Shown here: in pieces, positions 1 to 54,981 of the stretch
How positions within the stretch are numbered: position 1 is the stretch's first letter
Layout: the number at the start of each line of letters is the position of its first letter
Source of the DNA: an uncultured Pelagibacteraceae bacterium
GTDB lineage: Bacteria; Pseudomonadota; Alphaproteobacteria; Pelagibacterales; Pelagibacteraceae
DNA length: 54,981 nt
Reading direction: 5' to 3'
NCBI GenBank assembly: GCA_902607585.1
Contig: CACLKP010000003.1
Coordinates: forward strand, 1 to 54,981
The notes under the pieces: model-generated
Databases searched by the model: none
The model's input: the letters and a program-made list of their open reading frames with translations, nothing else
Told to the model about the DNA's origin: nothing
Position numbers and translations under genes: made by a program

Positions 1-1467
1 GACGGTACACTTGAAATTTTTAATCCAGATGGCAATCAAGATAAGGCAGCAATACATGATATTATTTTAGAGTCTGCTATCACTACAATTGTGGATCATG
101 AAGACTCCGTTGCAGCAGTAGATGCTGCGGACAAAGTACATGGATATAGAAATTGGTTAGGATTAATGAAAGGTGACTTAAAATATGAGGGGGAAAAAAA
201 CACAGGTAATAAACCTTTTAATTTCACAAGAAAACTAAATCCTGACAGAGAATATATTTCACCCAATGGAAATAAAATTAAATTACATGGAAGAGCTTTA
301 ATGCTTAATCGAAATGTAGGACATTTGATGACTAATCCCTCTATTTTATTAAATGATGGATCTGAAATTCCGGAAGGTATAATGGATGCATTTATAACAA
401 CAGCAGCGGCAATTCATGATTTTAAAAACAAAGGGAATTCAAGAACAAGTTCTGTTTATATTGTAAAACCTAAAATGCATGGTCCTGATGAAGTTGCGTT
501 TACAGATTTAATTTTTGAAAAAGTTGAAAATGTTTTAGGACTAAAAAAATATACTATTAAAATTGGAATCATGGATGAGGAAAGAAGAACTACAGTTAAT
601 TTAAAAGAGTGTATTAGAGCTGTAAAAAATAGAGTCGTCTTTATTAATACTGGATTTTTAGATCGTACCGGCGATGAAATACATACATCAATGGAAGCTG
701 GACCAATGATAAAAAAAGGAGATATGAAATCCTCTAAATGGATTGCCGCATATGAGAATAATAATGTTGATGTGGGTTTGGCATGCGGATTTTCCGGTAT
801 AGCTCAAATTGGAAAAGGAATGTGGGCTGCTCCAGATAAAATGGCAGATATGGTCGCTCAAAAAATTAATCATTTACAATCTGGAGCTAACTGTGCTTGG
901 GTTCCATCGCCAACCGCCGCCACACTTCATGCATTGCATTATCATCAGGTTGATATTGTTTCTAAACAGAAAGAATTAAAAAAAAGAACGCCTGCAAAGA
1001 TTGAGGATATTCTTTCAATTCCAATTGTAGATAGACAAAATTGGTCAATGGAAGAAATTACTAAGGAATTAGAAAATAATGCACAAGGTATTTTAGGTTA
1101 TGTAGTAAGATGGATTGATCAAGGAGTAGGTTGTTCTAAAGTTCCTGATATTAGCAATGTGGGTTTAATGGAAGATAGAGCAACCTTAAGAATTTCATCA
1201 CAACATATCGCTAATTGGCTGCATCATGGAATTTGCAGTAAAGAGCAAGTATTAAAAACTATGAAAAAAATGGCTAAAATTGTTGACAATCAAAATATTA
1301 AAGATCCCGCTTTAAAAGGATACCCTTCTTATAAAACTATGTCTGGTAACTACGACAAATCTATTGCATTTAAAGCTGCATGTGAATTAGTTTTTCATGG
1401 AAGAAACCAACCATCGGGCTATACTGAACCCATTCTTCATTTAAATAGACTTCTGAAAAAAATCTAG
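1..1467 (+). CDS. glcB: Malate synthase G, C-terminal part (5' truncated by window edge)
   Basis: Frame open from base 1 ([45 protein letters not shown]...); [64 protein letters not shown] are malate synthase G motifs. Confidence 0.95.
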
Positions 1468-2084
1468 TCACTAACTAAGGTATTTCTATTTTTAAAAGCC
1501 GAATATAAAGTTCCATCGTCTAAAAATTCTATTTCTCCACCTACTGGCACTCCTTTGGCTAATCTTGTTATTTTCACTTTTGTATCTTTTAAACAATCCG
1601 ATATATAATGTGAGGTAGTTTCTCCTTCAATGCTCGCGCTGGTCGCAAGAATAACTTCTTTGATTGGATTTTTTTTAACTCGATTAACCAATGATTCAAT
1701 TAATAATCCATTTTTTGTATTTTTGCCTTCGAAAGACGGAAGGACGCCTCCTAGAATGTGATATGAACCATCATATATGCCGGTGCTTTGAATTGTAAAC
1801 ATGTCAGCTAAATTCTCCACTACACAAATTTGATCATACTTTTTGCTTGAACATATGCAGTTTAAATTTGTAGATTTTAGATTGCCGCAAATCTTACAAC
1901 GAACCACATGTTTATAGGTCTGGATTAGTGAATCAGTTAAATTTTTCATTAATTCTTCTCTGTTGTTTATGAGTTTTAAAACTATTCTAGAAGCGGACTT
2001 TCTGCCAAGACCTGGTAATCTTGATATTATTTTTATTAAATCCTCTATTTCTTTAACTTTATTTTCAGCCATTTTTCTCCTCAA
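1464..2084 (-). CDS. recR: Recombination protein RecR
   Basis: LPGLGRKSA helix-hairpin-helix, CKICGN...C.C zinc motif, Toprim-like ICVVE; next to ybaB-dnaX. Confidence 0.93.
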
Positions 2085-2401
2085 TAAGGAAATTTAAATC
2101 CGGGGGGTAAACCAATACCACCTGTAACTTTAGAAATTTCTTCAGAAGTTTTTGTTTGTAATTTTTTTTTTGCATCTCCGTGTGCTGCTAAAATTAAATC
2201 TTCAACGATTTCTTTGTTTTCTTTAATAGCATTAGGGGAAATAGAAAGTTTAACCATTTCGCCGTCTCCATTAAGAGTAACTTTTATAGTTCCACCTCCA
2301 GAAATTCCTTCAACTTCAATTTTCTTCAGAGCTTCCTGCGTTTCTTTCATTTTTTCTTGCATCTTTTTTGCTTGAGATATTAAATCGCTAAAATCCGGCA
2401 T
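2081..2401 (-). CDS. YbaB/EbfC family nucleoid-associated protein
   Basis: 106 aa, LISQAKKMQEKMKETQEAL and GGGTIKVTLNGDGEMVKLSI; between dnaX and recR. Confidence 0.93.
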   Translation of the reverse strand: MPDFSDLISQAKKMQEKMKETQEALKKIEVEGISGGGTIKVTLNGDGEMVKLSISPNAIKENKEIVEDLILAAHGDAKKKLQTKTSEEISKVTGGIGLPPGFKFPY

Positions 2402-2404
2402 AAT

Positions 2405-4105
2405 TTAGTCATTTTTTATAATTTCTAATAATTCCCCATCTGAAAAAATATTTTTAAATTTTTTATAAACTTCACCTTTTTTTTCTTGATGAAGAAATTC
2501 TTTTTTTTTTATATCTTGAAGTTTTGAAAAGGTTTCTTGACCCTTTTCTTTTGATAAAGTTATAACCCATCTATTTCCTGTCCATTCAAGTAACTTTTCA
2601 GACAAATTGCGAACAAAATTTTTATCAAGATTTTGGTTAAAGCTTATATCTATTTTCCCTTGAGAAAATTTAATTAAATTTACATTCTTTTCTAAATCAT
2701 ATTTTAACTGAATTTCTTTTTTCCTTGACGATAAATAAATTAAATCTTCAAAAGATAAAACTTTTTCCATTGTTGCTTTTGTTACTAAATTTTTTGGTTT
2801 TAAAGATGATAATACTGGTTTTGTTTGGGTTGTATTTTTAATTTGGTCTTTAGAAATTGTTGTTATTTGGCTTTCATCATTTATAATTTTTTTATTATTT
2901 TCAGGTTCAATTATTTTATTATTATTTTCTTCCATTTGTTTTAAATTATTTTTTTTTAAGGAATCTAATACTTTTTCATAAGAAGGCATGTCTTTTAAAT
3001 GTACCAATCTAACTATTAACATTTCTAAAGATAAAATCGGATTAGAAACTACTGATAATTCTTCTAATACTTTTAATATAAGTTGCCAAAAAATTATTAG
3101 AGTAGATATGTTTATATTATTTGAAATTGAATCAATAGTTTTCAGCTCCGACTCGGATATCGATAAATCTGAATCAAAATTCCCGATGTTTTTTTTTTGT
3201 TGTATAAAATATATTATTTCTAAGAGTTCATTTAGAAAATTAGTTGGCTCAATACCCTGATTTATCATCTCTCTTAATAATTCTATAGATTTTTTTTGTT
3301 CACCTTGAAAAATAAAATTTAATAAATTTAAAATTTTTGATCTGTCTGCAATTCCTAGCATTTTCCTTACAAAAATTTCATCAATTTCTTTTCCTTCGCT
3401 ATTTTGGCTAACAAGCGCCCTATCTAAAAGTGATAATGAATCTCTTACAGATCCTTCAGCTGCTTTTGCAATTAATATTAATGCTTTTTCAGATACTCCT
3501 CCATTTTCTATTTCCAAAATTTTCTTAAGATTTTCCAACAAATCTTTTGTGGAAACTCTATGCAAATCAAACCTCTGACATCTTGAAACAATAGTTACAG
3601 GTACTTTTTTTACTTCGGTAGTTGCAAATATAAATTTTAAATGTGGGGGAGGTTCTTCTAAAGTTTTTAATAGTCCATTAAATGCTTGTTTTGATAACAT
3701 ATGAACTTCGTCTAAAATTATTATTTTATATTTTGCACTTGTAGGATTGTATTTTGAGGACTCTATCAACTCTCTTATGTCATCTATTCCAGTTCTTGAC
3801 GCCGCATCCATTTCTAATACATCTAGATGTTTTGAATTGCTGATTTCTTCGCAGTGACAGTATTCGCCTTGATTGCATTTTTCCCCCTGAATAAAATTCT
3901 TATTACAATTTATCGCTTTAGCAATTAAACGTGCCGTAGTTGTCTTACCAATACCTCGAATTCCGGTTAGTAAATATGCATTTGGTAATTTATTTAATTT
4001 GATTGAATTGGTTATGGTTTCAACCATTATATCTTGACCAATTAATTCTTTAAAATTCTTTGGTCTATATTTTAGTGCTAAAATTTTGTATGCAGCATTT
4101 CCCAT
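2405..4105 (-). CDS. dnaX: DNA polymerase III subunit gamma/tau
   Basis: LALKYRPKNFKELIGQD, TGIRGIGKTTTARLIAKAINC Walker A, ILDEVHMLSKQAFNGLLKTLEEPP, FATTEVKKVPVTIVSRCQRFD. Confidence 0.96.
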   Translation of the reverse strand: MGNAAYKILALKYRPKNFKELIGQDIMVETITNSIKLNKLPNAYLLTGIRGIGKTTTARLIAKAINCNKNFIQGEKCNQGEYCHCEEISNSKHLDVLEMDAASRTGIDDIRELIESSKYNPTSAKYKIIILDEVHMLSKQAFNGLLKTLEEPPPHLKFIFATTEVKKVPVTIVSRCQRFDLHRVSTKDLLENLKKILEIENGGVSEKALILIAKAAEGSVRDSLSLLDRALVSQNSEGKEIDEIFVRKMLGIADRSKILNLLNFIFQGEQKKSIELLREMINQGIEPTNFLNELLEIIYFIQQKKNIGNFDSDLSISESELKTIDSISNNINISTLIIFWQLILKVLEELSVVSNPILSLEMLIVRLVHLKDMPSYEKVLDSLKKNNLKQMEENNNKIIEPENNKKIINDESQITTISKDQIKNTTQTKPVLSSLKPKNLVTKATMEKVLSFEDLIYLSSRKKEIQLKYDLEKNVNLIKFSQGKIDISFNQNLDKNFVRNLSEKLLEWTGNRWVITLSKEKGQETFSKLQDIKKKEFLHQEKKGEVYKKFKNIFSDGELLEIIKND

Positions 4106-4116
4106 ATTTTATACAA

Positions 4117-4210
4117 GGAGACTGAACAACAACCTGAAGCTTGTAATTAAGTCTGCTCGCGTTAGCGCCTGAACTGATTGTGTTACAAACTCCACCCGTT
4201 GTCAGCCTCC
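4117..4210 (-). ncRNA. ffs: Candidate bacterial small SRP RNA (4.5S-like)
   Basis: Non-coding gap upstream of dnaX. On the minus strand GGAGGCTGACAAC pairs with terminal GTTGTTCAGTCTCC. The apex reads CAGG-CGC-UAAC-GCG-AGCAG, matching the SRP domain IV pattern (CAGG / AGCAG internal loop) with a UAAC tetraloop. Confidence 0.75.
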
Positions 4211-4216
4211 AATTTT

Positions 4217-4246
4217 ATTATATCAGTATCAAAATAAGAACTACAA
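4217..4246 (-). promoter_or_regulatory. Putative sigma70 promoter for the SRP RNA candidate
   Basis: Minus strand TTGTAG - 18 nt - TATAAT, about 6 nt upstream of the predicted RNA 5' end. Confidence 0.6.
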
Positions 4247-4262
4247 TATCCGTGTAGGTTGT

Positions 4263-5111
4263 TTATTTTTTTTTAGATCTAAACAAATGAGCTTCATAAA
4301 CCCCTAAAATATCCAATTTTTCTGTATGAAATCCTAATTCTTCAAGTGATTTTTGCAAAGATAAATCCTCTATATGACCTTCTATATCAATATAAAAATT
4401 CACTTGGTCAAATGTATTTTTGACTGAAAAACTTTCTAATTTGCATAAATTTACTCCGTTTGTTGCAAAACCACCCAATGCTTTATAAAGGGCTGCTGGA
4501 ATACTTTTAAGTTTAAAAATACAACTTGTAATATATTTTTTATCAGTAAACTCTGGATGTTTTGAATCTTTTCCCATAATAAAAAATCTAGTAACGTTAC
4601 CTGATTCGTCTTCTATATTCGATTTTAGTATTTCCAAATTATAAATTTTTGCAGCAAGTTCTGAGGCTATGGCTCCTTCACTTTTGTCTTTATTTTCAGA
4701 AATAAATTTTGCAGACCCCGCGGTGTCTGCTGAAATTACAGATATTAATTTGTTATCAGAAATAAATTTTTGTGCCTGGCCCAAGGCCTGCGCATGGGAT
4801 CTTACAGTTTTTATATCTTTCATTTTTGAGCCTTTAATCCCAAGTAAATTGTGTTTAACTTTTTGAAAATGTTCTGCATGGATTTGAAGCTTATACTTTG
4901 GTATCAAATAATGTATATCCGCTACCCTTCCAGCTAGAGAATTTTCTATTGGTATAACAATCTTATATTCTGAGTTATCTCTTGCTAATTGGAAAGCTTC
5001 TTCAAAGGTCGCGCATGCTGTCGCTTCAACATTTGGAAAAACTTCTAAACAGGCCAAATGAGAATAGGCACCCTTTTCTCCTTGAAAGGCTATTTTTACT
5101 TTTTCTTTCAT
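4263..5111 (-). CDS. pheA: Prephenate dehydratase
   Basis: IAFQGEKGAYSHLAC, VIPIENSLAGRV, SADTAGSAKFI, GNVTRFF, C-terminal ACT domain. Confidence 0.95.
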   Translation of the reverse strand: MKEKVKIAFQGEKGAYSHLACLEVFPNVEATACATFEEAFQLARDNSEYKIVIPIENSLAGRVADIHYLIPKYKLQIHAEHFQKVKHNLLGIKGSKMKDIKTVRSHAQALGQAQKFISDNKLISVISADTAGSAKFISENKDKSEGAIASELAAKIYNLEILKSNIEDESGNVTRFFIMGKDSKHPEFTDKKYITSCIFKLKSIPAALYKALGGFATNGVNLCKLESFSVKNTFDQVNFYIDIEGHIEDLSLQKSLEELGFHTEKLDILGVYEAHLFRSKKK

Positions 5112-5113
5112 AA

Positions 5114-5848
5114 CTAATTCATCTCTTTACTTACGTTTATTAAATCTTTTTCAGTATCAACACTTAAAGGTTTAGAATCACATAATCCTACTTTTATAAT
5201 TAAATCATTTTCCATAGCTCGCATCTGTTCTAAATTTCTTTCTATTTCTAATTTAGATCTAGAAAACTTTACATACTTTGTTAAAGCAATATTTGTAAAG
5301 GCATAAATTCCTATGTGATGATAAGTTTTTTTATGATTTAAATCTTTTTTTATACGAAAAAAATCTTTTGCCCTAAAAAAATCATTATCTTTCAAGATTT
5401 CATCCATTTCAACTTTCACAACATTCATATCAGTAATTTCATCTTTGTCTACAATGGGGGAAGCTAATGTTCCAATGTCACAATCATTGCCTCTCATAAG
5501 TTTTTCTAACTTTGAAATGAAATTTGAATTTATATTAGGCAAATCGCCCTGTAGATTAAAAATTAAATCTACATTGTTTTTCATCTCTTTCTTTATGTAT
5601 GCTTCGTAAACACGATCACTACCCGAAGGATGATCTGGTTTAGTCAAAATTGCTTTCCCACCATTTTCTTTAACGACTTGAAAAATTTCATCATCAGGTG
5701 TTGCCACAAGCACTTCCCCAATTTTTGATTCTTGTGCCCTATTAAGCACATGAATAATCATCGGCACACCATTAATCTTTGCAAGGGGTTTGTTAGGAAA
5801 TCTTTTAGCTCCTAATCGAGTTGGTATTATTATTGCAGTATTTTTCAT
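5114..5848 (-). CDS. kdsB: 3-deoxy-manno-octulosonate cytidylyltransferase (CMP-KDO synthetase)
   Basis: IIIPTRLGAKRFPNKPLAKINGVPMI, HPSGSDRVYEA, NLQGDLP, HIGIYAF. Confidence 0.95.
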   Translation of the reverse strand: MKNTAIIIPTRLGAKRFPNKPLAKINGVPMIIHVLNRAQESKIGEVLVATPDDEIFQVVKENGGKAILTKPDHPSGSDRVYEAYIKKEMKNNVDLIFNLQGDLPNINSNFISKLEKLMRGNDCDIGTLASPIVDKDEITDMNVVKVEMDEILKDNDFFRAKDFFRIKKDLNHKKTYHHIGIYAFTNIALTKYVKFSRSKLEIERNLEQMRAMENDLIIKVGLCDSKPLSVDTEKDLINVSKEMN

Positions 5849-5946
5849 AGAACTAAGAAAATTATGCGTCTAAAAGTCCATTTTTTTACTAAAGGTCATG
5901 ATATAAATTAGAATAGAGTTGTACTAAATTTATAAGACTTATTAAA

Positions 5947-6477
5947 ATGAATAAAATTATTGTTTCCATTATATTTGCAATAATCATAGTTATAGGAATT
6001 GATAAAGTTGCAGATGTAATATTTTATGTAGAAAAACCAGAAAAATCTGCATATCAAGTTGCTACTGTTACTACCGTTGCTAGTACCACTTCTGCTGAAA
6101 CAGGTTCAGTAAGTTCTGAGTCTGGAAATATTATGGCATTGTTTTCATCAACAAGTGCTACGGAAGGTGCAAAAGTTTTCAAAAAATGTGCAGCTTGTCA
6201 CAGCATTGCTGAAAATGGCGGTAATAAAATTGGGCCAGCACTATGGGGCGTGTTGGGAAGATCAGCCGGTTCTATTCCAGATTACAAATATTCAAAGGCG
6301 ATGGCAGCGTATGGTAAAAATTGGTCATTCGAGGAAATGAATGGTTTTTTAATAAAACCAAAGGATTGGATAAAAGGAACTAAAATGTCTTTTGCTGGAT
6401 TAAAAAAACCAAAAGAAAGAGCCGCAGTAATTCTATACATGAATGAAAATACGAATAGTCCGTTACCGCTCCAATAA
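5947..6477 (+). CDS. Membrane-anchored class I cytochrome c
   Basis: N-terminal TM segment, Ser/Thr-rich linker, CAACH heme motif, GPALWGVLGR, distal TKMSFAGLKKPKERAAVILYM. Confidence 0.93.
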   Translation: MNKIIVSIIFAIIIVIGIDKVADVIFYVEKPEKSAYQVATVTTVASTTSAETGSVSSESGNIMALFSSTSATEGAKVFKKCAACHSIAENGGNKIGPALWGVLGRSAGSIPDYKYSKAMAAYGKNWSFEEMNGFLIKPKDWIKGTKMSFAGLKKPKERAAVILYMNENTNSPLPLQ

Positions 6478-6481
6478 ATAT

Positions 6482-7405
6482 TTACTTAAGACACCACTCT
6501 ATAATACTTTTTTGTGCATGAACTCTATTTAAAGCTTCTAACCAAACCGCAGATTGCTTTCCATCCATTACTTCATCGGTAACTTCTTCTCCTCTGCAAG
6601 CTGGTAGACAATGCATAAAAATTGCATCAGTTTTAGCTAGTTTCATTATTTTGTTATTAACCTGATAAGGTTTTAATAATTTCTTCTTTTTTTTCTTATT
6701 TACCGTATCTCCCATTGAAATCCATTTATCAGTCATAACACAATCGGCTAAACTTGCTGCTTTATTAGGATCGTTTGTAATTAAAATTTTTGCTTTCTTG
6801 CTTTTTGCCCAGTTAAGAATTTTTTTATTAGGTATTAATTGTTTTGGACAAGCAATAGATAGTTCAAAATTAAACTGAGCTGAAGCTTCTATTAAAGAGT
6901 AAACAACATTATTGCCATCTCCTAACCAAGCGATTTTTTTATTTGCTATAGAGCCTTTTAATTCTTCAAAAGTCATAATATCGGACATAATCTGGCATGG
7001 ATGACTTAAGTTTGTTAAACCGTTGATAATAGGAATATCTAAATGCTTAGAAAATTCTAAAAAATGTTCATGTTTAGTGGTTCTCATCATTACTATATCG
7101 CCATATTGGGATAAAACCTTTGCTGTATCATGTACACTTTCATCTCCGCTTCCATAATGACTTTCTTTTGGATTTAGTACTACAAGCTGTCCACCTAATT
7201 GCTTCATCGCAAGTTCAAAAGATATTCTTGTCCTTGTTGAAGATTTTTCAAAGATCATTATTAATATTTTGTCTGTTAAGTAAGCTTCTGGGTCTATGGC
7301 AGATTTATTAAGATTAGATCTTTTTTCCTTTTGTGATTTGGCATGATCTATAATCTTTCTTAAATCTTTTTTTTCAACATCAGCTATATTTATAAAATTT
7401 TTCAT
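6482..7405 (-). CDS. argF: Ornithine carbamoyltransferase
   Basis: FEKSSTRTRISFE, NGLTNLSHPCQIMSD, MHCLPACRGEEV; start likely the internal Met (MKNFINIAD). Confidence 0.95.
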   Translation of the reverse strand: MKNFINIADVEKKDLRKIIDHAKSQKEKRSNLNKSAIDPEAYLTDKILIMIFEKSSTRTRISFELAMKQLGGQLVVLNPKESHYGSGDESVHDTAKVLSQYGDIVMMRTTKHEHFLEFSKHLDIPIINGLTNLSHPCQIMSDIMTFEELKGSIANKKIAWLGDGNNVVYSLIEASAQFNFELSIACPKQLIPNKKILNWAKSKKAKILITNDPNKAASLADCVMTDKWISMGDTVNKKKKKKLLKPYQVNNKIMKLAKTDAIFMHCLPACRGEEVTDEVMDGKQSAVWLEALNRVHAQKSIIEWCLK

Positions 7406-7407
7406 AC

Positions 7408-8574
7408 TTAACTCATTTCCTTGCAAGCTTTTTCGATTTTGTTTATTGCTTCATCTAATTCTTTATTTTCTACTATAAGTGGAGGAAAAAGTCTTATAAC
7501 ATTTTCTTCAGCTTTTACTGTGAGCATTTTATGATTCATTAACTTTTTTATAAATTCTACATTATCTACCAACATCTTTAATCCTTTTATTAAACCAATC
7601 CCTCTAATTTCTCCAATAATTTTTGGGTAGTTATTTTTAATTTTATTTAAACCCTGATCAAAATATTTACCTTTTTCTTTTACATTTTCTAAAAAATCTT
7701 TTTTAAAAATAACATCAAGAACCGCATTTCCCACGGCCATAGCTAATGGATTTCCTCCAAATGTACTTCCGTGTGTGCCAGCGGTCATACCAACAGACAC
7801 TTTTTTTGTAACTAAACATGCCCCTAGTGGAAAACCTCCACCAATTCCTTTGGCAATTGGAACAATATCTGGAGTAATGCCGGATTTTTCAAAAGCAAAA
7901 AAACTACCCGTTCTTCCCATACCGCACTGAACTTCATCCAATATTAACAATATATCGTTTTTATCACATAGCTCCCTTAAACCTTTAAGACAAAAGTCAG
8001 GAACAACTTTAAGTCCACCTTCACCGAGCAGAGATTCGATCATTATTCCCGCCGTATTTTTATTAATAGCTTTTTTCACGGCCTCATGATCTCCAAAAGG
8101 AACTTGATCAAAACCATCCACTGCGGGACCAAAGCCTTCTGTATGTTTTGGATTATTCGCAGCAAATAAAGCTGCCAAAGTTCTTCCATGAAAAGCTCCT
8201 TGAAAAGTAATAATCCTATTTTTTTCAGGTTTTCCAATTTTATGAAAATATTTTCTAGCAATTTTAATGCTTGCCTCAGTGGCTTCAGTTCCTGAGTTTT
8301 GAAAACAAACAAAATCAGCAAATGTATTATCAGTAAGTCTTTTAGCCAACCTTTCCTGTTCTGGAATTACAAAAGCATTTGAGACGTGCCATAATTTTTT
8401 AGATTGGGTTTGTATCTCGTTTACTAAATGTTCATGACAATGACCCAAAATATTAGTTGCTATACCCTGAACAAAATCAAGATACTTGTCTCCATTTTCT
8501 GCAAAAAGATAGCTTCCCTTCCCTTTGGTAAAAGAAATAGCCTTCCTTGCGTATGTATCAAGAATAGAACTCAT
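7408..8574 (-). CDS. argD: Acetylornithine/succinyldiaminopimelate aminotransferase
   Basis: QNSGTEATEASIKIARKY, FHGRTLAALFA, LILDEVQCGMGRTG, AKGIGGGFPLGA, THGSTFGGNPLA; adjacent to argF. Confidence 0.95.
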   Translation of the reverse strand: MSSILDTYARKAISFTKGKGSYLFAENGDKYLDFVQGIATNILGHCHEHLVNEIQTQSKKLWHVSNAFVIPEQERLAKRLTDNTFADFVCFQNSGTEATEASIKIARKYFHKIGKPEKNRIITFQGAFHGRTLAALFAANNPKHTEGFGPAVDGFDQVPFGDHEAVKKAINKNTAGIMIESLLGEGGLKVVPDFCLKGLRELCDKNDILLILDEVQCGMGRTGSFFAFEKSGITPDIVPIAKGIGGGFPLGACLVTKKVSVGMTAGTHGSTFGGNPLAMAVGNAVLDVIFKKDFLENVKEKGKYFDQGLNKIKNNYPKIIGEIRGIGLIKGLKMLVDNVEFIKKLMNHKMLTVKAEENVIRLFPPLIVENKELDEAINKIEKACKEMS

Positions 8575-8579
8575 ATTTT

Positions 8580-9395
8580 TTATGCTTTGATTCTGTATCC
8601 GCTTTTAAAAAGCTTCCAACATAAATACCAGATGATCATCGTGAGCAAAAATAAATAAATTAGTCCAATTTTAGTAGAGCCATCGCTATTTGAAATGAAA
8701 CCAAAACGAAAAGTGTCAACCATATAGAAGAAAGGGTTAATCAACATAACTTTTTGTAATATTTCAGGAAGTCTCTGAATTGAGAAGAAAGATCCGCTCA
8801 AAAAGCTAGCCGGTAATACAAGGAAATTTTGAATGGTCGCTAACTCGTCAAACTTGTTTGCGTATTGCCCAGCCATCAAACCGAGCGCACCCATAATAAA
8901 GGTGCTAAAAAATAGTACAACAAATACGTGTAAAAAACTTTCAATTCTAATATCAATTATAAAACTAAATATTAATAGTGAAATCAAAGCAATTAAAAAC
9001 CCTCTAGAAATACTAGCCAATATAATCGCAGTCACAGTTTCAAAAGCTGACAGTGGGGCTACAAGTGTATCGAATAAATTTCCCTGAATTTTTTGTATGA
9101 TCAAACTACTACTAGAATGAGCGAAGGCTTGGGTCATTGCTTGCTGAGCTATTAAACCTGGTAGAAGAAAATTCATAAAATTGGTTCCAAGAGCATCGGA
9201 TCTACCGCCGTCGCCAATGGCGATATTTAACACAGTAAAAAAGAGAATAATATTTATCGCCGGCGCGCCTAGGGTTTGCCCGGCTACCTTAAGGAATCTA
9301 AGAATTTCCTTAGTTATCAAAGTTTGAAAACCTATCCAGTTAAAATAACCAAATTTTTTTTCATAAATTTTGTATTTGTTTTCAATTTCAACCAT
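8580..9395 (-). CDS. ABC-2 type transporter permease
   Basis: About six TM segments, LLPGLIAQQAMTQAF, FLVLPASFLSGSFFSIQRLPEILQKVMLINPFFYMVDTFR. Confidence 0.85.
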   Translation of the reverse strand: MVEIENKYKIYEKKFGYFNWIGFQTLITKEILRFLKVAGQTLGAPAINIILFFTVLNIAIGDGGRSDALGTNFMNFLLPGLIAQQAMTQAFAHSSSSLIIQKIQGNLFDTLVAPLSAFETVTAIILASISRGFLIALISLLIFSFIIDIRIESFLHVFVVLFFSTFIMGALGLMAGQYANKFDELATIQNFLVLPASFLSGSFFSIQRLPEILQKVMLINPFFYMVDTFRFGFISNSDGSTKIGLIYLFLLTMIIWYLCWKLFKSGYRIKA

Positions 9396-9532
9396 TGGGA
9401 AAGTTATATATTAAAAGGACTTTAAATAAAGAATGGCCATTTTAATAAACATTGTTAATAACATATCCACATAAAGTGTGTTTTTTTATTGCAAATACTA
9501 AATATAGTAGGTCTAATTAACGTGAAAAAAAA

Positions 9533-10030
9533 ATGAGTTGGACTCCTGAAAGAGAAGAAAAATTAAGAGAACTGTGGAAAAAAGGTCATTCTGGCAGTCA
9601 AATAGCAAGTATTTTAGGTAATACCACGCGGAATGCTGTGATCGGTAAAGTGTTTCGACTAAAGTTAGCATCAAGAATTACATCAAAAAAATTGGAAGGC
9701 AAAAAAAGTACAGAAAAAAATAATTCTCCTGAAACTAAAACTCAAAAACTTGGAAGAAAAGCAAGATTTAAGGCATTGTTATTGGATAGAAATTTTGAGC
9801 AAGAAAACCCAAAAAAATTTGAAGAACTAACGGATAAAACGTGTAGATGGCCGATCGGTCACCCTTATGAAGAAAAATTTTATTTTTGTGGACGAAAACC
9901 CATGGAAAAATTTCCTTATTGCAAGCTCCATCTTCTTTATGCTTTCCAACCAAAGAATGCAAAAGAAGAAGATCTAATTACTGAAGAAGATATTCCAAAA
10001 TTTATTGAAAAAAAAATTAAATCAGCTTAA
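9533..10030 (+). CDS. gcrA: GcrA-family cell cycle regulator
   Basis: MSWTPEREEKLRELW...SASQ-like HTH...TRNAVIGKVFRL; C-terminal CRWPIGHPYEEKFYFCGRKP...YCKLH. Confidence 0.93.
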   Translation: MSWTPEREEKLRELWKKGHSGSQIASILGNTTRNAVIGKVFRLKLASRITSKKLEGKKSTEKNNSPETKTQKLGRKARFKALLLDRNFEQENPKKFEELTDKTCRWPIGHPYEEKFYFCGRKPMEKFPYCKLHLLYAFQPKNAKEEDLITEEDIPKFIEKKIKSA

Positions 10031-10109
10031 TTATATTTTTTCTGAGTTCAAATTTTTATTAATGAAAGTTAAACGTTATAAAATTTTAACAAATCATTAT
10101 TTAGTAGTT

Positions 10110-11051
10110 CTAGCCAAATTGACCGCCTGCCCTAAATCTATAAATATATTGAGGCAAGATACTTTGAATGGTTTTTCCGCTAATACCAAGATCTTTTAAA
10201 GTAGGATGTTCACCTGAAACAATATTATTGTATCTCAGTATGTCAACTTGATCGGGAGTCAAAAGTGGATTGTTCATCATTTGCAAAAAATAGGATTGAA
10301 ATTTTGCTATGCCAAAAGGAATAGAAATTAGAAATCTTTTTTTCTTTATTTCAACTAATAATATTTCCATGAGTTTTCTAAATGAATAATTCTCAGGTCC
10401 ACCTAATTCATAAATTTTTGGTTTTAAATTATTAAGCTCTAGTACTTTAATAATAGCTTTGGCAACATCCCCTACATAAACCGGCGCGAATTTTGTTTTT
10501 CCACCACCTACTAGTGGAAGAATTGGAGAAAATTGTGCAATAGATGCAAATGTGTTAAAGAATTTATCATCTGGTCCAAAACAAACAGAGGGTCTTAAAA
10601 TTACTGATGATCTAAAAGTATCCTGTATATTTTTTTCCCCTTGAAGTTTTGATTGCATGTATTTTGAAACATGTCCTTCCTTTACTCCAAGAGCGCTTAT
10701 GTGAACTAAGTTTTTTATTCCAAATTCATTACATAAATTGCTTAACAGATGTGGAAACTGGGCATGAATTTGATTAAACTTTTGTTTTCTTGTTTCGTAA
10801 AGAATACCCACAAGATTAATCACAAAATCGCAGTTTTTTAAAATTTTCTTAACATCTTCTTGATAAAAAATATTAGTTTTAAAAAGTTCGATTTGTCCCG
10901 GATTACCTAAAGGCTTCAAGTAGCCTTTTAAGTATGGATTTCGAGTTGCCACCTTTACTCGGTAGTCTAACTTTGTTAATTGACGCATTAAATGTTTGCC
11001 AAGAAAACCCCCACCCCCAAAAATAGCTATTATTTTCTGATTATTTTGCAT
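10110..11051 (-). CDS. NAD(P)-dependent epimerase/dehydratase, NDUFA9-like
   Basis: IAIFGGGGFLGKHL Rossmann, NLVGILYE, ILRPSVCFGPDDKFFN, LPLVGGGKTKFAPVYVGDVAKAI, YELGGPE; start set at the Met of MQNNQKIIAIFGG. Confidence 0.88.
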   Translation of the reverse strand: MQNNQKIIAIFGGGGFLGKHLMRQLTKLDYRVKVATRNPYLKGYLKPLGNPGQIELFKTNIFYQEDVKKILKNCDFVINLVGILYETRKQKFNQIHAQFPHLLSNLCNEFGIKNLVHISALGVKEGHVSKYMQSKLQGEKNIQDTFRSSVILRPSVCFGPDDKFFNTFASIAQFSPILPLVGGGKTKFAPVYVGDVAKAIIKVLELNNLKPKIYELGGPENYSFRKLMEILLVEIKKKRFLISIPFGIAKFQSYFLQMMNNPLLTPDQVDILRYNNIVSGEHPTLKDLGISGKTIQSILPQYIYRFRAGGQFG

Positions 11052-11073
11052 TTTGACAACATTAACATTATAT

Positions 11074-11718
11074 ATGAGTTTAGGTATGACAAAAATTTTC
11101 AAATATCAAGATGATATCGATTCAGCTACATTAAAAGAATTAGAAAAACATTCAAGTCTTTCTCTAGACACCGAAGGGTCTGGCCTACAAATTCCACACC
11201 GAGATAGGCTTAGCTTAATTCAATTTAGTACGGGAAATAATGACGCTTATATTATACAGCCAAACAAAAAAGATTATAAAGCTCCTAATATCGTAAAAAT
11301 TTTAGAAAATGACCAAATTACAAAAATTGGCCATTATTTGAGATATGATGTTTCTGGTTTAGAATATTTTCTTAAGTGCAATGTAAAAAATATTTTTGAC
11401 ACTAAGATAGCAAGTAAGTTATGCCGAACTTACTCTCAATCACATGGCTTGAAAGATCTTGTGATGGAGTTTTGTAACAAAAAGATGGATAAAAGACTTG
11501 GTAGCAGTGATTGGAATAAAAGCTTAAACGAACTAACAGATGCACAGCTACAATACTGTAGTAACGATGTTATTTATCTACATAAAATAAAAGATGCACT
11601 TTATAAAATGTTAGTTAGAGAAAATAGGCTAGAACTATATAATAATTCTATTCAATTTTTAAAAACAAGAATAAGATTGGATCAAAGCGGATTTACGGAA
11701 GACATTTTTCAACACTAA
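11074..11718 (+). CDS. rnd: Ribonuclease D-type 3'-5' exonuclease
   Basis: SLDTEGSGL (DEDD), HYLRYDVSGL, DTKIASKLCRTYSQSHGLKDLV, YCSNDVIYLHKI; ATG at 11074 preferred. Confidence 0.88.
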   Translation: MSLGMTKIFKYQDDIDSATLKELEKHSSLSLDTEGSGLQIPHRDRLSLIQFSTGNNDAYIIQPNKKDYKAPNIVKILENDQITKIGHYLRYDVSGLEYFLKCNVKNIFDTKIASKLCRTYSQSHGLKDLVMEFCNKKMDKRLGSSDWNKSLNELTDAQLQYCSNDVIYLHKIKDALYKMLVRENRLELYNNSIQFLKTRIRLDQSGFTEDIFQH

Positions 11719-12693
11719 ATGAACAAAGATTTACAAATAGCAAAAAAAACAGTTCAAACGGAAATTAATGCGTTAAAAAAGTTATCTCGAAGTTATAATA
11801 GTTCATCCCAATTTTCGAAAGCTGTTAGTTTAGTCTCTAAAACTCGTGGCAAGGTATTAGTAGTTGGAGTTGGAAAAAGCTATATAGTAGGAATCAAAGT
11901 TAGCGCTACATTATCAAGTCTTGGTACTCCAAGTGTAGCTTTTAATGCTACTGACCTACAACATGGAGGTCTTGGTGCTATTCAAAAAAAACATGACGTT
12001 TTGTTAGTATTTAGTGTTTCCGGAGAATCTTCAGAATTAAATCACATATTAAGATATGCTAATAGACATAATATTTATGTTATTGGTGTCAGTTGTAGGG
12101 CATCATCAATGCTACTTCGTAATTCTAATATCAAAATATTACTTCCTAAAGTTGTTGAAGCTGGTCATAGCCTAGCTCCAACATCATCTTCTTTAAATTT
12201 TCTTAGTTGGGGAGATTCTCTTGCAATCGCTTGCATGAAGAGAAAAAAATGGACAAATAAAAAATTTATTACAACTCATCCATCTGGAACATTAGCTACA
12301 TCTTTAATCCTAGTAAAAGAAATCATGGCAAAAAAGAAAGAAATTCCATTAATCTCTTCAGACAAAACTATGCGAGCTGCTATAGCAGAAATGTCTAAAA
12401 AAAGATTAGGAGTAGTTTGTTGTAGAGAAAAAAGCGGAAAAATTAATATTTTGACTGATGGTGATTTGCGTAGGCATTCAAATAATTTGTATAAAAAAAC
12501 AATTTTAAAGGTCTCTAGTAAAAATCCAACTTGGATTGCAGATACAGCTACAGCTCTCTCAGCAATTGAAAAAATGAACTCTCAAAAAATAACTTCACTA
12601 TTAGTTGCACATAATCAAGATATAAATAAAAAGATTAAAAAAGTTATTGGTATACTGCATTTACATCATTGTCTGAGCCGGGGCATTAAATGA
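11719..12693 (+). CDS. kdsD: KpsF/GutQ (arabinose-5-phosphate isomerase)-family SIS + CBS protein
   Basis: SIS domain (VVGVGKSYIVGIK, SVSGESSE, LAPTSSS, THPSGTLA) and two CBS repeats; next to lptC/lptB. SIS motifs are divergent. Confidence 0.8.
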   Translation: MNKDLQIAKKTVQTEINALKKLSRSYNSSSQFSKAVSLVSKTRGKVLVVGVGKSYIVGIKVSATLSSLGTPSVAFNATDLQHGGLGAIQKKHDVLLVFSVSGESSELNHILRYANRHNIYVIGVSCRASSMLLRNSNIKILLPKVVEAGHSLAPTSSSLNFLSWGDSLAIACMKRKKWTNKKFITTHPSGTLATSLILVKEIMAKKKEIPLISSDKTMRAAIAEMSKKRLGVVCCREKSGKINILTDGDLRRHSNNLYKKTILKVSSKNPTWIADTATALSAIEKMNSQKITSLLVAHNQDINKKIKKVIGILHLHHCLSRGIK

Positions 12694-13277
12694 AAAAAAA
12701 ACAACAAAACATTCAAATAATTCTCATATCAATTGGACTTCTGTTAATCCTTATTACGTATTTCTACTATCCTTATATGAAGAGAGCTCAACTTATTGAA
12801 AATCAATCTGCTAAGAAAGGTTTGGAAAGTACCCTTGAAGATCAAAGTACTTCCTTCGAAAATGTGCAATATAAGGGACTGTATGATGTAGATAAACCAT
12901 TTACAATAACGTCTGAAGAAGCTTACATACTAGATGAAGAACCTGAGTTTGTTTATATGACTAATGTACATACAATTTTGTATTTATCCGATGGAAGAAT
13001 AGTAAATATCAAGGCAGATAAAGGCAAATATAATAAAGTAACATACGATTGTTTTTTAAAGCAAAATGTTAAAGCTACTGATGGAGAAACAAAAATCTTT
13101 GCGGAAAATTTAGACTTATTAGCAACCATAAGTTCTGTAAAAATTTATAAAAATGTCACTTTAAATTATCCAGCAGGTTCTCTTGTAGCAGATAAAATGG
13201 ATTATGATTTTGAAACAAAATATTTTAAAGTTTCAATGTTTGAAGACAAATCTGTAAAAATAAAAGTAACTAAATGA
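12690..13277 (+). CDS. lptC: LptC/OstA-like LPS export protein
   Basis: Single N-terminal TM then beta-rich repeats; genomic context between kdsD and lptB. Confidence 0.7.
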   Translation: MKKKQQNIQIILISIGLLLILITYFYYPYMKRAQLIENQSAKKGLESTLEDQSTSFENVQYKGLYDVDKPFTITSEEAYILDEEPEFVYMTNVHTILYLSDGRIVNIKADKGKYNKVTYDCFLKQNVKATDGETKIFAENLDLLATISSVKIYKNVTLNYPAGSLVADKMDYDFETKYFKVSMFEDKSVKIKVTK

Positions 13278-14038
13278 GCAACATAAAAAAATTTAGGATC
13301 ATAAAATTTAAATCTAAACCTGTATTTACTGCTAAAAATATATCTAAATCTTTTGGTGAAAGAGTTATATTAAGAAAAATTGATATTCATTTAAATAAAG
13401 GAGAAATGTTGGGTTTGTTAGGTAGCAATGGTGCTGGCAAAAGTACTTTTATGAATATTGTTTTGGGACTATTAAAATCTGATTTTGGAGACATATTTTT
13501 GGGTAACACAAAATTAACACCACTGCCTATCCACCAAAGATCAAAATTGGGAATTGCATATTTGCCTCAGCAAACCTCAATTTTTAGAGGACTTACTGTT
13601 TATGAAAATTTATTAGGAATTGCACAAATTGTAAAAAAAAGCACTATTGATCAAAAAGATGTAGTTGAAAAATTAATGGCTGAATTTTCAATTACACATT
13701 TAAGGGATATTAAGGCAACAGCATTATCTGGAGGAGAACGACGACGAGCTGAAATAGCTCGATGTTTAATAAATAATCCCAAAGTCTTATTATTAGACGA
13801 ACCTTTTGCGGGCGTAGATCTTCTTTCAATACATGATATCAAAGGTTTACTTTTGAAGCTACAGGCTAGAGGCTGCGCTGTATTAGTAACAGACCATAAT
13901 GCTTCACAACTTCTTTCCGTTGTGGATCGAGCCTATGTACTTGCAAATGGAAGTATAGTTGCAAATGGCACACCTCGCCAGATTATAAATACTACCGAAG
14001 CAAAAAAATTATACTTTGGTGAAGATTTTACCATCTAG
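13274..14038 (+). CDS. lptB: LptB-like LPS export ABC transporter ATPase
   Basis: LLGSNGAGKST Walker A, ALSGGERRRAEIARCL signature, VLLLDEPFAGVD Walker B. Confidence 0.88.
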   Translation: MSNIKKFRIIKFKSKPVFTAKNISKSFGERVILRKIDIHLNKGEMLGLLGSNGAGKSTFMNIVLGLLKSDFGDIFLGNTKLTPLPIHQRSKLGIAYLPQQTSIFRGLTVYENLLGIAQIVKKSTIDQKDVVEKLMAEFSITHLRDIKATALSGGERRRAEIARCLINNPKVLLLDEPFAGVDLLSIHDIKGLLLKLQARGCAVLVTDHNASQLLSVVDRAYVLANGSIVANGTPRQIINTTEAKKLYFGEDFTI

Positions 14039-14044
14039 CATATA

Positions 14045-15394
14045 ATGCAAAAAAAAAAATCTGTTTCAATAAATGGTAAAATTGAAAAATTTGACAAAAA
14101 TATCACTGTTGAAAGTGATAAAAGTATATCACACAGATCATTATTAATCGCAAGTCAATGTATAGGTCTCTCAAATATAAAAAATATTTTAGAAAGTGAT
14201 GATATAAGAAATACAATAATTTGCTTAAAAAAACTTGGGGTAAAAATATTAAAAAAAAATAGAAAATATATAGTTTATGGAAATGGATTGGGATCATTTA
14301 AAAAACCAAAAAATAATTTTCTCTATGCTGGAAATTCAGGAACTCTAGCTAGAATGCTCTTTCCTCTGTTGGGAACACAGTCAAATATTAAAGTTAAGAT
14401 TGCTGGAGATAATAGTTTGAATAAAAGAGACATGAAAAGAATTATCGATCCTCTATCAAAAATTGGTTGTAATTTTTACCCTAAAAATAAAACAACTCTT
14501 CCTTTAACAATTGAAGGAACAGATATGCCTCTGGCACAAAAACATTTCGAAAAAATTGGTTCAGCTCAGGTAAAATCTGCTATTTTGCTTGCGGGGCTTA
14601 ATACTCCTGGAATTACTCAGATTGAAGTAAAAAAAAATTCTAGAAACCACACTGAAAACTTATTAAAAGCAATAAAAGCTGACATAAAAATAAAAAAACT
14701 ACTAAAAAGTCATTTAATTTCTTTAAGAGGGCAAAAAAATTTATTTGGATTTAATCTGAAAATTCCTGGAGACTTATCTTCTGCAGCTCCTTTTATTATT
14801 CTAACTTTATTAACACCTAATTCAAAATTATTGATTAAAAACGTCAGTTGTAACAAAACTAGAATAGGGTTTGTTAATATTTTAAAAAAAATGAATGCAA
14901 ATATAGAAATTAAAAATTTAAAAAAAATATCAGGTGAATCTGTAGGTAATATTATTATTAAAAGCAGTTTACTTAGATCAATAAAATGTCCAAAAGATTT
15001 GGTCCCATTTACTATCGATGAATTTCCTCTTTTATTCATCGCAGCTTCCATTGTAAAGGGTATATCAAAATTTAATGGAATTAACGAACTACGACATAAA
15101 GAATCTGATAGAATTAAAAGTATTGAAATCGGTTTAAATCAAATTGGAATAAAAACTAAATCTACTAAAGATAGCTTAACAATATTTGGTAACCCTAATA
15201 TACAAATTAAAAAGACATTAAAAATTAATCCTAAAGAGGATCATCGAATTGCAATAGCTTTTTTTTGTTTAGGTCAATTATTAAAAGGAAGAGTTGAGAT
15301 TAAGAATTTTCAAACTGTTAATACATCTTTTCCCAAATTTTTATACACCATGAAAAAAATCGGAGCAAATTTTGAAGTTAAAAAAAAAAATTAA
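14045..15394 (+). CDS. aroA: 3-phosphoshikimate 1-carboxyvinyltransferase (EPSP synthase) family
   Basis: DKSISHRS, AGNSGTLARML, SAQVKSAILLAGL, IDEFPLLFIAAS, ELRHKESDR, DHRIAIAF; upstream of cmk-rpsA. Confidence 0.9.
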   Translation: MQKKKSVSINGKIEKFDKNITVESDKSISHRSLLIASQCIGLSNIKNILESDDIRNTIICLKKLGVKILKKNRKYIVYGNGLGSFKKPKNNFLYAGNSGTLARMLFPLLGTQSNIKVKIAGDNSLNKRDMKRIIDPLSKIGCNFYPKNKTTLPLTIEGTDMPLAQKHFEKIGSAQVKSAILLAGLNTPGITQIEVKKNSRNHTENLLKAIKADIKIKKLLKSHLISLRGQKNLFGFNLKIPGDLSSAAPFIILTLLTPNSKLLIKNVSCNKTRIGFVNILKKMNANIEIKNLKKISGESVGNIIIKSSLLRSIKCPKDLVPFTIDEFPLLFIAASIVKGISKFNGINELRHKESDRIKSIEIGLNQIGIKTKSTKDSLTIFGNPNIQIKKTLKINPKEDHRIAIAFFCLGQLLKGRVEIKNFQTVNTSFPKFLYTMKKIGANFEVKKKN

Positions 15395-16046
15395 ATTATT
15401 AGTTGCTTGTGACGGTAGAGCTGCTTCCGGTAAAACGACTGCAGCAAAACTAATAAGTAAAAAATATCACTTGCATTTTCTTTCGTCAGGATTACTTTAT
15501 AGATACATTAGTTATAAATTACTCTTAAAAAATAAATTATTGAATAAGAATATATATATTAAAAAAATTATAAAAAAAATTACTTTAAACAAACTAAAAA
15601 ACAAAAATCTCTTTAAAGAAAATGTGACGCGATACGCAGCTGAAATTGCTAAATCAAAAAAAATAAGAAAGCTACTAGGAAAATACCAAAAAAAATTTTC
15701 AAAACAAAATCATGTTTGTATTGAAGGGCGAGATATTGGCAATGTAATATGCCCAAATGCAGATGTTAAAATTTTTTTCAAATGTAATCTTAGGGTTAGA
15801 ACTAAAAGAAGATGGAAAGAATATAAAAAAAATAATTTAACGTTAACTTTAAGAGAAGTAAAAAAAGCCTTAAAAACAAGAGATTATTCAGATATCAATC
15901 GCAAACACAGTCCTTTACGTGTACCAAAAGATTCGATAGTAATTGACACCTCGAAATTAAGTAAAAAACAAACGTTAGGCAAAATTTCGAATATAATAGA
16001 GAAGAAATTATTATTAAAATATGGAAGAAATTATAAAGCAAAATAA
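15372..16046 (+). CDS. cmk: Cytidylate kinase
   Basis: DGRAASGKTTAAKLI P-loop, SSGLLYRYISY, IEGRDIGNVICPNADVKIFF, TRDYSDINRKHSPL. Confidence 0.9.
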   Translation: MKLKKKIKLLVACDGRAASGKTTAAKLISKKYHLHFLSSGLLYRYISYKLLLKNKLLNKNIYIKKIIKKITLNKLKNKNLFKENVTRYAAEIAKSKKIRKLLGKYQKKFSKQNHVCIEGRDIGNVICPNADVKIFFKCNLRVRTKRRWKEYKKNNLTLTLREVKKALKTRDYSDINRKHSPLRVPKDSIVIDTSKLSKKQTLGKISNIIEKKLLLKYGRNYKAK

Positions 16047-17730
16047 AAGCAAATCTCACCAAGAATTTGAGAAACTCCTGTCCGAAGATCTTGGAAATAG
16101 AAAATTTAAAGAGGGTGAAATAACAACTGGTACTATAGAAGAAATCGGAAAAAAATTTGTTTTTATTGATTTGGGACTTAAAAGTTCTGGAGCAATACCA
16201 ATTGAAGAATTTAAACTTACCAAAGAAATAGATAACATCGAAGTTGGATCAAAAATTGATGTTCTTTTAGAAAAAATAGAAAACAAAAATGGAGAGATTG
16301 TTGTAAGTCGAGAAAAAGCTAAAAGAACAAAGTCATGGAAAAAAATGGAAAAAGCTTTTGAAAATAAAGAAGAGGTCAAAGGTGTTATTATTTCGAGATG
16401 TAAGGGAGGATTTGTTGTTAATGTTGATTCATGTCTTTGTTTTCTACCTGCATCTCAACTAGATATGAGACCTTTAAAAAATTTTGACCATCTAATGAGA
16501 GTGCCTCAAACCTTTGAATGTGTAAAACTAGATAAAAAAAGGGGGAATATAGTTTTATCTAGACGCGCCGTTATAGAGAAAATTAGAAACAAAGATAAAA
16601 ACAAAATTATATCAAAATTAAAGGAAGGAGACGTAGTTCAGGGTATTGTAAAAAACCTTACGGATTGGGGAGTGTTCATTGATTTAAATGGTGTGGACGC
16701 CTTGCTGCACATTACGGACATCTCCTGGAGTAGAATTAATAAACCATCAGAATTGCTTTCGCTTGGTCAATCAATAAAAGTAAAAATTATCAAAATTGAA
16801 CCTGTAAAATTAAAAATTAGTGTAAGTATAAAACACCTTACCGAAGATCCTTACACGAAAATAATAAATAAATATAAAATAGGAGAAAAATATTCAGCAA
16901 TCGTAACAAAAGTTCAAGATTACGGTTGCTTCGCAAAGTTAGAAGAAGGTTTAGAGGGATTAATTCATCAATCTGAATTATCTTGGACTAAAAAAAATAT
17001 CCACCCAGGAAAGATATTATCAACATCTCAAAAAATTGAAGTGGAACTTTTAGAAAAAGATACTGAAAAAAGAAGACTTTCCTTAAGTTACAAAAATACA
17101 TTAGTTAATCCTTGGAATAAATTTACTAAAGATCATAAAGTAGGAGATAAGTTTGAGGGATTAATAAAAAATATAACTGACTATGGATTGTTCGTATCGA
17201 TTAAAGACACAGAGCTTGATGGATTAATTCATTATAAAGATTTAAGCTGGTCTGAAAAAGAATCCGAATTAGAAAAATATAAAAAAAATCAAGCAATTAA
17301 ATTTAAAATCTTGGAAATAAATCGAGAAAATGAAAAAATAAGACTTGGAATAAAACAGCTTAACGACGATCCTTTTGATTTTTTTGTTAATAAAAATTTA
17401 TCCGACATAGTAACAGTAGCCGTGCACAGTTCAACGCAAAATGGAATTTATGTTAATGTTGGAAAGAAAAATTTATCGATTTTAATCAAAAAAAGTCAAT
17501 TAGCAAAAGAACCTGAAAACCAGCGACCATCAAGATTCGTTAGAGGGGATAAATTGGATGCTATAATTACAGAACTAGATAAAGAAAAGAGAAAAGTTTC
17601 ACTTTCCATTAAAGCTTTAGAAGAAAAACAAACAAAAGAAGCTGTAAAAAAATATGGATCCAAGGATTCAGGTGGAGTGCTTGGCGACATATTTAATTTT
17701 TCAAGTTTAAAAAAAAAAACTAAAAAATAA
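16021..17730 (+). CDS. rpsA: 30S ribosomal protein S1
   Basis: Multiple S1 domains (VVQGIVKNLTDWGVFIDLNGVDALLHITDISW, etc.); C-terminal KYGSKDSGGVLGDIF. Confidence 0.93.
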   Translation: MEEIIKQNKSKSHQEFEKLLSEDLGNRKFKEGEITTGTIEEIGKKFVFIDLGLKSSGAIPIEEFKLTKEIDNIEVGSKIDVLLEKIENKNGEIVVSREKAKRTKSWKKMEKAFENKEEVKGVIISRCKGGFVVNVDSCLCFLPASQLDMRPLKNFDHLMRVPQTFECVKLDKKRGNIVLSRRAVIEKIRNKDKNKIISKLKEGDVVQGIVKNLTDWGVFIDLNGVDALLHITDISWSRINKPSELLSLGQSIKVKIIKIEPVKLKISVSIKHLTEDPYTKIINKYKIGEKYSAIVTKVQDYGCFAKLEEGLEGLIHQSELSWTKKNIHPGKILSTSQKIEVELLEKDTEKRRLSLSYKNTLVNPWNKFTKDHKVGDKFEGLIKNITDYGLFVSIKDTELDGLIHYKDLSWSEKESELEKYKKNQAIKFKILEINRENEKIRLGIKQLNDDPFDFFVNKNLSDIVTVAVHSSTQNGIYVNVGKKNLSILIKKSQLAKEPENQRPSRFVRGDKLDAIITELDKEKRKVSLSIKALEEKQTKEAVKKYGSKDSGGVLGDIFNFSSLKKKTKK

Positions 17731-17752
17731 GAAATAGCTATATAATAAATTT

Positions 17753-18064
17753 ATGGTTAAATCTGAATTGTTGCAAAAGTTGTGCAACCATTATCCCAAT
17801 CTTCTTCGTAAAGATATAGAAAAAATTTTAGAAATTATTTTTCTTGAAATGATAGAGGCTCTTTGTAGAGAAGAAAATATAGAAATTAGAGGTTTTGGAA
17901 TTTTTAAAATAGTGCTAAGAAAAGCCAGAATGGGCAGAAACCCAAAAAGTTCAGAATTAGTTAAAATAGCTGAAAAAAAAGCAATTCGATGGAAAATGAG
18001 TAAAGCCCTTTTTGGCAGATTAAACAAAAATTTTACTGAGAACAAAATATCTGATACTTATTAA
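17753..18064 (+). CDS. ihfB: Integration host factor beta / HU-family DNA-binding protein
   Basis: MVKSELLQKL...EIRGFGIFKIVLRKARMGRNPKSSE; follows rpsA. Confidence 0.88.
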   Translation: MVKSELLQKLCNHYPNLLRKDIEKILEIIFLEMIEALCREENIEIRGFGIFKIVLRKARMGRNPKSSELVKIAEKKAIRWKMSKALFGRLNKNFTENKISDTY

Positions 18065-18081
18065 AATATAATTAAAAATCA

Positions 18082-18759
18082 GTGAATAAAATTATTCTTG
18101 CACTAGACAACATAGTTTTAGATGAAGCCCTTTCGATTTCCAATCAAGTTAAAGATAAACTTCTCACCGTAAAGGTTGGATTAGAACTTTATAATTTAGC
18201 TCACAAAACAGGAATTAAAAAATTTAACGACATTGGTCTCAACAATCTCATGCTTGATCTGAAACTCCAAGACATTCCAAACACAATATATCGTTCAATT
18301 TTGGCATTAAAAGGAATTAAATTTGAATACCTTACAGTGATGGCGCTTGGAGGTAATGAAATGATAAAACAAGCAAAGAAAGCTACAAATGAAATAGATC
18401 CAAACATAAAAGTTTTAGCCGTGACTATACTGACGAGCCTAAAAAATGAATTGCCTGAGTTAGGATTTAATTCTTCCGTTGAAGATACTGTGGTTCAACT
18501 TGCAAAAAACTCTAGTGAAGCAGATGGCTATGTGTGTTCTGCATTAGAAGCAAAATTATTAAGAGAAAAAGTTTCGAAAAATAAATTAATATTTTGTCCA
18601 GGAATTAGAATGCCAGGCGATTCCAAAAATGATCAAGTTCGGTCGGCATCGCCTGCCCTTGCATTACAAAATGGAGCGGATGCATGCATTATGGGAAGAT
18701 CTCTACTTCAAGGAGATATTAGTAAAAACTTAGAAAAAGTTTTAAACTCCATCAAATAA
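18082..18759 (+). CDS. pyrF: Orotidine 5'-phosphate decarboxylase
   Basis: ILALDN, KVGLELY, LDLKLQDIPNTI, VTILTSL, PGIRMPGD..DQVR; GTG start. Confidence 0.88.
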   Translation: MNKIILALDNIVLDEALSISNQVKDKLLTVKVGLELYNLAHKTGIKKFNDIGLNNLMLDLKLQDIPNTIYRSILALKGIKFEYLTVMALGGNEMIKQAKKATNEIDPNIKVLAVTILTSLKNELPELGFNSSVEDTVVQLAKNSSEADGYVCSALEAKLLREKVSKNKLIFCPGIRMPGDSKNDQVRSASPALALQNGADACIMGRSLLQGDISKNLEKVLNSIK

Positions 18760-18762
18760 TCA

Positions 18763-19386
18763 ATGCTTCTTGCTAAAATTTGTGGTCTCACCGAAACTAT
18801 TCATATTGAGAAATGTATAGAGTATGGCGCAAGTATGTGCGGATTTATATTATTTTACCCAAAAAGTCATAGAAATTTATGTCTTGATAAAGCTAAAGAG
18901 TTGACTTCTTTGAAACATTCAAAATCTAACGTTGCGGTTATGGTTCAGCCTAATAAATCTCAGTTAGAGAGTATTAAAAATTTAAATTTTCAATACTATC
19001 AAATTTATGGCGATCAAGATCCGGATGAAATTAATAAGATTAAAAAAAGATATGGCGTTAAAATAATTAAAGCACTTACTATAGAAACTGAGGAGAACGT
19101 ATTGAAATATAAAAAATACCAAGATATTTCGAACGTTATTCTCTTTGATTCAATTGGCAAGGAGAAATCATTATCTTTTGACCACTCCTTATTAAAAGAT
19201 GTATCAAAAAATGTAATAAAAATGATTGCCGGAAATATTCAAATTCAAGATCTTGAAAAAATAAGCAAAATAGCAGATATTGTGGACGTAAGTGGCGCGG
19301 TTGAAACCGAGAAGAAAAAAGATTTAACTAAAATCAAAGAATTTTTATTAAAAATAAAAGAAATAAATGAAAATAGAACCCTTTAA
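18763..19386 (+). CDS. trpF: Phosphoribosylanthranilate isomerase-family protein (divergent)
   Basis: AKICGLT, GFILFYPKSHRN, ILFDS, VDVSGAVE; locus order trpF-trpB-trpA. Confidence 0.8.
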   Translation: MLLAKICGLTETIHIEKCIEYGASMCGFILFYPKSHRNLCLDKAKELTSLKHSKSNVAVMVQPNKSQLESIKNLNFQYYQIYGDQDPDEINKIKKRYGVKIIKALTIETEENVLKYKKYQDISNVILFDSIGKEKSLSFDHSLLKDVSKNVIKMIAGNIQIQDLEKISKIADIVDVSGAVETEKKKDLTKIKEFLLKIKEINENRTL

Positions 19387-20611
19387 AGAAATTAATCCTC
19401 CAGATAAAAACGGATACTGGACTAACAAAAAAACTGGAGAAACATATGGAGGAACCTGGATCAGTCCTCTTTTGATTCCTAACCTTAGAAAAGTAGAAAA
19501 ATGTTTTGAAAAAGCCCTAAAGGATAAAAAATTTTTAAATGGCCTTGAAGAAAAATTACTTACATTTATAGGAATTAATACCCCTATCCTTTACAGCAAA
19601 GAGCTAACCGATATAGCTGGAGGTGAAAGGAAAGTTGGAAGAATTTATCTGAAGCGTACAGATCTCCACCACGACAGCAGTCACAAACCTGTGTCAAGTT
19701 TTTCCAGTTGCTATATGGCTAAACATATCTTTAAGGCCAAAAAAATAATCTGTGAAACTGGAGCTTCAATGCATTCGCGTTCCGTGGCATCCGCATGTGC
19801 GCTCTTAAAGATGGATTGTGAAGTTCACATCGGGGCGGTAGACGCAGAAAAAGTTTCTCTAAACAAGGATATTTCTGAATTATATGGAGCCAAAATAGTA
19901 GTGGTGCAAGACTCAACAAAAACATTATTGCCTGCTATGGCTTCTGCTCTTCGTAGCTGGCAAAGTAATCCTGATGCGATGTATGTAGTGGGTTCCGTAG
20001 CGGGCCCAGCGCCATACCCCAGGATGGTTAGAACATGGGCAAGTATAATTGGAAGAATAGCTAAAAAACAATTTAAACAAATTACTGGAGGTGTACCTTC
20101 TACCCTTTTCGCTGTGTGTGGCGGTGGGAGCAACTTAATGTCCCAGGCATATCCCCTGCTCAAAGATAAAACTGAAATATTTGCGGTAGAAAGTGCTGGC
20201 GAAGGAATTGAAACCGGAAGACACGGAGCCACAATTTTAGGAGGTGGTAAAATGGGAATTCTACTTGGTTTCAAATCTAAAGTAGTTATGCATTCTTCTC
20301 AGATTGCTGAGAGCTTGACAGAAGCAAGTGGACTGGACTTCGCGGCGGTGGGACCGGAAGTAGCCTACTTGCACGATATTGGAAGAATTAAATTTCGTTC
20401 AGCAACAGACTTGGAGGCAAAAAAAACATTCCTATTATGCGCTGAGCAACTTGGAATAATTCCTGCTATTGAGGCTTGCTACGTGATAAATGCCGCATTA
20501 AAAGAAATAAAAAAGAGAAAAAATCCAAAGGAAAATCATTTAATTCACCTGTGTGGATCGGGCGAAAGCAATGTTGCAAGAATGATAAAATTTAAAAGAG
20601 AAAATGAATAA
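19367..20611 (+). CDS. trpB: Tryptophan synthase beta-like PLP enzyme (divergent)
   Basis: IYLKRTDLHHDSSHK (PLP Lys retained), CETGASMHS, GSVAGPAPYPRMVR, CGGGSNLM, GIETGRHGA, SGLDFAAVGPE; adjacent trpA. Confidence 0.8.
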   Translation: MKIEPFKEINPPDKNGYWTNKKTGETYGGTWISPLLIPNLRKVEKCFEKALKDKKFLNGLEEKLLTFIGINTPILYSKELTDIAGGERKVGRIYLKRTDLHHDSSHKPVSSFSSCYMAKHIFKAKKIICETGASMHSRSVASACALLKMDCEVHIGAVDAEKVSLNKDISELYGAKIVVVQDSTKTLLPAMASALRSWQSNPDAMYVVGSVAGPAPYPRMVRTWASIIGRIAKKQFKQITGGVPSTLFAVCGGGSNLMSQAYPLLKDKTEIFAVESAGEGIETGRHGATILGGGKMGILLGFKSKVVMHSSQIAESLTEASGLDFAAVGPEVAYLHDIGRIKFRSATDLEAKKTFLLCAEQLGIIPAIEACYVINAALKEIKKRKNPKENHLIHLCGSGESNVARMIKFKRENE

Positions 20612-21428
20612 AAACTTTAAAAAAATATTTGCTAAGGCCAAACAAGAAAAAAGAGGTTGCTTAATAGGCTTTGTGACAGGTATGGATCCTGATTATGAAA
20701 CTTCTAAGAAAATATTGATTGAAATGTCCAAGTATTGTGATGCTGTCGAGGTGGGCAATCCATTCAATACAAGTACGTCAGATTCTGCAACAATAATGGA
20801 TGCCAACATGAGAGCAATAAAATCAGGTGCAGACACTGGAAAAATTTTCAAACTTATAAAAGAGGTAAAATCTGAGATTCAAAATAATATACCGTTTCTT
20901 ATTATGGGCTATATGAACCCCGTGTATATCTATTCTATAAAAAAATTTGCAAAAAGCTGCAAAGAGTCCATGGTTGATGGATGCATAATTGTTGATAGTG
21001 ATAATAATGCACCTGAGGATAAAGAAATTTTTGAAGAGCTTTCGAAAATAGATGTGGCTTATATAAAATTAATAGGCCCAACTAACGACGAAAGTTATAT
21101 AAAGCAGACTCTAAAAAAGTGCAGTTCGTTTTGTTACGTTTTTTCTTACGCTGGGCTAACTGGGGCTAAACAAGTAAATTTAGATAATGTAAAAAAATCT
21201 GCAAAATTAATTAGAAAAAATTCAAAAATTCCAATTGGCGTTGGCTTTGGTATACGTTCAAGATCCGATGTTTCTAAAGTAGTACAAGTTAGTGATGCAG
21301 CTATAGTTGGTTCTGGAATCGTTGAAATTATTGAAAAAGGTGTTAAAAATAAAATATCTGGTCTTGATTTGGCCATTAACGTGGGGCAATATTTAAAAGA
21401 GTTAAGAGAAGGATTATTAAAAAAATGA
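20604..21428 (+). CDS. trpA: Tryptophan synthase alpha-like protein (divergent)
   Basis: CLIGFVTGMDPDYETS, AVEVGNPF (Glu retained), IMGYMNPVYIY, SYAGLTGA, VGFGIRSRSDV, AIVGSGIVEII. Confidence 0.82.
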   Translation: MNKNFKKIFAKAKQEKRGCLIGFVTGMDPDYETSKKILIEMSKYCDAVEVGNPFNTSTSDSATIMDANMRAIKSGADTGKIFKLIKEVKSEIQNNIPFLIMGYMNPVYIYSIKKFAKSCKESMVDGCIIVDSDNNAPEDKEIFEELSKIDVAYIKLIGPTNDESYIKQTLKKCSSFCYVFSYAGLTGAKQVNLDNVKKSAKLIRKNSKIPIGVGFGIRSRSDVSKVVQVSDAAIVGSGIVEIIEKGVKNKISGLDLAINVGQYLKELREGLLKK

Positions 21429-22390
21429 ATTGGATTTCAAACTTTAAAAAAATTGGAATAAAGGTAAAACAAATCTTAAAAAAACAACCTACAGGGCAAG
21501 AAGAAACTGATTGGAAAAATTGTCCTCAATGTAAAAAAATTTCTTATCTTCCTGATTTAATTGCAAACTCATACATATGCGAATGTAGTTTTCATTTTGA
21601 TCTGCCTCCAAAACTACGTTTGGACTCTTTGTTTGATTCGAGTTATGAAATTATCGAAGCTCCGGACAACGATCCAGACCCATTGAATTTTGAAGTCACA
21701 GATGGCACAAGAAAAGGATATAAGTATATAGATAAAATAAAAAAATATAGACAGGTTACTGGGCAAAAAACTGCATTGCTTAGTGCTTATGGAAAAATTT
21801 CTGATCTGAATGCTGTTGTAGTTTGTTTTAACCCTAAGTTTGGAGCTGGCAGAATGGGTCCCTTGGAAGCGCAGTATTTTTATGAAAGTGCAGAATTTGC
21901 GATTAAAAATAAGGTTGATATCTGGGTAGTTGTCTATCAAAGCTCTGGGATAGACGTCCACTCAGGTGTGGCGGGTTTGACTTCGGGAATGGTTAAGACT
22001 GTAATTGCAATGAACGAAATTAAAAAAGCGGGAATTCCGACTTTTGCTGTAGCAGCAAGGGCAGTAGCTGGTGGAACTTATGCTTCAAATTTTTTTATGC
22101 ACGATTTTATTTTTATTGAAGCCAAGTGCGTAGAGAACATGCTTTTTTCTGGGAAAAAAGTTACAGCAAACATCCTTAAAAGTTCTGATGCAATCCCAGA
22201 GGACTTTGGCCGCGCAGATGGAGTTATGAAATCAGGGTTGGCTGATATTACTCTTGAAAGTAGAAAAGATTTAAAACACTATATAACCAAATTAGCAAAA
22301 ATAATTTTAAAAAAAGAACAGTCAAAAAATGTAGAAGAAGTTCATGAAAATCCAGAAGATTTTAAAAAGACTGCTTCAACTGCATCCTAA
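21425..22390 (+). CDS. accD: Acetyl-CoA carboxylase carboxyltransferase beta-like protein (divergent)
   Basis: MNWISNF start, CPQC...CEC zinc-ribbon remnant, crotonase/CT fold segments; syntenic between trpA and folC. Confidence 0.8.
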   Translation: MNWISNFKKIGIKVKQILKKQPTGQEETDWKNCPQCKKISYLPDLIANSYICECSFHFDLPPKLRLDSLFDSSYEIIEAPDNDPDPLNFEVTDGTRKGYKYIDKIKKYRQVTGQKTALLSAYGKISDLNAVVVCFNPKFGAGRMGPLEAQYFYESAEFAIKNKVDIWVVVYQSSGIDVHSGVAGLTSGMVKTVIAMNEIKKAGIPTFAVAARAVAGGTYASNFFMHDFIFIEAKCVENMLFSGKKVTANILKSSDAIPEDFGRADGVMKSGLADITLESRKDLKHYITKLAKIILKKEQSKNVEEVHENPEDFKKTASTAS

Positions 22391-23624
22391 GAGTGAACCC
22401 AGTACACTTAATCGTATTAAAAGATTATTAAAAGATCTTAAAAATCCAGAAAATAAAATCAGCAACTTAATACAAGTGGTGGGAACGAATTCTAAGCACT
22501 CTCTAATAGTTTCGATAAGAGAGATTTTTGAAACAGCTGGCTATACGTGTAATGTAAACATTAGCCCCTCTTTACGAAAATTTAATGAAAGATATTATTT
22601 TTCTGGAAAATATATTTCGGATGAGGATTTATACGACTTGCTCATAGAAGTTGAGCGGGTAAATAATAATAAAAGCATATCCTTTCATGAAATCATAACC
22701 GCGGCCTGGATATTACATGCTTCTCGCAAAGAAGCAGAAGTGAATATAATGGAAGCTGGCGCTTTATTCCGTCTAGATTCATCTAATGTTTTTAAAAAAA
22801 ATATTTGCTCTGTGGTTATGCCGATAGGTATTGACCATCTCGATTTTTTAAAAAAAGGAACTATAGATGAAATAGTCTACGAAAAATGTTCACATTTATT
22901 AAGTGATTCTAAAATCTTTGTTTCGGAACAAAAAAATAGTGTATTAGAAGAAATAAAAAAAAATATTGCCAATAATTCTTCTAAAAAATTTATCTTAGGT
23001 GAAGATTATAAGTATAAAAAAGATAATAATGGACTTATTTATGAAGATAAGTTGGGCAAGTTAAATTTACCTCTCCCCAACCTATTAGGTGATTTCCAAC
23101 TCGGCACGGTTACGACTGCGATTGCTGTTGCAAGAAATCTTAATCAATTTAAAATAAGTGAGTATCATATTAAGGAATCCATAATCAACATAAAATCTGA
23201 AGCAAGATTACAGAATATTACTCATGGAAAACTTAGAAAATATGTCTCTGAACGCAATCAAATTATACTGGATGGAGCGCATAACCCACTAGCTTTTTTA
23301 GCGATAAAAAAATATTTAGAAACCTTAAATAAGGAAAGGAAAGTATTTTTGGTACTTGCAATGATGTCAACAAAACAACATAAAGAATGTATTCAAATCC
23401 TTAAAGAAAAAATACATTCAATAACTACCCTAGACATTCCAAATCAAACAAAGTTTATTAAAAAAGAAGAATTATCAAAAATTGCTCAGTCTTGTGGTAT
23501 ACCTTCAAAAACAGAAAATTCCATTGAGGAAGCTTTTAAAAATATTGCTTCGGAAAACGATAATGCAATTATTCTATGTATTGGAAGTTTATATTTTGCT
23601 GCAGAGATATTAAATTTAAACTAA
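22344..23624 (+). CDS. folC: Folylpolyglutamate/dihydrofolate synthase-like Mur ligase family protein (divergent)
   Basis: LHPKSEPSTLNRIKRLL, VGTNSKHS (altered P-loop), GIDHLDFL, ILDGAHNPLA; syntenic with accD/trxA. Confidence 0.8.
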   Translation: MKIQKILKRLLQLHPKSEPSTLNRIKRLLKDLKNPENKISNLIQVVGTNSKHSLIVSIREIFETAGYTCNVNISPSLRKFNERYYFSGKYISDEDLYDLLIEVERVNNNKSISFHEIITAAWILHASRKEAEVNIMEAGALFRLDSSNVFKKNICSVVMPIGIDHLDFLKKGTIDEIVYEKCSHLLSDSKIFVSEQKNSVLEEIKKNIANNSSKKFILGEDYKYKKDNNGLIYEDKLGKLNLPLPNLLGDFQLGTVTTAIAVARNLNQFKISEYHIKESIINIKSEARLQNITHGKLRKYVSERNQIILDGAHNPLAFLAIKKYLETLNKERKVFLVLAMMSTKQHKECIQILKEKIHSITTLDIPNQTKFIKKEELSKIAQSCGIPSKTENSIEEAFKNIASENDNAIILCIGSLYFAAEILNLN

Positions 23625-23944
23625 ATATTCGAATTAATAAACTCTTGAACGTTCGATTTATTCGTTGCTCCGACCTTAGTATTTTTGACTTCACCGTTTT
23701 TATCAAACAAAATAATTGTGGGAACGCCACGGATACCAAACAAAGTTGGTGTTGAAGGTGAGCTGTCTATGTCCATATAAAAAAAATTTAATTTGTCTGA
23801 CATTTCATTTGAAATTTCTTCTATTATCGGCTTTAGTGTCCTGCATGGCGAACACCAGCTAGCAGAAAATTGAACCAAAGAATTTTTTCCAGATTCCTTT
23901 ACTAATTTTTTAAAGTTTTCATCGGTTAAATTTTGAAGTGCCAT
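23621..23944 (-). CDS. trxA: Thioredoxin
   Basis: FSASWCSPCRTLKPIIEEI, DIDSSPSTPTLFGIRGVPTIILF. Confidence 0.9.
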   Translation of the reverse strand: MALQNLTDENFKKLVKESGKNSLVQFSASWCSPCRTLKPIIEEISNEMSDKLNFFYMDIDSSPSTPTLFGIRGVPTIILFDKNGEVKNTKVGATNKSNVQEFINSNI

Positions 23945-24056
23945 AATAAGTTGAATTTAGTAATTTTTTTTAAAATGTCAATTAGACAATATGGTTTCTT
24001 ATTTTATATGAGCCTAATTTTGTTAATGTATTGACTAGTTTTATCTGTGAGCATTT

Positions 24057-24626
24057 CTAGCCTATTTTTTTTAATTTTCTGCTTATCATTTCTTCGCTTT
24101 TATTTTTAAGAACACTTATAACTAATTTCCGATTACATTTTACACCCATCTTTTCATAAACTTTTTTTGCGATTAACGTTTTGGTAAGACCATGTTCTTC
24201 TCGATATTGCCCTAGTTTTTCTTTTCGCTCCGTCTCAGTTTTAACTTTATCATTTAAATGTTTTGGTAGTTTGTCAACATCCGTTCCATTGTTAAAAATT
24301 TCGTTTATTAAAACTTTTTTCTTTTTAAGTATTTCTTTGCCATTAAAAGAATTATTACTATTATTCATTTTTTTTAGGATACTTTCCATTTTAGACTTTG
24401 TTGGTGGGTAAAAATAATGCGGGTTAGAACCAAACTGCATTCCTTTAGGTCTTTTTACTACGACAAATCTTATTTCATTGTTTTTAGCAAATCTGGTAAT
24501 ATTATCACCTTCGCTTCTAATTTTAATTTTATTACGACCTAAATAAGCAATTAAATCAGAACCATTTAACGTCCCTGAAGGCGCTTCTTCATAATCCCAG
24601 AGTAGTTCATGTTCTTTTTTTACCAT
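24057..24626 (-). CDS. Hypothetical protein, charged; possible C-terminal helix-turn-helix
   Basis: Intact 189 aa ORF in a same-strand run; YREEHGLTKTLIAKKVYEKMGVKCNRKLVISVLK resembles an HTH (weak). Confidence 0.6.
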   Translation of the reverse strand: MVKKEHELLWDYEEAPSGTLNGSDLIAYLGRNKIKIRSEGDNITRFAKNNEIRFVVVKRPKGMQFGSNPHYFYPPTKSKMESILKKMNNSNNSFNGKEILKKKKVLINEIFNNGTDVDKLPKHLNDKVKTETERKEKLGQYREEHGLTKTLIAKKVYEKMGVKCNRKLVISVLKNKSEEMISRKLKKIG

Positions 24627-24643
24627 GCTGCGTCCTATCTCTT

Positions 24644-24973
24644 TTACAGTTTATCAATTTTTCTCCCATAAAAAAAACTACTTTTTTTATTTAATTTTAA
24701 AGTCTCAATCTCATTTTTAAGAATCTCCATTTCTTTAATCGCCTTTTTATAATAATAATTTCTCTGAATTTTATCAAAAAATTTTAATATGTTTATTGGA
24801 AGGAAATAAAAAAAAATTATCATATAAAAAACTGGTTTTTCCCTAAATAGTTCAACTTCAACTCTTTTTCCAATTTCTATACAGTTTCTATATGTTTCTG
24901 CATTTCTTGCCCAATCTCTTAGATATGCTAATCTTTTATTCAAATAATCTTTATAGTAATATTTTTCTAGCAT
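24644..24973 (-). CDS. Hypothetical protein with one hydrophobic (probable TM) segment
   Basis: 109 aa, VFYMIIFFYFLPINILKFF; between the ExoI gene and the 189-aa gene. Confidence 0.55.
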   Translation of the reverse strand: MLEKYYYKDYLNKRLAYLRDWARNAETYRNCIEIGKRVEVELFREKPVFYMIIFFYFLPINILKFFDKIQRNYYYKKAIKEMEILKNEIETLKLNKKSSFFYGRKIDKL

Positions 24974-24979
24974 CTTTTT

Positions 24980-26413
24980 TTACGAGGCTTTTTCATAAAT
25001 TTTTCTTTGTTGATGTAAGTACTCATCTATTGCGTTTATATATTCAAGCTTTTCTTTGGAAATATTTTTTTCATTTCGCATATCATCACAAAGTTTTTCA
25101 CTCATTGGGATAGTTTGAAATCTATTCTCATCTACAGATAATATTTTTTTTGCAATATCTTCATGAATTGCTTTATATTCTTTTTTTAACAGTGCATCAG
25201 GTTGATTTTGGTAAATTAATCTTTTACCCAAATAATGAAATCTTTCATCATCAAATTGATCAACTATTTTATTTCTTTCAACCCAATCTGATGTTGTATG
25301 AAATGCTTCCATTTTCTTTTGGTCTTCTGGTTTTGCAAACCCACCTGCATAAAGTTGATTTTCAACTAAATTTTTTTCAGGTTTGTCAGCTGATTTTTCC
25401 TTTTTTTCCATCGCTAATTCACCTAAAATTTCACCCACATTTTTTCCGAATTCTTTGTGGGAGTGAATTAAGTTTGCCCGTTCTTTAATTTTTTCCCAAC
25501 CTAAAGCTTTATAATCCTCTCTTTCCATTCCGTAAGCATAATGAAGACAAACACTATTTTTATTTGATGGGAAAGGTCTACAGAATTTTCCAGGTTTTTT
25601 CAGAATTTCTTTTAGTGCATTTCTCGATAGATTTATTAAAGGCTTTGGATCATTCTCAAGCGCAAAAACTATTGGCCATTTATATTCACTATGAGTAGCA
25701 AATGCAGTGCAAATTGTAGGTCGCGATCTTCCATACCAATAAAAAACTGCAGTAAAGATTTTATTTTCTTCCAATGTTTTATTGGTTAATTCCTTGGTAG
25801 TTGTTTTTAAAATGGAATTATATATAGGATTTGCATTTTTTTGCATTTTTTTTAAAATCTCCCAAACCACCTTGCAGTCCCCTATACTTGTATGGAGCGA
25901 ATTTTTGTCTAAATTACTAATATTGCTCTCGGCTAGATCAGTAAGCTTGAAAGAAAAATTTCCTTTTTCATTTTTTTTAGCCTCAAAACTGTTCTGGTAA
26001 AACATCTTGCTTGCTCTCGCAAAAGGTAAAAAGTCAGCAGCCATGTTTTGATTTGTTTTTAAAACATAGACTGGAAGTAAAGAACGGTAATTTTCCTTTT
26101 CAATAAAAGGGAAGTCAAATGAGTGTCCATTCCAAGTTCCCCATACACAAGGAGACCATTTTTTTACTATTGCATGAAAATTGTACATCATTTCTAGGTG
26201 TGAGCTGTTCGCTTTCTGCATTTGATGAAATCCCTTATTCACCCACATGCTGTATGGATCTGGAATATGACCTGGTTTGTTACGACAGAAAAAATTAAAC
26301 TCATCTAATTTTTCAAGTTCTGGTGAAAGTAAAATTCCTCCAATCGAAAATATCACTCCTGTACTTGTAGATGAATTTATACTTTCAGTATCTATTAAAG
26401 CTATGTTTTGCAT
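24980..26413 (-). CDS. Exodeoxyribonuclease I (SbcB)-like DEDDh exonuclease
   Basis: IALIDTES (Exo I), WGTWNGHSFDFPFI (Exo II), SFKLTDLAESN...LHTSIGD (Exo III); C-terminal ENQLYAGGFAKPEDQKKMEAF...DDERFHYLGKRLIYQNQP matches the ExoI C-terminal domain. Confidence 0.8.
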   Translation of the reverse strand: MQNIALIDTESINSSTSTGVIFSIGGILLSPELEKLDEFNFFCRNKPGHIPDPYSMWVNKGFHQMQKANSSHLEMMYNFHAIVKKWSPCVWGTWNGHSFDFPFIEKENYRSLLPVYVLKTNQNMAADFLPFARASKMFYQNSFEAKKNEKGNFSFKLTDLAESNISNLDKNSLHTSIGDCKVVWEILKKMQKNANPIYNSILKTTTKELTNKTLEENKIFTAVFYWYGRSRPTICTAFATHSEYKWPIVFALENDPKPLINLSRNALKEILKKPGKFCRPFPSNKNSVCLHYAYGMEREDYKALGWEKIKERANLIHSHKEFGKNVGEILGELAMEKKEKSADKPEKNLVENQLYAGGFAKPEDQKKMEAFHTTSDWVERNKIVDQFDDERFHYLGKRLIYQNQPDALLKKEYKAIHEDIAKKILSVDENRFQTIPMSEKLCDDMRNEKNISKEKLEYINAIDEYLHQQRKIYEKAS

Positions 26414-26435
26414 TTATTAAATAATCCTTTAACTG

Positions 26436-27386
26436 TTAATCTTTGAATTCAAGCAAATTTTGTGAAAAGGCCCCCTCTACAGACGAAAATTGTTCTATCA
26501 TTTTTATAAAATATTCACGTTTTTTTTCTATATTTTTTTCTCTTTTTTTGACTGATTTTTTTTGATCAGCAATGTCATCTTCTAATTGAGCTTTTTCTTC
26601 TTTCATAGATTTTACTAAATTGTTAAAATTTATAGTAAATTTGTCACTAGTGAAAATTTCCCACAATTTTTGTTGATTCTTATCTTTGTTTTTAGAAATA
26701 TTTTTTGCTCTTGAAGCTGTTATTGCGATTAGTCTAATTAATTCAGAAACAATGTCCAAAGTCTTATTAAATTTACAAATTATTATTTTATTTTTTTCCC
26801 TAAATTCCATTTCACCTTTAAAATTTTTTGGAACATTTTCTGTAGCAATTATTCCTAAACCTATATTTTCTATTTCCATGTCTTTTAATAGTTTTGAAAT
26901 AAATGTCGAAGAAAAATTTTCAGTTCTTTTACTTTCCCATAAAACTTTTCCGTAAGACTTCCCATTTTCTATAATCTCATGAATGCAATCAGCCCCTTTC
27001 TTTCCTTTTGCAATAGAGGTAATTTTGTCTAAGGGAAATCTATTTTTAAGGTAATTTTCTAAAACTATCTCTTGCACCTCTCCGTCCAGTTCTGGAGAGC
27101 CTTGATTGATTGGCTTGGTAAGTTTTTTAACATGTTCTTCTACTTTAATACTTCTATCTTCCATTCTTTTTGTTTTTTCCCGTTCTGTTGCAATTTCTCT
27201 AGCATGATCAAATTTTACTTCGTTCATGGCTTCTTCTTTCAATTGTTTTTTTAATTCAGGACTGATTTTTGGAGGAGCGAGGTTTTGAGCTCTCTTCTTA
27301 GCCTCTGTTTCAATAACCCCGCTCAAATCTACTTCATGCTCAAATACATTCTTACATCTCTTGCATGTTACTTTTACTTTTACCAT
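26436..27386 (-). CDS. DUF2130-family protein, predicted PD-(D/E)XK-like nuclease with coiled coil
   Basis: CKRCKNVFEHEV zinc-like start, coiled coil, KKGADCIHEI...GKVLWESKRTENFSSTFISKLLKDM (D...ExK), IIATENVPKNF, C-terminal coiled coil. Confidence 0.75.
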   Translation of the reverse strand: MVKVKVTCKRCKNVFEHEVDLSGVIETEAKKRAQNLAPPKISPELKKQLKEEAMNEVKFDHAREIATEREKTKRMEDRSIKVEEHVKKLTKPINQGSPELDGEVQEIVLENYLKNRFPLDKITSIAKGKKGADCIHEIIENGKSYGKVLWESKRTENFSSTFISKLLKDMEIENIGLGIIATENVPKNFKGEMEFREKNKIIICKFNKTLDIVSELIRLIAITASRAKNISKNKDKNQQKLWEIFTSDKFTINFNNLVKSMKEEKAQLEDDIADQKKSVKKREKNIEKKREYFIKMIEQFSSVEGAFSQNLLEFKD

Positions 27387-27387
27387 T

Positions 27388-27792
27388 TTAATGAACGGTG
27401 TCCGTCTCCTTCTTTTTTTCAAGCCCAAGCTCAGGAAATTCCTCAACTATCATATCGGCATGATTTTTATTTATTTCCTTTGTTGTTGTGCTGTCAGCAA
27501 TTTTAAATTCGGGATAACTGCAGCCAAAAACAGTAGCTTGCTTGATATGAAAAAGTATAAAATAATAAAAAAAACCAGGAGACATTCGAAGCTGTTTTAA
27601 ATATTCAGCTGTCTCTTTTGCAAGATCTCTAGCGTACTGGTTGACTTTATCTTTTTCTAGTTCTTCGAAATCTACAGGATTAGCTGTTCTGCTAACTACC
27701 TGTAATTCTCTTGTTAATTTAAGAGGAACAACATTGCTTTTATTATGTTTTTTTATTCCTTTTTTTACTTTCTTACTCTTTACTTCAGACAT
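27388..27792 (-). CDS. Hypothetical protein, first gene of the island operon
   Basis: 134 aa ORF with basic N-terminus, immediately upstream of the DUF2130 gene and downstream of a good promoter. Confidence 0.6.
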   Translation of the reverse strand: MSEVKSKKVKKGIKKHNKSNVVPLKLTRELQVVSRTANPVDFEELEKDKVNQYARDLAKETAEYLKQLRMSPGFFYYFILFHIKQATVFGCSYPEFKIADSTTTKEINKNHADMIVEEFPELGLEKKKETDTVH

Positions 27793-27895
27793 ACGTATCC
27801 TTTCTGAAGTAATATATTTTGGAATGATGTGGAAAATTAAAGTTTGAACCTATTTTCGAAGCATCTAATACAAATATATTAACTTCTATTAAATC

Positions 27896-27925
27896 AACAT
27901 AGCATAAAATATATATGTTTGTCAA
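27896..27925 (-). promoter_or_regulatory. Putative sigma70 promoter of the island operon
   Basis: Minus strand TTGACA - 18 nt - TATGTT, about 100 nt upstream of the 27792 start. Confidence 0.6.
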
Positions 27926-27932
27926 GAAAAAA

Positions 27933-29087
27933 TTAATTATCTTTTTTTTGATTTCTCATTCGTTCCAGCATACTTATAATTTCGTCTATAATTTTTTCCT
28001 GAAAAGAAAAAATTTCATTAAAATAAAATTCATACGTTGTATGTTTTTCTGGGTTTAATTTTAACTCGCATACAATTTTTCCACTTTTTAAAGAATTATT
28101 CTTTACATAAATTAAAATCAAAAATTCATCTGAATCTTCAAGATCCATCCATTTGATAAAAACTTCACCAGTTTCCATGGAATGATCTATAATTTTAAGA
28201 GGACTCATGTTTTTGCCTAAATGGTCGCGGTTTATTATAAATGCTGCCGTTCTTAAACTTCTTGTGTATGGAAGCATAACATTTTCCCTTTTGGTTTTTT
28301 CAAAAATTAGTTCTTTTTCAACTTCAAGCAACTTTGCTTTATCTTCATCGCCTGTCAGCTGAGCTCCAAGTTCGGATAACCTGTTTCTCATTTTTTCAAC
28401 TTTCAAATTATTGTAGCGTTCTTTGATCGCTTGAATTTTTTCTACAATAGGTTGATAGTCTTCTTTTAGATTTTGTAAGGCATATTTTTCAAGTTGTTGC
28501 TGTTCTCGCTGTGATCTCAATTCATATTTCTCGAGGATCTTTTCTAAACGTAAATTCATTAACATTTTTTTGTGTTGTTCTGCTTTTTCTTTTCTTGCCT
28601 CTCTTTCAGCTTGACGTAAATATAATTGCAACTCTACTTTGGTCTCTTTAGCAAATTGAATCTGATCTTTTATTTGCTGTTCTTTTTGTTCTTTAATGAT
28701 TCTAGCCCTTTCTTTTTTTTCCCTTTCTTTTTCCCTTATTCTCTCATTTTCCGCTTGTATTTTTTTTTGTATTTGAGCTGATTTGTATGAATCATATGCT
28801 TTAAACAAAGGATAAAGAGCAGCATTTATTAATTTGCTGGTTAACTGACCCAGGCTTTTTCTAATACTAAAATCTTTTCTTTTTTTGATTTTTATTTTAG
28901 GTATTCTAATTTTGGGCAATTTTATTGCTTTAAGTCTGTCTAGGGGTTGCTTTTTTTTCTTGGTTTTCTTGGTTTTTTTGGCTCTTTTTTTACTAATTCT
29001 TCTCTTAAAAATATTTCTTCTAACTTTTTTCCTAGATCTAAGTTTTTTTGTTTTTTTTTTTAATTTTTTCTTGGATTTTTTTTTCAT
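27933..29087 (-). CDS. Lysine/arginine-rich coiled-coil protein of unknown function
   Basis: N-terminus MKKKSKKKLKKKTKKLRSRKKVRRN..., long charged coiled coil (IQAENERIREKEREKKERARIIKEQ), globular C-terminal part; Met choice uncertain (29087 or 29105). Confidence 0.65.
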   Translation of the reverse strand: MKKKSKKKLKKKTKKLRSRKKVRRNIFKRRISKKRAKKTKKTKKKKQPLDRLKAIKLPKIRIPKIKIKKRKDFSIRKSLGQLTSKLINAALYPLFKAYDSYKSAQIQKKIQAENERIREKEREKKERARIIKEQKEQQIKDQIQFAKETKVELQLYLRQAEREARKEKAEQHKKMLMNLRLEKILEKYELRSQREQQQLEKYALQNLKEDYQPIVEKIQAIKERYNNLKVEKMRNRLSELGAQLTGDEDKAKLLEVEKELIFEKTKRENVMLPYTRSLRTAAFIINRDHLGKNMSPLKIIDHSMETGEVFIKWMDLEDSDEFLILIYVKNNSLKSGKIVCELKLNPEKHTTYEFYFNEIFSFQEKIIDEIISMLERMRNQKKDN

Positions 29088-29118
29088 GAAATATTTTAGT
29101 GTCAATCATACCAAAATA

Positions 29119-30345
29119 TTAATGGTAAGAAAAATTAATAGCAGGAAGAGCGTCTTTTTGTTTAGCAATTAAGAGTTGTACCACATTTTGATCTGAATAA
29201 CTTTCAAAAGAGGATTTTGAACCAGCTAAATACACTTCATAGCATCTATAAAGATTAAGACCGAATTTTCTAACAATTTTGTTTTTATTTTTTCTTAAAT
29301 TCGTAAGCCACGCAGAAAGAGTTGGCACATATCCGTTATTACCACGAATAATTTGCATATTAATTAACTCTAAGGCGGTTTCTTCTATTGGTTTTATAAA
29401 GCTTTTTAAATCAGGTATTTCGCCTCCCGTGAAAATTTTAGCCTGGATATACTTATTTTTTGCTCTTTTTTCGAGTGGAATTGAAGAAAATATGGAATGA
29501 ATACAAGCTCTGCCTGTTTTATCAGCAAGTATTGAATAAAGTTTTTGAAAAAATCGAAGTCCATTTTTTTTCATCTGGAAATGCTCCGCAGCACCGATAC
29601 TGTAGACGGCATCAAATTTTTCTTTCAAATTTCTCCAATCCATAAGTTCAAACCTTACTTGATTGTGAAGATTTAATTCTTTTGCTTTTTTTCTTGAATA
29701 CTCCAATTGATTCTTTGAAAGAGTAATTCCTAGACACTCTGCTTTTGTTAATTTTGCCGCCCTTAGAATGGCATGTCCCCAACCACTTCCGATTTCTAAA
29801 ATTCTGTCATTTTCTTTAATTTTTAATTTGTCTAAAATTAATTTTATTTTTCTCTCTTGAGCTGTTTGTAAATCGTCTCCAGGCAAAAAATATCCACAGG
29901 AATAAACTAGATTCTCATCTAAAAACTGCTCATATAGAAAATTTCCTTCTTTGTGACTGTCAACATCATAATGCTTTTGTATCTGAGCTTTAGCCTTATT
30001 CAATGTCGCCGCATTTTTAATGTTGCACCACAAAGTATTTATTTTCTCAAAATAGTTAGAGATGCCTCCAAGGTAACTGCTTTTACCATGATTAAGAAAA
30101 AATAAGTCCATGACATTTGAAATATCGCCATTTCTTATTTCAATTTTTCCCTCTTCGTAACCTAAAGGAAAAAACCATTGTGGGTGATATATTAGACGAT
30201 AGTGTAATTTTTTATCTAAAAGTTTAATAGTTAAAGGTTTTTCTCTTGATTGAATTTTTCCAACGTTATAACTAATTCCATTAGCATCTTCTAAAATAAA
30301 ACCACCAGTTTTAAATACTTTATTAAGAAATTTAACAAGAAGCAT
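29119..30345 (-). CDS. cfa: Cyclopropane-fatty-acyl-phospholipid synthase-family SAM methyltransferase
   Basis: HYDVDS, ILEIGSGWGHAILRAAK, CLGITLSKNQLEY, DAVYSIGAAEHF, FTGGEIPDL. Confidence 0.9.
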   Translation of the reverse strand: MLLVKFLNKVFKTGGFILEDANGISYNVGKIQSREKPLTIKLLDKKLHYRLIYHPQWFFPLGYEEGKIEIRNGDISNVMDLFFLNHGKSSYLGGISNYFEKINTLWCNIKNAATLNKAKAQIQKHYDVDSHKEGNFLYEQFLDENLVYSCGYFLPGDDLQTAQERKIKLILDKLKIKENDRILEIGSGWGHAILRAAKLTKAECLGITLSKNQLEYSRKKAKELNLHNQVRFELMDWRNLKEKFDAVYSIGAAEHFQMKKNGLRFFQKLYSILADKTGRACIHSIFSSIPLEKRAKNKYIQAKIFTGGEIPDLKSFIKPIEETALELINMQIIRGNNGYVPTLSAWLTNLRKNKNKIVRKFGLNLYRCYEVYLAGSKSSFESYSDQNVVQLLIAKQKDALPAINFSYH

Positions 30346-31218
30346 TTAAGCCGCCTTTCTTTCTGGATAAAATCCTATTTTTTTAAGTTTGTTTAATAAA
30401 TTTTTTTGTTTTTCCTTACTTAGTGGAGTTAAAGGAGGTAGCATCCTTTCATATCTACTATCACTTAATGATAAAAAATAATGGACAGCAGCAACTAGAT
30501 CACCTGTCTCGTCAAAAGCTTTTCTAATAGCAAACATTTTTATAAAGTCTTTCTGGTATTTTTTTTCAAAAACCTTTCGTACTAGACCAGGGCAACATTG
30601 CGTGGTCGCGCTAATTACTCCAGATCCACCTAACTCTAAATTTTTAAGCAAATTAATCTCGCTTCCTACTAACATGCTAAATTTATCTATCTTTAAATTT
30701 TGCCAGCACGTATTAGATGAATCCTTCATGCCAACAAAAACCTCCACTCCAAATTCGGATATTAAATTCTTGACGATGTCCTGCGAAAAAGCATAACCCG
30801 CACCAAGCTTAGAAAAATTATAAAGTACAATTTTACAGCGAACTGCTTTTTGAATATTCGAAAAAAAATTATAAACACCCAGATCCTCTGGATGATAGTA
30901 TGCCGGATTCATAACTAGGAACGCTCCGTCATAACCTTGATCTAATGAATAGCGAATCAAATTTACAGTATTGCCAAGTGAGTTACACGCTGTTCCTATC
31001 AATAACGAATTAAATTTATGTTTCAAAATTTCTTTAATTAGTTTTTTTTTATCTGGAATTGATATCAGTTGACCTTGGGAAGTTGATCCCAGTACAGCTG
31101 GGGATACGCCAAGATTATCTACCTTTAGTGCATGTTGTATTGTTGCTCCAACATCAAGAGATAAGTCAGCATTAAGCATGCTAACTGAAGCTGAGAATGC
31201 TGTGTTTAAGTTTGTCAT
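30346..31218 (-). CDS. DapA/N-acetylneuraminate lyase superfamily aldolase (substrate unknown)
   Basis: GSTSQGQ in GTTGE position, VLYNF, VGMKDSSN Schiff-base Lys, GGSGVISAT. Confidence 0.8.
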   Translation of the reverse strand: MTNLNTAFSASVSMLNADLSLDVGATIQHALKVDNLGVSPAVLGSTSQGQLISIPDKKKLIKEILKHKFNSLLIGTACNSLGNTVNLIRYSLDQGYDGAFLVMNPAYYHPEDLGVYNFFSNIQKAVRCKIVLYNFSKLGAGYAFSQDIVKNLISEFGVEVFVGMKDSSNTCWQNLKIDKFSMLVGSEINLLKNLELGGSGVISATTQCCPGLVRKVFEKKYQKDFIKMFAIRKAFDETGDLVAAVHYFLSLSDSRYERMLPPLTPLSKEKQKNLLNKLKKIGFYPERKAA

Positions 31219-31265
31219 TTTTTAAACCAATTTATTAATTATATAAATTATATTAAATAGAGAAA

Positions 31266-32213
31266 ATGAATCGAGAAAAAAATAACTCTTGTGTGGCGCT
31301 AATTAAGCAACCTGGCATCGGGGATCTCCAGATACTTTTATCAAATATTCATCATATTTCTAAGGAAATTGGTAAACCATTAACAGTTGTAGCTCAAAAA
31401 ACTACTGGGGCAAAAGCTGTTTTTAAGCATGACCCGCACGTAGATGGTGAGGTTATAGATTTAGGAAAAAAAGATTTTTTTGATATTATAAATAAAATTA
31501 AATCTAGAAAATTTGATCAATGCTATATTTATTCTGACTCGATTAGATTGTACTTAATAGCTAAACTTTCAGGTATTAAAAAAATTTATCACTATCCATT
31601 TTTTTCAAAAAAGGGAAAAAATTTTTATAAGACGGCACAAGAATTTACTGAAGGAATATTGCAAAAGAAAATAAATTCTGCCTCAAAAATTTACTGGGAC
31701 AAAGAATCGATTGAAAAAGCTAAAAAAGATTATGACATTAAAGCTGACATAAAATCGATAATTTGCGGCGTCGCCGCTAGCGGCCCAACCAAAATTTATC
31801 CGGTAGAAAATTACATAAAACTATTTCAAGAAATTAACTCTAGATTTCCATCTAAGTTTTTTTTATTTGGTGGTAAAAAAGATGAGGTTGTAATTGAAAA
31901 AATTATGTCCTCAGTTCCAAATTGTGTCTCGCTTTCCAAATTAGATTTAGAAAAAATTATTCCTATTATTGCAGCTTGTAGATTTTATATTGGGAATGAT
32001 ACTGGACCCTTACATATATCAGCAAATCTTAATCTTAAATGCTTAGGCATTTTCGTAGACAGTCCACCGTTGGCGTACTCAAAATGGAATGCCAACATAA
32101 GAGAAATTCTTCCTGCTGGAGAAAATCTCGAAAGCACTGTGCACAACACTCGCGGAAAAGATTCTGTTTCTTTTTCCGAACTGCTAGAAAAATCCATAGA
32201 ACTAATTAGCTAA
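31266..32213 (+). CDS. Glycosyltransferase family 9 (heptosyltransferase-like)
   Basis: QPGIGDLQILLSNI, GVAASGPTKIYPVENYIKL, IGNDTGPLHISANL. Confidence 0.85.
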   Translation: MNREKNNSCVALIKQPGIGDLQILLSNIHHISKEIGKPLTVVAQKTTGAKAVFKHDPHVDGEVIDLGKKDFFDIINKIKSRKFDQCYIYSDSIRLYLIAKLSGIKKIYHYPFFSKKGKNFYKTAQEFTEGILQKKINSASKIYWDKESIEKAKKDYDIKADIKSIICGVAASGPTKIYPVENYIKLFQEINSRFPSKFFLFGGKKDEVVIEKIMSSVPNCVSLSKLDLEKIIPIIAACRFYIGNDTGPLHISANLNLKCLGIFVDSPPLAYSKWNANIREILPAGENLESTVHNTRGKDSVSFSELLEKSIELIS

Positions 32214-32712
32214 AATCAGTTTTTAAAATTAAATCTTTTGCAGAGTTAACTAACTTTGATAAATATTCCGAGTTTGGATTTCCAACATCAGGGTGGATCA
32301 TTTTTTGCAAGGAATTTGCACTTTTGATAACTACTTCTTTTTTACAGCCCTTGTTTATTCCAAGAATTTTATAGGCTTCATCAATTGACAAATCGCTTGT
32401 GGGTCTGGTTTGATTATTTTGATTAAAAGAATATCTGCCCGTGTTTCTAAGTTGATTGAGTAGTCTGAACAATAATAGTATTTGCCAAGCACCAAGTCCT
32501 TTAATTTTCAATGCGGAAATTGCTAAAAAAAATAATGGTAAACTCAACAAAAATTTATTTCCAATGGCAAAAATGATCGCTATTAATAAAGATAAAATAA
32601 CGATTAAATTTCGAACACTTTTTGCAATTTTCTTTGTTTTTTGTCTTGCAAACCAGGATAATAATAAAAATACTGCGATAAAAAAAATGATAGATAAAAA
32701 AATTATATTCAT
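32206..32712 (-). CDS. Membrane-anchored J-domain protein (TIM14/DnaJ-like)
   Basis: N-terminal TM segments; C-terminal DEAYKILGINKGCKKEVVIKSANSLQKMIHPDVGN with HPD. Confidence 0.8.
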   Translation of the reverse strand: MNIIFLSIIFFIAVFLLLSWFARQKTKKIAKSVRNLIVILSLLIAIIFAIGNKFLLSLPLFFLAISALKIKGLGAWQILLLFRLLNQLRNTGRYSFNQNNQTRPTSDLSIDEAYKILGINKGCKKEVVIKSANSLQKMIHPDVGNPNSEYLSKLVNSAKDLILKTDFS

Positions 32713-32728
32713 GTAAAAAACTATTCTA

Positions 32729-34849
32729 ATGCAGCCTCCTAAATTAGAGAAGATACCTAAAAAACACAAGTTTCATTCATATGAAATTGAAGATGATTAC
32801 AATTATCTAGAAGAAAATTGGCATGAAATTGTAAAAGATCCAAAAAAATTACCTAAAAAAATAGCAGATTATATTACTGCCGAAAACAAATATGCAGATG
32901 AATTTTTACAAGATACTAAAAAAATTCAAGGTGATTTATGGAAAATTCATCGTGGCAGAATAAAAGAGGACGAAACAAGTGTTGAAATAAAACACAAAGA
33001 TTATTTTTATTACTCACGTTATCGAAAAAAAGATAAAAAAGATAAGGACCAAGGACATTATTCCATCGTGTGCAGAAAGTTTAAAAATATGAAAGCGCCA
33101 GAGGAAATAATTTATGATGGGGACCACGAAGCAAAGGGAAACAAATATTTTTCCTACACCACAGCCTTAAGTTTAAACCAGGACAAATTAGCAATTGGTA
33201 CAGATACCACTGGCAATGAAGAATACTTAATGACAGTTAGAGATATAAAAACTAAAAAAATTCTAACAAAACAGCCTATAAAAACTTCTGGTAATTTTTT
33301 CTTCGCAAAAAACGACTGGATTTATTATACGGTTCTAGATAAAGAAAGACGCCCATTCCAAGTAAAGCGCCACACTCTTGGAGATAATCCAAAAAATGAT
33401 ATTGCTATCTATACGGAAAAAGACCCAAGTTTCTTTGTTTCCGCTGGCTTAAGTCATGATGACAAATTCATTTATATAGATTCATCCCAACATGATACGG
33501 ACGAAGTATATTTTTTTGAATGTGATGAAAAATCTCCTAAACCTCGATTAATTAAAAAACGTGAGCTAGATTTTGAATACGATGTAAGTTTTCATCCTGA
33601 ATCTAATAGCTTCTACATTTTAACAAATAAGGATTCAGCTGTAGATTACAGGCTCATGAAGGTAAGTACTAAAAATCCTGAAGTGAAAAATTGGAAAACT
33701 GTTTTAGAACATAAACCTGGAAGATTAATATTAGGCATATTGCTCATTAAAGGTTGGTTAATTAGGTCACAAAGAGAAAATTTTGATGAAGAGATTATTG
33801 TAACAAATCTAAATACCAACGAAGAACACAAAATTGAGTTTGCAAACGAAGATGGATGTTCTATTGGAGCATCTCCTGCTGCAGTTGATTATGATTCTAA
33901 GGACTGGATAAGAGTTGGTTTTTCAAGCATGAAAACGGAATCTCGTGTCTATGATTATAACTGCAGAACCAAAGAATTAATTCTCAAAAAAAAACAAACT
34001 ATCCCTAGTGGACACGACAATACTCAGTATGAAACTAAAAGAATCCTTGCAAAGAGTTCCGATGGAGAGGTTGATTTACCAATTACTTTGTTATGGAAAA
34101 AAGGAATGATGAAAAAAGATGGTTCAAACCCCTGTGTTGTAACACATTATTCAATGTACGGCATGACGCACACAGCTTCCTTTGGAATCCTAAGGTTGGC
34201 CCTTGTGGACCTTGGTTTCATAAGTGTTCTTGTTAATGTTAGAGGATCAAGTGCTGGTGGCAACAATTACTATTTAAAAGCAAAAAAATTAAGAAAGATG
34301 TTAACTTTTGAAGACCTCGTAAGCTGTTTTGATAAATTAATCGAAGAAAAATATACTTCAAAAGGTAACATAGTAATAAGTTCAGGTTCTGCAGGCGCCA
34401 TGAGCAACGGATATTTAATTAATAATTATCCAGAGTACTTTAAAGGAGTCTGCACCAGTGTCGGTTTTTTAACAATAATTTTAACAATGGTTAACACGAC
34501 GCTCCCACTTAGCAAGATTGAAGAGGAGCAGTGGGATGCTCCCGCAACTTCTAAAGAAGCTTTTGAATACATTATGAAATACGATCCTTATTATGGAATT
34601 AAAAAAAATCAAAAATACCCCATGTTATATTTTTCAAACTCCTTAACAGATCCACGGGTAGGATTTTATGAAAGTTTAAAATTTATTCAAAAATTAAGAG
34701 AAAACAAAAAAGATAATAACCCAATTATTATGCGTTGTGATCTTGCTGCAAGCCATGGAGGTGCTAGCTCTAGATGGGATGCATTAAAAAATGATGTCAT
34801 ACCAGAACAAGCTTGGATCTTAAAACTTTTTAATAAACACAAACCTTGA
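32729..34849 (+). CDS. ptrB: Oligopeptidase B (S9A prolyl oligopeptidase family)
   Basis: YNYLEENW, N-terminal propeller, ISSGSAGAMSNGYL nucleophile region, NSLTDPRVGFYE, SHGGASSRWD. Confidence 0.9.
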   Translation: MQPPKLEKIPKKHKFHSYEIEDDYNYLEENWHEIVKDPKKLPKKIADYITAENKYADEFLQDTKKIQGDLWKIHRGRIKEDETSVEIKHKDYFYYSRYRKKDKKDKDQGHYSIVCRKFKNMKAPEEIIYDGDHEAKGNKYFSYTTALSLNQDKLAIGTDTTGNEEYLMTVRDIKTKKILTKQPIKTSGNFFFAKNDWIYYTVLDKERRPFQVKRHTLGDNPKNDIAIYTEKDPSFFVSAGLSHDDKFIYIDSSQHDTDEVYFFECDEKSPKPRLIKKRELDFEYDVSFHPESNSFYILTNKDSAVDYRLMKVSTKNPEVKNWKTVLEHKPGRLILGILLIKGWLIRSQRENFDEEIIVTNLNTNEEHKIEFANEDGCSIGASPAAVDYDSKDWIRVGFSSMKTESRVYDYNCRTKELILKKKQTIPSGHDNTQYETKRILAKSSDGEVDLPITLLWKKGMMKKDGSNPCVVTHYSMYGMTHTASFGILRLALVDLGFISVLVNVRGSSAGGNNYYLKAKKLRKMLTFEDLVSCFDKLIEEKYTSKGNIVISSGSAGAMSNGYLINNYPEYFKGVCTSVGFLTIILTMVNTTLPLSKIEEEQWDAPATSKEAFEYIMKYDPYYGIKKNQKYPMLYFSNSLTDPRVGFYESLKFIQKLRENKKDNNPIIMRCDLAASHGGASSRWDALKNDVIPEQAWILKLFNKHKP

Positions 34850-34868
34850 AATTATAAAAATCATTCTC

Positions 34869-35165
34869 TTACCAGCATCCAGCAAATTTAATAGAAGAGA
34901 TCACCAAGTTTCTATCATAAAAAAAGATACGTCTACATTTGACCCCGAGCTTTTTTGTCGTAAATGTCACCTTTTTAAAGCCTTTATTATCTATGCTATG
35001 AACACCATCATTTCCAAAATCTATATAAATTTCGTTCAAACTATGCCCTATGTATTTACCCATTTTATCAAGCTCTGCCTGAGACTTCTCATCTACCCTC
35101 GTTGTAACTGCCTGGCATGCACTTAAAAAAATTAATAGGAATAACGCTGTAATTGTTAATCTCAT
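34869..35165 (-). CDS. Small putative lipoprotein
   Basis: Signal peptide with lipobox LSAC, 98 aa. Confidence 0.65.
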   Translation of the reverse strand: MRLTITALFLLIFLSACQAVTTRVDEKSQAELDKMGKYIGHSLNEIYIDFGNDGVHSIDNKGFKKVTFTTKKLGVKCRRIFFYDRNLVISSIKFAGCW

Positions 35166-35325
35166 AAACTCAACTTATCATAGAAAATTGTAAAGAAAAA
35201 ACAAACCTAGGTTGTAAAAATGTGCACAACCTTAGTATCAATTCAATCTTTATATTGTTGGACTCATCTATAGAGGATATTAGAATCCCTTTAATTATTT
35301 TAACTAAACTAAAGGAGGAAAATTT

Positions 35326-36612
35326 ATGAGTTTAGAAAGTATGTTCAAACTACGGGAAAATAAAACAACCGTAAAGCAGGAGATACTGGCCGGAGTGGCG
35401 ACTGGATTGACAATGATGTATATTTGCATAGTCAACCCACTGATACTTGAGGCGGGTGGAGCTCCCTTCCCGGCCGTTTTTACGGCAACAATTGTTTCTG
35501 CGGCAGTTGCGTGTTTCGTTATGGGATTTTGGGCTAATTGGCCAATTGGTCTTGCGAGCGGCATGGGTCTCAATGCATTTGTTGCTTTTGCGGTATGCGG
35601 GGCGATGGGATATAGTTATGAAGAAGCCTTGGGTGCATGTTTTGTAGCTGGAGTGATCTTCTTAGCGCTCACATTAACCGGGGTTAGAGAAACCCTTGTA
35701 AACGCCATACCTCACAGTCTGAAATTAGCAATCGGAGCCGCGATTGGCGGATTCTTAGCGATGATAGGATTTCAGATCGGAGGAATTACGGTTAATAGCG
35801 ATGCGACCTTAGTGACGCTTGGAAATATTAAAGATCCAACTGTAATACTTTGTCTCTTGGGCGTTGCGAGCATCATTATATTGGATAAGCTTAAAGTGAC
35901 CGGGGGATTGATTATAACTCTATTGGGTTTATCAATTATAGGTTGGGTGACAGGATTACAAGAGCTCAGCGGCTTTGTAAGTACCCCTCCACCTTTATCA
36001 TTATTCTTCGCCATGGATATCGGTGCAGCATTAAGCATTGGTATGCTTTCTGTAGTCGGCACGCTTCTCTTTGTGGATTTTACAGATACGAGTGGTACTT
36101 TGGTATCTTGTGCAAATCTAATGAAGAAAGTTGATAACAAAGGTAAGGTGAAAGGAATTGGGCGTGCCATGATGGCCGATGCAGTAGGTACTGTTGTAGG
36201 AGCTGCGGCAGGCACAACTACCGTGACATCATACATCGAGAGTGGTGCAGGAATTAAACAAGGGGGTAAAACGGGACTTACGGCGGTTACAGTAGGTTGT
36301 ATGTTTCTTTTAGCCTTGTTCTTTAGTCCAATAGCGATCAGCATACCTAAGTGGGCTGACGCACCGGTGCTAATAGCGGTTGGATTTATGTTCCTTGAAG
36401 GATTAAGAAATATAGACTGGCAAGATGTTACGGAAAGTTCACCAGCACTTCTTGCTGTTTTTGCTGTTCCGTATACGTACAGCATCGCAGTAGGAATTCA
36501 GCTAGCTTTTTTAACTTACATAATTACGAAATGGTGTACGGGTGGATCTAAAGATCTTAGTATACCAGTATATGTAATTGGGGCGGCTTGTTTGATAGCA
36601 TTTTTAATTTAG
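35326..36612 (+). CDS. NCS2-family purine permease (AzgA/PbuG-like)
   Basis: 428 aa polytopic; GLASGMGLNAFVAFAVC, LFVDFTDTSGTLV, ADAVGTVVGAAAGTTTVTSYIESGAGI; strong SD AAGGAGG. Confidence 0.92.
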   Translation: MSLESMFKLRENKTTVKQEILAGVATGLTMMYICIVNPLILEAGGAPFPAVFTATIVSAAVACFVMGFWANWPIGLASGMGLNAFVAFAVCGAMGYSYEEALGACFVAGVIFLALTLTGVRETLVNAIPHSLKLAIGAAIGGFLAMIGFQIGGITVNSDATLVTLGNIKDPTVILCLLGVASIIILDKLKVTGGLIITLLGLSIIGWVTGLQELSGFVSTPPPLSLFFAMDIGAALSIGMLSVVGTLLFVDFTDTSGTLVSCANLMKKVDNKGKVKGIGRAMMADAVGTVVGAAAGTTTVTSYIESGAGIKQGGKTGLTAVTVGCMFLLALFFSPIAISIPKWADAPVLIAVGFMFLEGLRNIDWQDVTESSPALLAVFAVPYTYSIAVGIQLAFLTYIITKWCTGGSKDLSIPVYVIGAACLIAFLI

Positions 36613-36643
36613 TCACATAAGTTAAATTCTCGAAAGAGATTGT

Positions 36644-36675
36644 AAAAAGGCGGGAATAAAATCCCGCCTTTTTTT
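36644..36675 (+). terminator. Rho-independent terminator after the NCS2 permease
   Basis: AAAAAGGCGGGAATAAAATCCCGCCTTTTTTT: perfect GGCGGGA/TCCCGCC stem plus T tract. Confidence 0.92.
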
Positions 36676-36791
36676 ATATCTTTACGCCGTATACGCAACA
36701 AATGCGTTGAAGTTATTAGCAACAATTAAGTAGTATAAGACTATGAAAAAGTACAACGCACAAGGACTATATAGAAAAATAAACTTAAAGT

Positions 36792-37325
36792 TTATTTATA
36801 TTTCTTCTTTAGATCCGAAATTGAAATTAATTCAAATTCTTCATAGTGATAGACAAGCCATTCCTGGGTAAGCATTTTTTCGACCACGTAGTCAGGTGTT
36901 ATTTTGCTTGATGGCTTTTGATGTAAAACGGCTGTTTTAAAGTTAATATTTTTACCTTTAAAAGGTTTATAATTTAACAAAAATTTTTTTGTATATATTA
37001 AAGAATCGCCTGAATCTACCAAATCATCACATATTAAAATATTATTTCCATAATCTTGTGTGGTAGATGAAATGTCGCGTGAAAAAATTACTTCATCTTT
37101 TTGTTTATCAGACACCTTTCCTTTTTCTGCAACTTCATAACTCTCAACACCTAAGTATGATGAGCGCACACGAAATAGCCGAGAAAGCACGTCCCCGACT
37201 CTAAGCCCGCCTCTTGCTATGGATATGATATGACTGGGCTTAAAACCAGATTCATCAATCATGATAGCTAATTTTTCTATCGCTTCTAAATATTCTTTAG
37301 ATGAAATTCTTCGTTTTTCTGTCAT
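36792..37325 (-). CDS. Purine phosphoribosyltransferase (xanthine/hypoxanthine-guanine type)
   Basis: ISIARGGLRVGDVLSRLF, ILICDDLVDSGDSL PRPP motif. Confidence 0.88.
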   Translation of the reverse strand: MTEKRRISSKEYLEAIEKLAIMIDESGFKPSHIISIARGGLRVGDVLSRLFRVRSSYLGVESYEVAEKGKVSDKQKDEVIFSRDISSTTQDYGNNILICDDLVDSGDSLIYTKKFLLNYKPFKGKNINFKTAVLHQKPSSKITPDYVVEKMLTQEWLVYHYEEFELISISDLKKKYK

Positions 37326-37371
37326 TATAATTTTGATAACATACCAATTAAAAAAATAAAGGAGAAGAAAA

Positions 37372-37662
37372 ATGTCAAAGAGCTATTGGATTGCAACCTA
37401 CCGAACGATTGGAGATATAGAAAAACTTAAAAAATATGCAGAAGTAGTTACCCCTGTTATCAAAACCTTTGGTGGTCAAGCTTTAGTAAGAGGTGGAAAA
37501 TATCAAGTTTTAGAAGGGGATAATTTTATAAGAACTGTTATTTGGGAGTTTCCTAATTACCAAAAAGCAATAGAGTGCCACAATTCAAAAAAATATCAAG
37601 AAGGATGGTCTTTAGCAAAAGAAACTACTGAGAGAAATTTACAAATTATTGAAGGAGTTTAG
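37372..37662 (+). CDS. DUF1330-family protein
   Basis: 96 aa; YWIATYRTI..., GGQALVRGGKYQVLEG, WEFPNYQKAIECHNSKKYQ. Confidence 0.85.
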   Translation: MSKSYWIATYRTIGDIEKLKKYAEVVTPVIKTFGGQALVRGGKYQVLEGDNFIRTVIWEFPNYQKAIECHNSKKYQEGWSLAKETTERNLQIIEGV

Positions 37663-38501
37663 TTGCTTTCTTTTTTATTCTTCCAATTAACATAATATTG
37701 AATCATTCCAAAAATTATTGCTAGAACAAAAAGAATTATCCAGTTTATGGAGCTGGACCATACAAACGATGCATGTCCGCTTAACATTATAAACAAAACC
37801 AATAATGTAATTATGTTGTTGTGAACCGATCTCACCTTAGCTCGAAGTGAAAGATTTAAATCAAATTTTTCTTTTTTTGAAGTAGCTGAAGCTATTTTTA
37901 TTCCTGACGGCGCGATGACAAAATACACATTCATTGTCATTATACTTCCTAAAATAATACCAGATTGTAAAAAAGCAAATCTTGGACCGTAGATTTTAGT
38001 TAGGCCAAATGAAATAGTTGTCCCGATAATTAAAAGCACAATAGGAAAAATAATTTTATAATTTATTAATTTAGACTTACAAAGAAAATCATAAATTAAC
38101 CACGACCCTATTATAGACAATATTGAAATTGCTATAGCGATTGAAGGAGAAATATTTTCATTTACTCTCTTATCAACCATTAAAATATTTGCGTTCATGA
38201 AATAAATTAATATCAATAACGCTATACCTGATAAAAAAGTCAAATAGGAAGTGTATTTCCAAATAATTACATTCTTTGGGACTTCCTGAGGTGCTCCACG
38301 ATACCTGGTTAGTTTATAATAATAACCACTGTGTTGTAAGATTCCGTCAGCCTCAATATCTTCTTCTTTTGAATTTTTTGGCAATTTATTATCTAGGTAA
38401 TTAAAAGTGAATGATGTACCTACCCATAATATAGCAAAGAAAACATGTCCCCACCTAAGCAGAGCTTGAGTCCATTTAGAAATATCAGGTAAGAATTCCA
38501 T
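37659..38501 (-). CDS. PuuD-like urate hydroxylase membrane domain (no cytochrome c domain)
   Basis: TQALLRWGHVFFAILWVGTSFTFNYLD, GGYYKLTRYRGAPQEVP-like segment, about 7-8 TM; adjacent to purine oxidation genes. Confidence 0.78.
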   Translation of the reverse strand: MEFLPDISKWTQALLRWGHVFFAILWVGTSFTFNYLDNKLPKNSKEEDIEADGILQHSGYYYKLTRYRGAPQEVPKNVIIWKYTSYLTFLSGIALLILIYFMNANILMVDKRVNENISPSIAIAISILSIIGSWLIYDFLCKSKLINYKIIFPIVLLIIGTTISFGLTKIYGPRFAFLQSGIILGSIMTMNVYFVIAPSGIKIASATSKKEKFDLNLSLRAKVRSVHNNIITLLVLFIMLSGHASFVWSSSINWIILFVLAIIFGMIQYYVNWKNKKESN

Positions 38502-38966
38502 TTAATATTTAACCTTATCTATTTTTTTATCCCATAATTCAAAAGCTTTTAAAGCCTCATCTCTCATCATTTGAGTCATTGGAATTTTTCTTTCATCAAT
38601 ATTTTTTTTAATTTCTGAATAAATGAATGAATCATCAAAATCGATTTTTCGAGCATCTTCTCTTGTATTTGCGTAATATATTTTGTTAATTCTTGCCCAA
38701 TAAGCCGCGGCCAAACAAAGCGGACATAATTCACAACTGCTGTATAGCTCGCATCCATTTAAACTAAAATTGTTTAATTTTTTGCATGCTTCACGAATAG
38801 CAACAATTTCGCCGTGTGCAGTTGGATCATTGGTTGAGGTAACTTTATTTGAGCCTTCTGCTACGATTTTATCATTTTTAACAATCACCGCACCGAATGG
38901 GCCACCTCCGTTTTTAACGCTGTCAATAGAAAGCTGTATAGCTCTCTTCATAAATTCATTTTTCAT
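38502..38966 (-). CDS. guaD: Guanine deaminase (CDA-fold nucleobase deaminase)
   Basis: GGGPFGAVIVKND, DPTAHGEIVAIR, LYSSCELCPLCLAAAYWARINKIYYA. Confidence 0.82.
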   Translation of the reverse strand: MKNEFMKRAIQLSIDSVKNGGGPFGAVIVKNDKIVAEGSNKVTSTNDPTAHGEIVAIREACKKLNNFSLNGCELYSSCELCPLCLAAAYWARINKIYYANTREDARKIDFDDSFIYSEIKKNIDERKIPMTQMMRDEALKAFELWDKKIDKVKY

Positions 38967-41281
38967 ATTTTTCTTTTTAAATTTTTAATACTCATTAAGA
39001 TTTTCTCAGGCGTTGCTGGGGCATCAAGTTTGGGATTTGCAGTATAGTTTCCAATTGATGCTATAGCATTTTTAATTGCAAAAAAAACTGACATTGCATT
39101 CATTAACGGAGGTTCTCCTGTAGTTTTAGATTTATTTATTACATTTTCAATATTTATTCCCTTTTTAAAAATTTCTGCATTAAATTTTTCTGGCATATCA
39201 CTTACTGCAGGAATTTTATAAGTAGATGGTGAATGAGTAGTAATTTGACCATTAGTTTTCCAAACAACCTCTTCACATCCAAGCCATCCTGCACCTTGCA
39301 CAAAACCTCCTTCTATTTGTCCCGTTTCAATGGCTGGATTAATAGCGCGGCCTGCGTCATGCAATATATCGGCACGTAATATTTTATTTTCTCCAGTTAG
39401 TGTATCAATCATAACCTCGCTAACAGCAGCGCTATAACAAAAATAGAGGAATGGTCTTCCTTTAAAAGTTTTTTTATCAAAATGTATTTTTGGTGTTGTA
39501 TAAAAACCAGTCGAAGATAATGAAACTCTATTTAGATAAGCCTCTTTAATAAGTTTATTAAATTTAAAAGTTTTTCCTTTAAATTTTACCATTCCATTTT
39601 CATAAATTCCTTCGCTGTTTTTAATTTTATATTTACGTTTTACATATGCTGCTAAGTTCATTTTTATTTTAGAAATTGCATTAAGTGTAGCGGCGCCATT
39701 AAGATCTGTTGTGCTTGAAGCAGCACTAGCACTTGTATTGGGCACTTTATCAGTGGTCGTAGCACTAACTTTAATTTTTGAAAAATTTATACCTAATGCG
39801 TGTGCTGTTAGTTGTGCAATTTTTGTATGGACGCCATTGCCCATCTCGACACCGCCATGATTTACGTGAACACTTCCGTCATTATAATAAATATGCACTA
39901 GAGAACCCGCTTGATTTAAATGCCAGGTTGTGAAAGAAATTCCGAACTTTACCGGGGTAAAACAAATTCCTTTCTTAATATACTTATTTTCTGAATTAAA
40001 TTTTTTTATACTTAATTGTCTGCTTTTATAATTCGATGATTTTATCAACTGATCATAGATTTCTTGGATAACATTGTCTTCGATCTTCATATTATAATGA
40101 GTAATATTTTTTTTCTTTTTTTGATAAAAATTTCTTCTTCTTATTTCAGCGGAATCTTTATTAAGTGTGGTAGCAATATGATCAATGATGTTTTCAATGA
40201 CCATCATCGCTTGATTTGCCCCAAATCCTCTAAACGCCGTGTTGGATGCTGTGTTTGTTTTGCAAAGATAGTTTTCTACCAGTACATTTTCAAGATAATA
40301 AGCATTATCTACGTGAAGAAGTGCACGCTCATTAATTGCCCCACTGAGATCAGGTGATATTCCGCATCTCGATGCTAATTTTAATTTTAGACCTGTAATA
40401 ACACCGAGCTCATCAAAACCCACTGAATATTCAGAATAAAAATCATGTCTTTTTCCCGTAATAATAATATCGTCATCTCGATCCACTCTAAGTTTAATTG
40501 CACGTTTAGTTTTTTTTGCAAGCAAAGTACAAATTGCTGCAAATATAAAAGATTGGGTTTCGGTCGATCCGAATGAACCTCCTAACCTCCTAGTTTCAAC
40601 AGTAATGCTGTTGCTTTTTTGATTAAGCATTTTTGCTATGATTTGTTGAGTCTCGCTTGGATGTTGTGTTTTAGAAAATACTTTAAAATCATTATCTTCC
40701 TGAGGAATAACGAAAGCAGATTGGCCTTCAAGAGCAAAGTGCTCCTGAGATCCTGTTGTAAAATTACCTTTTAAGCGATGTACTGAACTTTCTATTGCTT
40801 TAAGCGCTTCGCCTTTTTTTATTACTCTTTCTTTTAAAACAAAAGATTTTTTCTTTAATGCTTCCTTAATAGTAGTAATTGGTTTGAGTGTTTTATAACT
40901 AATTTTCGCCGCCAATACTGCTTTCCTAGCTAACTCTGTTGTTGTTGCAGCCACAGCAAAAAGTGGTTGGCCATAATACTCAGCTTTTTTTGGAAATATT
41001 GGATCACCATCATATACAGGGCCCACATCATTTCTTCCTGGTATGTCATCTGAGGTTACAACTGCTACCACTCCTTCACTTTTAAACACTTTATCAAGAT
41101 TTATTTTTTTAATTATTGCATGAGCTTTTTTGCTCCATCCAATAGCACCATATAAAGTTCCGGGTGGTTCCGGAATATCATCTGTATAATAAGCTTTGCC
41201 AGTAACATGTTTTATAGCACTCTCATGAGGTCTATTTTCATTAATAAAAGTCTCTTGTTTCATTTTAAAAATATATTCCAA
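38963..41281 (-). CDS. xdhB: Xanthine dehydrogenase, molybdopterin-binding large subunit
   Basis: HVTGKAYYTDDIPEPPGTLYGAIGWS, FRGFGANQAMMVIENI, HGGVEMGNGVHTKIAQ, GQIEGGFVQGAGWLGCEE, TTGEPPLMNAMSVFFAIKNAI. Confidence 0.92.
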   Translation of the reverse strand: MEYIFKMKQETFINENRPHESAIKHVTGKAYYTDDIPEPPGTLYGAIGWSKKAHAIIKKINLDKVFKSEGVVAVVTSDDIPGRNDVGPVYDGDPIFPKKAEYYGQPLFAVAATTTELARKAVLAAKISYKTLKPITTIKEALKKKSFVLKERVIKKGEALKAIESSVHRLKGNFTTGSQEHFALEGQSAFVIPQEDNDFKVFSKTQHPSETQQIIAKMLNQKSNSITVETRRLGGSFGSTETQSFIFAAICTLLAKKTKRAIKLRVDRDDDIIITGKRHDFYSEYSVGFDELGVITGLKLKLASRCGISPDLSGAINERALLHVDNAYYLENVLVENYLCKTNTASNTAFRGFGANQAMMVIENIIDHIATTLNKDSAEIRRRNFYQKKKKNITHYNMKIEDNVIQEIYDQLIKSSNYKSRQLSIKKFNSENKYIKKGICFTPVKFGISFTTWHLNQAGSLVHIYYNDGSVHVNHGGVEMGNGVHTKIAQLTAHALGINFSKIKVSATTTDKVPNTSASAASSTTDLNGAATLNAISKIKMNLAAYVKRKYKIKNSEGIYENGMVKFKGKTFKFNKLIKEAYLNRVSLSSTGFYTTPKIHFDKKTFKGRPFLYFCYSAAVSEVMIDTLTGENKILRADILHDAGRAINPAIETGQIEGGFVQGAGWLGCEEVVWKTNGQITTHSPSTYKIPAVSDMPEKFNAEIFKKGINIENVINKSKTTGEPPLMNAMSVFFAIKNAIASIGNYTANPKLDAPATPEKILMSIKNLKRKI

Positions 41282-42734
41282 TTAATTTTTTTTGTTTAAT
41301 TTCAGCGCAACATTTTTCAAGCAAATTTTTTGCAATGTTCATTCGATATGATCCACTAGCACGCATATCGTTAATTGGCTTAAAATCTCTTTCTAAGGCC
41401 TTTTTTGCTTTATGAATAATTTCATCTGTAACTAAAGAGTTTGAAAGTATTTTCTCACAATGAATCGCTCTCTTTGGTATTGCCGCCATGCCTCCATATG
41501 CTATTGTTACACTGTGAAATTTATTTTTTACTATTTCCAGATTAAATGCAGCACAAACTGATGAAATATCGTCATCAAACCTTTTACTCACTTTATAACT
41601 TTTAAGAATATTACCTTTAAGTATAGGTATCCTTATAGAACTAATAAATTGTCCCTTTTTCAACTTGGTTTTGCGGTAACTTATAAAAAAATCATCAAGA
41701 AATAAAATTCTATTTTTCTTTAAATCTTGTAAAACTACTTGTGCATTTAGTGATAATAATAAGGGCAAGCAATCTCCTATTGGAGATGCCGTTGCAATAT
41801 TTCCGGCCACTGTTGCAACATTTCGTATCTGTGGTGATCCGTAACGTCTAAGAATTTTTGTAAAATCTGGATAGTATTTTTTAATATAAGATTCAAGTTC
41901 AATTAGGGGAGTTGAGGCACCGACCTCGATATATTTATTATTATTTTTTATATAGTTAAGTTCACTAATTGAATTCATGTAAATAATAGAATGGATATCT
42001 TTTCTTTCTTTAGTAACGGTTAATGATAAATCAGTTCCACCGCTAAGGAAATTAGCATCAATATTTTTTTTAAGAATTTTTTTTAATTCATGAACATATT
42101 GAGGAGCAAAATATTTCTTACCTTTATTATAAATCACAACGCTTTTATTATTTATTTTTTTTAATAAATTAATTATATTTTTTTTATTTTTAGTAAAATG
42201 ATCTATTTTATTTTTATTTTTTAAACTTTTTGCAGCTTTTATTATTGGTTGATAACCAGTGCATCGACAAAGATTCCCAGATATAGAATCTCTAATTTCA
42301 TCATCTTTAAATTTTGATTTTTTTTTAAACATTGAAAATAACGACATAACAAAACCTGGCGTACAGATACCGCATTGGGATCCATGATAGTTAACCATGG
42401 CTTGTTGCACTGGATGCAAAGAACCATTTTTTGAAATCAAATCTTCAACAAGTATAAGTTGTTTCCCTTGCAAAGTTGGTAAAAATGTAATGCAAGAATT
42501 TATAGCTTTATAGTTTATTTCGTTATTTTTTATTTCACCTAAAACTACAGTACATGCACCACATCCTCCTTCGGAACATCCGTTCTTGCTACCAATCTTT
42601 TTTAATTTTGTTCTAATATAATTTAGTAAAATTTCATTTGGGTCGGGATTTTTAATTTCAAAAATTCTATCCTGATAAACAAAATCAATATTGCTGGAAG
42701 TCATTAGCTCCCTCGATAAGTAGAATAACTCCAA
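41265..42734 (-). CDS. xdhA: Xanthine dehydrogenase, FeS/FAD small subunit
   Basis: GCSEGGCGACTVVLG, CGICTPGFVMSLFSMF, SGNLCRCTGYQPII, AGNIATASPIGDCLPLLLSL. Confidence 0.94.
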   Translation of the reverse strand: MELFYLSRELMTSSNIDFVYQDRIFEIKNPDPNEILLNYIRTKLKKIGSKNGCSEGGCGACTVVLGEIKNNEINYKAINSCITFLPTLQGKQLILVEDLISKNGSLHPVQQAMVNYHGSQCGICTPGFVMSLFSMFKKKSKFKDDEIRDSISGNLCRCTGYQPIIKAAKSLKNKNKIDHFTKNKKNIINLLKKINNKSVVIYNKGKKYFAPQYVHELKKILKKNIDANFLSGGTDLSLTVTKERKDIHSIIYMNSISELNYIKNNNKYIEVGASTPLIELESYIKKYYPDFTKILRRYGSPQIRNVATVAGNIATASPIGDCLPLLLSLNAQVVLQDLKKNRILFLDDFFISYRKTKLKKGQFISSIRIPILKGNILKSYKVSKRFDDDISSVCAAFNLEIVKNKFHSVTIAYGGMAAIPKRAIHCEKILSNSLVTDEIIHKAKKALERDFKPINDMRASGSYRMNIAKNLLEKCCAEIKQKKLIGIYF

Positions 42735-43051
42735 GGGGTAACTAGTAAAGGTACGTGGTAATGTTCTTTAGGATTTGATACTCCAAATTTAATTACAATT
42801 TCATTTAAAAAAGGTGTTGTGGGTAAATCAGTTATTTTTTTAAAATAATCTCCTACAAAAAAAGCGAGTTCATACTGACCCTCTTTAAAATTAGAACCTT
42901 CAACCAAAGGTTTATCCGATCGACCATTACTATTTAGTATTATGGAGTTAAGCTTTTCTCTTTTACCTGACACAATGTATAAGTCTACTTTAACCCCTTT
43001 GGCAGGTTTTCCAGAAAAAGTGTCGAGGCAATGAGTGGTTAATTTTGTCAT
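42704..43051 (-). CDS. uraH: 5-hydroxyisourate hydrolase
   Basis: THCLDTFSGKPAKGVKVDLY; C-terminal YHVPLLVTPWSYSTYRGS. Confidence 0.95.
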   Translation of the reverse strand: MTKLTTHCLDTFSGKPAKGVKVDLYIVSGKREKLNSIILNSNGRSDKPLVEGSNFKEGQYELAFFVGDYFKKITDLPTTPFLNEIVIKFGVSNPKEHYHVPLLVTPWSYSTYRGS

Positions 43052-43076
43052 AAGATATTATATAAACTAAATAAAT

Positions 43077-43580
43077 ATGATCAATAAAATTAATAAATTG
43101 TCTAAAAGTGAATTCATTAAAGTTTTCGCTAATATATTCGAAAATGCAAGATGGATTGCCGAAGAACTACATAATCAAAAACCTTTCGACAATTTTGAAG
43201 AATTATCCTCAAAAATGCTCAATATTTTTGAAACTGCTACTAAGGAAAAACAATTAAAAATTCTTAATAACCATCCAGATCTAGCAAATAAAACAAAAAT
43301 AAATTTACTAACACCTGATTCTTTAAAAGAACAAACTAGCGTAGGATTGGACCAGTGCACAGAGGAAGAATTTAATGAATTTGGAAAACTTAATAATTCT
43401 TATAAAAAATTTGGTTTTCCCTTTATTTTGGCTGTGAAAGGAAAAACTAAAATCGAAATTTTAAATAATTTTAAAAAAAGAATTTCTTCTGATCCAGAAA
43501 CAGAATTTGGTGAAGCTATTAAACAAGTAAAACTAATTGCTAGTTTACGCTTAGAGGAATTAAATAATGAAGTTTTTTAA
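43077..43580 (+). CDS. uraD: 2-oxo-4-hydroxy-4-carboxy-5-ureidoimidazoline (OHCU) decarboxylase
   Basis: NNHPDLANKTKI, LTPDSLKEQTSVGLDQ, FGFPFILAVKGKTKIEIL. Confidence 0.94.
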   Translation: MINKINKLSKSEFIKVFANIFENARWIAEELHNQKPFDNFEELSSKMLNIFETATKEKQLKILNNHPDLANKTKINLLTPDSLKEQTSVGLDQCTEEEFNEFGKLNNSYKKFGFPFILAVKGKTKIEILNNFKKRISSDPETEFGEAIKQVKLIASLRLEELNNEVF

Positions 43581-44203
43581 TATAAAACATCAGTTGGATC
43601 AATCGATCTCCACATATACCAAGTAAATACAGTCCGATAACCAGTGTGCAGTTTAGAAATTTTATTTAAAAATCTTTTGCTTGGAGGGTAAGATGTTCCG
43701 TAATTTTTTGAAATTGCCCGAAGCAAGCCAATATCTTTGATTGGAAATATATCTGGTCTATTCAAATTAAACATTAGAAACATTTCAGCACTCCAAACAC
43801 CCAAACCTTTCAGTTTGGTAACATAACTAATAGCATTTTCATCATTCATTTTTTTAAGTTCTCTAACGCTAAAAGATTTGTTTCTAAAATTTTTAGCAAT
43901 ATTTTTTAAATAACTAACTTTTTGACGGGATAAACCTGCGCTTTTTAAGGTACGTGAAGATAATTTTAATACCGTATTGGGAACAATATGTTTTTTACAT
44001 TTTTTTTCAAACTTTAACCAGATTGAGTCTGCTGCTTTAGTTGAAATCTGTTGTCCCACAATAGTACGACACAATGAAAAAAAAGGGTTATTTCTGGTAG
44101 TTAAAAAACCTTTTTTATATTTTTTTATTATTCTTCTTAAAACTGGATCTCTTCTAGATAATATTCTTTTCGCTTTTTGCCAATAGACTGGAGAATTCTT
44201 CAT
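43577..44203 (-). CDS. DNA-3-methyladenine glycosylase II-like HhH-GPD protein
   Basis: TIVGQQISTKAADSIW, LKGLGVWSAEMFLMFNLNRPDIFPIKDIGLLRAI. Confidence 0.88.
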   Translation of the reverse strand: MKNSPVYWQKAKRILSRRDPVLRRIIKKYKKGFLTTRNNPFFSLCRTIVGQQISTKAADSIWLKFEKKCKKHIVPNTVLKLSSRTLKSAGLSRQKVSYLKNIAKNFRNKSFSVRELKKMNDENAISYVTKLKGLGVWSAEMFLMFNLNRPDIFPIKDIGLLRAISKNYGTSYPPSKRFLNKISKLHTGYRTVFTWYMWRSIDPTDVLY

Positions 44204-45117
44204 TGTTGCCTAGGCAAAGTAATAGGTTTTTTTAATTGGTGTTCTCTTACGAATATGATAGCAGAGGAAATAATAATTAGACCAGCTCCAGATAAAGTAT
44301 AAATAGTAGGAACTTCATTAAAAAGATAAAATCCAAAAATAATTGCAAAAACAAGTGATAAGTATTTTAAGGGTATTGTAAGTGAAACTTCTGCTAATAG
44401 ATAGGATTGTGTGAGAAGTAAATTCGCAATACTTCCAAAAAGTCCTATTAAAATTAATAAACCTAAGTCATAACTAGAAGGCATCACCCAACCACCAAAT
44501 GGTAAAGTAAAAAGGCCGATAATTGCAGAACAAACAGAAAAATAAAAAGCAATTAAATAAACGGGTTCACCGACAAGGGTTAATTTACGAATAAATATAG
44601 CTACACCAGCAAAACCTAGGGTAAATATTACTGGATAAATATAATAAAAATTCAAATTATCGAATCCTGGTTTTGAAATAATGATAACACCAATAAAACC
44701 AAGGCCTACTGCTGTCCAGCGTTTAGCTCTTATTTTTTCACCCAAAAACAGAATTGAAAATATAACTACCCAAATTGGTCCTGAAAATGCAATAGAAGTT
44801 ACTTCTGCAAGTTCTAAATTTCTAAGCCCTACAAAAATAGCCCACATTGCAATAGCCCCGATAAAAGATCGACAAAAATGTAGTCCTACACGTTTTGTTT
44901 TATAAAAATTTTTAAGTTTCTTTCTAGGTATCAAAAAAAATATTGGAATAAGACCAAACAGGGCTCTTGAAAACATAACCTGACCAACATCGTATTCATT
45001 GGTTATTTTTACTAAAACGTCCATAAGTGAAAAAAACAGAACACTTGATATCATGCATATGCCGCCTAGATGATTTTGATTTTTGATCATTTCGATATTT
45101 TGATTTATATTTATCAT
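44200..45117 (-). CDS. EamA/DMT-family transporter
   Basis: About ten TM segments in two repeats; MISSVLFFSLMDVLVKI, SGPIWVVIFSILFLGEKI; internal Met start avoids overlap with msrA. Confidence 0.85.
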   Translation of the reverse strand: MININQNIEMIKNQNHLGGICMISSVLFFSLMDVLVKITNEYDVGQVMFSRALFGLIPIFFLIPRKKLKNFYKTKRVGLHFCRSFIGAIAMWAIFVGLRNLELAEVTSIAFSGPIWVVIFSILFLGEKIRAKRWTAVGLGFIGVIIISKPGFDNLNFYYIYPVIFTLGFAGVAIFIRKLTLVGEPVYLIAFYFSVCSAIIGLFTLPFGGWVMPSSYDLGLLILIGLFGSIANLLLTQSYLLAEVSLTIPLKYLSLVFAIIFGFYLFNEVPTIYTLSGAGLIIISSAIIFVREHQLKKPITLPRQQ

Positions 45118-45133
45118 TAAATTAAAAAATATT

Positions 45134-45583
45134 ATGCAAAAATTTATAGGAGGGATTGGTTGTTTTTGGGATGAGACAAAATATGAGGGGATCAATGGAG
45201 TAATCTCCACTGAATGCGGATATTGTGGAGGCAACAATCGAACAGTAAGTTATGAACAAGTTTGTAATGGAAATACGGAACATATAGAAGTTGTAAAAGT
45301 TGAATTTGATCCAAAAATACTGTCATACGAAGAGGTAGTTAGATTATTTTTTAAATTTCATGATCCTACTACAACAAATCGCCAAGGCCCAAATGTCGGA
45401 TATCAGTATCGTTCAGAAATATTTTACAATACTGATGAGGAAAAAAAGATTGCTGAAAAAGTTTTAAACGAAATTAACAAAAAACTAGATGGAAAAGTGG
45501 TTACAAAAATATCTAAAGAAAAAAACTATTGTAAAGCAGAAGAATATCATCAAAAATATTTTCAAAAAAAAACTAGAAAATGA
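45134..45583 (+). CDS. msrA: Peptide methionine sulfoxide reductase MsrA
   Basis: GCFWDETKYEGINGVISTECGYCGG, HDPTTTNRQGPNVGYQYRSEIFY. Confidence 0.92.
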   Translation: MQKFIGGIGCFWDETKYEGINGVISTECGYCGGNNRTVSYEQVCNGNTEHIEVVKVEFDPKILSYEEVVRLFFKFHDPTTTNRQGPNVGYQYRSEIFYNTDEEKKIAEKVLNEINKKLDGKVVTKISKEKNYCKAEEYHQKYFQKKTRK

Positions 45584-46419
45584 CTTTAGTCACAACTGAA
45601 TGGCTTAAAAATAATTTAAGCAAAGTTAAAATATTTGATGCGAGTTGGCATATGCCAAATGCAAATAGAAATAACCATAAAGAGTATTTGGATAAACATA
45701 TTCCAGGAGCTATGTTTTGGGATCTTGATGAGCATAGCGATAAAGATTCTCCTTTCCCACATATGTTACCGAATTCCGATTACTGGACTCGAATGTTATG
45801 GTCTTTTGGAATTACAAATGACGATCATATTATTGTTTATGACTTTAGCGCGGTTCATAGTTCCTGCAGATTATGGTTCTCTCTTAAATACTTTGGACAT
45901 CAAAAAGTTTCGGTATTGAATGGTGGTATGAAAAAATGGTTAAAAGAAAATAGACCTACTAGTAACGAAACAAATAAGGACATTGGAAAGTTTAGCTATA
46001 TAGATAAAATAAATACAAAAAATAAATATAAGGTAATTGAGAACTTAGATTGGATTAAAAAGAAAGAACAGATTGACAAAAATATTAAAACTAACTTATT
46101 TACACTGGTTGATGCTAGAAGCCGCGAACGTTTTGAAGGAAAGGTCGAAGAACCTCGCCCAAACCTTAAAAAAGGATGCATACCAGGATCAAGAAATATT
46201 CCTTTCCAATATTGTATAGAGTCGGAAACAAATACTTTTAAAAGAAAATCTGAATTAATTAAAATTTTTAAAGAAAACGATATAGATTATTTAAAACCTA
46301 ATGTTTTTATGTGCGGTTCTGGTGTCACTGCGTGTGTTTTGGGTCTAGCTTATTTTTTAATAACTGATAAAAATGCTGTAATTTATGATGGATCATTTGC
46401 TGAATGGGGTAAAAAATAA
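45580..46419 (+). CDS. sseA: 3-mercaptopyruvate/thiosulfate sulfurtransferase
   Basis: Tandem rhodanese domains; HIPGAMFWDLDEHSDKDSPFPHMLP, CGSGVTACVLGLA. Confidence 0.9.
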   Translation: MTLVTTEWLKNNLSKVKIFDASWHMPNANRNNHKEYLDKHIPGAMFWDLDEHSDKDSPFPHMLPNSDYWTRMLWSFGITNDDHIIVYDFSAVHSSCRLWFSLKYFGHQKVSVLNGGMKKWLKENRPTSNETNKDIGKFSYIDKINTKNKYKVIENLDWIKKKEQIDKNIKTNLFTLVDARSRERFEGKVEEPRPNLKKGCIPGSRNIPFQYCIESETNTFKRKSELIKIFKENDIDYLKPNVFMCGSGVTACVLGLAYFLITDKNAVIYDGSFAEWGKK

Positions 46420-47295
46420 ATGAAAAGATCAAAAAAAATAACTATTTTTGTAATAGCATTTTTCTTAATCATTGCATTAATTATCGGTGGACGATATGGA
46501 ATGGGGCTCTATTTTCAGTCTAAGTTTGGAAAAAGGAATCCTCCAGGTGTAATAGTCAAAGTTGTTGAGATGAAAAATTTTAATAATTCACTAGAATCTT
46601 ACTGCACCTCGTTACCATCAAAAACAGCTTCGTTCAAATTGAAGAAAAATGAACTGCTTACTCCAATTGAAATAAATAAAGAAGTAAAAAAAGGAGATGT
46701 AATAGCATCATTGCAGTCTAAAAAAATTACTGCTCCCTTTAATGGTGTTATAGGAACTAGAGGAATCAGCGGTTCATCTTTAGGAAGCACAAATACAATT
46801 ATGCTCACATTAGATGATACTAAAAGAATCCTTTGTGATTTATCGATTCCTGAAAAATTTTCTTCCGTATTAAAAAAAGGTTTAAGAGTAAAAGCCAAAT
46901 TCTCAGCTTATAAAGACAAAACTTATGAGGGAAAAATTGAATCTGTAGCTTCTAGAGTTGACGCACAAACTCGAAGTATATTGGCAAGAGCTCAAATTAT
47001 TAATGAAAATTTAGAAATTCTACCAGGCAGTCTTCTTGAACTAGAGATATTGTATCTAGAGAAAAATAATTTGGGAATTCCAGATACTGCCCTCTTAATG
47101 GAGGGAAACAAAACCTTTGTTTACAAAGTAATTGAAAATAACATGATTAAAAAAACGGAGGTTAAAACAGGTGCTAGGGACAAGGGAAATCTTGAAGTTA
47201 TCAGTGGTCTGTCTCAAGGAGATAAGGTTGTCGCGGAAGGTTTAGGTAAGGTAAGACCAAATATGAAAATCAAACCTATTATTAAAACTGAATAA
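46420..47295 (+). CDS. RND efflux periplasmic adaptor (HlyD/MFP family)
   Basis: N-terminal TM, split lipoyl motif KKGDVIASLQSKKITAPFNGVIGTRGISGSSLGS, C-terminal LEVISGLSQGDKVVAEGLGKVRPNMKIKPI. Confidence 0.87.
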   Translation: MKRSKKITIFVIAFFLIIALIIGGRYGMGLYFQSKFGKRNPPGVIVKVVEMKNFNNSLESYCTSLPSKTASFKLKKNELLTPIEINKEVKKGDVIASLQSKKITAPFNGVIGTRGISGSSLGSTNTIMLTLDDTKRILCDLSIPEKFSSVLKKGLRVKAKFSAYKDKTYEGKIESVASRVDAQTRSILARAQIINENLEILPGSLLELEILYLEKNNLGIPDTALLMEGNKTFVYKVIENNMIKKTEVKTGARDKGNLEVISGLSQGDKVVAEGLGKVRPNMKIKPIIKTE

Positions 47296-47306
47296 GAAAA
47301 GTTAAA

Positions 47307-50300
47307 ATGTATATTACTGAAGTCAGTATAAAAAGACCTGCAACAGCCGCTGTATTTTCTCTCCTGATTATCGTTTTTGGTCTATATCTTTTCTTTCAAT
47401 TGCCAGTAAGAGAATTACCTAAAAATATCCAAAACCCAGTTGTAAGTATAAAAGTAAATTATTCTGGGGCTTCTCCAGATATTATTTCTTCTGAAATAAT
47501 CGAGCCGCTAGAAGATGTGATCGGTGCGGTAGAAGGCACGAAGCATATAACAAGCAAAGCACAGACTGGCGTTGCTGATATAAAAATAGAATTTGAAACG
47601 TCTATAGACTTGGATGATGCAGCAAATGATGTCCGAGAAAAAATAGCAAGAGTTGTTGACAACTTGCCCGAAGATGCTTCAGCACCACAAATATTGAAGC
47701 AATCTCATGGATTCACTACAACAGTATGGATCTCGGTTACTGGGTCAAAAAAATGGACCGATTTGGAGCTTGGAGATTTTAGTCGTCGATTCCTAATCGA
47801 TTCTTTCTCGAACATTTCTGGGGTAGGACGTGTCCAGTTAGGCGGTTTGAGATCACTGAGTGTCAGAGTCTATCTAAATCCTGTCTTAATGGCTGGAAAT
47901 GATATCACAGTAGGTGAAATAGAATCTGCGATGCGCAGGGAAAATATAAGTCTACCCAGCGGAAGTTTGGAAGGTGGCAATTTAGAATTATCACTATCAC
48001 TAGAAAAAGCTTACAAAGATCTGGCTTCTTTGAAAAAGTTGCCAATAAAGAAATCTAATAATAATGTCATTCGCCTAGAAAATATTGCAGAAGTAAAATT
48101 TGCACCTGAAAATGAAAAAGTATTATTCAAAGTTCAAGGTAAAAATACAAACCCTGATGATAAAATCGTTGGAATTGGTCTCTATGCAAAAGATTCAGCC
48201 AGCATTATCGACCTAAGCAAAAGAATAAAGAAAAGAATAAAAAAAATTGAAAAGAATCTACCCGATGGATTAAGCCTAAAAGTTAGTTTTGATCGGAGCG
48301 TATATGTGGAAAGTGCGATCTTTGAAATATGGAAAACATTAATTATAGCCTTCGTACTTGTTACTCTAATTATTTTTCTTTTCTTGGGTAATATTAAAAG
48401 TGTAATAGTCCCAGCTGTCGCACTACCAGTTTCTTTAATTGGTACCTTTCTAGGACTATCTATTTTTGATTTATCCATTAATATTTTTGTCCTTCTTTCA
48501 TTTATACTTGCTATTGGAATTATAACTGATGACAGTGTAATCATGACCGATGCGATCTATCAAAAAATTGAAGGTGGTGAGACTCCTCTGGTTGCTTCAT
48601 GGCTTGGTGCAAAAAGCATTACAGCCCCAATAATTTCAACAACTTTGGTACTGGTTGCATCTTTTGCACCTTTGATTTTCCTTTCTGGAATCACTGGAAC
48701 GCTTTTTAGAGAGACCGCAATCGCTTTAAGTTTTGCAATCGTAGTATCAAGTTTTGTTGCTTTAACATTAAGTCCAGCCCTTGCTGCAAACTTTCTGAGT
48801 AAAAATATGAAAAAAGCAAAAATCGCTTTGAAATTTGAAAAATATTATAAGTTATTTTTAGAATTTTATGTTGAAACTTTGGATTATTGGATTAAAAAAC
48901 CTAAAGTTATCATTGGATTTATGATTGCTATCCTTGTTGCTTCTGTAGCAATTTTTAATTTCAGCCCAAAGGCTTTGTTACCAAAGGAAGATCGTGGGGT
49001 TTACCTAATCGTCGGAAATACCGATATAGGAAGTAGCTATGAATATACTGCCGATAAAGCACTTCAAATGGAAAAAAGATTGCTTCCCTTGGTTAAAAGT
49101 AACGAAGAATCCTACAAAAGATTAATTTTAAGAGTGCCCGGCTGGGGCCAAGGTCAAAATTATAATAGTTTTATTATTATTGCTTTGCTTGATCCTTGGT
49201 CAGAAAGAAATAAAGGGGCTACAAAAATAATGCGCGAGGCAATAGGCCGGATAGTAACATTGCCGCAAACGTTGGCATTTCCTATAAGCCCACAATCAAT
49301 TCGGATTAGTGAATTTAGAAAACCCGTACAGTTGGTACTTCAGGGTCAAAGTTATGAAGAGCTGGAAAAATGGCAAAATCAAATAATAAGAGAGCTAAGA
49401 AAGAATAAAAATTTAGCTGCTATTGAATCAGATTATACAAGACAAAACCCCGAAATTAAATTGATCATAAATAGAAAAAAAGCCCAGGATTTAGGAGTTT
49501 CTGTCATGGACATCAATCAAACAGTCCAAACCTTATTTGCAGGAAAAACTGTTACTAAATTTAATAAAATGGGTAAGGAGTATCCAATTATATTGCAAAC
49601 TGCGGTGGAGAATAGAAGAAAAAGTGAAAGTTTAGCAAAAGTTTTTGTTCGTTCCAACACAACAGGAAAATTAATATCATTATCTAATCTTGTTGAATTT
49701 GAAGAAGTAGGTGCAGCAAAAATACTGTCGCGCTTTGATCGAACACGTGCTGTTACGATCAGCGCAAGACTTTTGGGAAATTACACTCTCTCTGAAGCCA
49801 TAGAGTATATTACAAAAGTGGTTAGGACTAATGTTCCCGAAGCTGGAATAGAATGGAAAGGTGAATCTGAAGAAATTCAAGAGGTAAGTAAGGAAATATA
49901 TATTATTTTTGCTTTGGCTTTGGTAACCAGCTTCCTCATACTTTGTGCCAATTTTAATAGCTTCATCTCTCCATTTGTAATTTTTCTAACTGTTCCGTTA
50001 GCCTTATTTGGGGGCCTCTTATTTTTGAATCTTTTTAATTCGAGTATAAATATTTTTTCTCAGATAGCTCTTGTGATTCTTATCGGTATGTCGGTAAAAA
50101 ATAGCATTCTTATTGTATCGTGGAGTAATGAACTTAGAAGGACTGGAAAAAATATTCAAAGCGCCACTATGACCGCTTGTAAATTAAGATTTCGTGCAAT
50201 CGTAATGACAAGCGCTAGTACCTGCATAGCGGTTTTACCTTTGATTATAGGAAATATCGGTCCCGGTGCTGGGGAGGCCAGTAGACTTGCAATCGGGTCG

Positions 50301-50435
50301 ACCATATTCGGTGGTATTTTTCTATCAACAATAACAACTCTCTATGTTACCCCAACAATGTATATGTTGTTAACAAAAAATATAAAACCAATCGATTCTA
50401 CTGAGGTTCAGCTAAACAAAGAACTTAAAAGATAA
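47307..50435 (+). CDS. RND-family efflux permease (AcrB/MexF-like)
   Basis: 1042 aa; SIKRPATAAVFSLLIIVFGLYLFFQLPVRELP, GIITDDSVIMTDAIY, two TM bundles. Confidence 0.93.
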   Translation: MYITEVSIKRPATAAVFSLLIIVFGLYLFFQLPVRELPKNIQNPVVSIKVNYSGASPDIISSEIIEPLEDVIGAVEGTKHITSKAQTGVADIKIEFETSIDLDDAANDVREKIARVVDNLPEDASAPQILKQSHGFTTTVWISVTGSKKWTDLELGDFSRRFLIDSFSNISGVGRVQLGGLRSLSVRVYLNPVLMAGNDITVGEIESAMRRENISLPSGSLEGGNLELSLSLEKAYKDLASLKKLPIKKSNNNVIRLENIAEVKFAPENEKVLFKVQGKNTNPDDKIVGIGLYAKDSASIIDLSKRIKKRIKKIEKNLPDGLSLKVSFDRSVYVESAIFEIWKTLIIAFVLVTLIIFLFLGNIKSVIVPAVALPVSLIGTFLGLSIFDLSINIFVLLSFILAIGIITDDSVIMTDAIYQKIEGGETPLVASWLGAKSITAPIISTTLVLVASFAPLIFLSGITGTLFRETAIALSFAIVVSSFVALTLSPALAANFLSKNMKKAKIALKFEKYYKLFLEFYVETLDYWIKKPKVIIGFMIAILVASVAIFNFSPKALLPKEDRGVYLIVGNTDIGSSYEYTADKALQMEKRLLPLVKSNEESYKRLILRVPGWGQGQNYNSFIIIALLDPWSERNKGATKIMREAIGRIVTLPQTLAFPISPQSIRISEFRKPVQLVLQGQSYEELEKWQNQIIRELRKNKNLAAIESDYTRQNPEIKLIINRKKAQDLGVSVMDINQTVQTLFAGKTVTKFNKMGKEYPIILQTAVENRRKSESLAKVFVRSNTTGKLISLSNLVEFEEVGAAKILSRFDRTRAVTISARLLGNYTLSEAIEYITKVVRTNVPEAGIEWKGESEEIQEVSKEIYIIFALALVTSFLILCANFNSFISPFVIFLTVPLALFGGLLFLNLFNSSINIFSQIALVILIGMSVKNSILIVSWSNELRRTGKNIQSATMTACKLRFRAIVMTSASTCIAVLPLIIGNIGPGAGEASRLAIGSTIFGGIFLSTITTLYVTPTMYMLLTKNIKPIDSTEVQLNKELKR

Positions 50436-51057
50436 TATATTTTTTTTTGTCCAAACTTTTTTGGCATTCTTTTAATTGATTTTTATAAATTCTAGATTTT
50501 TTTTCTACATTTTTTGCAAACATGATTGCTTTTTTATCTGTTTTATAGACTTTTTTTGCATAATTACCCCAACCCAAATAATAGTTCAGATACTGACGAT
50601 AAGAATCATTAAGGGAAATTTTATTAATTTTATTTGTTTTATTCATATACCAACCTATGAACATAACGCTATCTTTAAATCGTGTGCGCAAAGCTAAGGG
50701 GTTGTTGGTTTCTATTTTATATAGTTCCCATGTTTTTTTGACTGCCTGAGAATATCCAAATGAACTCGATGGTCTTTTATAAGGGACTATTTTAAACAAT
50801 TTAGTTCTTTTAGGTTTGGCCCAACGATTAAAACCTGATTCTTTATTAACAAAAGCTAAAATTATATGAATTGGAGCGCCATAAGTTTCTGAACTTTTTT
50901 TTGTATGTTTGTACCAAAGGTAACGTTCACTAAATAATTTACACGCATTCGATGGATATTTGGGAACAGAACTACAAGAAACTATAAAGAAAAAAATAAC
51001 TAAATAAATTAAATTTCTATTTAAAATCTTCTTTTGCACGCAATAACGCCCTGTCAA
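50425..51057 (-). CDS. Putative lipoprotein with lytic transglycosylase (SLT)-like domain
   Basis: Lipobox IVSC; HIILAFVNKESGFNRWAKP...SFGYSQAVKKTWELYK. Confidence 0.75.
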   Translation of the reverse strand: MTGRYCVQKKILNRNLIYLVIFFFIVSCSSVPKYPSNACKLFSERYLWYKHTKKSSETYGAPIHIILAFVNKESGFNRWAKPKRTKLFKIVPYKRPSSSFGYSQAVKKTWELYKIETNNPLALRTRFKDSVMFIGWYMNKTNKINKISLNDSYRQYLNYYLGWGNYAKKVYKTDKKAIMFAKNVEKKSRIYKNQLKECQKSLDKKKYIIF

Positions 51058-51331
51058 TTTGATCTCTAATTTCGGAATCTCCTATGGTAATTGAAGCTGT
51101 TTGAAAATCTTTTTTTATTTTTCTAAATACATCTTCTCTGCCAGATTCTTCCATATCGGCTTTGATTATTTCTTGAATATATTTTCGCTTCTCTTCCTCA
51201 GTTTTTTTTAATTGAGAACCTGCCCACTCTCCTAAATATTTATTGCTTCTTGCCTCAACTTTAAATTTCAACTCTTGATCGATTTGAAATTTTTTTTCAA
51301 AGGTTTTTGTTCTTTCGTCAAATTTATTCAT
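51017..51331 (-). CDS. DUF1476 / F1-ATPase zeta-type inhibitor protein
   Basis: FDERTKTFEKKFQIDQELKFKVEARSNKYLGEWA; alphaproteobacterial family signature. Confidence 0.88.
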   Translation of the reverse strand: MNKFDERTKTFEKKFQIDQELKFKVEARSNKYLGEWAGSQLKKTEEEKRKYIQEIIKADMEESGREDVFRKIKKDFQTASITIGDSEIRDQIDRALLRAKEDFK

Positions 51332-51726
51332 ATTTTAATAAAATGTAGATAAATCTTTACTAAAAAATAAGCAACTAGTACACCTAAAAAATTTCCGATT
51401 AAGTCACCTAACTGAAAAGAACGATTTGGCACAATGAAATGTACAACCTCAAGAATTATAGACAAAAAAAACAATCCATAAACTAGTCTTTTAAAATTGT
51501 TATTTTTTAAATAAAGAGAAAGTCCTAGCAAAGAAACGTAAACGTAATAAATAAAGTGATTGATAGTCGTACCAAAGGGATTTTTAATTAAATTAGGTTG
51601 TTGACTCCAATCATCATAAAACAAATATCCAAACAAGCTGCCTGGGTAAAGTGAAATGATTATTAAAAATAGTACTGAAATATAAAAAACAAATTTAAAA
51701 AATTTACTCACTTTATTAATATACAA
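51328..51726 (-). CDS. VanZ-like membrane protein
   Basis: Four TM segments; GLFFLSIILEVVHFIVPNRSFQLGDLIGNFLGVLVAY. Confidence 0.78.
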   Translation of the reverse strand: MYINKVSKFFKFVFYISVLFLIIISLYPGSLFGYLFYDDWSQQPNLIKNPFGTTINHFIYYVYVSLLGLSLYLKNNNFKRLVYGLFFLSIILEVVHFIVPNRSFQLGDLIGNFLGVLVAYFLVKIYLHFIKI

Positions 51727-51760
51727 TAGTTATAATGAGTCGTATTATATTTTATATAAA

Positions 51761-52456
51761 ATGAACAATTTAATCTTAGTTCGTCATGGACAGAGCCTTT
51801 GGAATAAAGAAAAAAGATTCACAGGTTGGGCAGATATTGATTTAACGGAACAAGGCAAATCAGAGGCTGCACAGGCTGGACAATTAATCAAAAAATTAAA
51901 TATTGAATTTCATGCATATTTTACCTCACAATTGAAAAGAGCAATAAACAGCTTAGAAATAATCTTAAAAATTTTAGATAAACAAAATGCTGAGATTATT
52001 AAGGATACTGCATTAAATGAACGACACTACGGTGATCTTACATCTCTTAATAAAGATGAAACTATAAAAAAATATGGAAATAAACAAGTTCAGATCTGGA
52101 GAAGAAGTTTTGATATTCCTCCACCTTCGATAAACCCACAACATCCTTATAAAAAAAAAATTAACTCAAACATTTTAGGTGAATCATTAAAAGACACTTT
52201 CGAACGCGTAATACCGTATTACAATGAGAAAATAGCACCACTAATCTCTTCAAAAAAAAATATTTTGATTGTGTTCCATGGCAACAGTTGCAGATCTTTG
52301 TTAAAAAAAATTCTTAACATTTCTAATGAAAAAATTGTCAAGTTAGAAATTCCAACCGGAAACCCGCTTTTAATTAGATTTGGGGAAAAATTAAAAGTAA
52401 AAGAATATAAATATCTTGATAATATGAGAGCCAAAAAAATATTATTTAAGGTTTAA
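51761..52456 (+). CDS. gpmA: 2,3-bisphosphoglycerate-dependent phosphoglycerate mutase
   Basis: LVRHGQSLWNKEKRFTGWADIDLTEQG, LNERHYGDLTSLNKDE, FHGNSCRSL. Confidence 0.95.
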   Translation: MNNLILVRHGQSLWNKEKRFTGWADIDLTEQGKSEAAQAGQLIKKLNIEFHAYFTSQLKRAINSLEIILKILDKQNAEIIKDTALNERHYGDLTSLNKDETIKKYGNKQVQIWRRSFDIPPPSINPQHPYKKKINSNILGESLKDTFERVIPYYNEKIAPLISSKKNILIVFHGNSCRSLLKKILNISNEKIVKLEIPTGNPLLIRFGEKLKVKEYKYLDNMRAKKILFKV

Positions 52457-53152
52457 ATTTTTTTCTAATAAGTTTTTGTAAATAGCTAAAGTACTTACAT
52501 GTAAAAAATCAATATTGCTTTCCATTCCGTATAATTCATTAATTGTAATTAAATTATTCCAAATTCTGTTTATTGAAAAAACTTTAAGATTCAAGTCAGA
52601 AAAAACTTCTGGCTTAATAATTTGTAAACCCGTATAAATATAGTTTAAATCTTCTCCATCATTTTTGCTGATTATATTATTTTTTAAATTAAAATCTCCT
52701 TTAAAAGATTGATCAAAACTTTTTTTCTTATTTACAACAAGAAGTGAACATTTACTTTTTTTATTTTCAAAAAATGCTTTTTCCATTAATTTTAATTCTT
52801 TTAAATAGTATAAATTCCATATTGTATCTGGGTTTATAATTAAAAAAGGTTCATTTGAAAAATATTGAATTGCATTTAATACACCACCGCCTGTATTTAA
52901 AATTTTATCTTTTTCTTTAACTATCTTAATAGTCAAATTAAATTTGTTTTTATTAATATAGTCAATAATCTGTTCCCCTAAATAATAAACATTAACTACA
53001 ACTAGTTTGATTCCAAGCTGTTCAAGAAATTTTAAGGTATTAGATAGTAGCGTTTTATTGCCAATTTTTAATAAAGGTTTTGGTTGTTTAAGAGTTAAAG
53101 GATTAACTCGTTTACCAAAACCTGCCGCAAGGATCATTGCTTTTTTAATCAT
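52442..53152 (-). CDS. Sugar-phosphate nucleotidyltransferase (MurU/mannose-1-P guanylyltransferase-like)
   Basis: KKAMILAAGFGKRVNPLTLKQPKPLLKIGNKTLL, INPDTIWN, IYTGLQIIKPEVF; start set at internal Met. Confidence 0.85.
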   Translation of the reverse strand: MIKKAMILAAGFGKRVNPLTLKQPKPLLKIGNKTLLSNTLKFLEQLGIKLVVVNVYYLGEQIIDYINKNKFNLTIKIVKEKDKILNTGGGVLNAIQYFSNEPFLIINPDTIWNLYYLKELKLMEKAFFENKKSKCSLLVVNKKKSFDQSFKGDFNLKNNIISKNDGEDLNYIYTGLQIIKPEVFSDLNLKVFSINRIWNNLITINELYGMESNIDFLHVSTLAIYKNLLEKNLNLK

Positions 53153-53168
53153 ATTTTTTTTATAAATA

Positions 53169-54575
53169 TTAAAAATGAATTGGTCTTTTATCAACTGCCA
53201 TTGCCGCTTCTTTAACTGCTTCACTATGGGTAGGGTGAGCATGACATGTTCTAGCAATATCTTCTGCGCTTGCACCAAATTCCATTGCAAGAGCTAATTC
53301 GGCAATCATGGTTCCCGCTACAGCACTAATCATTGAAACTCCTAAAACTTTATCTGTTTTTTCATCAGCTATTATTTTAACAAAACCTTCCGCTTCAGAA
53401 TTAATCTTTGCTCTTGAATTTGCTAAAAATGGAAATTTTCCAACCTTATATTTAATATTTTCCTTTTTAAGTTGCTCTTCAGTTTTACCAACCATAGCCA
53501 CTTCCGGTGAAGTATAAATAACTGCAGGTATAACATCATAGTTAACATGCCCTGCTTGGCCAGCAATTATTTCTGCTGCCGCTATTCCCTCATCTTCTGC
53601 CTTATGAGCCAAACTAGGAGATGTATTAATGACATCCCCAATAGCATAAATATTTTTGACTGATGTTTCAAATTTTTTATTAACTTGAATTTTTTTCTGA
53701 TCATCTAGTTTAATACCCAATTTAACTATGTCTTTGTCAATATTAGCTTTTCTACCGACTGCAACTAAAACTTTATCACATTCGATTCTTTCTCTTATTG
53801 TGCTTTTATTGTTTGTAAAATCTACTACTGCTTTGTTTTTTACAACGCTAACTGCCGTTACGTTTGAATTTAGTTGAAAATTAATGCCTTGTTTTTTAAG
53901 AATTTTTTGAAATTCAGTTGAAATATCTTTATCCATTCCTGGAATAATATGATCAAAAAATTCAATCACTGTAACATTCGAACCTAATCTTTTCCAAACA
54001 CTCGAAAGTTCTAAACCGATATAACCACCCCCTATAACAATTAATTTTTTTGGAACTTTTTGAAAAGATAAAGCTCCTGTTGATGAAACAACAACTTTTT
54101 CATCAATTTTTATCCCTGGCAAAGATGTGGAAACAGAACCTGTGCCTATAACTATATTTCTTGTTTTATAGCTAATTTTTTTTCCAGAATTATCAGTAAC
54201 GGTCACAGTATCTTTAGCTGGGATTGAACCTTTGCCTTTTAAGTGAGTAATTTTATTTTTCTTAAATAAAAATTCTATTCCTTTGGTAAGAGTTAGTACT
54301 GACTTATTTTTATTACTCATCATCTTAGACAGGTTTAGCTTGATCTCACCAGTCTCAACACCTAAATTATTAAGTTCCTTCTGTGCTTTATGATAAATTT
54401 CTGATGAATTGAGCAAGCTTTTTGAAGGTATACAACCAATATTTAAACATGTTCCTCCCAAAGTTTTGCTTGTCTCAACACAAGCAGTTTTGAGTCCCAA
54501 TTGAGCAGATCTTATTGCACAAACATAACCGCCGGGACCTGATCCGACCACAATTACATCAAAATTATTATCCAT
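53169..54575 (-). CDS. lpdA: Dihydrolipoyl dehydrogenase
   Basis: VVGSGPGGYVCAIRSAQLG, GGTCLNIGCIPSKSLL, AIGDV, HAHPTHSEAVKEAA. Confidence 0.97.
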   Translation of the reverse strand: MDNNFDVIVVGSGPGGYVCAIRSAQLGLKTACVETSKTLGGTCLNIGCIPSKSLLNSSEIYHKAQKELNNLGVETGEIKLNLSKMMSNKNKSVLTLTKGIEFLFKKNKITHLKGKGSIPAKDTVTVTDNSGKKISYKTRNIVIGTGSVSTSLPGIKIDEKVVVSSTGALSFQKVPKKLIVIGGGYIGLELSSVWKRLGSNVTVIEFFDHIIPGMDKDISTEFQKILKKQGINFQLNSNVTAVSVVKNKAVVDFTNNKSTIRERIECDKVLVAVGRKANIDKDIVKLGIKLDDQKKIQVNKKFETSVKNIYAIGDVINTSPSLAHKAEDEGIAAAEIIAGQAGHVNYDVIPAVIYTSPEVAMVGKTEEQLKKENIKYKVGKFPFLANSRAKINSEAEGFVKIIADEKTDKVLGVSMISAVAGTMIAELALAMEFGASAEDIARTCHAHPTHSEAVKEAAMAVDKRPIHF

Positions 54576-54577
54576 TA

Positions 54578-54981
54578 TTAAAGATCTAGAAATAATCTTC
54601 GAGGTTCCTCAAGACATTCTTTAATAGTTTTTAAAAAAGAAACAGCTTCTTTTCCATCAATTATTCTATGGTCATATGAAAGAGCAACGAACATGATGGG
54701 CCTAATAACTATATTGCCTTCTATTACTACCGCTCTCTCTACAATATTATGCATACCCAAAATACCAGTTTGAGGTGGATTTAAAATGGGTGTGCTCAAC
54801 ATACTTCCATAAATTCCTCCGTTGCTTATAGTAAACGTTCCACCTTGAAGATCTTGAATAGTAATTTTTCCTTTTCTTGCTTTTTCAGAAAGTGAAAAAA
54901 TATTTTTTTCTATATCCGAAAAAGATAATTCATCAGCTTTTTTTAAAACAGGAACGACTAATCCTCGGTCAGTTCCAATGG
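54578..54981 (-). CDS. sucB: 2-oxoglutarate dehydrogenase E2 (dihydrolipoyl succinyltransferase), C-terminal part (5' beyond window)
   Basis: [49 protein letters not shown]; followed by lpdA. Confidence 0.92.

Follow-up and report, generated by a model that had tools for sequence, protein, structure and literature searches.

The window analysed here, a stretch of 54,981 nucleotides that forms contig 3 in a genome of 724 kb (55% complete) from genus g1 of the Pelagibacterales (SAR11), carries a trpB gene of a divergent type, designated class D, whose product is, judging from sequence comparison, probably a working tryptophan synthase beta subunit paired with a divergent TrpA, the trpBA pair having replaced the pair of the host in place. 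The gene lies on the forward strand (19367..20611), with its ATG at 19367, its stop at 20611, 414 codons (414 aa) and no internal stops when frame and length were checked, and the coordinates, frame and intact length given in the preliminary description were all correct on re-reading. TrpB structures in the PDB were matched over the full length (E 6e-77, residues 26-407), and the product scored 310.6 bits against the NCBIfam equivalog model TIGR00263 (cut-off 392) and 108.5 bits against the TrpB2 model TIGR01415 (cut-off 519), below the cut-off in both cases. The TIGR00263 cut-off is no test of function in SAR11, since 298 of the 397 sampled Pelagibacterales genomes also contain no TrpB above it.

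Residues are numbered after Salmonella TrpB, with the numbering confirmed at ten known positions. The PLP-lysine segment, all features being on the forward strand, reads KRTDLHHDSSHKPV (19652..19693, Lys107 corresponding to K87), the carboxylate loop reads ETGASMHS in place of the canonical ETGAGQHG (19754..19777, with E130 at E109 and M135 at Q114), and the C-terminal motif reads LCGSGESN in place of LSGRGDKD (20549..20572; S377C, R379S, D381E, K382S and D383N), so that neither the GAGQHG loop nor the GRGDKD motif is present in the alignment; the PLP-phosphate loop GGGSN (20120..20134) and Asp324 (20336..20338), equivalent to D305 of the GLDF motif, are as in canonical enzymes. Further changes are G113S, Q114M, G116S, R141K, R148I, K167L and H313V, the last within the segment GPEVAYL, and the retained positions are K87, E109, T110-A112, N145, G232-N236, D305 and E350 (E369 in the window protein). 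Every substitution listed in the preliminary description was thus found, its rewritten substrate-carboxylate loop was confirmed, and its statement that the PLP lysine, catalytic glutamate, GGGSN and GLDF aspartate are intact agreed with the alignment; its view that fold family and PLP machinery have been preserved was likewise supported. S377C is unremarkable, with Cys occupying this position in most canonical alphaproteobacterial TrpBs, and H115/G116 vary inside class D, being either HS or NA. Among 119 columns that do not vary across 33 canonical TrpBs, class D retains 65, is variable at 23, and has switched at 31 to a different residue that is itself invariant within the class. The changes are not focused in the COMM domain, with about 50% of columns changed there vs 44% elsewhere by hand count, and the rewritten loop therefore belongs to a divergence that spans the whole protein. 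Sequencing error was ruled out, the class-specific residues recurring in at least ten other SAR11 assemblies.

The trpB model found matches in 383 of the 397 Pelagibacterales genomes, some of them merely weak matches to other PLP enzymes, with the curated cut-off exceeded in only 99, and the window TrpB protein matched 363. By residue tables and the tree, SAR11 TrpBs, which share one conserved locus, divide into four deeply separated classes. Class A has the canonical ETGAGQHG and occurs in only three SAR11 genomes, in another family; class B, in 12 sampled genomes, has ESGAGQH[FY], ESGAGAHF or ETGAGAHL and carries Q, T or N in place of D305; class C, with DTGAG[YM]xG, E109D and N236S, is by far the commonest and was seen in every other g1 genome read; and class D, with ETGASMHS or ETGASMNA, was observed in 6 of the 363 TrpB-bearing genomes and in further single-cell genomes. 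The class B loci are L083-L090, L012 and L043, of which the g3 and g4 members have D60E in their TrpA, and in the single-contig genome G105 a class B TrpB ranks first among the TrpB1 matches, with no other strong one found. The window TrpB does not show the class C signature (the DTGAG[YM]xG loop with GGGSS) and falls in a clade of its own (support 100). Those class D relatives that bear names are single-cell genomes of Pelagibacteraceae, and two of them, G243 and G383, belong to the same family as the host. The roughly twelve known class D sequences form a single, long-stemmed clade (support 100), whose root position is unsure owing to long branches; in the tree it falls tentatively on the TrpB1 side vs TrpB2, with an uncertain base that is flagged for long-branch effects. 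A non-canonical loop is thus usual in SAR11, nearly all of whose genomes have another non-canonical TrpB as their only TrpB1, and with regard to the question raised in the preliminary description of whether the residues are common in the clade, this much holds for the loop in general but not for the exact class D residues, which are rare.

Class D resembles canonical TrpB1 (TIGR00263) in being homologous over its whole length (about 37-41% identity in alphaproteobacteria) and in its PLP lysine, Glu109, GGGSN, D305 and E350, its adjacent trpA and its operon slot, but differs in that ETGAGQHG, R141, R148, K167, R379, K382 and D383 are altered. With class C it shares the SAR11 order, the syntenic locus, the usual status of sole TrpB1 and a non-canonical sequence, whereas the two are 28-31% identical on separate deep branches, and E109 and N236, retained in class D, are replaced in class C (E109D, N236S), which mostly also shows R379D. 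TrpB2 (TIGR01415/COG1350) has the same PLP fold and HKP at the PLP lysine, but its frames in SAR11 span 454-493 aa and have a different C-terminal motif. Outside SAR11, the best match to class D in 385 sampled alphaproteobacterial genomes was a canonical TrpB at 41%. As for a viral carrier, a scan of viral contigs with the class D alignment yielded no relative, a further viral scan aimed at more diverse sequences also came back empty, and the phage TrpBs were ordinary-looking at about 34%. In comparisons within the class, class D genes show omega values of 0.04-0.07 at unsaturated dS of 0.33-0.66 and are under strong purifying selection. A metagenome study of 2008 reported a TrpB1 cluster peculiar to SAR11 and reasoned that the single copy of P. 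ubique has to be functional (PMC2395257); this Pelagibacter cluster is very probably class C. No report of class D, of its rewired allosteric residues or of the cassette exchange was found in the literature.

The locus is that of a canonical trp operon, as the preliminary description had stated, with trpB sitting at trpF-B-A. The fixed upstream order aroA-cmk-rpsA-ihfB-pyrF (14045..18759) is followed by trpF of the host-genus type (18763..19386, 81% identical to that of G007), which overlaps trpB and holds the recombination junction in its last codons, by trpA for the class D alpha subunit (20604..21428; 179 bits to TIGR00262, over the cut-off), and by accD of the host-genus type (21425..22390), the downstream limit of the exchanged block, all on the forward strand. 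The class D TrpA retains the catalytic E49 and D60 and is altered in loop 2 (D56T/P57S), and TrpB class and TrpA type correspond wherever both were read, class D TrpB always being accompanied by its own TrpA type. The window trpB and trpA are 82-89% and 74-77% identical to those of class D loci L003-L009, which belong to another genus, vs 28-31% and 31-35% to those of other g1 genomes. For rpsA, ihfB and accD, identities to g1 are 58-86%, 57-78% and mostly 71-79%, respectively, vs 40-47%, 33-51% and 31-37% to the class D genomes of L003-L009. The best trees group rpsA and accD with g1 (support 100 and 99), and the AU test rejects the class D grouping for both (p 4e-58 and 1e-59); the trpB and trpA trees support the class D grouping at 100, and the AU test rejects the g1 grouping (p 2e-5 and 7e-10). 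These topology tests support the replacement of trpBA alone, with one breakpoint at the very end of trpF. The window TrpF ends in KIKEINENRTL, that of G007 in KIKEINELN and those of the class D donors in INENTSL or INENTSF, so the upstream joint falls within the final few codons of trpF, at the trpB overlap; recombination there and before or near the accD start put class D trpBA in the place of the g1 pair. In the tree the window TrpB is nested among sequences of g3 and other Pelagibacteraceae, which makes a transfer into g1 simpler to assume than one out of it.

The formation of mosaic operons by xenologous gene displacement in situ is a known concept, and the exchange is like it in that orthologous genes were replaced within a conserved operon, but unlike it in that a matched alpha/beta pair passed from one genus to another and the joint lies within the final codons of the gene before it. 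The GG[TN]-type loop seen in family f2 is missing from the window TrpF (18763-19386) and from all other family f1 TrpFs read; the KxCG Cys, the KSxR Arg and the Asp are retained. At the locus, trpF is absent from most of genus g1, from the g2 genomes read and from G387 (L140, L141, L144, L146-L152, L160, L175 and L176), and seven g1 genomes had no trpF match anywhere; a bifunctional HisA is possible, and SAR11-like contigs with no trpF were also seen in 2008 (PMC2395257).

In the host, contig 24 carries the end of trpE, at a contig end, followed by trpG, trpD, trpC and lexA, so that with trpF, trpB and trpA of the window all seven tryptophan functions are represented (trpE being truncated), and a search of the 55% complete genome found no second TrpB. 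The class D genome G129, 95% complete, contains trpE, trpD and trpC, with neither TrpB2 nor another TrpB1 found; trpE, trpD and trpC are also present in the class D genomes G327 and G243, and TrpB2 accompanies class D TrpB in G428, G430 and G432. Of 20 genomes with no TrpB match, 18 also had no TrpA, which could be gene loss or an assembly gap. Cultured SAR11 bacteria are tryptophan prototrophs (see also PMC2395257).

In the mechanism favoured here, class D TrpB and the equally divergent TrpA (20604-21428) would assemble an alpha/beta complex and convert indole and serine to L-tryptophan through standard PLP chemistry; class D TrpB retains the residues that bind PLP and those that serve the aminoacrylate and indole steps. 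What has changed would be open/closed control, since R141 has become Lys and replacements affect R379, the Q114-N145-R148 trio and the alphaD56/betaK167 pair. A salt bridge links alphaD56 and betaK167 at the alpha/beta interface, and both partners are lost in class D; the literature puts the two residues close to the indole channel and the interface (PMC8187860). In a review (PMC9512447), hydrogen bonds of Q114-N145-R148 and the R141-D305 bridge are described as stabilising the closed state, and E109 as serving indole activation. In class D the former network is broken on two sides (Q114M, R148I) and a Lys-Asp version of the latter bridge may be kept; loss of Q114 or of the R141-D305 bridge in Salmonella impairs the beta reaction (PMC9512447), which counts against the reading, as do the score below the TIGR00263 cut-off and the TrpB2 of G428, G430 and G432, which could supply tryptophan there. 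A tryptophan synthase with rewired alpha/beta control, rather than a new reaction, is the most economical reading, and the enzyme is probably still a tryptophan synthase, since the cell has the other pathway genes and no second such enzyme was found in it. The exchange would have been tolerated or favoured because both cassettes perform the same job.

The preliminary description had suggested that the protein may not form L-tryptophan, and a PLP enzyme with a new function, performing beta-replacement with another nucleophile or donor while tryptophan comes from another enzyme or from uptake, would account for the 31 canonically invariant positions that now hold other conserved residues, could rely on TrpB2 for tryptophan in G428, G430 and G432, and finds a parallel in the redirection of the fold in an engineered tyrosine synthase among the PDB matches. 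This is nevertheless improbable, as no other TrpB was found in G129 or the host, both of which retain pathway genes (looking for a canonical trpB across the genome, as proposed in that description, revealed none in either, G129 being 95% complete), the catalytic pair of the co-travelling TrpA is intact, and class D fills an operon slot common to the other TrpB classes; the earlier suggestion is left unsupported by the sole TrpB of the host and its remaining pathway genes. An inactive or decaying beta subunit kept only as an activator of TrpA, to which the loss of several closed-state residues might point, is very unlikely given the intact frame, the invariant catalytic residues and the low omega. 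Most improbable of all is a chimeric assembly or contamination of an incomplete, single-cell-like genome: affinity does change abruptly within one operon and the host genome is just 55% complete, but the window TrpB is 70-89% identical to its relatives and identical to none, both joints have natural frames and gene overlaps, and class D occurs in three genera with different flanks.

A further explanation, compatible with the tryptophan synthase reading and no alternative to the claim on function, concerns the origin of the divergence. The kdsD-exoI block (kdsD-lptCB-aroA-cmk-rpsA-ihfB-pyrF-trpFBA-accD-folC-exoI; window 11719-26413) shows near-constant gene order and unusually low inter-genus identity in SAR11, and it is about an even call whether an ordinary tryptophan synthase owes its divergence mainly to hitch-hiking in this hyperdivergent, often recombined block and not to selection on TrpB. 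Between host and g3, identities inside the block (rpsA 40-47%, lptB 40-47%, accD 32-37%, and about 25-50% overall) are lower than for malS (74-78%), argD (62-64%) and lexA (81-84%), and block genes switch allele within a genus, lptB being either 88-90% or 38% identical between g1 genomes and other block genes varying similarly, although this comparison covers few genomes and is a lead rather than a result. Widespread recombination among distant SAR11 members (PMC7542561) also counts in its favour; against it, class D is strongly conserved internally, and hitch-hiking alone leaves the class-specific active-site residues unaccounted for. The position in the block may account for much of the trpBA divergence.

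Other genes of the block also show unusual features. In several SAR11 genomes the cytidylate kinase encoded by cmk has no Walker-A lysine, with SPAAAGAGTQ or near variants instead of GPAGAGKGT (L003 at 4064-4720, L005, L009, G045, G053, G104 and G105; L157, L166, L161 and L162); G105 is a single-contig genome and the other cmk motifs look conserved by eye, and the window cmk (15372-16046) retains GRAASGKT. The window AccD (21425-22390) is highly divergent (121 bits, cut-off 317), reads SSGIDVHS where the g16 relative L011 has SGGARMQE, and has CEC as its second zinc-ribbon cysteine pair. A speculative and rather unlikely proposal is that each gene of this syntenic essential block exists in several deeply diverged alleles, of which some have changed catalytic motifs (the TrpB loops, the cytidylate kinase that lacks its Walker-A lysine), and that these pass between genera as replaceable targets, singly or in pairs, for example in escape from inhibitors, class D trpBA being one such allele.

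That SAR11 has a divergent TrpB1 cluster is already known, having been noticed in 2008. Tryptophan synthase is a model of allostery whose beta-site loop and salt bridges are usually held near-invariant, and SAR11 presents at least three natural rewritings of the beta site beside the canonical one, apparently single-copy, under selection and at one locus, which makes it testable whether the canonical residues are needed for catalysis or for alpha/beta control only. The swap of an intact alpha/beta pair indicates that a metabolic complex can be exchanged between genera as a unit, and in SAR11 a changed motif is no sound predictor of a changed function.

Follow-up and report, generated by a model that had tools for sequence, protein, structure and literature searches.

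A DUF2130-containing allele takes the place of the sbcB-rmuC pair at a conserved SAR11 locus

SAR11 bacteria are very abundant in the ocean. The window analyzed here, a stretch of 54,981 nucleotides, is one contig of an uncultured Pelagibacteraceae genome that is 55% complete. It carries a cassette of five genes (Table 1), which lie closely spaced on one strand as an earlier sequence-only reading of this DNA had described; inspection of the open reading frames confirmed this and yielded intergenic gaps of 1–22 bp. For the DUF2130 gene, the ATG at 27386, located 1 nt past the c12 stop codon, was preferred as start over an upstream TTG at 27446. The promoter proposed in that reading is present and falls into the best-scoring class of our promoter scan. 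However, it provides weak evidence, because such sites are not clearly more frequent in this AT-rich region than in shuffled sequences (29 versus 20.5 ± 5.3). A foreign base composition of the cassette was rejected, since its GC content is not distinctive (29.8% versus 31.3% for the window).

Table 1. Features of the cassette and its flanks (positions within the window).
Feature	Coordinates	Strand	Description and evidence
trx (thioredoxin gene)	23621..23944	minus	Conserved left flank of the exchanged interval; synteny; 50-52% identity to congeners
c51	24057..24626	minus	189 aa; family alignment, loci
c13	24644..24973	minus	109 aa, one hydrophobic stretch (VFYMIIFFYFLPINILKFF); alignment, hydropathy
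SbcB/ExoI-like DEDDh 3'-5' exonuclease (predicted)	24980..26413	minus	477 aa, alternative allele; profiles, motif columns, tree
DUF2130 protein	26436..27386	minus	316 aa from ATG; PF09903 1.5e-28
c12	27388..27792	minus	134 aa, Lys-rich N-terminus
Promoter-like site	27896..27925	minus	TTGACA-N18-TATGTT, TG ahead of -10; promoter scan
c14	27933..29105	minus	Lys-rich coiled-coil protein, conserved right flank in genus; 59% identity to congener L126; synteny c14-cfa-dapA

The assignment of one gene product as a full-length ExoI-like DEDDh nuclease was borne out. It matches the ExoI C-terminal domain above cut-off (PF08411, E = 7.6e-11), and all five catalytic residues are aligned (D8, E10, D100, H174, D179). 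The match to the NCBIfam exodeoxyribonuclease I model NF008746 (2.3e-19) reaches 69 bits and thus stays below the equivalog cut-off of 260 bits, while the PADLOC model RTasSbcB (1.4e-43) is the sole good PADLOC match inside the cassette. In spite of sharing catalytic core, C-terminal domain and length with SbcB/ExoI, the protein is only 30–34% identical to SbcB of its congeners, compared with about 50% to SbcB of other genera, and it is linked to DUF2130, c12, c13 and c51. SbcB itself is a core exonuclease of the family rather than an accessory one, being present in 136 of 140 near-complete Pelagibacteraceae genomes, nearly always in single copy. SbcB proteins of a single genus (g1) occupy three separate places on the SbcB tree.

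The second nuclease-like protein is a clear member of the DUF2130 family (100.2 bits, curated cut-off 26.7), for which no function is reported in the literature we found. Indeed, it displays the CxxC start, the coiled coils and the intact PD-(D/E)XK core pointed out previously. Residues E106, D133, E151 and K153 of the 316-aa form are invariant in the alignment, and the AlphaFold model predicts an alpha-beta-beta-beta-alpha-beta core, whose best PDB fold matches are restriction-type nucleases (EcoT38I, BamHI, DdmD and Cap4; weak, E 0.01–0.03). By residues and predicted core, the protein thus belongs to the PD-(D/E)XK nuclease superfamily. It resembles RmuC (PF02646, COG1322), which likewise combines coiled coils with a PD-(D/E)XK core and occupies the same position beside sbcB. 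A "G...E ... D ... (D/E)xK" core appears common to both, but the homology signal is weak and the sequence similarity marginal (hhalign E = 4e-4, probability 35%). PF02646 gives no match to the DUF2130 protein. Moreover, a strongly hydrophobic stretch was detected by hydropathy in 57 of 57 RmuC copies, N-terminal in the top examples, whereas none was found in the DUF2130 proteins of SAR11 loci, which have the CxxC start and lack the N-terminal membrane helix of RmuC. DUF2130 may work like RmuC, though it is not to be filed as RmuC.

The remaining three proteins had been called orphans. They have no convincing match in Pfam, PHROGs, NCBIfam or PADLOC, and profile searches of the PDB, run for c12, c13 and a further two accessory families, returned nothing usable; nevertheless, all three are real families that recur at sbcB-rmuC loci. 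The c12 family occurs in 22 of 198 genomes and, among the loci read, is confined to sbcB/rmuC/DUF2130 clusters. The c12 protein of the window ends in ...ETDTVH, and a C-terminal His is present in 35 of the 39 listed entries of the family, several of which are duplicate loci. The protein is predicted to be helical, and the model, of low confidence (pLDDT 61), yielded no fold match. The c13 family (28 of 198 genomes) usually neighbors SbcB or DUF2130, and at two loci (L072, L142) the arrangement c13-[Cas4-like + DEDD exonuclease]-DUF2130 recurs. The transmembrane segment ascribed to c13 corresponds to a single hydrophobic stretch, which is borderline (Kyte-Doolittle 1.94). Members of the c51 family (153–198 aa, 37–42% identity) share the C-terminal motif ...KTxIAxKVxxxxGVxCNRKLVxxVL and recur beside RmuC/DUF2130 or together with helicase-nuclease proteins (L056, L198–L200, L202, L206, L208).

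Comparison with related genomes showed that the cassette precisely replaces the sbcB-rmuC pair of congeners. The common SAR11 order is trpBA-accD-folC, trx, sbcB, rmuC, and four congeners (L090, L091, L092, L126) carry trx-sbcB-rmuC-c14. In the window, the same flanking genes enclose the new set, trx-[c51-c13-sbcB'-DUF2130-c12]-c14; the flanking DNA is alignable to the congeners on either side of the exchanged interval, and tblastn with the congener RmuC gave no match anywhere in the window. Five other genomes (L064–L067, L070) have the order c12-(RHH)-DUF2130-SbcB-c13, with overlapping genes in several. The gene order was found in independent assemblies from several genera, including the Pelagibacteraceae isolate contigs AG-333-F04, AG-435-M21 and AG-916-G03; the scans behind this included one of genome contigs with a 9-sequence DUF2130 subset. 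Hence, the cassette genes are co-conserved in other genomes, the opposite of what the sequence-only reading had named as its refutation. Similar swaps at the sbcB locus occurred in many SAR11 lineages. The site had been regarded as accessory, which holds only in part: SbcB belongs to the family's core genes, while the pair is exchanged here for an alternative allele. A defence-island setting was not confirmed: hisG/hisS, cfa and dapA are the usual neighbors, and in most genomes the locus is no classical defence island. In G026, a genome of 1,308,759 bp which we take to be HTCC1062, the locus reads sbcB-PDK25-rmuC and lies near 470 kb, adjoining the trp genes. Four hypervariable regions of SAR11 were named in 2007 by HTCC1062 gene numbers; for one of them, HVR3, the contents given by Wilhelm et al. 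include a 'possible exonuclease' as well as a 'recb-like' gene (PMC2217521). Identity of our site with HVR3 was rejected, because a position near 470 kb beside trp would not correspond to gene numbers 1162–1173.

Only 22 of 396 genomes encode DUF2130, and in 15 of these 22 it lies at the sbcB locus; RmuC, like SbcB a core gene, is present in 329 of the 396. In 11 of the 12 genomes with DUF2130 but no RmuC at the sbcB locus, RmuC was undetected genome-wide (Fisher p = 1.6e-8 against the 396 genomes); such absence may reflect missing sequence, because many genomes are incomplete, but the gap at the locus itself is directly seen. On the SbcB tree, the substitution requires at least 7 changes. DUF2130 and RmuC coexist at 3 of the 15 loci (L056, L060, L061) and in G189 RmuC is encoded on another contig; therefore, substitution is not absolute. 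DUF2130 as sole partner beside sbcB and RmuC thus show near mutual exclusion. A general rule linking DUF2130 to SbcB was rejected, as SbcB did not adjoin DUF2130 at 11 loci examined in other Alphaproteobacteria.

The cassette was also compared with known systems. The Shield protein ShdA of Pseudomonas is reported to be a membrane-associated RmuC-domain nuclease which acts against phages together with accessory genes, and its description mentions neither SbcB nor DUF2130 (PMC10270631). The cassette contains no RmuC domain by Pfam and no Shield match in PADLOC. SbcB and RmuC families also occur in PADLOC as reverse transcriptase-associated proteins, and in E. coli ExoI neutralizes the toxic product of DRT9 (PMC12483538). 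Assignment to the DRT systems was rejected despite the RTasSbcB match, since no reverse transcriptase (RVT_1) was found in the 55%-complete genome. A phage origin was likewise dismissed: no relatives of DUF2130 or SbcB were found in IMG/VR, and GenBank phages contained one distant DUF2130-like protein only, from a Helicobacter prophage, and no c51.

Taken together, the locus is best read as a hotspot at which alleles of a DNA-processing module with two nucleases are exchanged, DUF2130 replacing RmuC in the allele described here. We assign a probability of roughly 0.6 to the cassette being an alternative allele of the conserved sbcB-rmuC locus, with a distant sbcB, DUF2130 for rmuC and three accessory genes, where DUF2130 does RmuC's job. 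The earlier proposal that two nucleases serve here in DNA repair or against phages was a fair guess, and the genes are co-conserved, though one of the two nucleases, ExoI, is the core exonuclease of the family. What matters more, and was out of reach of a sequence-only reading, is the setting: a conserved sbcB-rmuC locus where DUF2130 occupies the place of RmuC and the entire five-gene set forms an alternative allele.

An anti-phage function of the cassette is plausible, and by analogy the repeated swapping and the RmuC-domain defence systems elsewhere suggest defence. That it is a dedicated anti-phage operon, in which phage DNA is broken down by DUF2130 together with SbcB while c12, c13 and c51 sense or regulate, has somewhat less than an even chance. 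Allelic turnover is repeated across genera, other alleles encode fusions of the PD-(D/E)XK/DEDD/SF1 helicase kind, which show some similarity to PADLOC models, mostly in the helicase part, one neighboring protein has a sub-threshold S24 match, and on plasmids of Alphaproteobacteria ExoI-like genes accompany HTH-ImmA/IrrE near defence-like genes; the RT-associated SbcB and RmuC and the RmuC domain of Shield point the same way. However, ExoI is a single-copy core gene that is exchanged for another version instead of being gained in addition, which sets it apart from most defence genes; the neighbors are mostly housekeeping genes, and the viral contigs of IMG/VR lack matches to DUF2130 or SbcB.

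The same core status and housekeeping flanks would fit an ordinary repair and recombination locus, at which the pair limits inverted-repeat recombination and processes 3' ends, exchange merely reflecting high SAR11 recombination without a phage driver; in E. coli, RmuC limits inversions at short inverted repeats (PMC1189080). We consider this unlikely, because it leaves unexplained why this one locus should repeatedly exchange cassettes that are down to about 30% identical and bring along accessory families of their own as well as a non-orthologous partner. More doubtful still is a gatekeeper of DNA uptake that decides what happens to single-stranded DNA entering by transformation or conjugation: SbcB is reported to influence natural transformation in Vibrio cholerae (PMC11784430) and ShdA to lower transformation efficiency (PMC10270631), but no competence gene was seen at the locus. 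Chance clustering or an assembly artefact, conceivable for a contig of so incomplete a genome, is refuted by the independent loci and retains a negligible probability.

For the alternative-allele reading, we envisage that beside ExoI, DUF2130 does the job of RmuC as a coiled-coil PD-(D/E)XK nuclease which would cut or nick aberrant or incoming DNA, candidate substrates being branched, hairpin or phage replication intermediates. Exposed 3' single strands would then be digested by ExoI. DUF2130, unlike RmuC, has no membrane helix of its own, and tethering of the complex may fall to c13, which is small and hydrophobic; c12 could be an adaptor or inhibitor docking via its C-terminal tail, while c51 might regulate by binding DNA. 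Recombination in the flanking genes is the probable route by which the cassette moves. Phage pressure would be the likeliest driver of the swapping, either because the module attacks phage DNA or because phages inhibit the resident nucleases. Only tentatively do we extend this to a so far undescribed hotspot, present throughout the family, at which innate immune modules are swapped. Each would combine ExoI with small adaptors and with RmuC, DUF2130 or the two together as coiled-coil PD-(D/E)XK partner, and a housekeeping nuclease would thereby double as effector of a novel type of anti-phage system.

As interchangeable partners of ExoI, RmuC and DUF2130, two poorly understood families, would acquire a shared context. 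The locus adds to the streamlined SAR11 lineage a swap hotspot distinct from the four hypervariable regions defined in 2007 (PMC2217521), and repeated swaps are what would be expected if strong selection acts on a module for DNA processing or virus defence encoded there. This predicts that DUF2130 would replace RmuC function in vivo and that the alleles would differ in phage or DNA-uptake phenotypes.

SbcB was detected in 345 of the 396 genomes of the Pelagibacteraceae (136 of the 140 near-complete ones), nearly always in single copy, and RmuC in 329 (134 of the near-complete ones). The usual gene order is trpB-trpA-accD-folC, trx (thioredoxin), sbcB and rmuC, the latter identified via PF02646. 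The sequence-only reading had placed the cassette in an accessory site. However, since SbcB is near-universal, usually single-copy and has a fixed normal place in the family, the SbcB of the window is the core gene and no accessory extra. In the genus of HTCC1062, an additional PD-(D/E)XK gene lies between sbcB and rmuC. The corresponding locus (L218) of the complete genome G026 (1,308,759 bp), which we take from its length to be HTCC1062, lies outside the published hypervariable regions HVR1-4 of this strain; given this presumed identity, the swap locus described below is not among these regions.

The five cassette genes are all real ORFs on the same strand, separated in reading direction by 1, 22, 6 and 17 bp. 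As suspected, the third product is an ExoI, matching PF08411 (7.6e-11), the NCBIfam profile (2.3e-19) and PADLOC RTasSbcB (1.4e-43) and retaining 5/5 DEDDh residues, while the second matches the DUF2130 profile (1.5e-28). The nuclease-like core proposed for DUF2130 was borne out by alignment, in which the E, D and ExK residues are invariant. Its AlphaFold model displays the alpha-beta-beta-beta-alpha-beta order of PD-(D/E)XK nucleases, and its PDB matches, albeit weak, are restriction-type nucleases. Profile searches returned no convincing match for c12, c13 and c51. A promoter-like site is present as claimed, but it is statistically not distinctive.

Features of the window and of compared loci
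Feature	Position	Strand	Description
Cassette	24057-27792	-	read 27792 to 24057
c12	27388-27792	-	134 aa; first gene
DUF2130 gene	ATG at 27386	-	316 aa; second
SbcB gene		-	477 aa; third
c13		-	109 aa; fourth
c51		-	189 aa; fifth, last
c14	27933-29105		Lys-rich coiled-coil protein without Pfam family; kept beside the locus in several genera
L218	G026:C1:461001-481000		trx-sbcB-PD-(D/E)XK-rmuC, then genes sized like hisG/hisS of L058
L072	5059-7919		c13 and DUF2130 flanking a DUF2779 protein
L142	6220-9053		as L072
L056	8949-11033		large leucine-rich-repeat-like protein (694 aa) between c12 and DUF2130
L060	3421-7710		as L056 (1429 aa)
L067 (G114), L141			SbcB encoded by a pair of ORFs that overlap (251 + 290 aa), a probable frameshift

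Comparison with congeners revealed that the locus has been swapped. Four genomes of the same genus carry trx-sbcB-rmuC-c14 (L090, L091, L092, L126) and a fifth has a PD-(D/E)XK gene between sbcB and rmuC (L125), whereas the order in the window, whose source genome is 55% complete, is trx-[c51-c13-sbcB'-DUF2130-c12]-c14-cfa-dapA. DNA homology to the congeners is detectable on one side up to trx and resumes on the other at c14 or further out, depending on the congener. In tblastn searches, congener SbcB is only ~32% identical to the window and congener RmuC has no match anywhere in it. Overall, the window SbcB shares 46-51% identity with SbcBs of other genera, but 30-34% with those of its own genus. 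In SbcB trees, the majority of plain trx-sbcB-rmuC loci, from many genera, group in one clade, alleles with accessory genes fall mostly outside this clade, and one genus (g1) appears in three places; sampling was deliberately enriched for DUF2130 loci and close SbcB loci, and therefore tree proportions are not frequencies.

DUF2130, found in 22/396 family genomes, resides at the sbcB locus in 15, of which 12 lack rmuC there and three retain it. RmuC was undetected genome-wide in 11 of these 12; the twelfth (G189) carries it at the end of another contig. Relative to the 329/396 genomes with RmuC overall, this absence is significant (Fisher p = 1.6e-8) by a statistic that ignores relatedness. 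Substitution of DUF2130 for RmuC requires at least seven changes on the SbcB tree. Profile alignment of both families over the nuclease core is marginal (E 4e-4, probability 35%), and a strongly hydrophobic helix is present in all RmuC copies and in none of the SAR11 DUF2130s. In a scan of named genomes, the relatives fell in the Pelagibacteraceae (SAR11); outside SAR11, SbcB was beside DUF2130 in 0/11 alphaproteobacterial DUF2130 loci.

The order c12-(RHH)-DUF2130-SbcB-c13 is also present in five further genomes (L064-L067, L070), in several of which genes overlap. c12 occurs in 22/198 genomes and clusters with SbcB, RmuC or DUF2130 in every locus read. Its last residue is His in 35 of 39 rows, which include some loci fetched twice, and Asn or Gln in the remaining four; this residue is kept although overall identity is low, and may represent a docking tail. 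c13 (28/198 genomes) is mostly near SbcB and sometimes elsewhere. In L072 and L142 its neighbor is a Cas4-like/DEDD-exonuclease protein away from sbcB; here too DUF2130 adjoins a DEDD exonuclease, though the enzyme is another one. c51 recurs in loci with larger proteins, namely fusions of PD-(D/E)XK, DEDD exonuclease and SF1 helicase parts. In other alternative alleles SbcB is accompanied by a 380-494 aa protein, one member of which has a sub-threshold S24-peptidase match; some encode a ~530 aa protein with the motifs ILQNxRD, GxxGEG and HELxHA, which, read by eye and with no Pfam match above cut-off, suggest a GHKL ATPase-metallopeptidase. Six alternative SAR11 sbcB loci that diverge further (L198, L199, L200, L202, L208, L212) contain a divergent 380-494 aa gene for a possible S24-type regulator and, in some cases, the GHKL/HExxH-like protein of ~530 aa; helicase-nuclease fusions also occur there in the vicinity of c51, c12 and RmuC. 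Rhizobium and Pseudosulfitobacter plasmids (L224-L226) carry an HTH-ImmA/IrrE-ExoI-like exonuclease triad next to PD-(D/E)XK/ThiF/multiubiquitin or SLATT-nucleotidyltransferase genes, possibly a separate defense-associated ExoI unit.

The enzyme families of the cassette are already known; a search of open-licence papers found no description of RmuC and DUF2130 as interchangeable partners at the locus of a core exonuclease, of the accessory families or of the swap hotspot. From the observed gene content and order, swap, co-conservation and partner substitution we propose that DUF2130 takes the role of RmuC as a structure-cutting or nicking nuclease, next to which ExoI would remove 3' strands; c13 may provide membrane attachment, c12 could dock as adaptor or brake, and c51 may bind DNA or regulate. 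Precedents, by analogy, are the implication of RmuC in limiting inversions (PMC1189080), the RmuC domain acting in phage defense in the Pseudomonas system Shield (PMC10270631) and the protection of cells by ExoI against a product of a defense reverse transcriptase (PMC12483538). The recurrent swapping may also reflect nothing more than recombination, or a role in controlling DNA uptake. As to anti-phage defense, phage-driven selection would be expected to exchange cassettes repeatedly at a single locus, as seen here.
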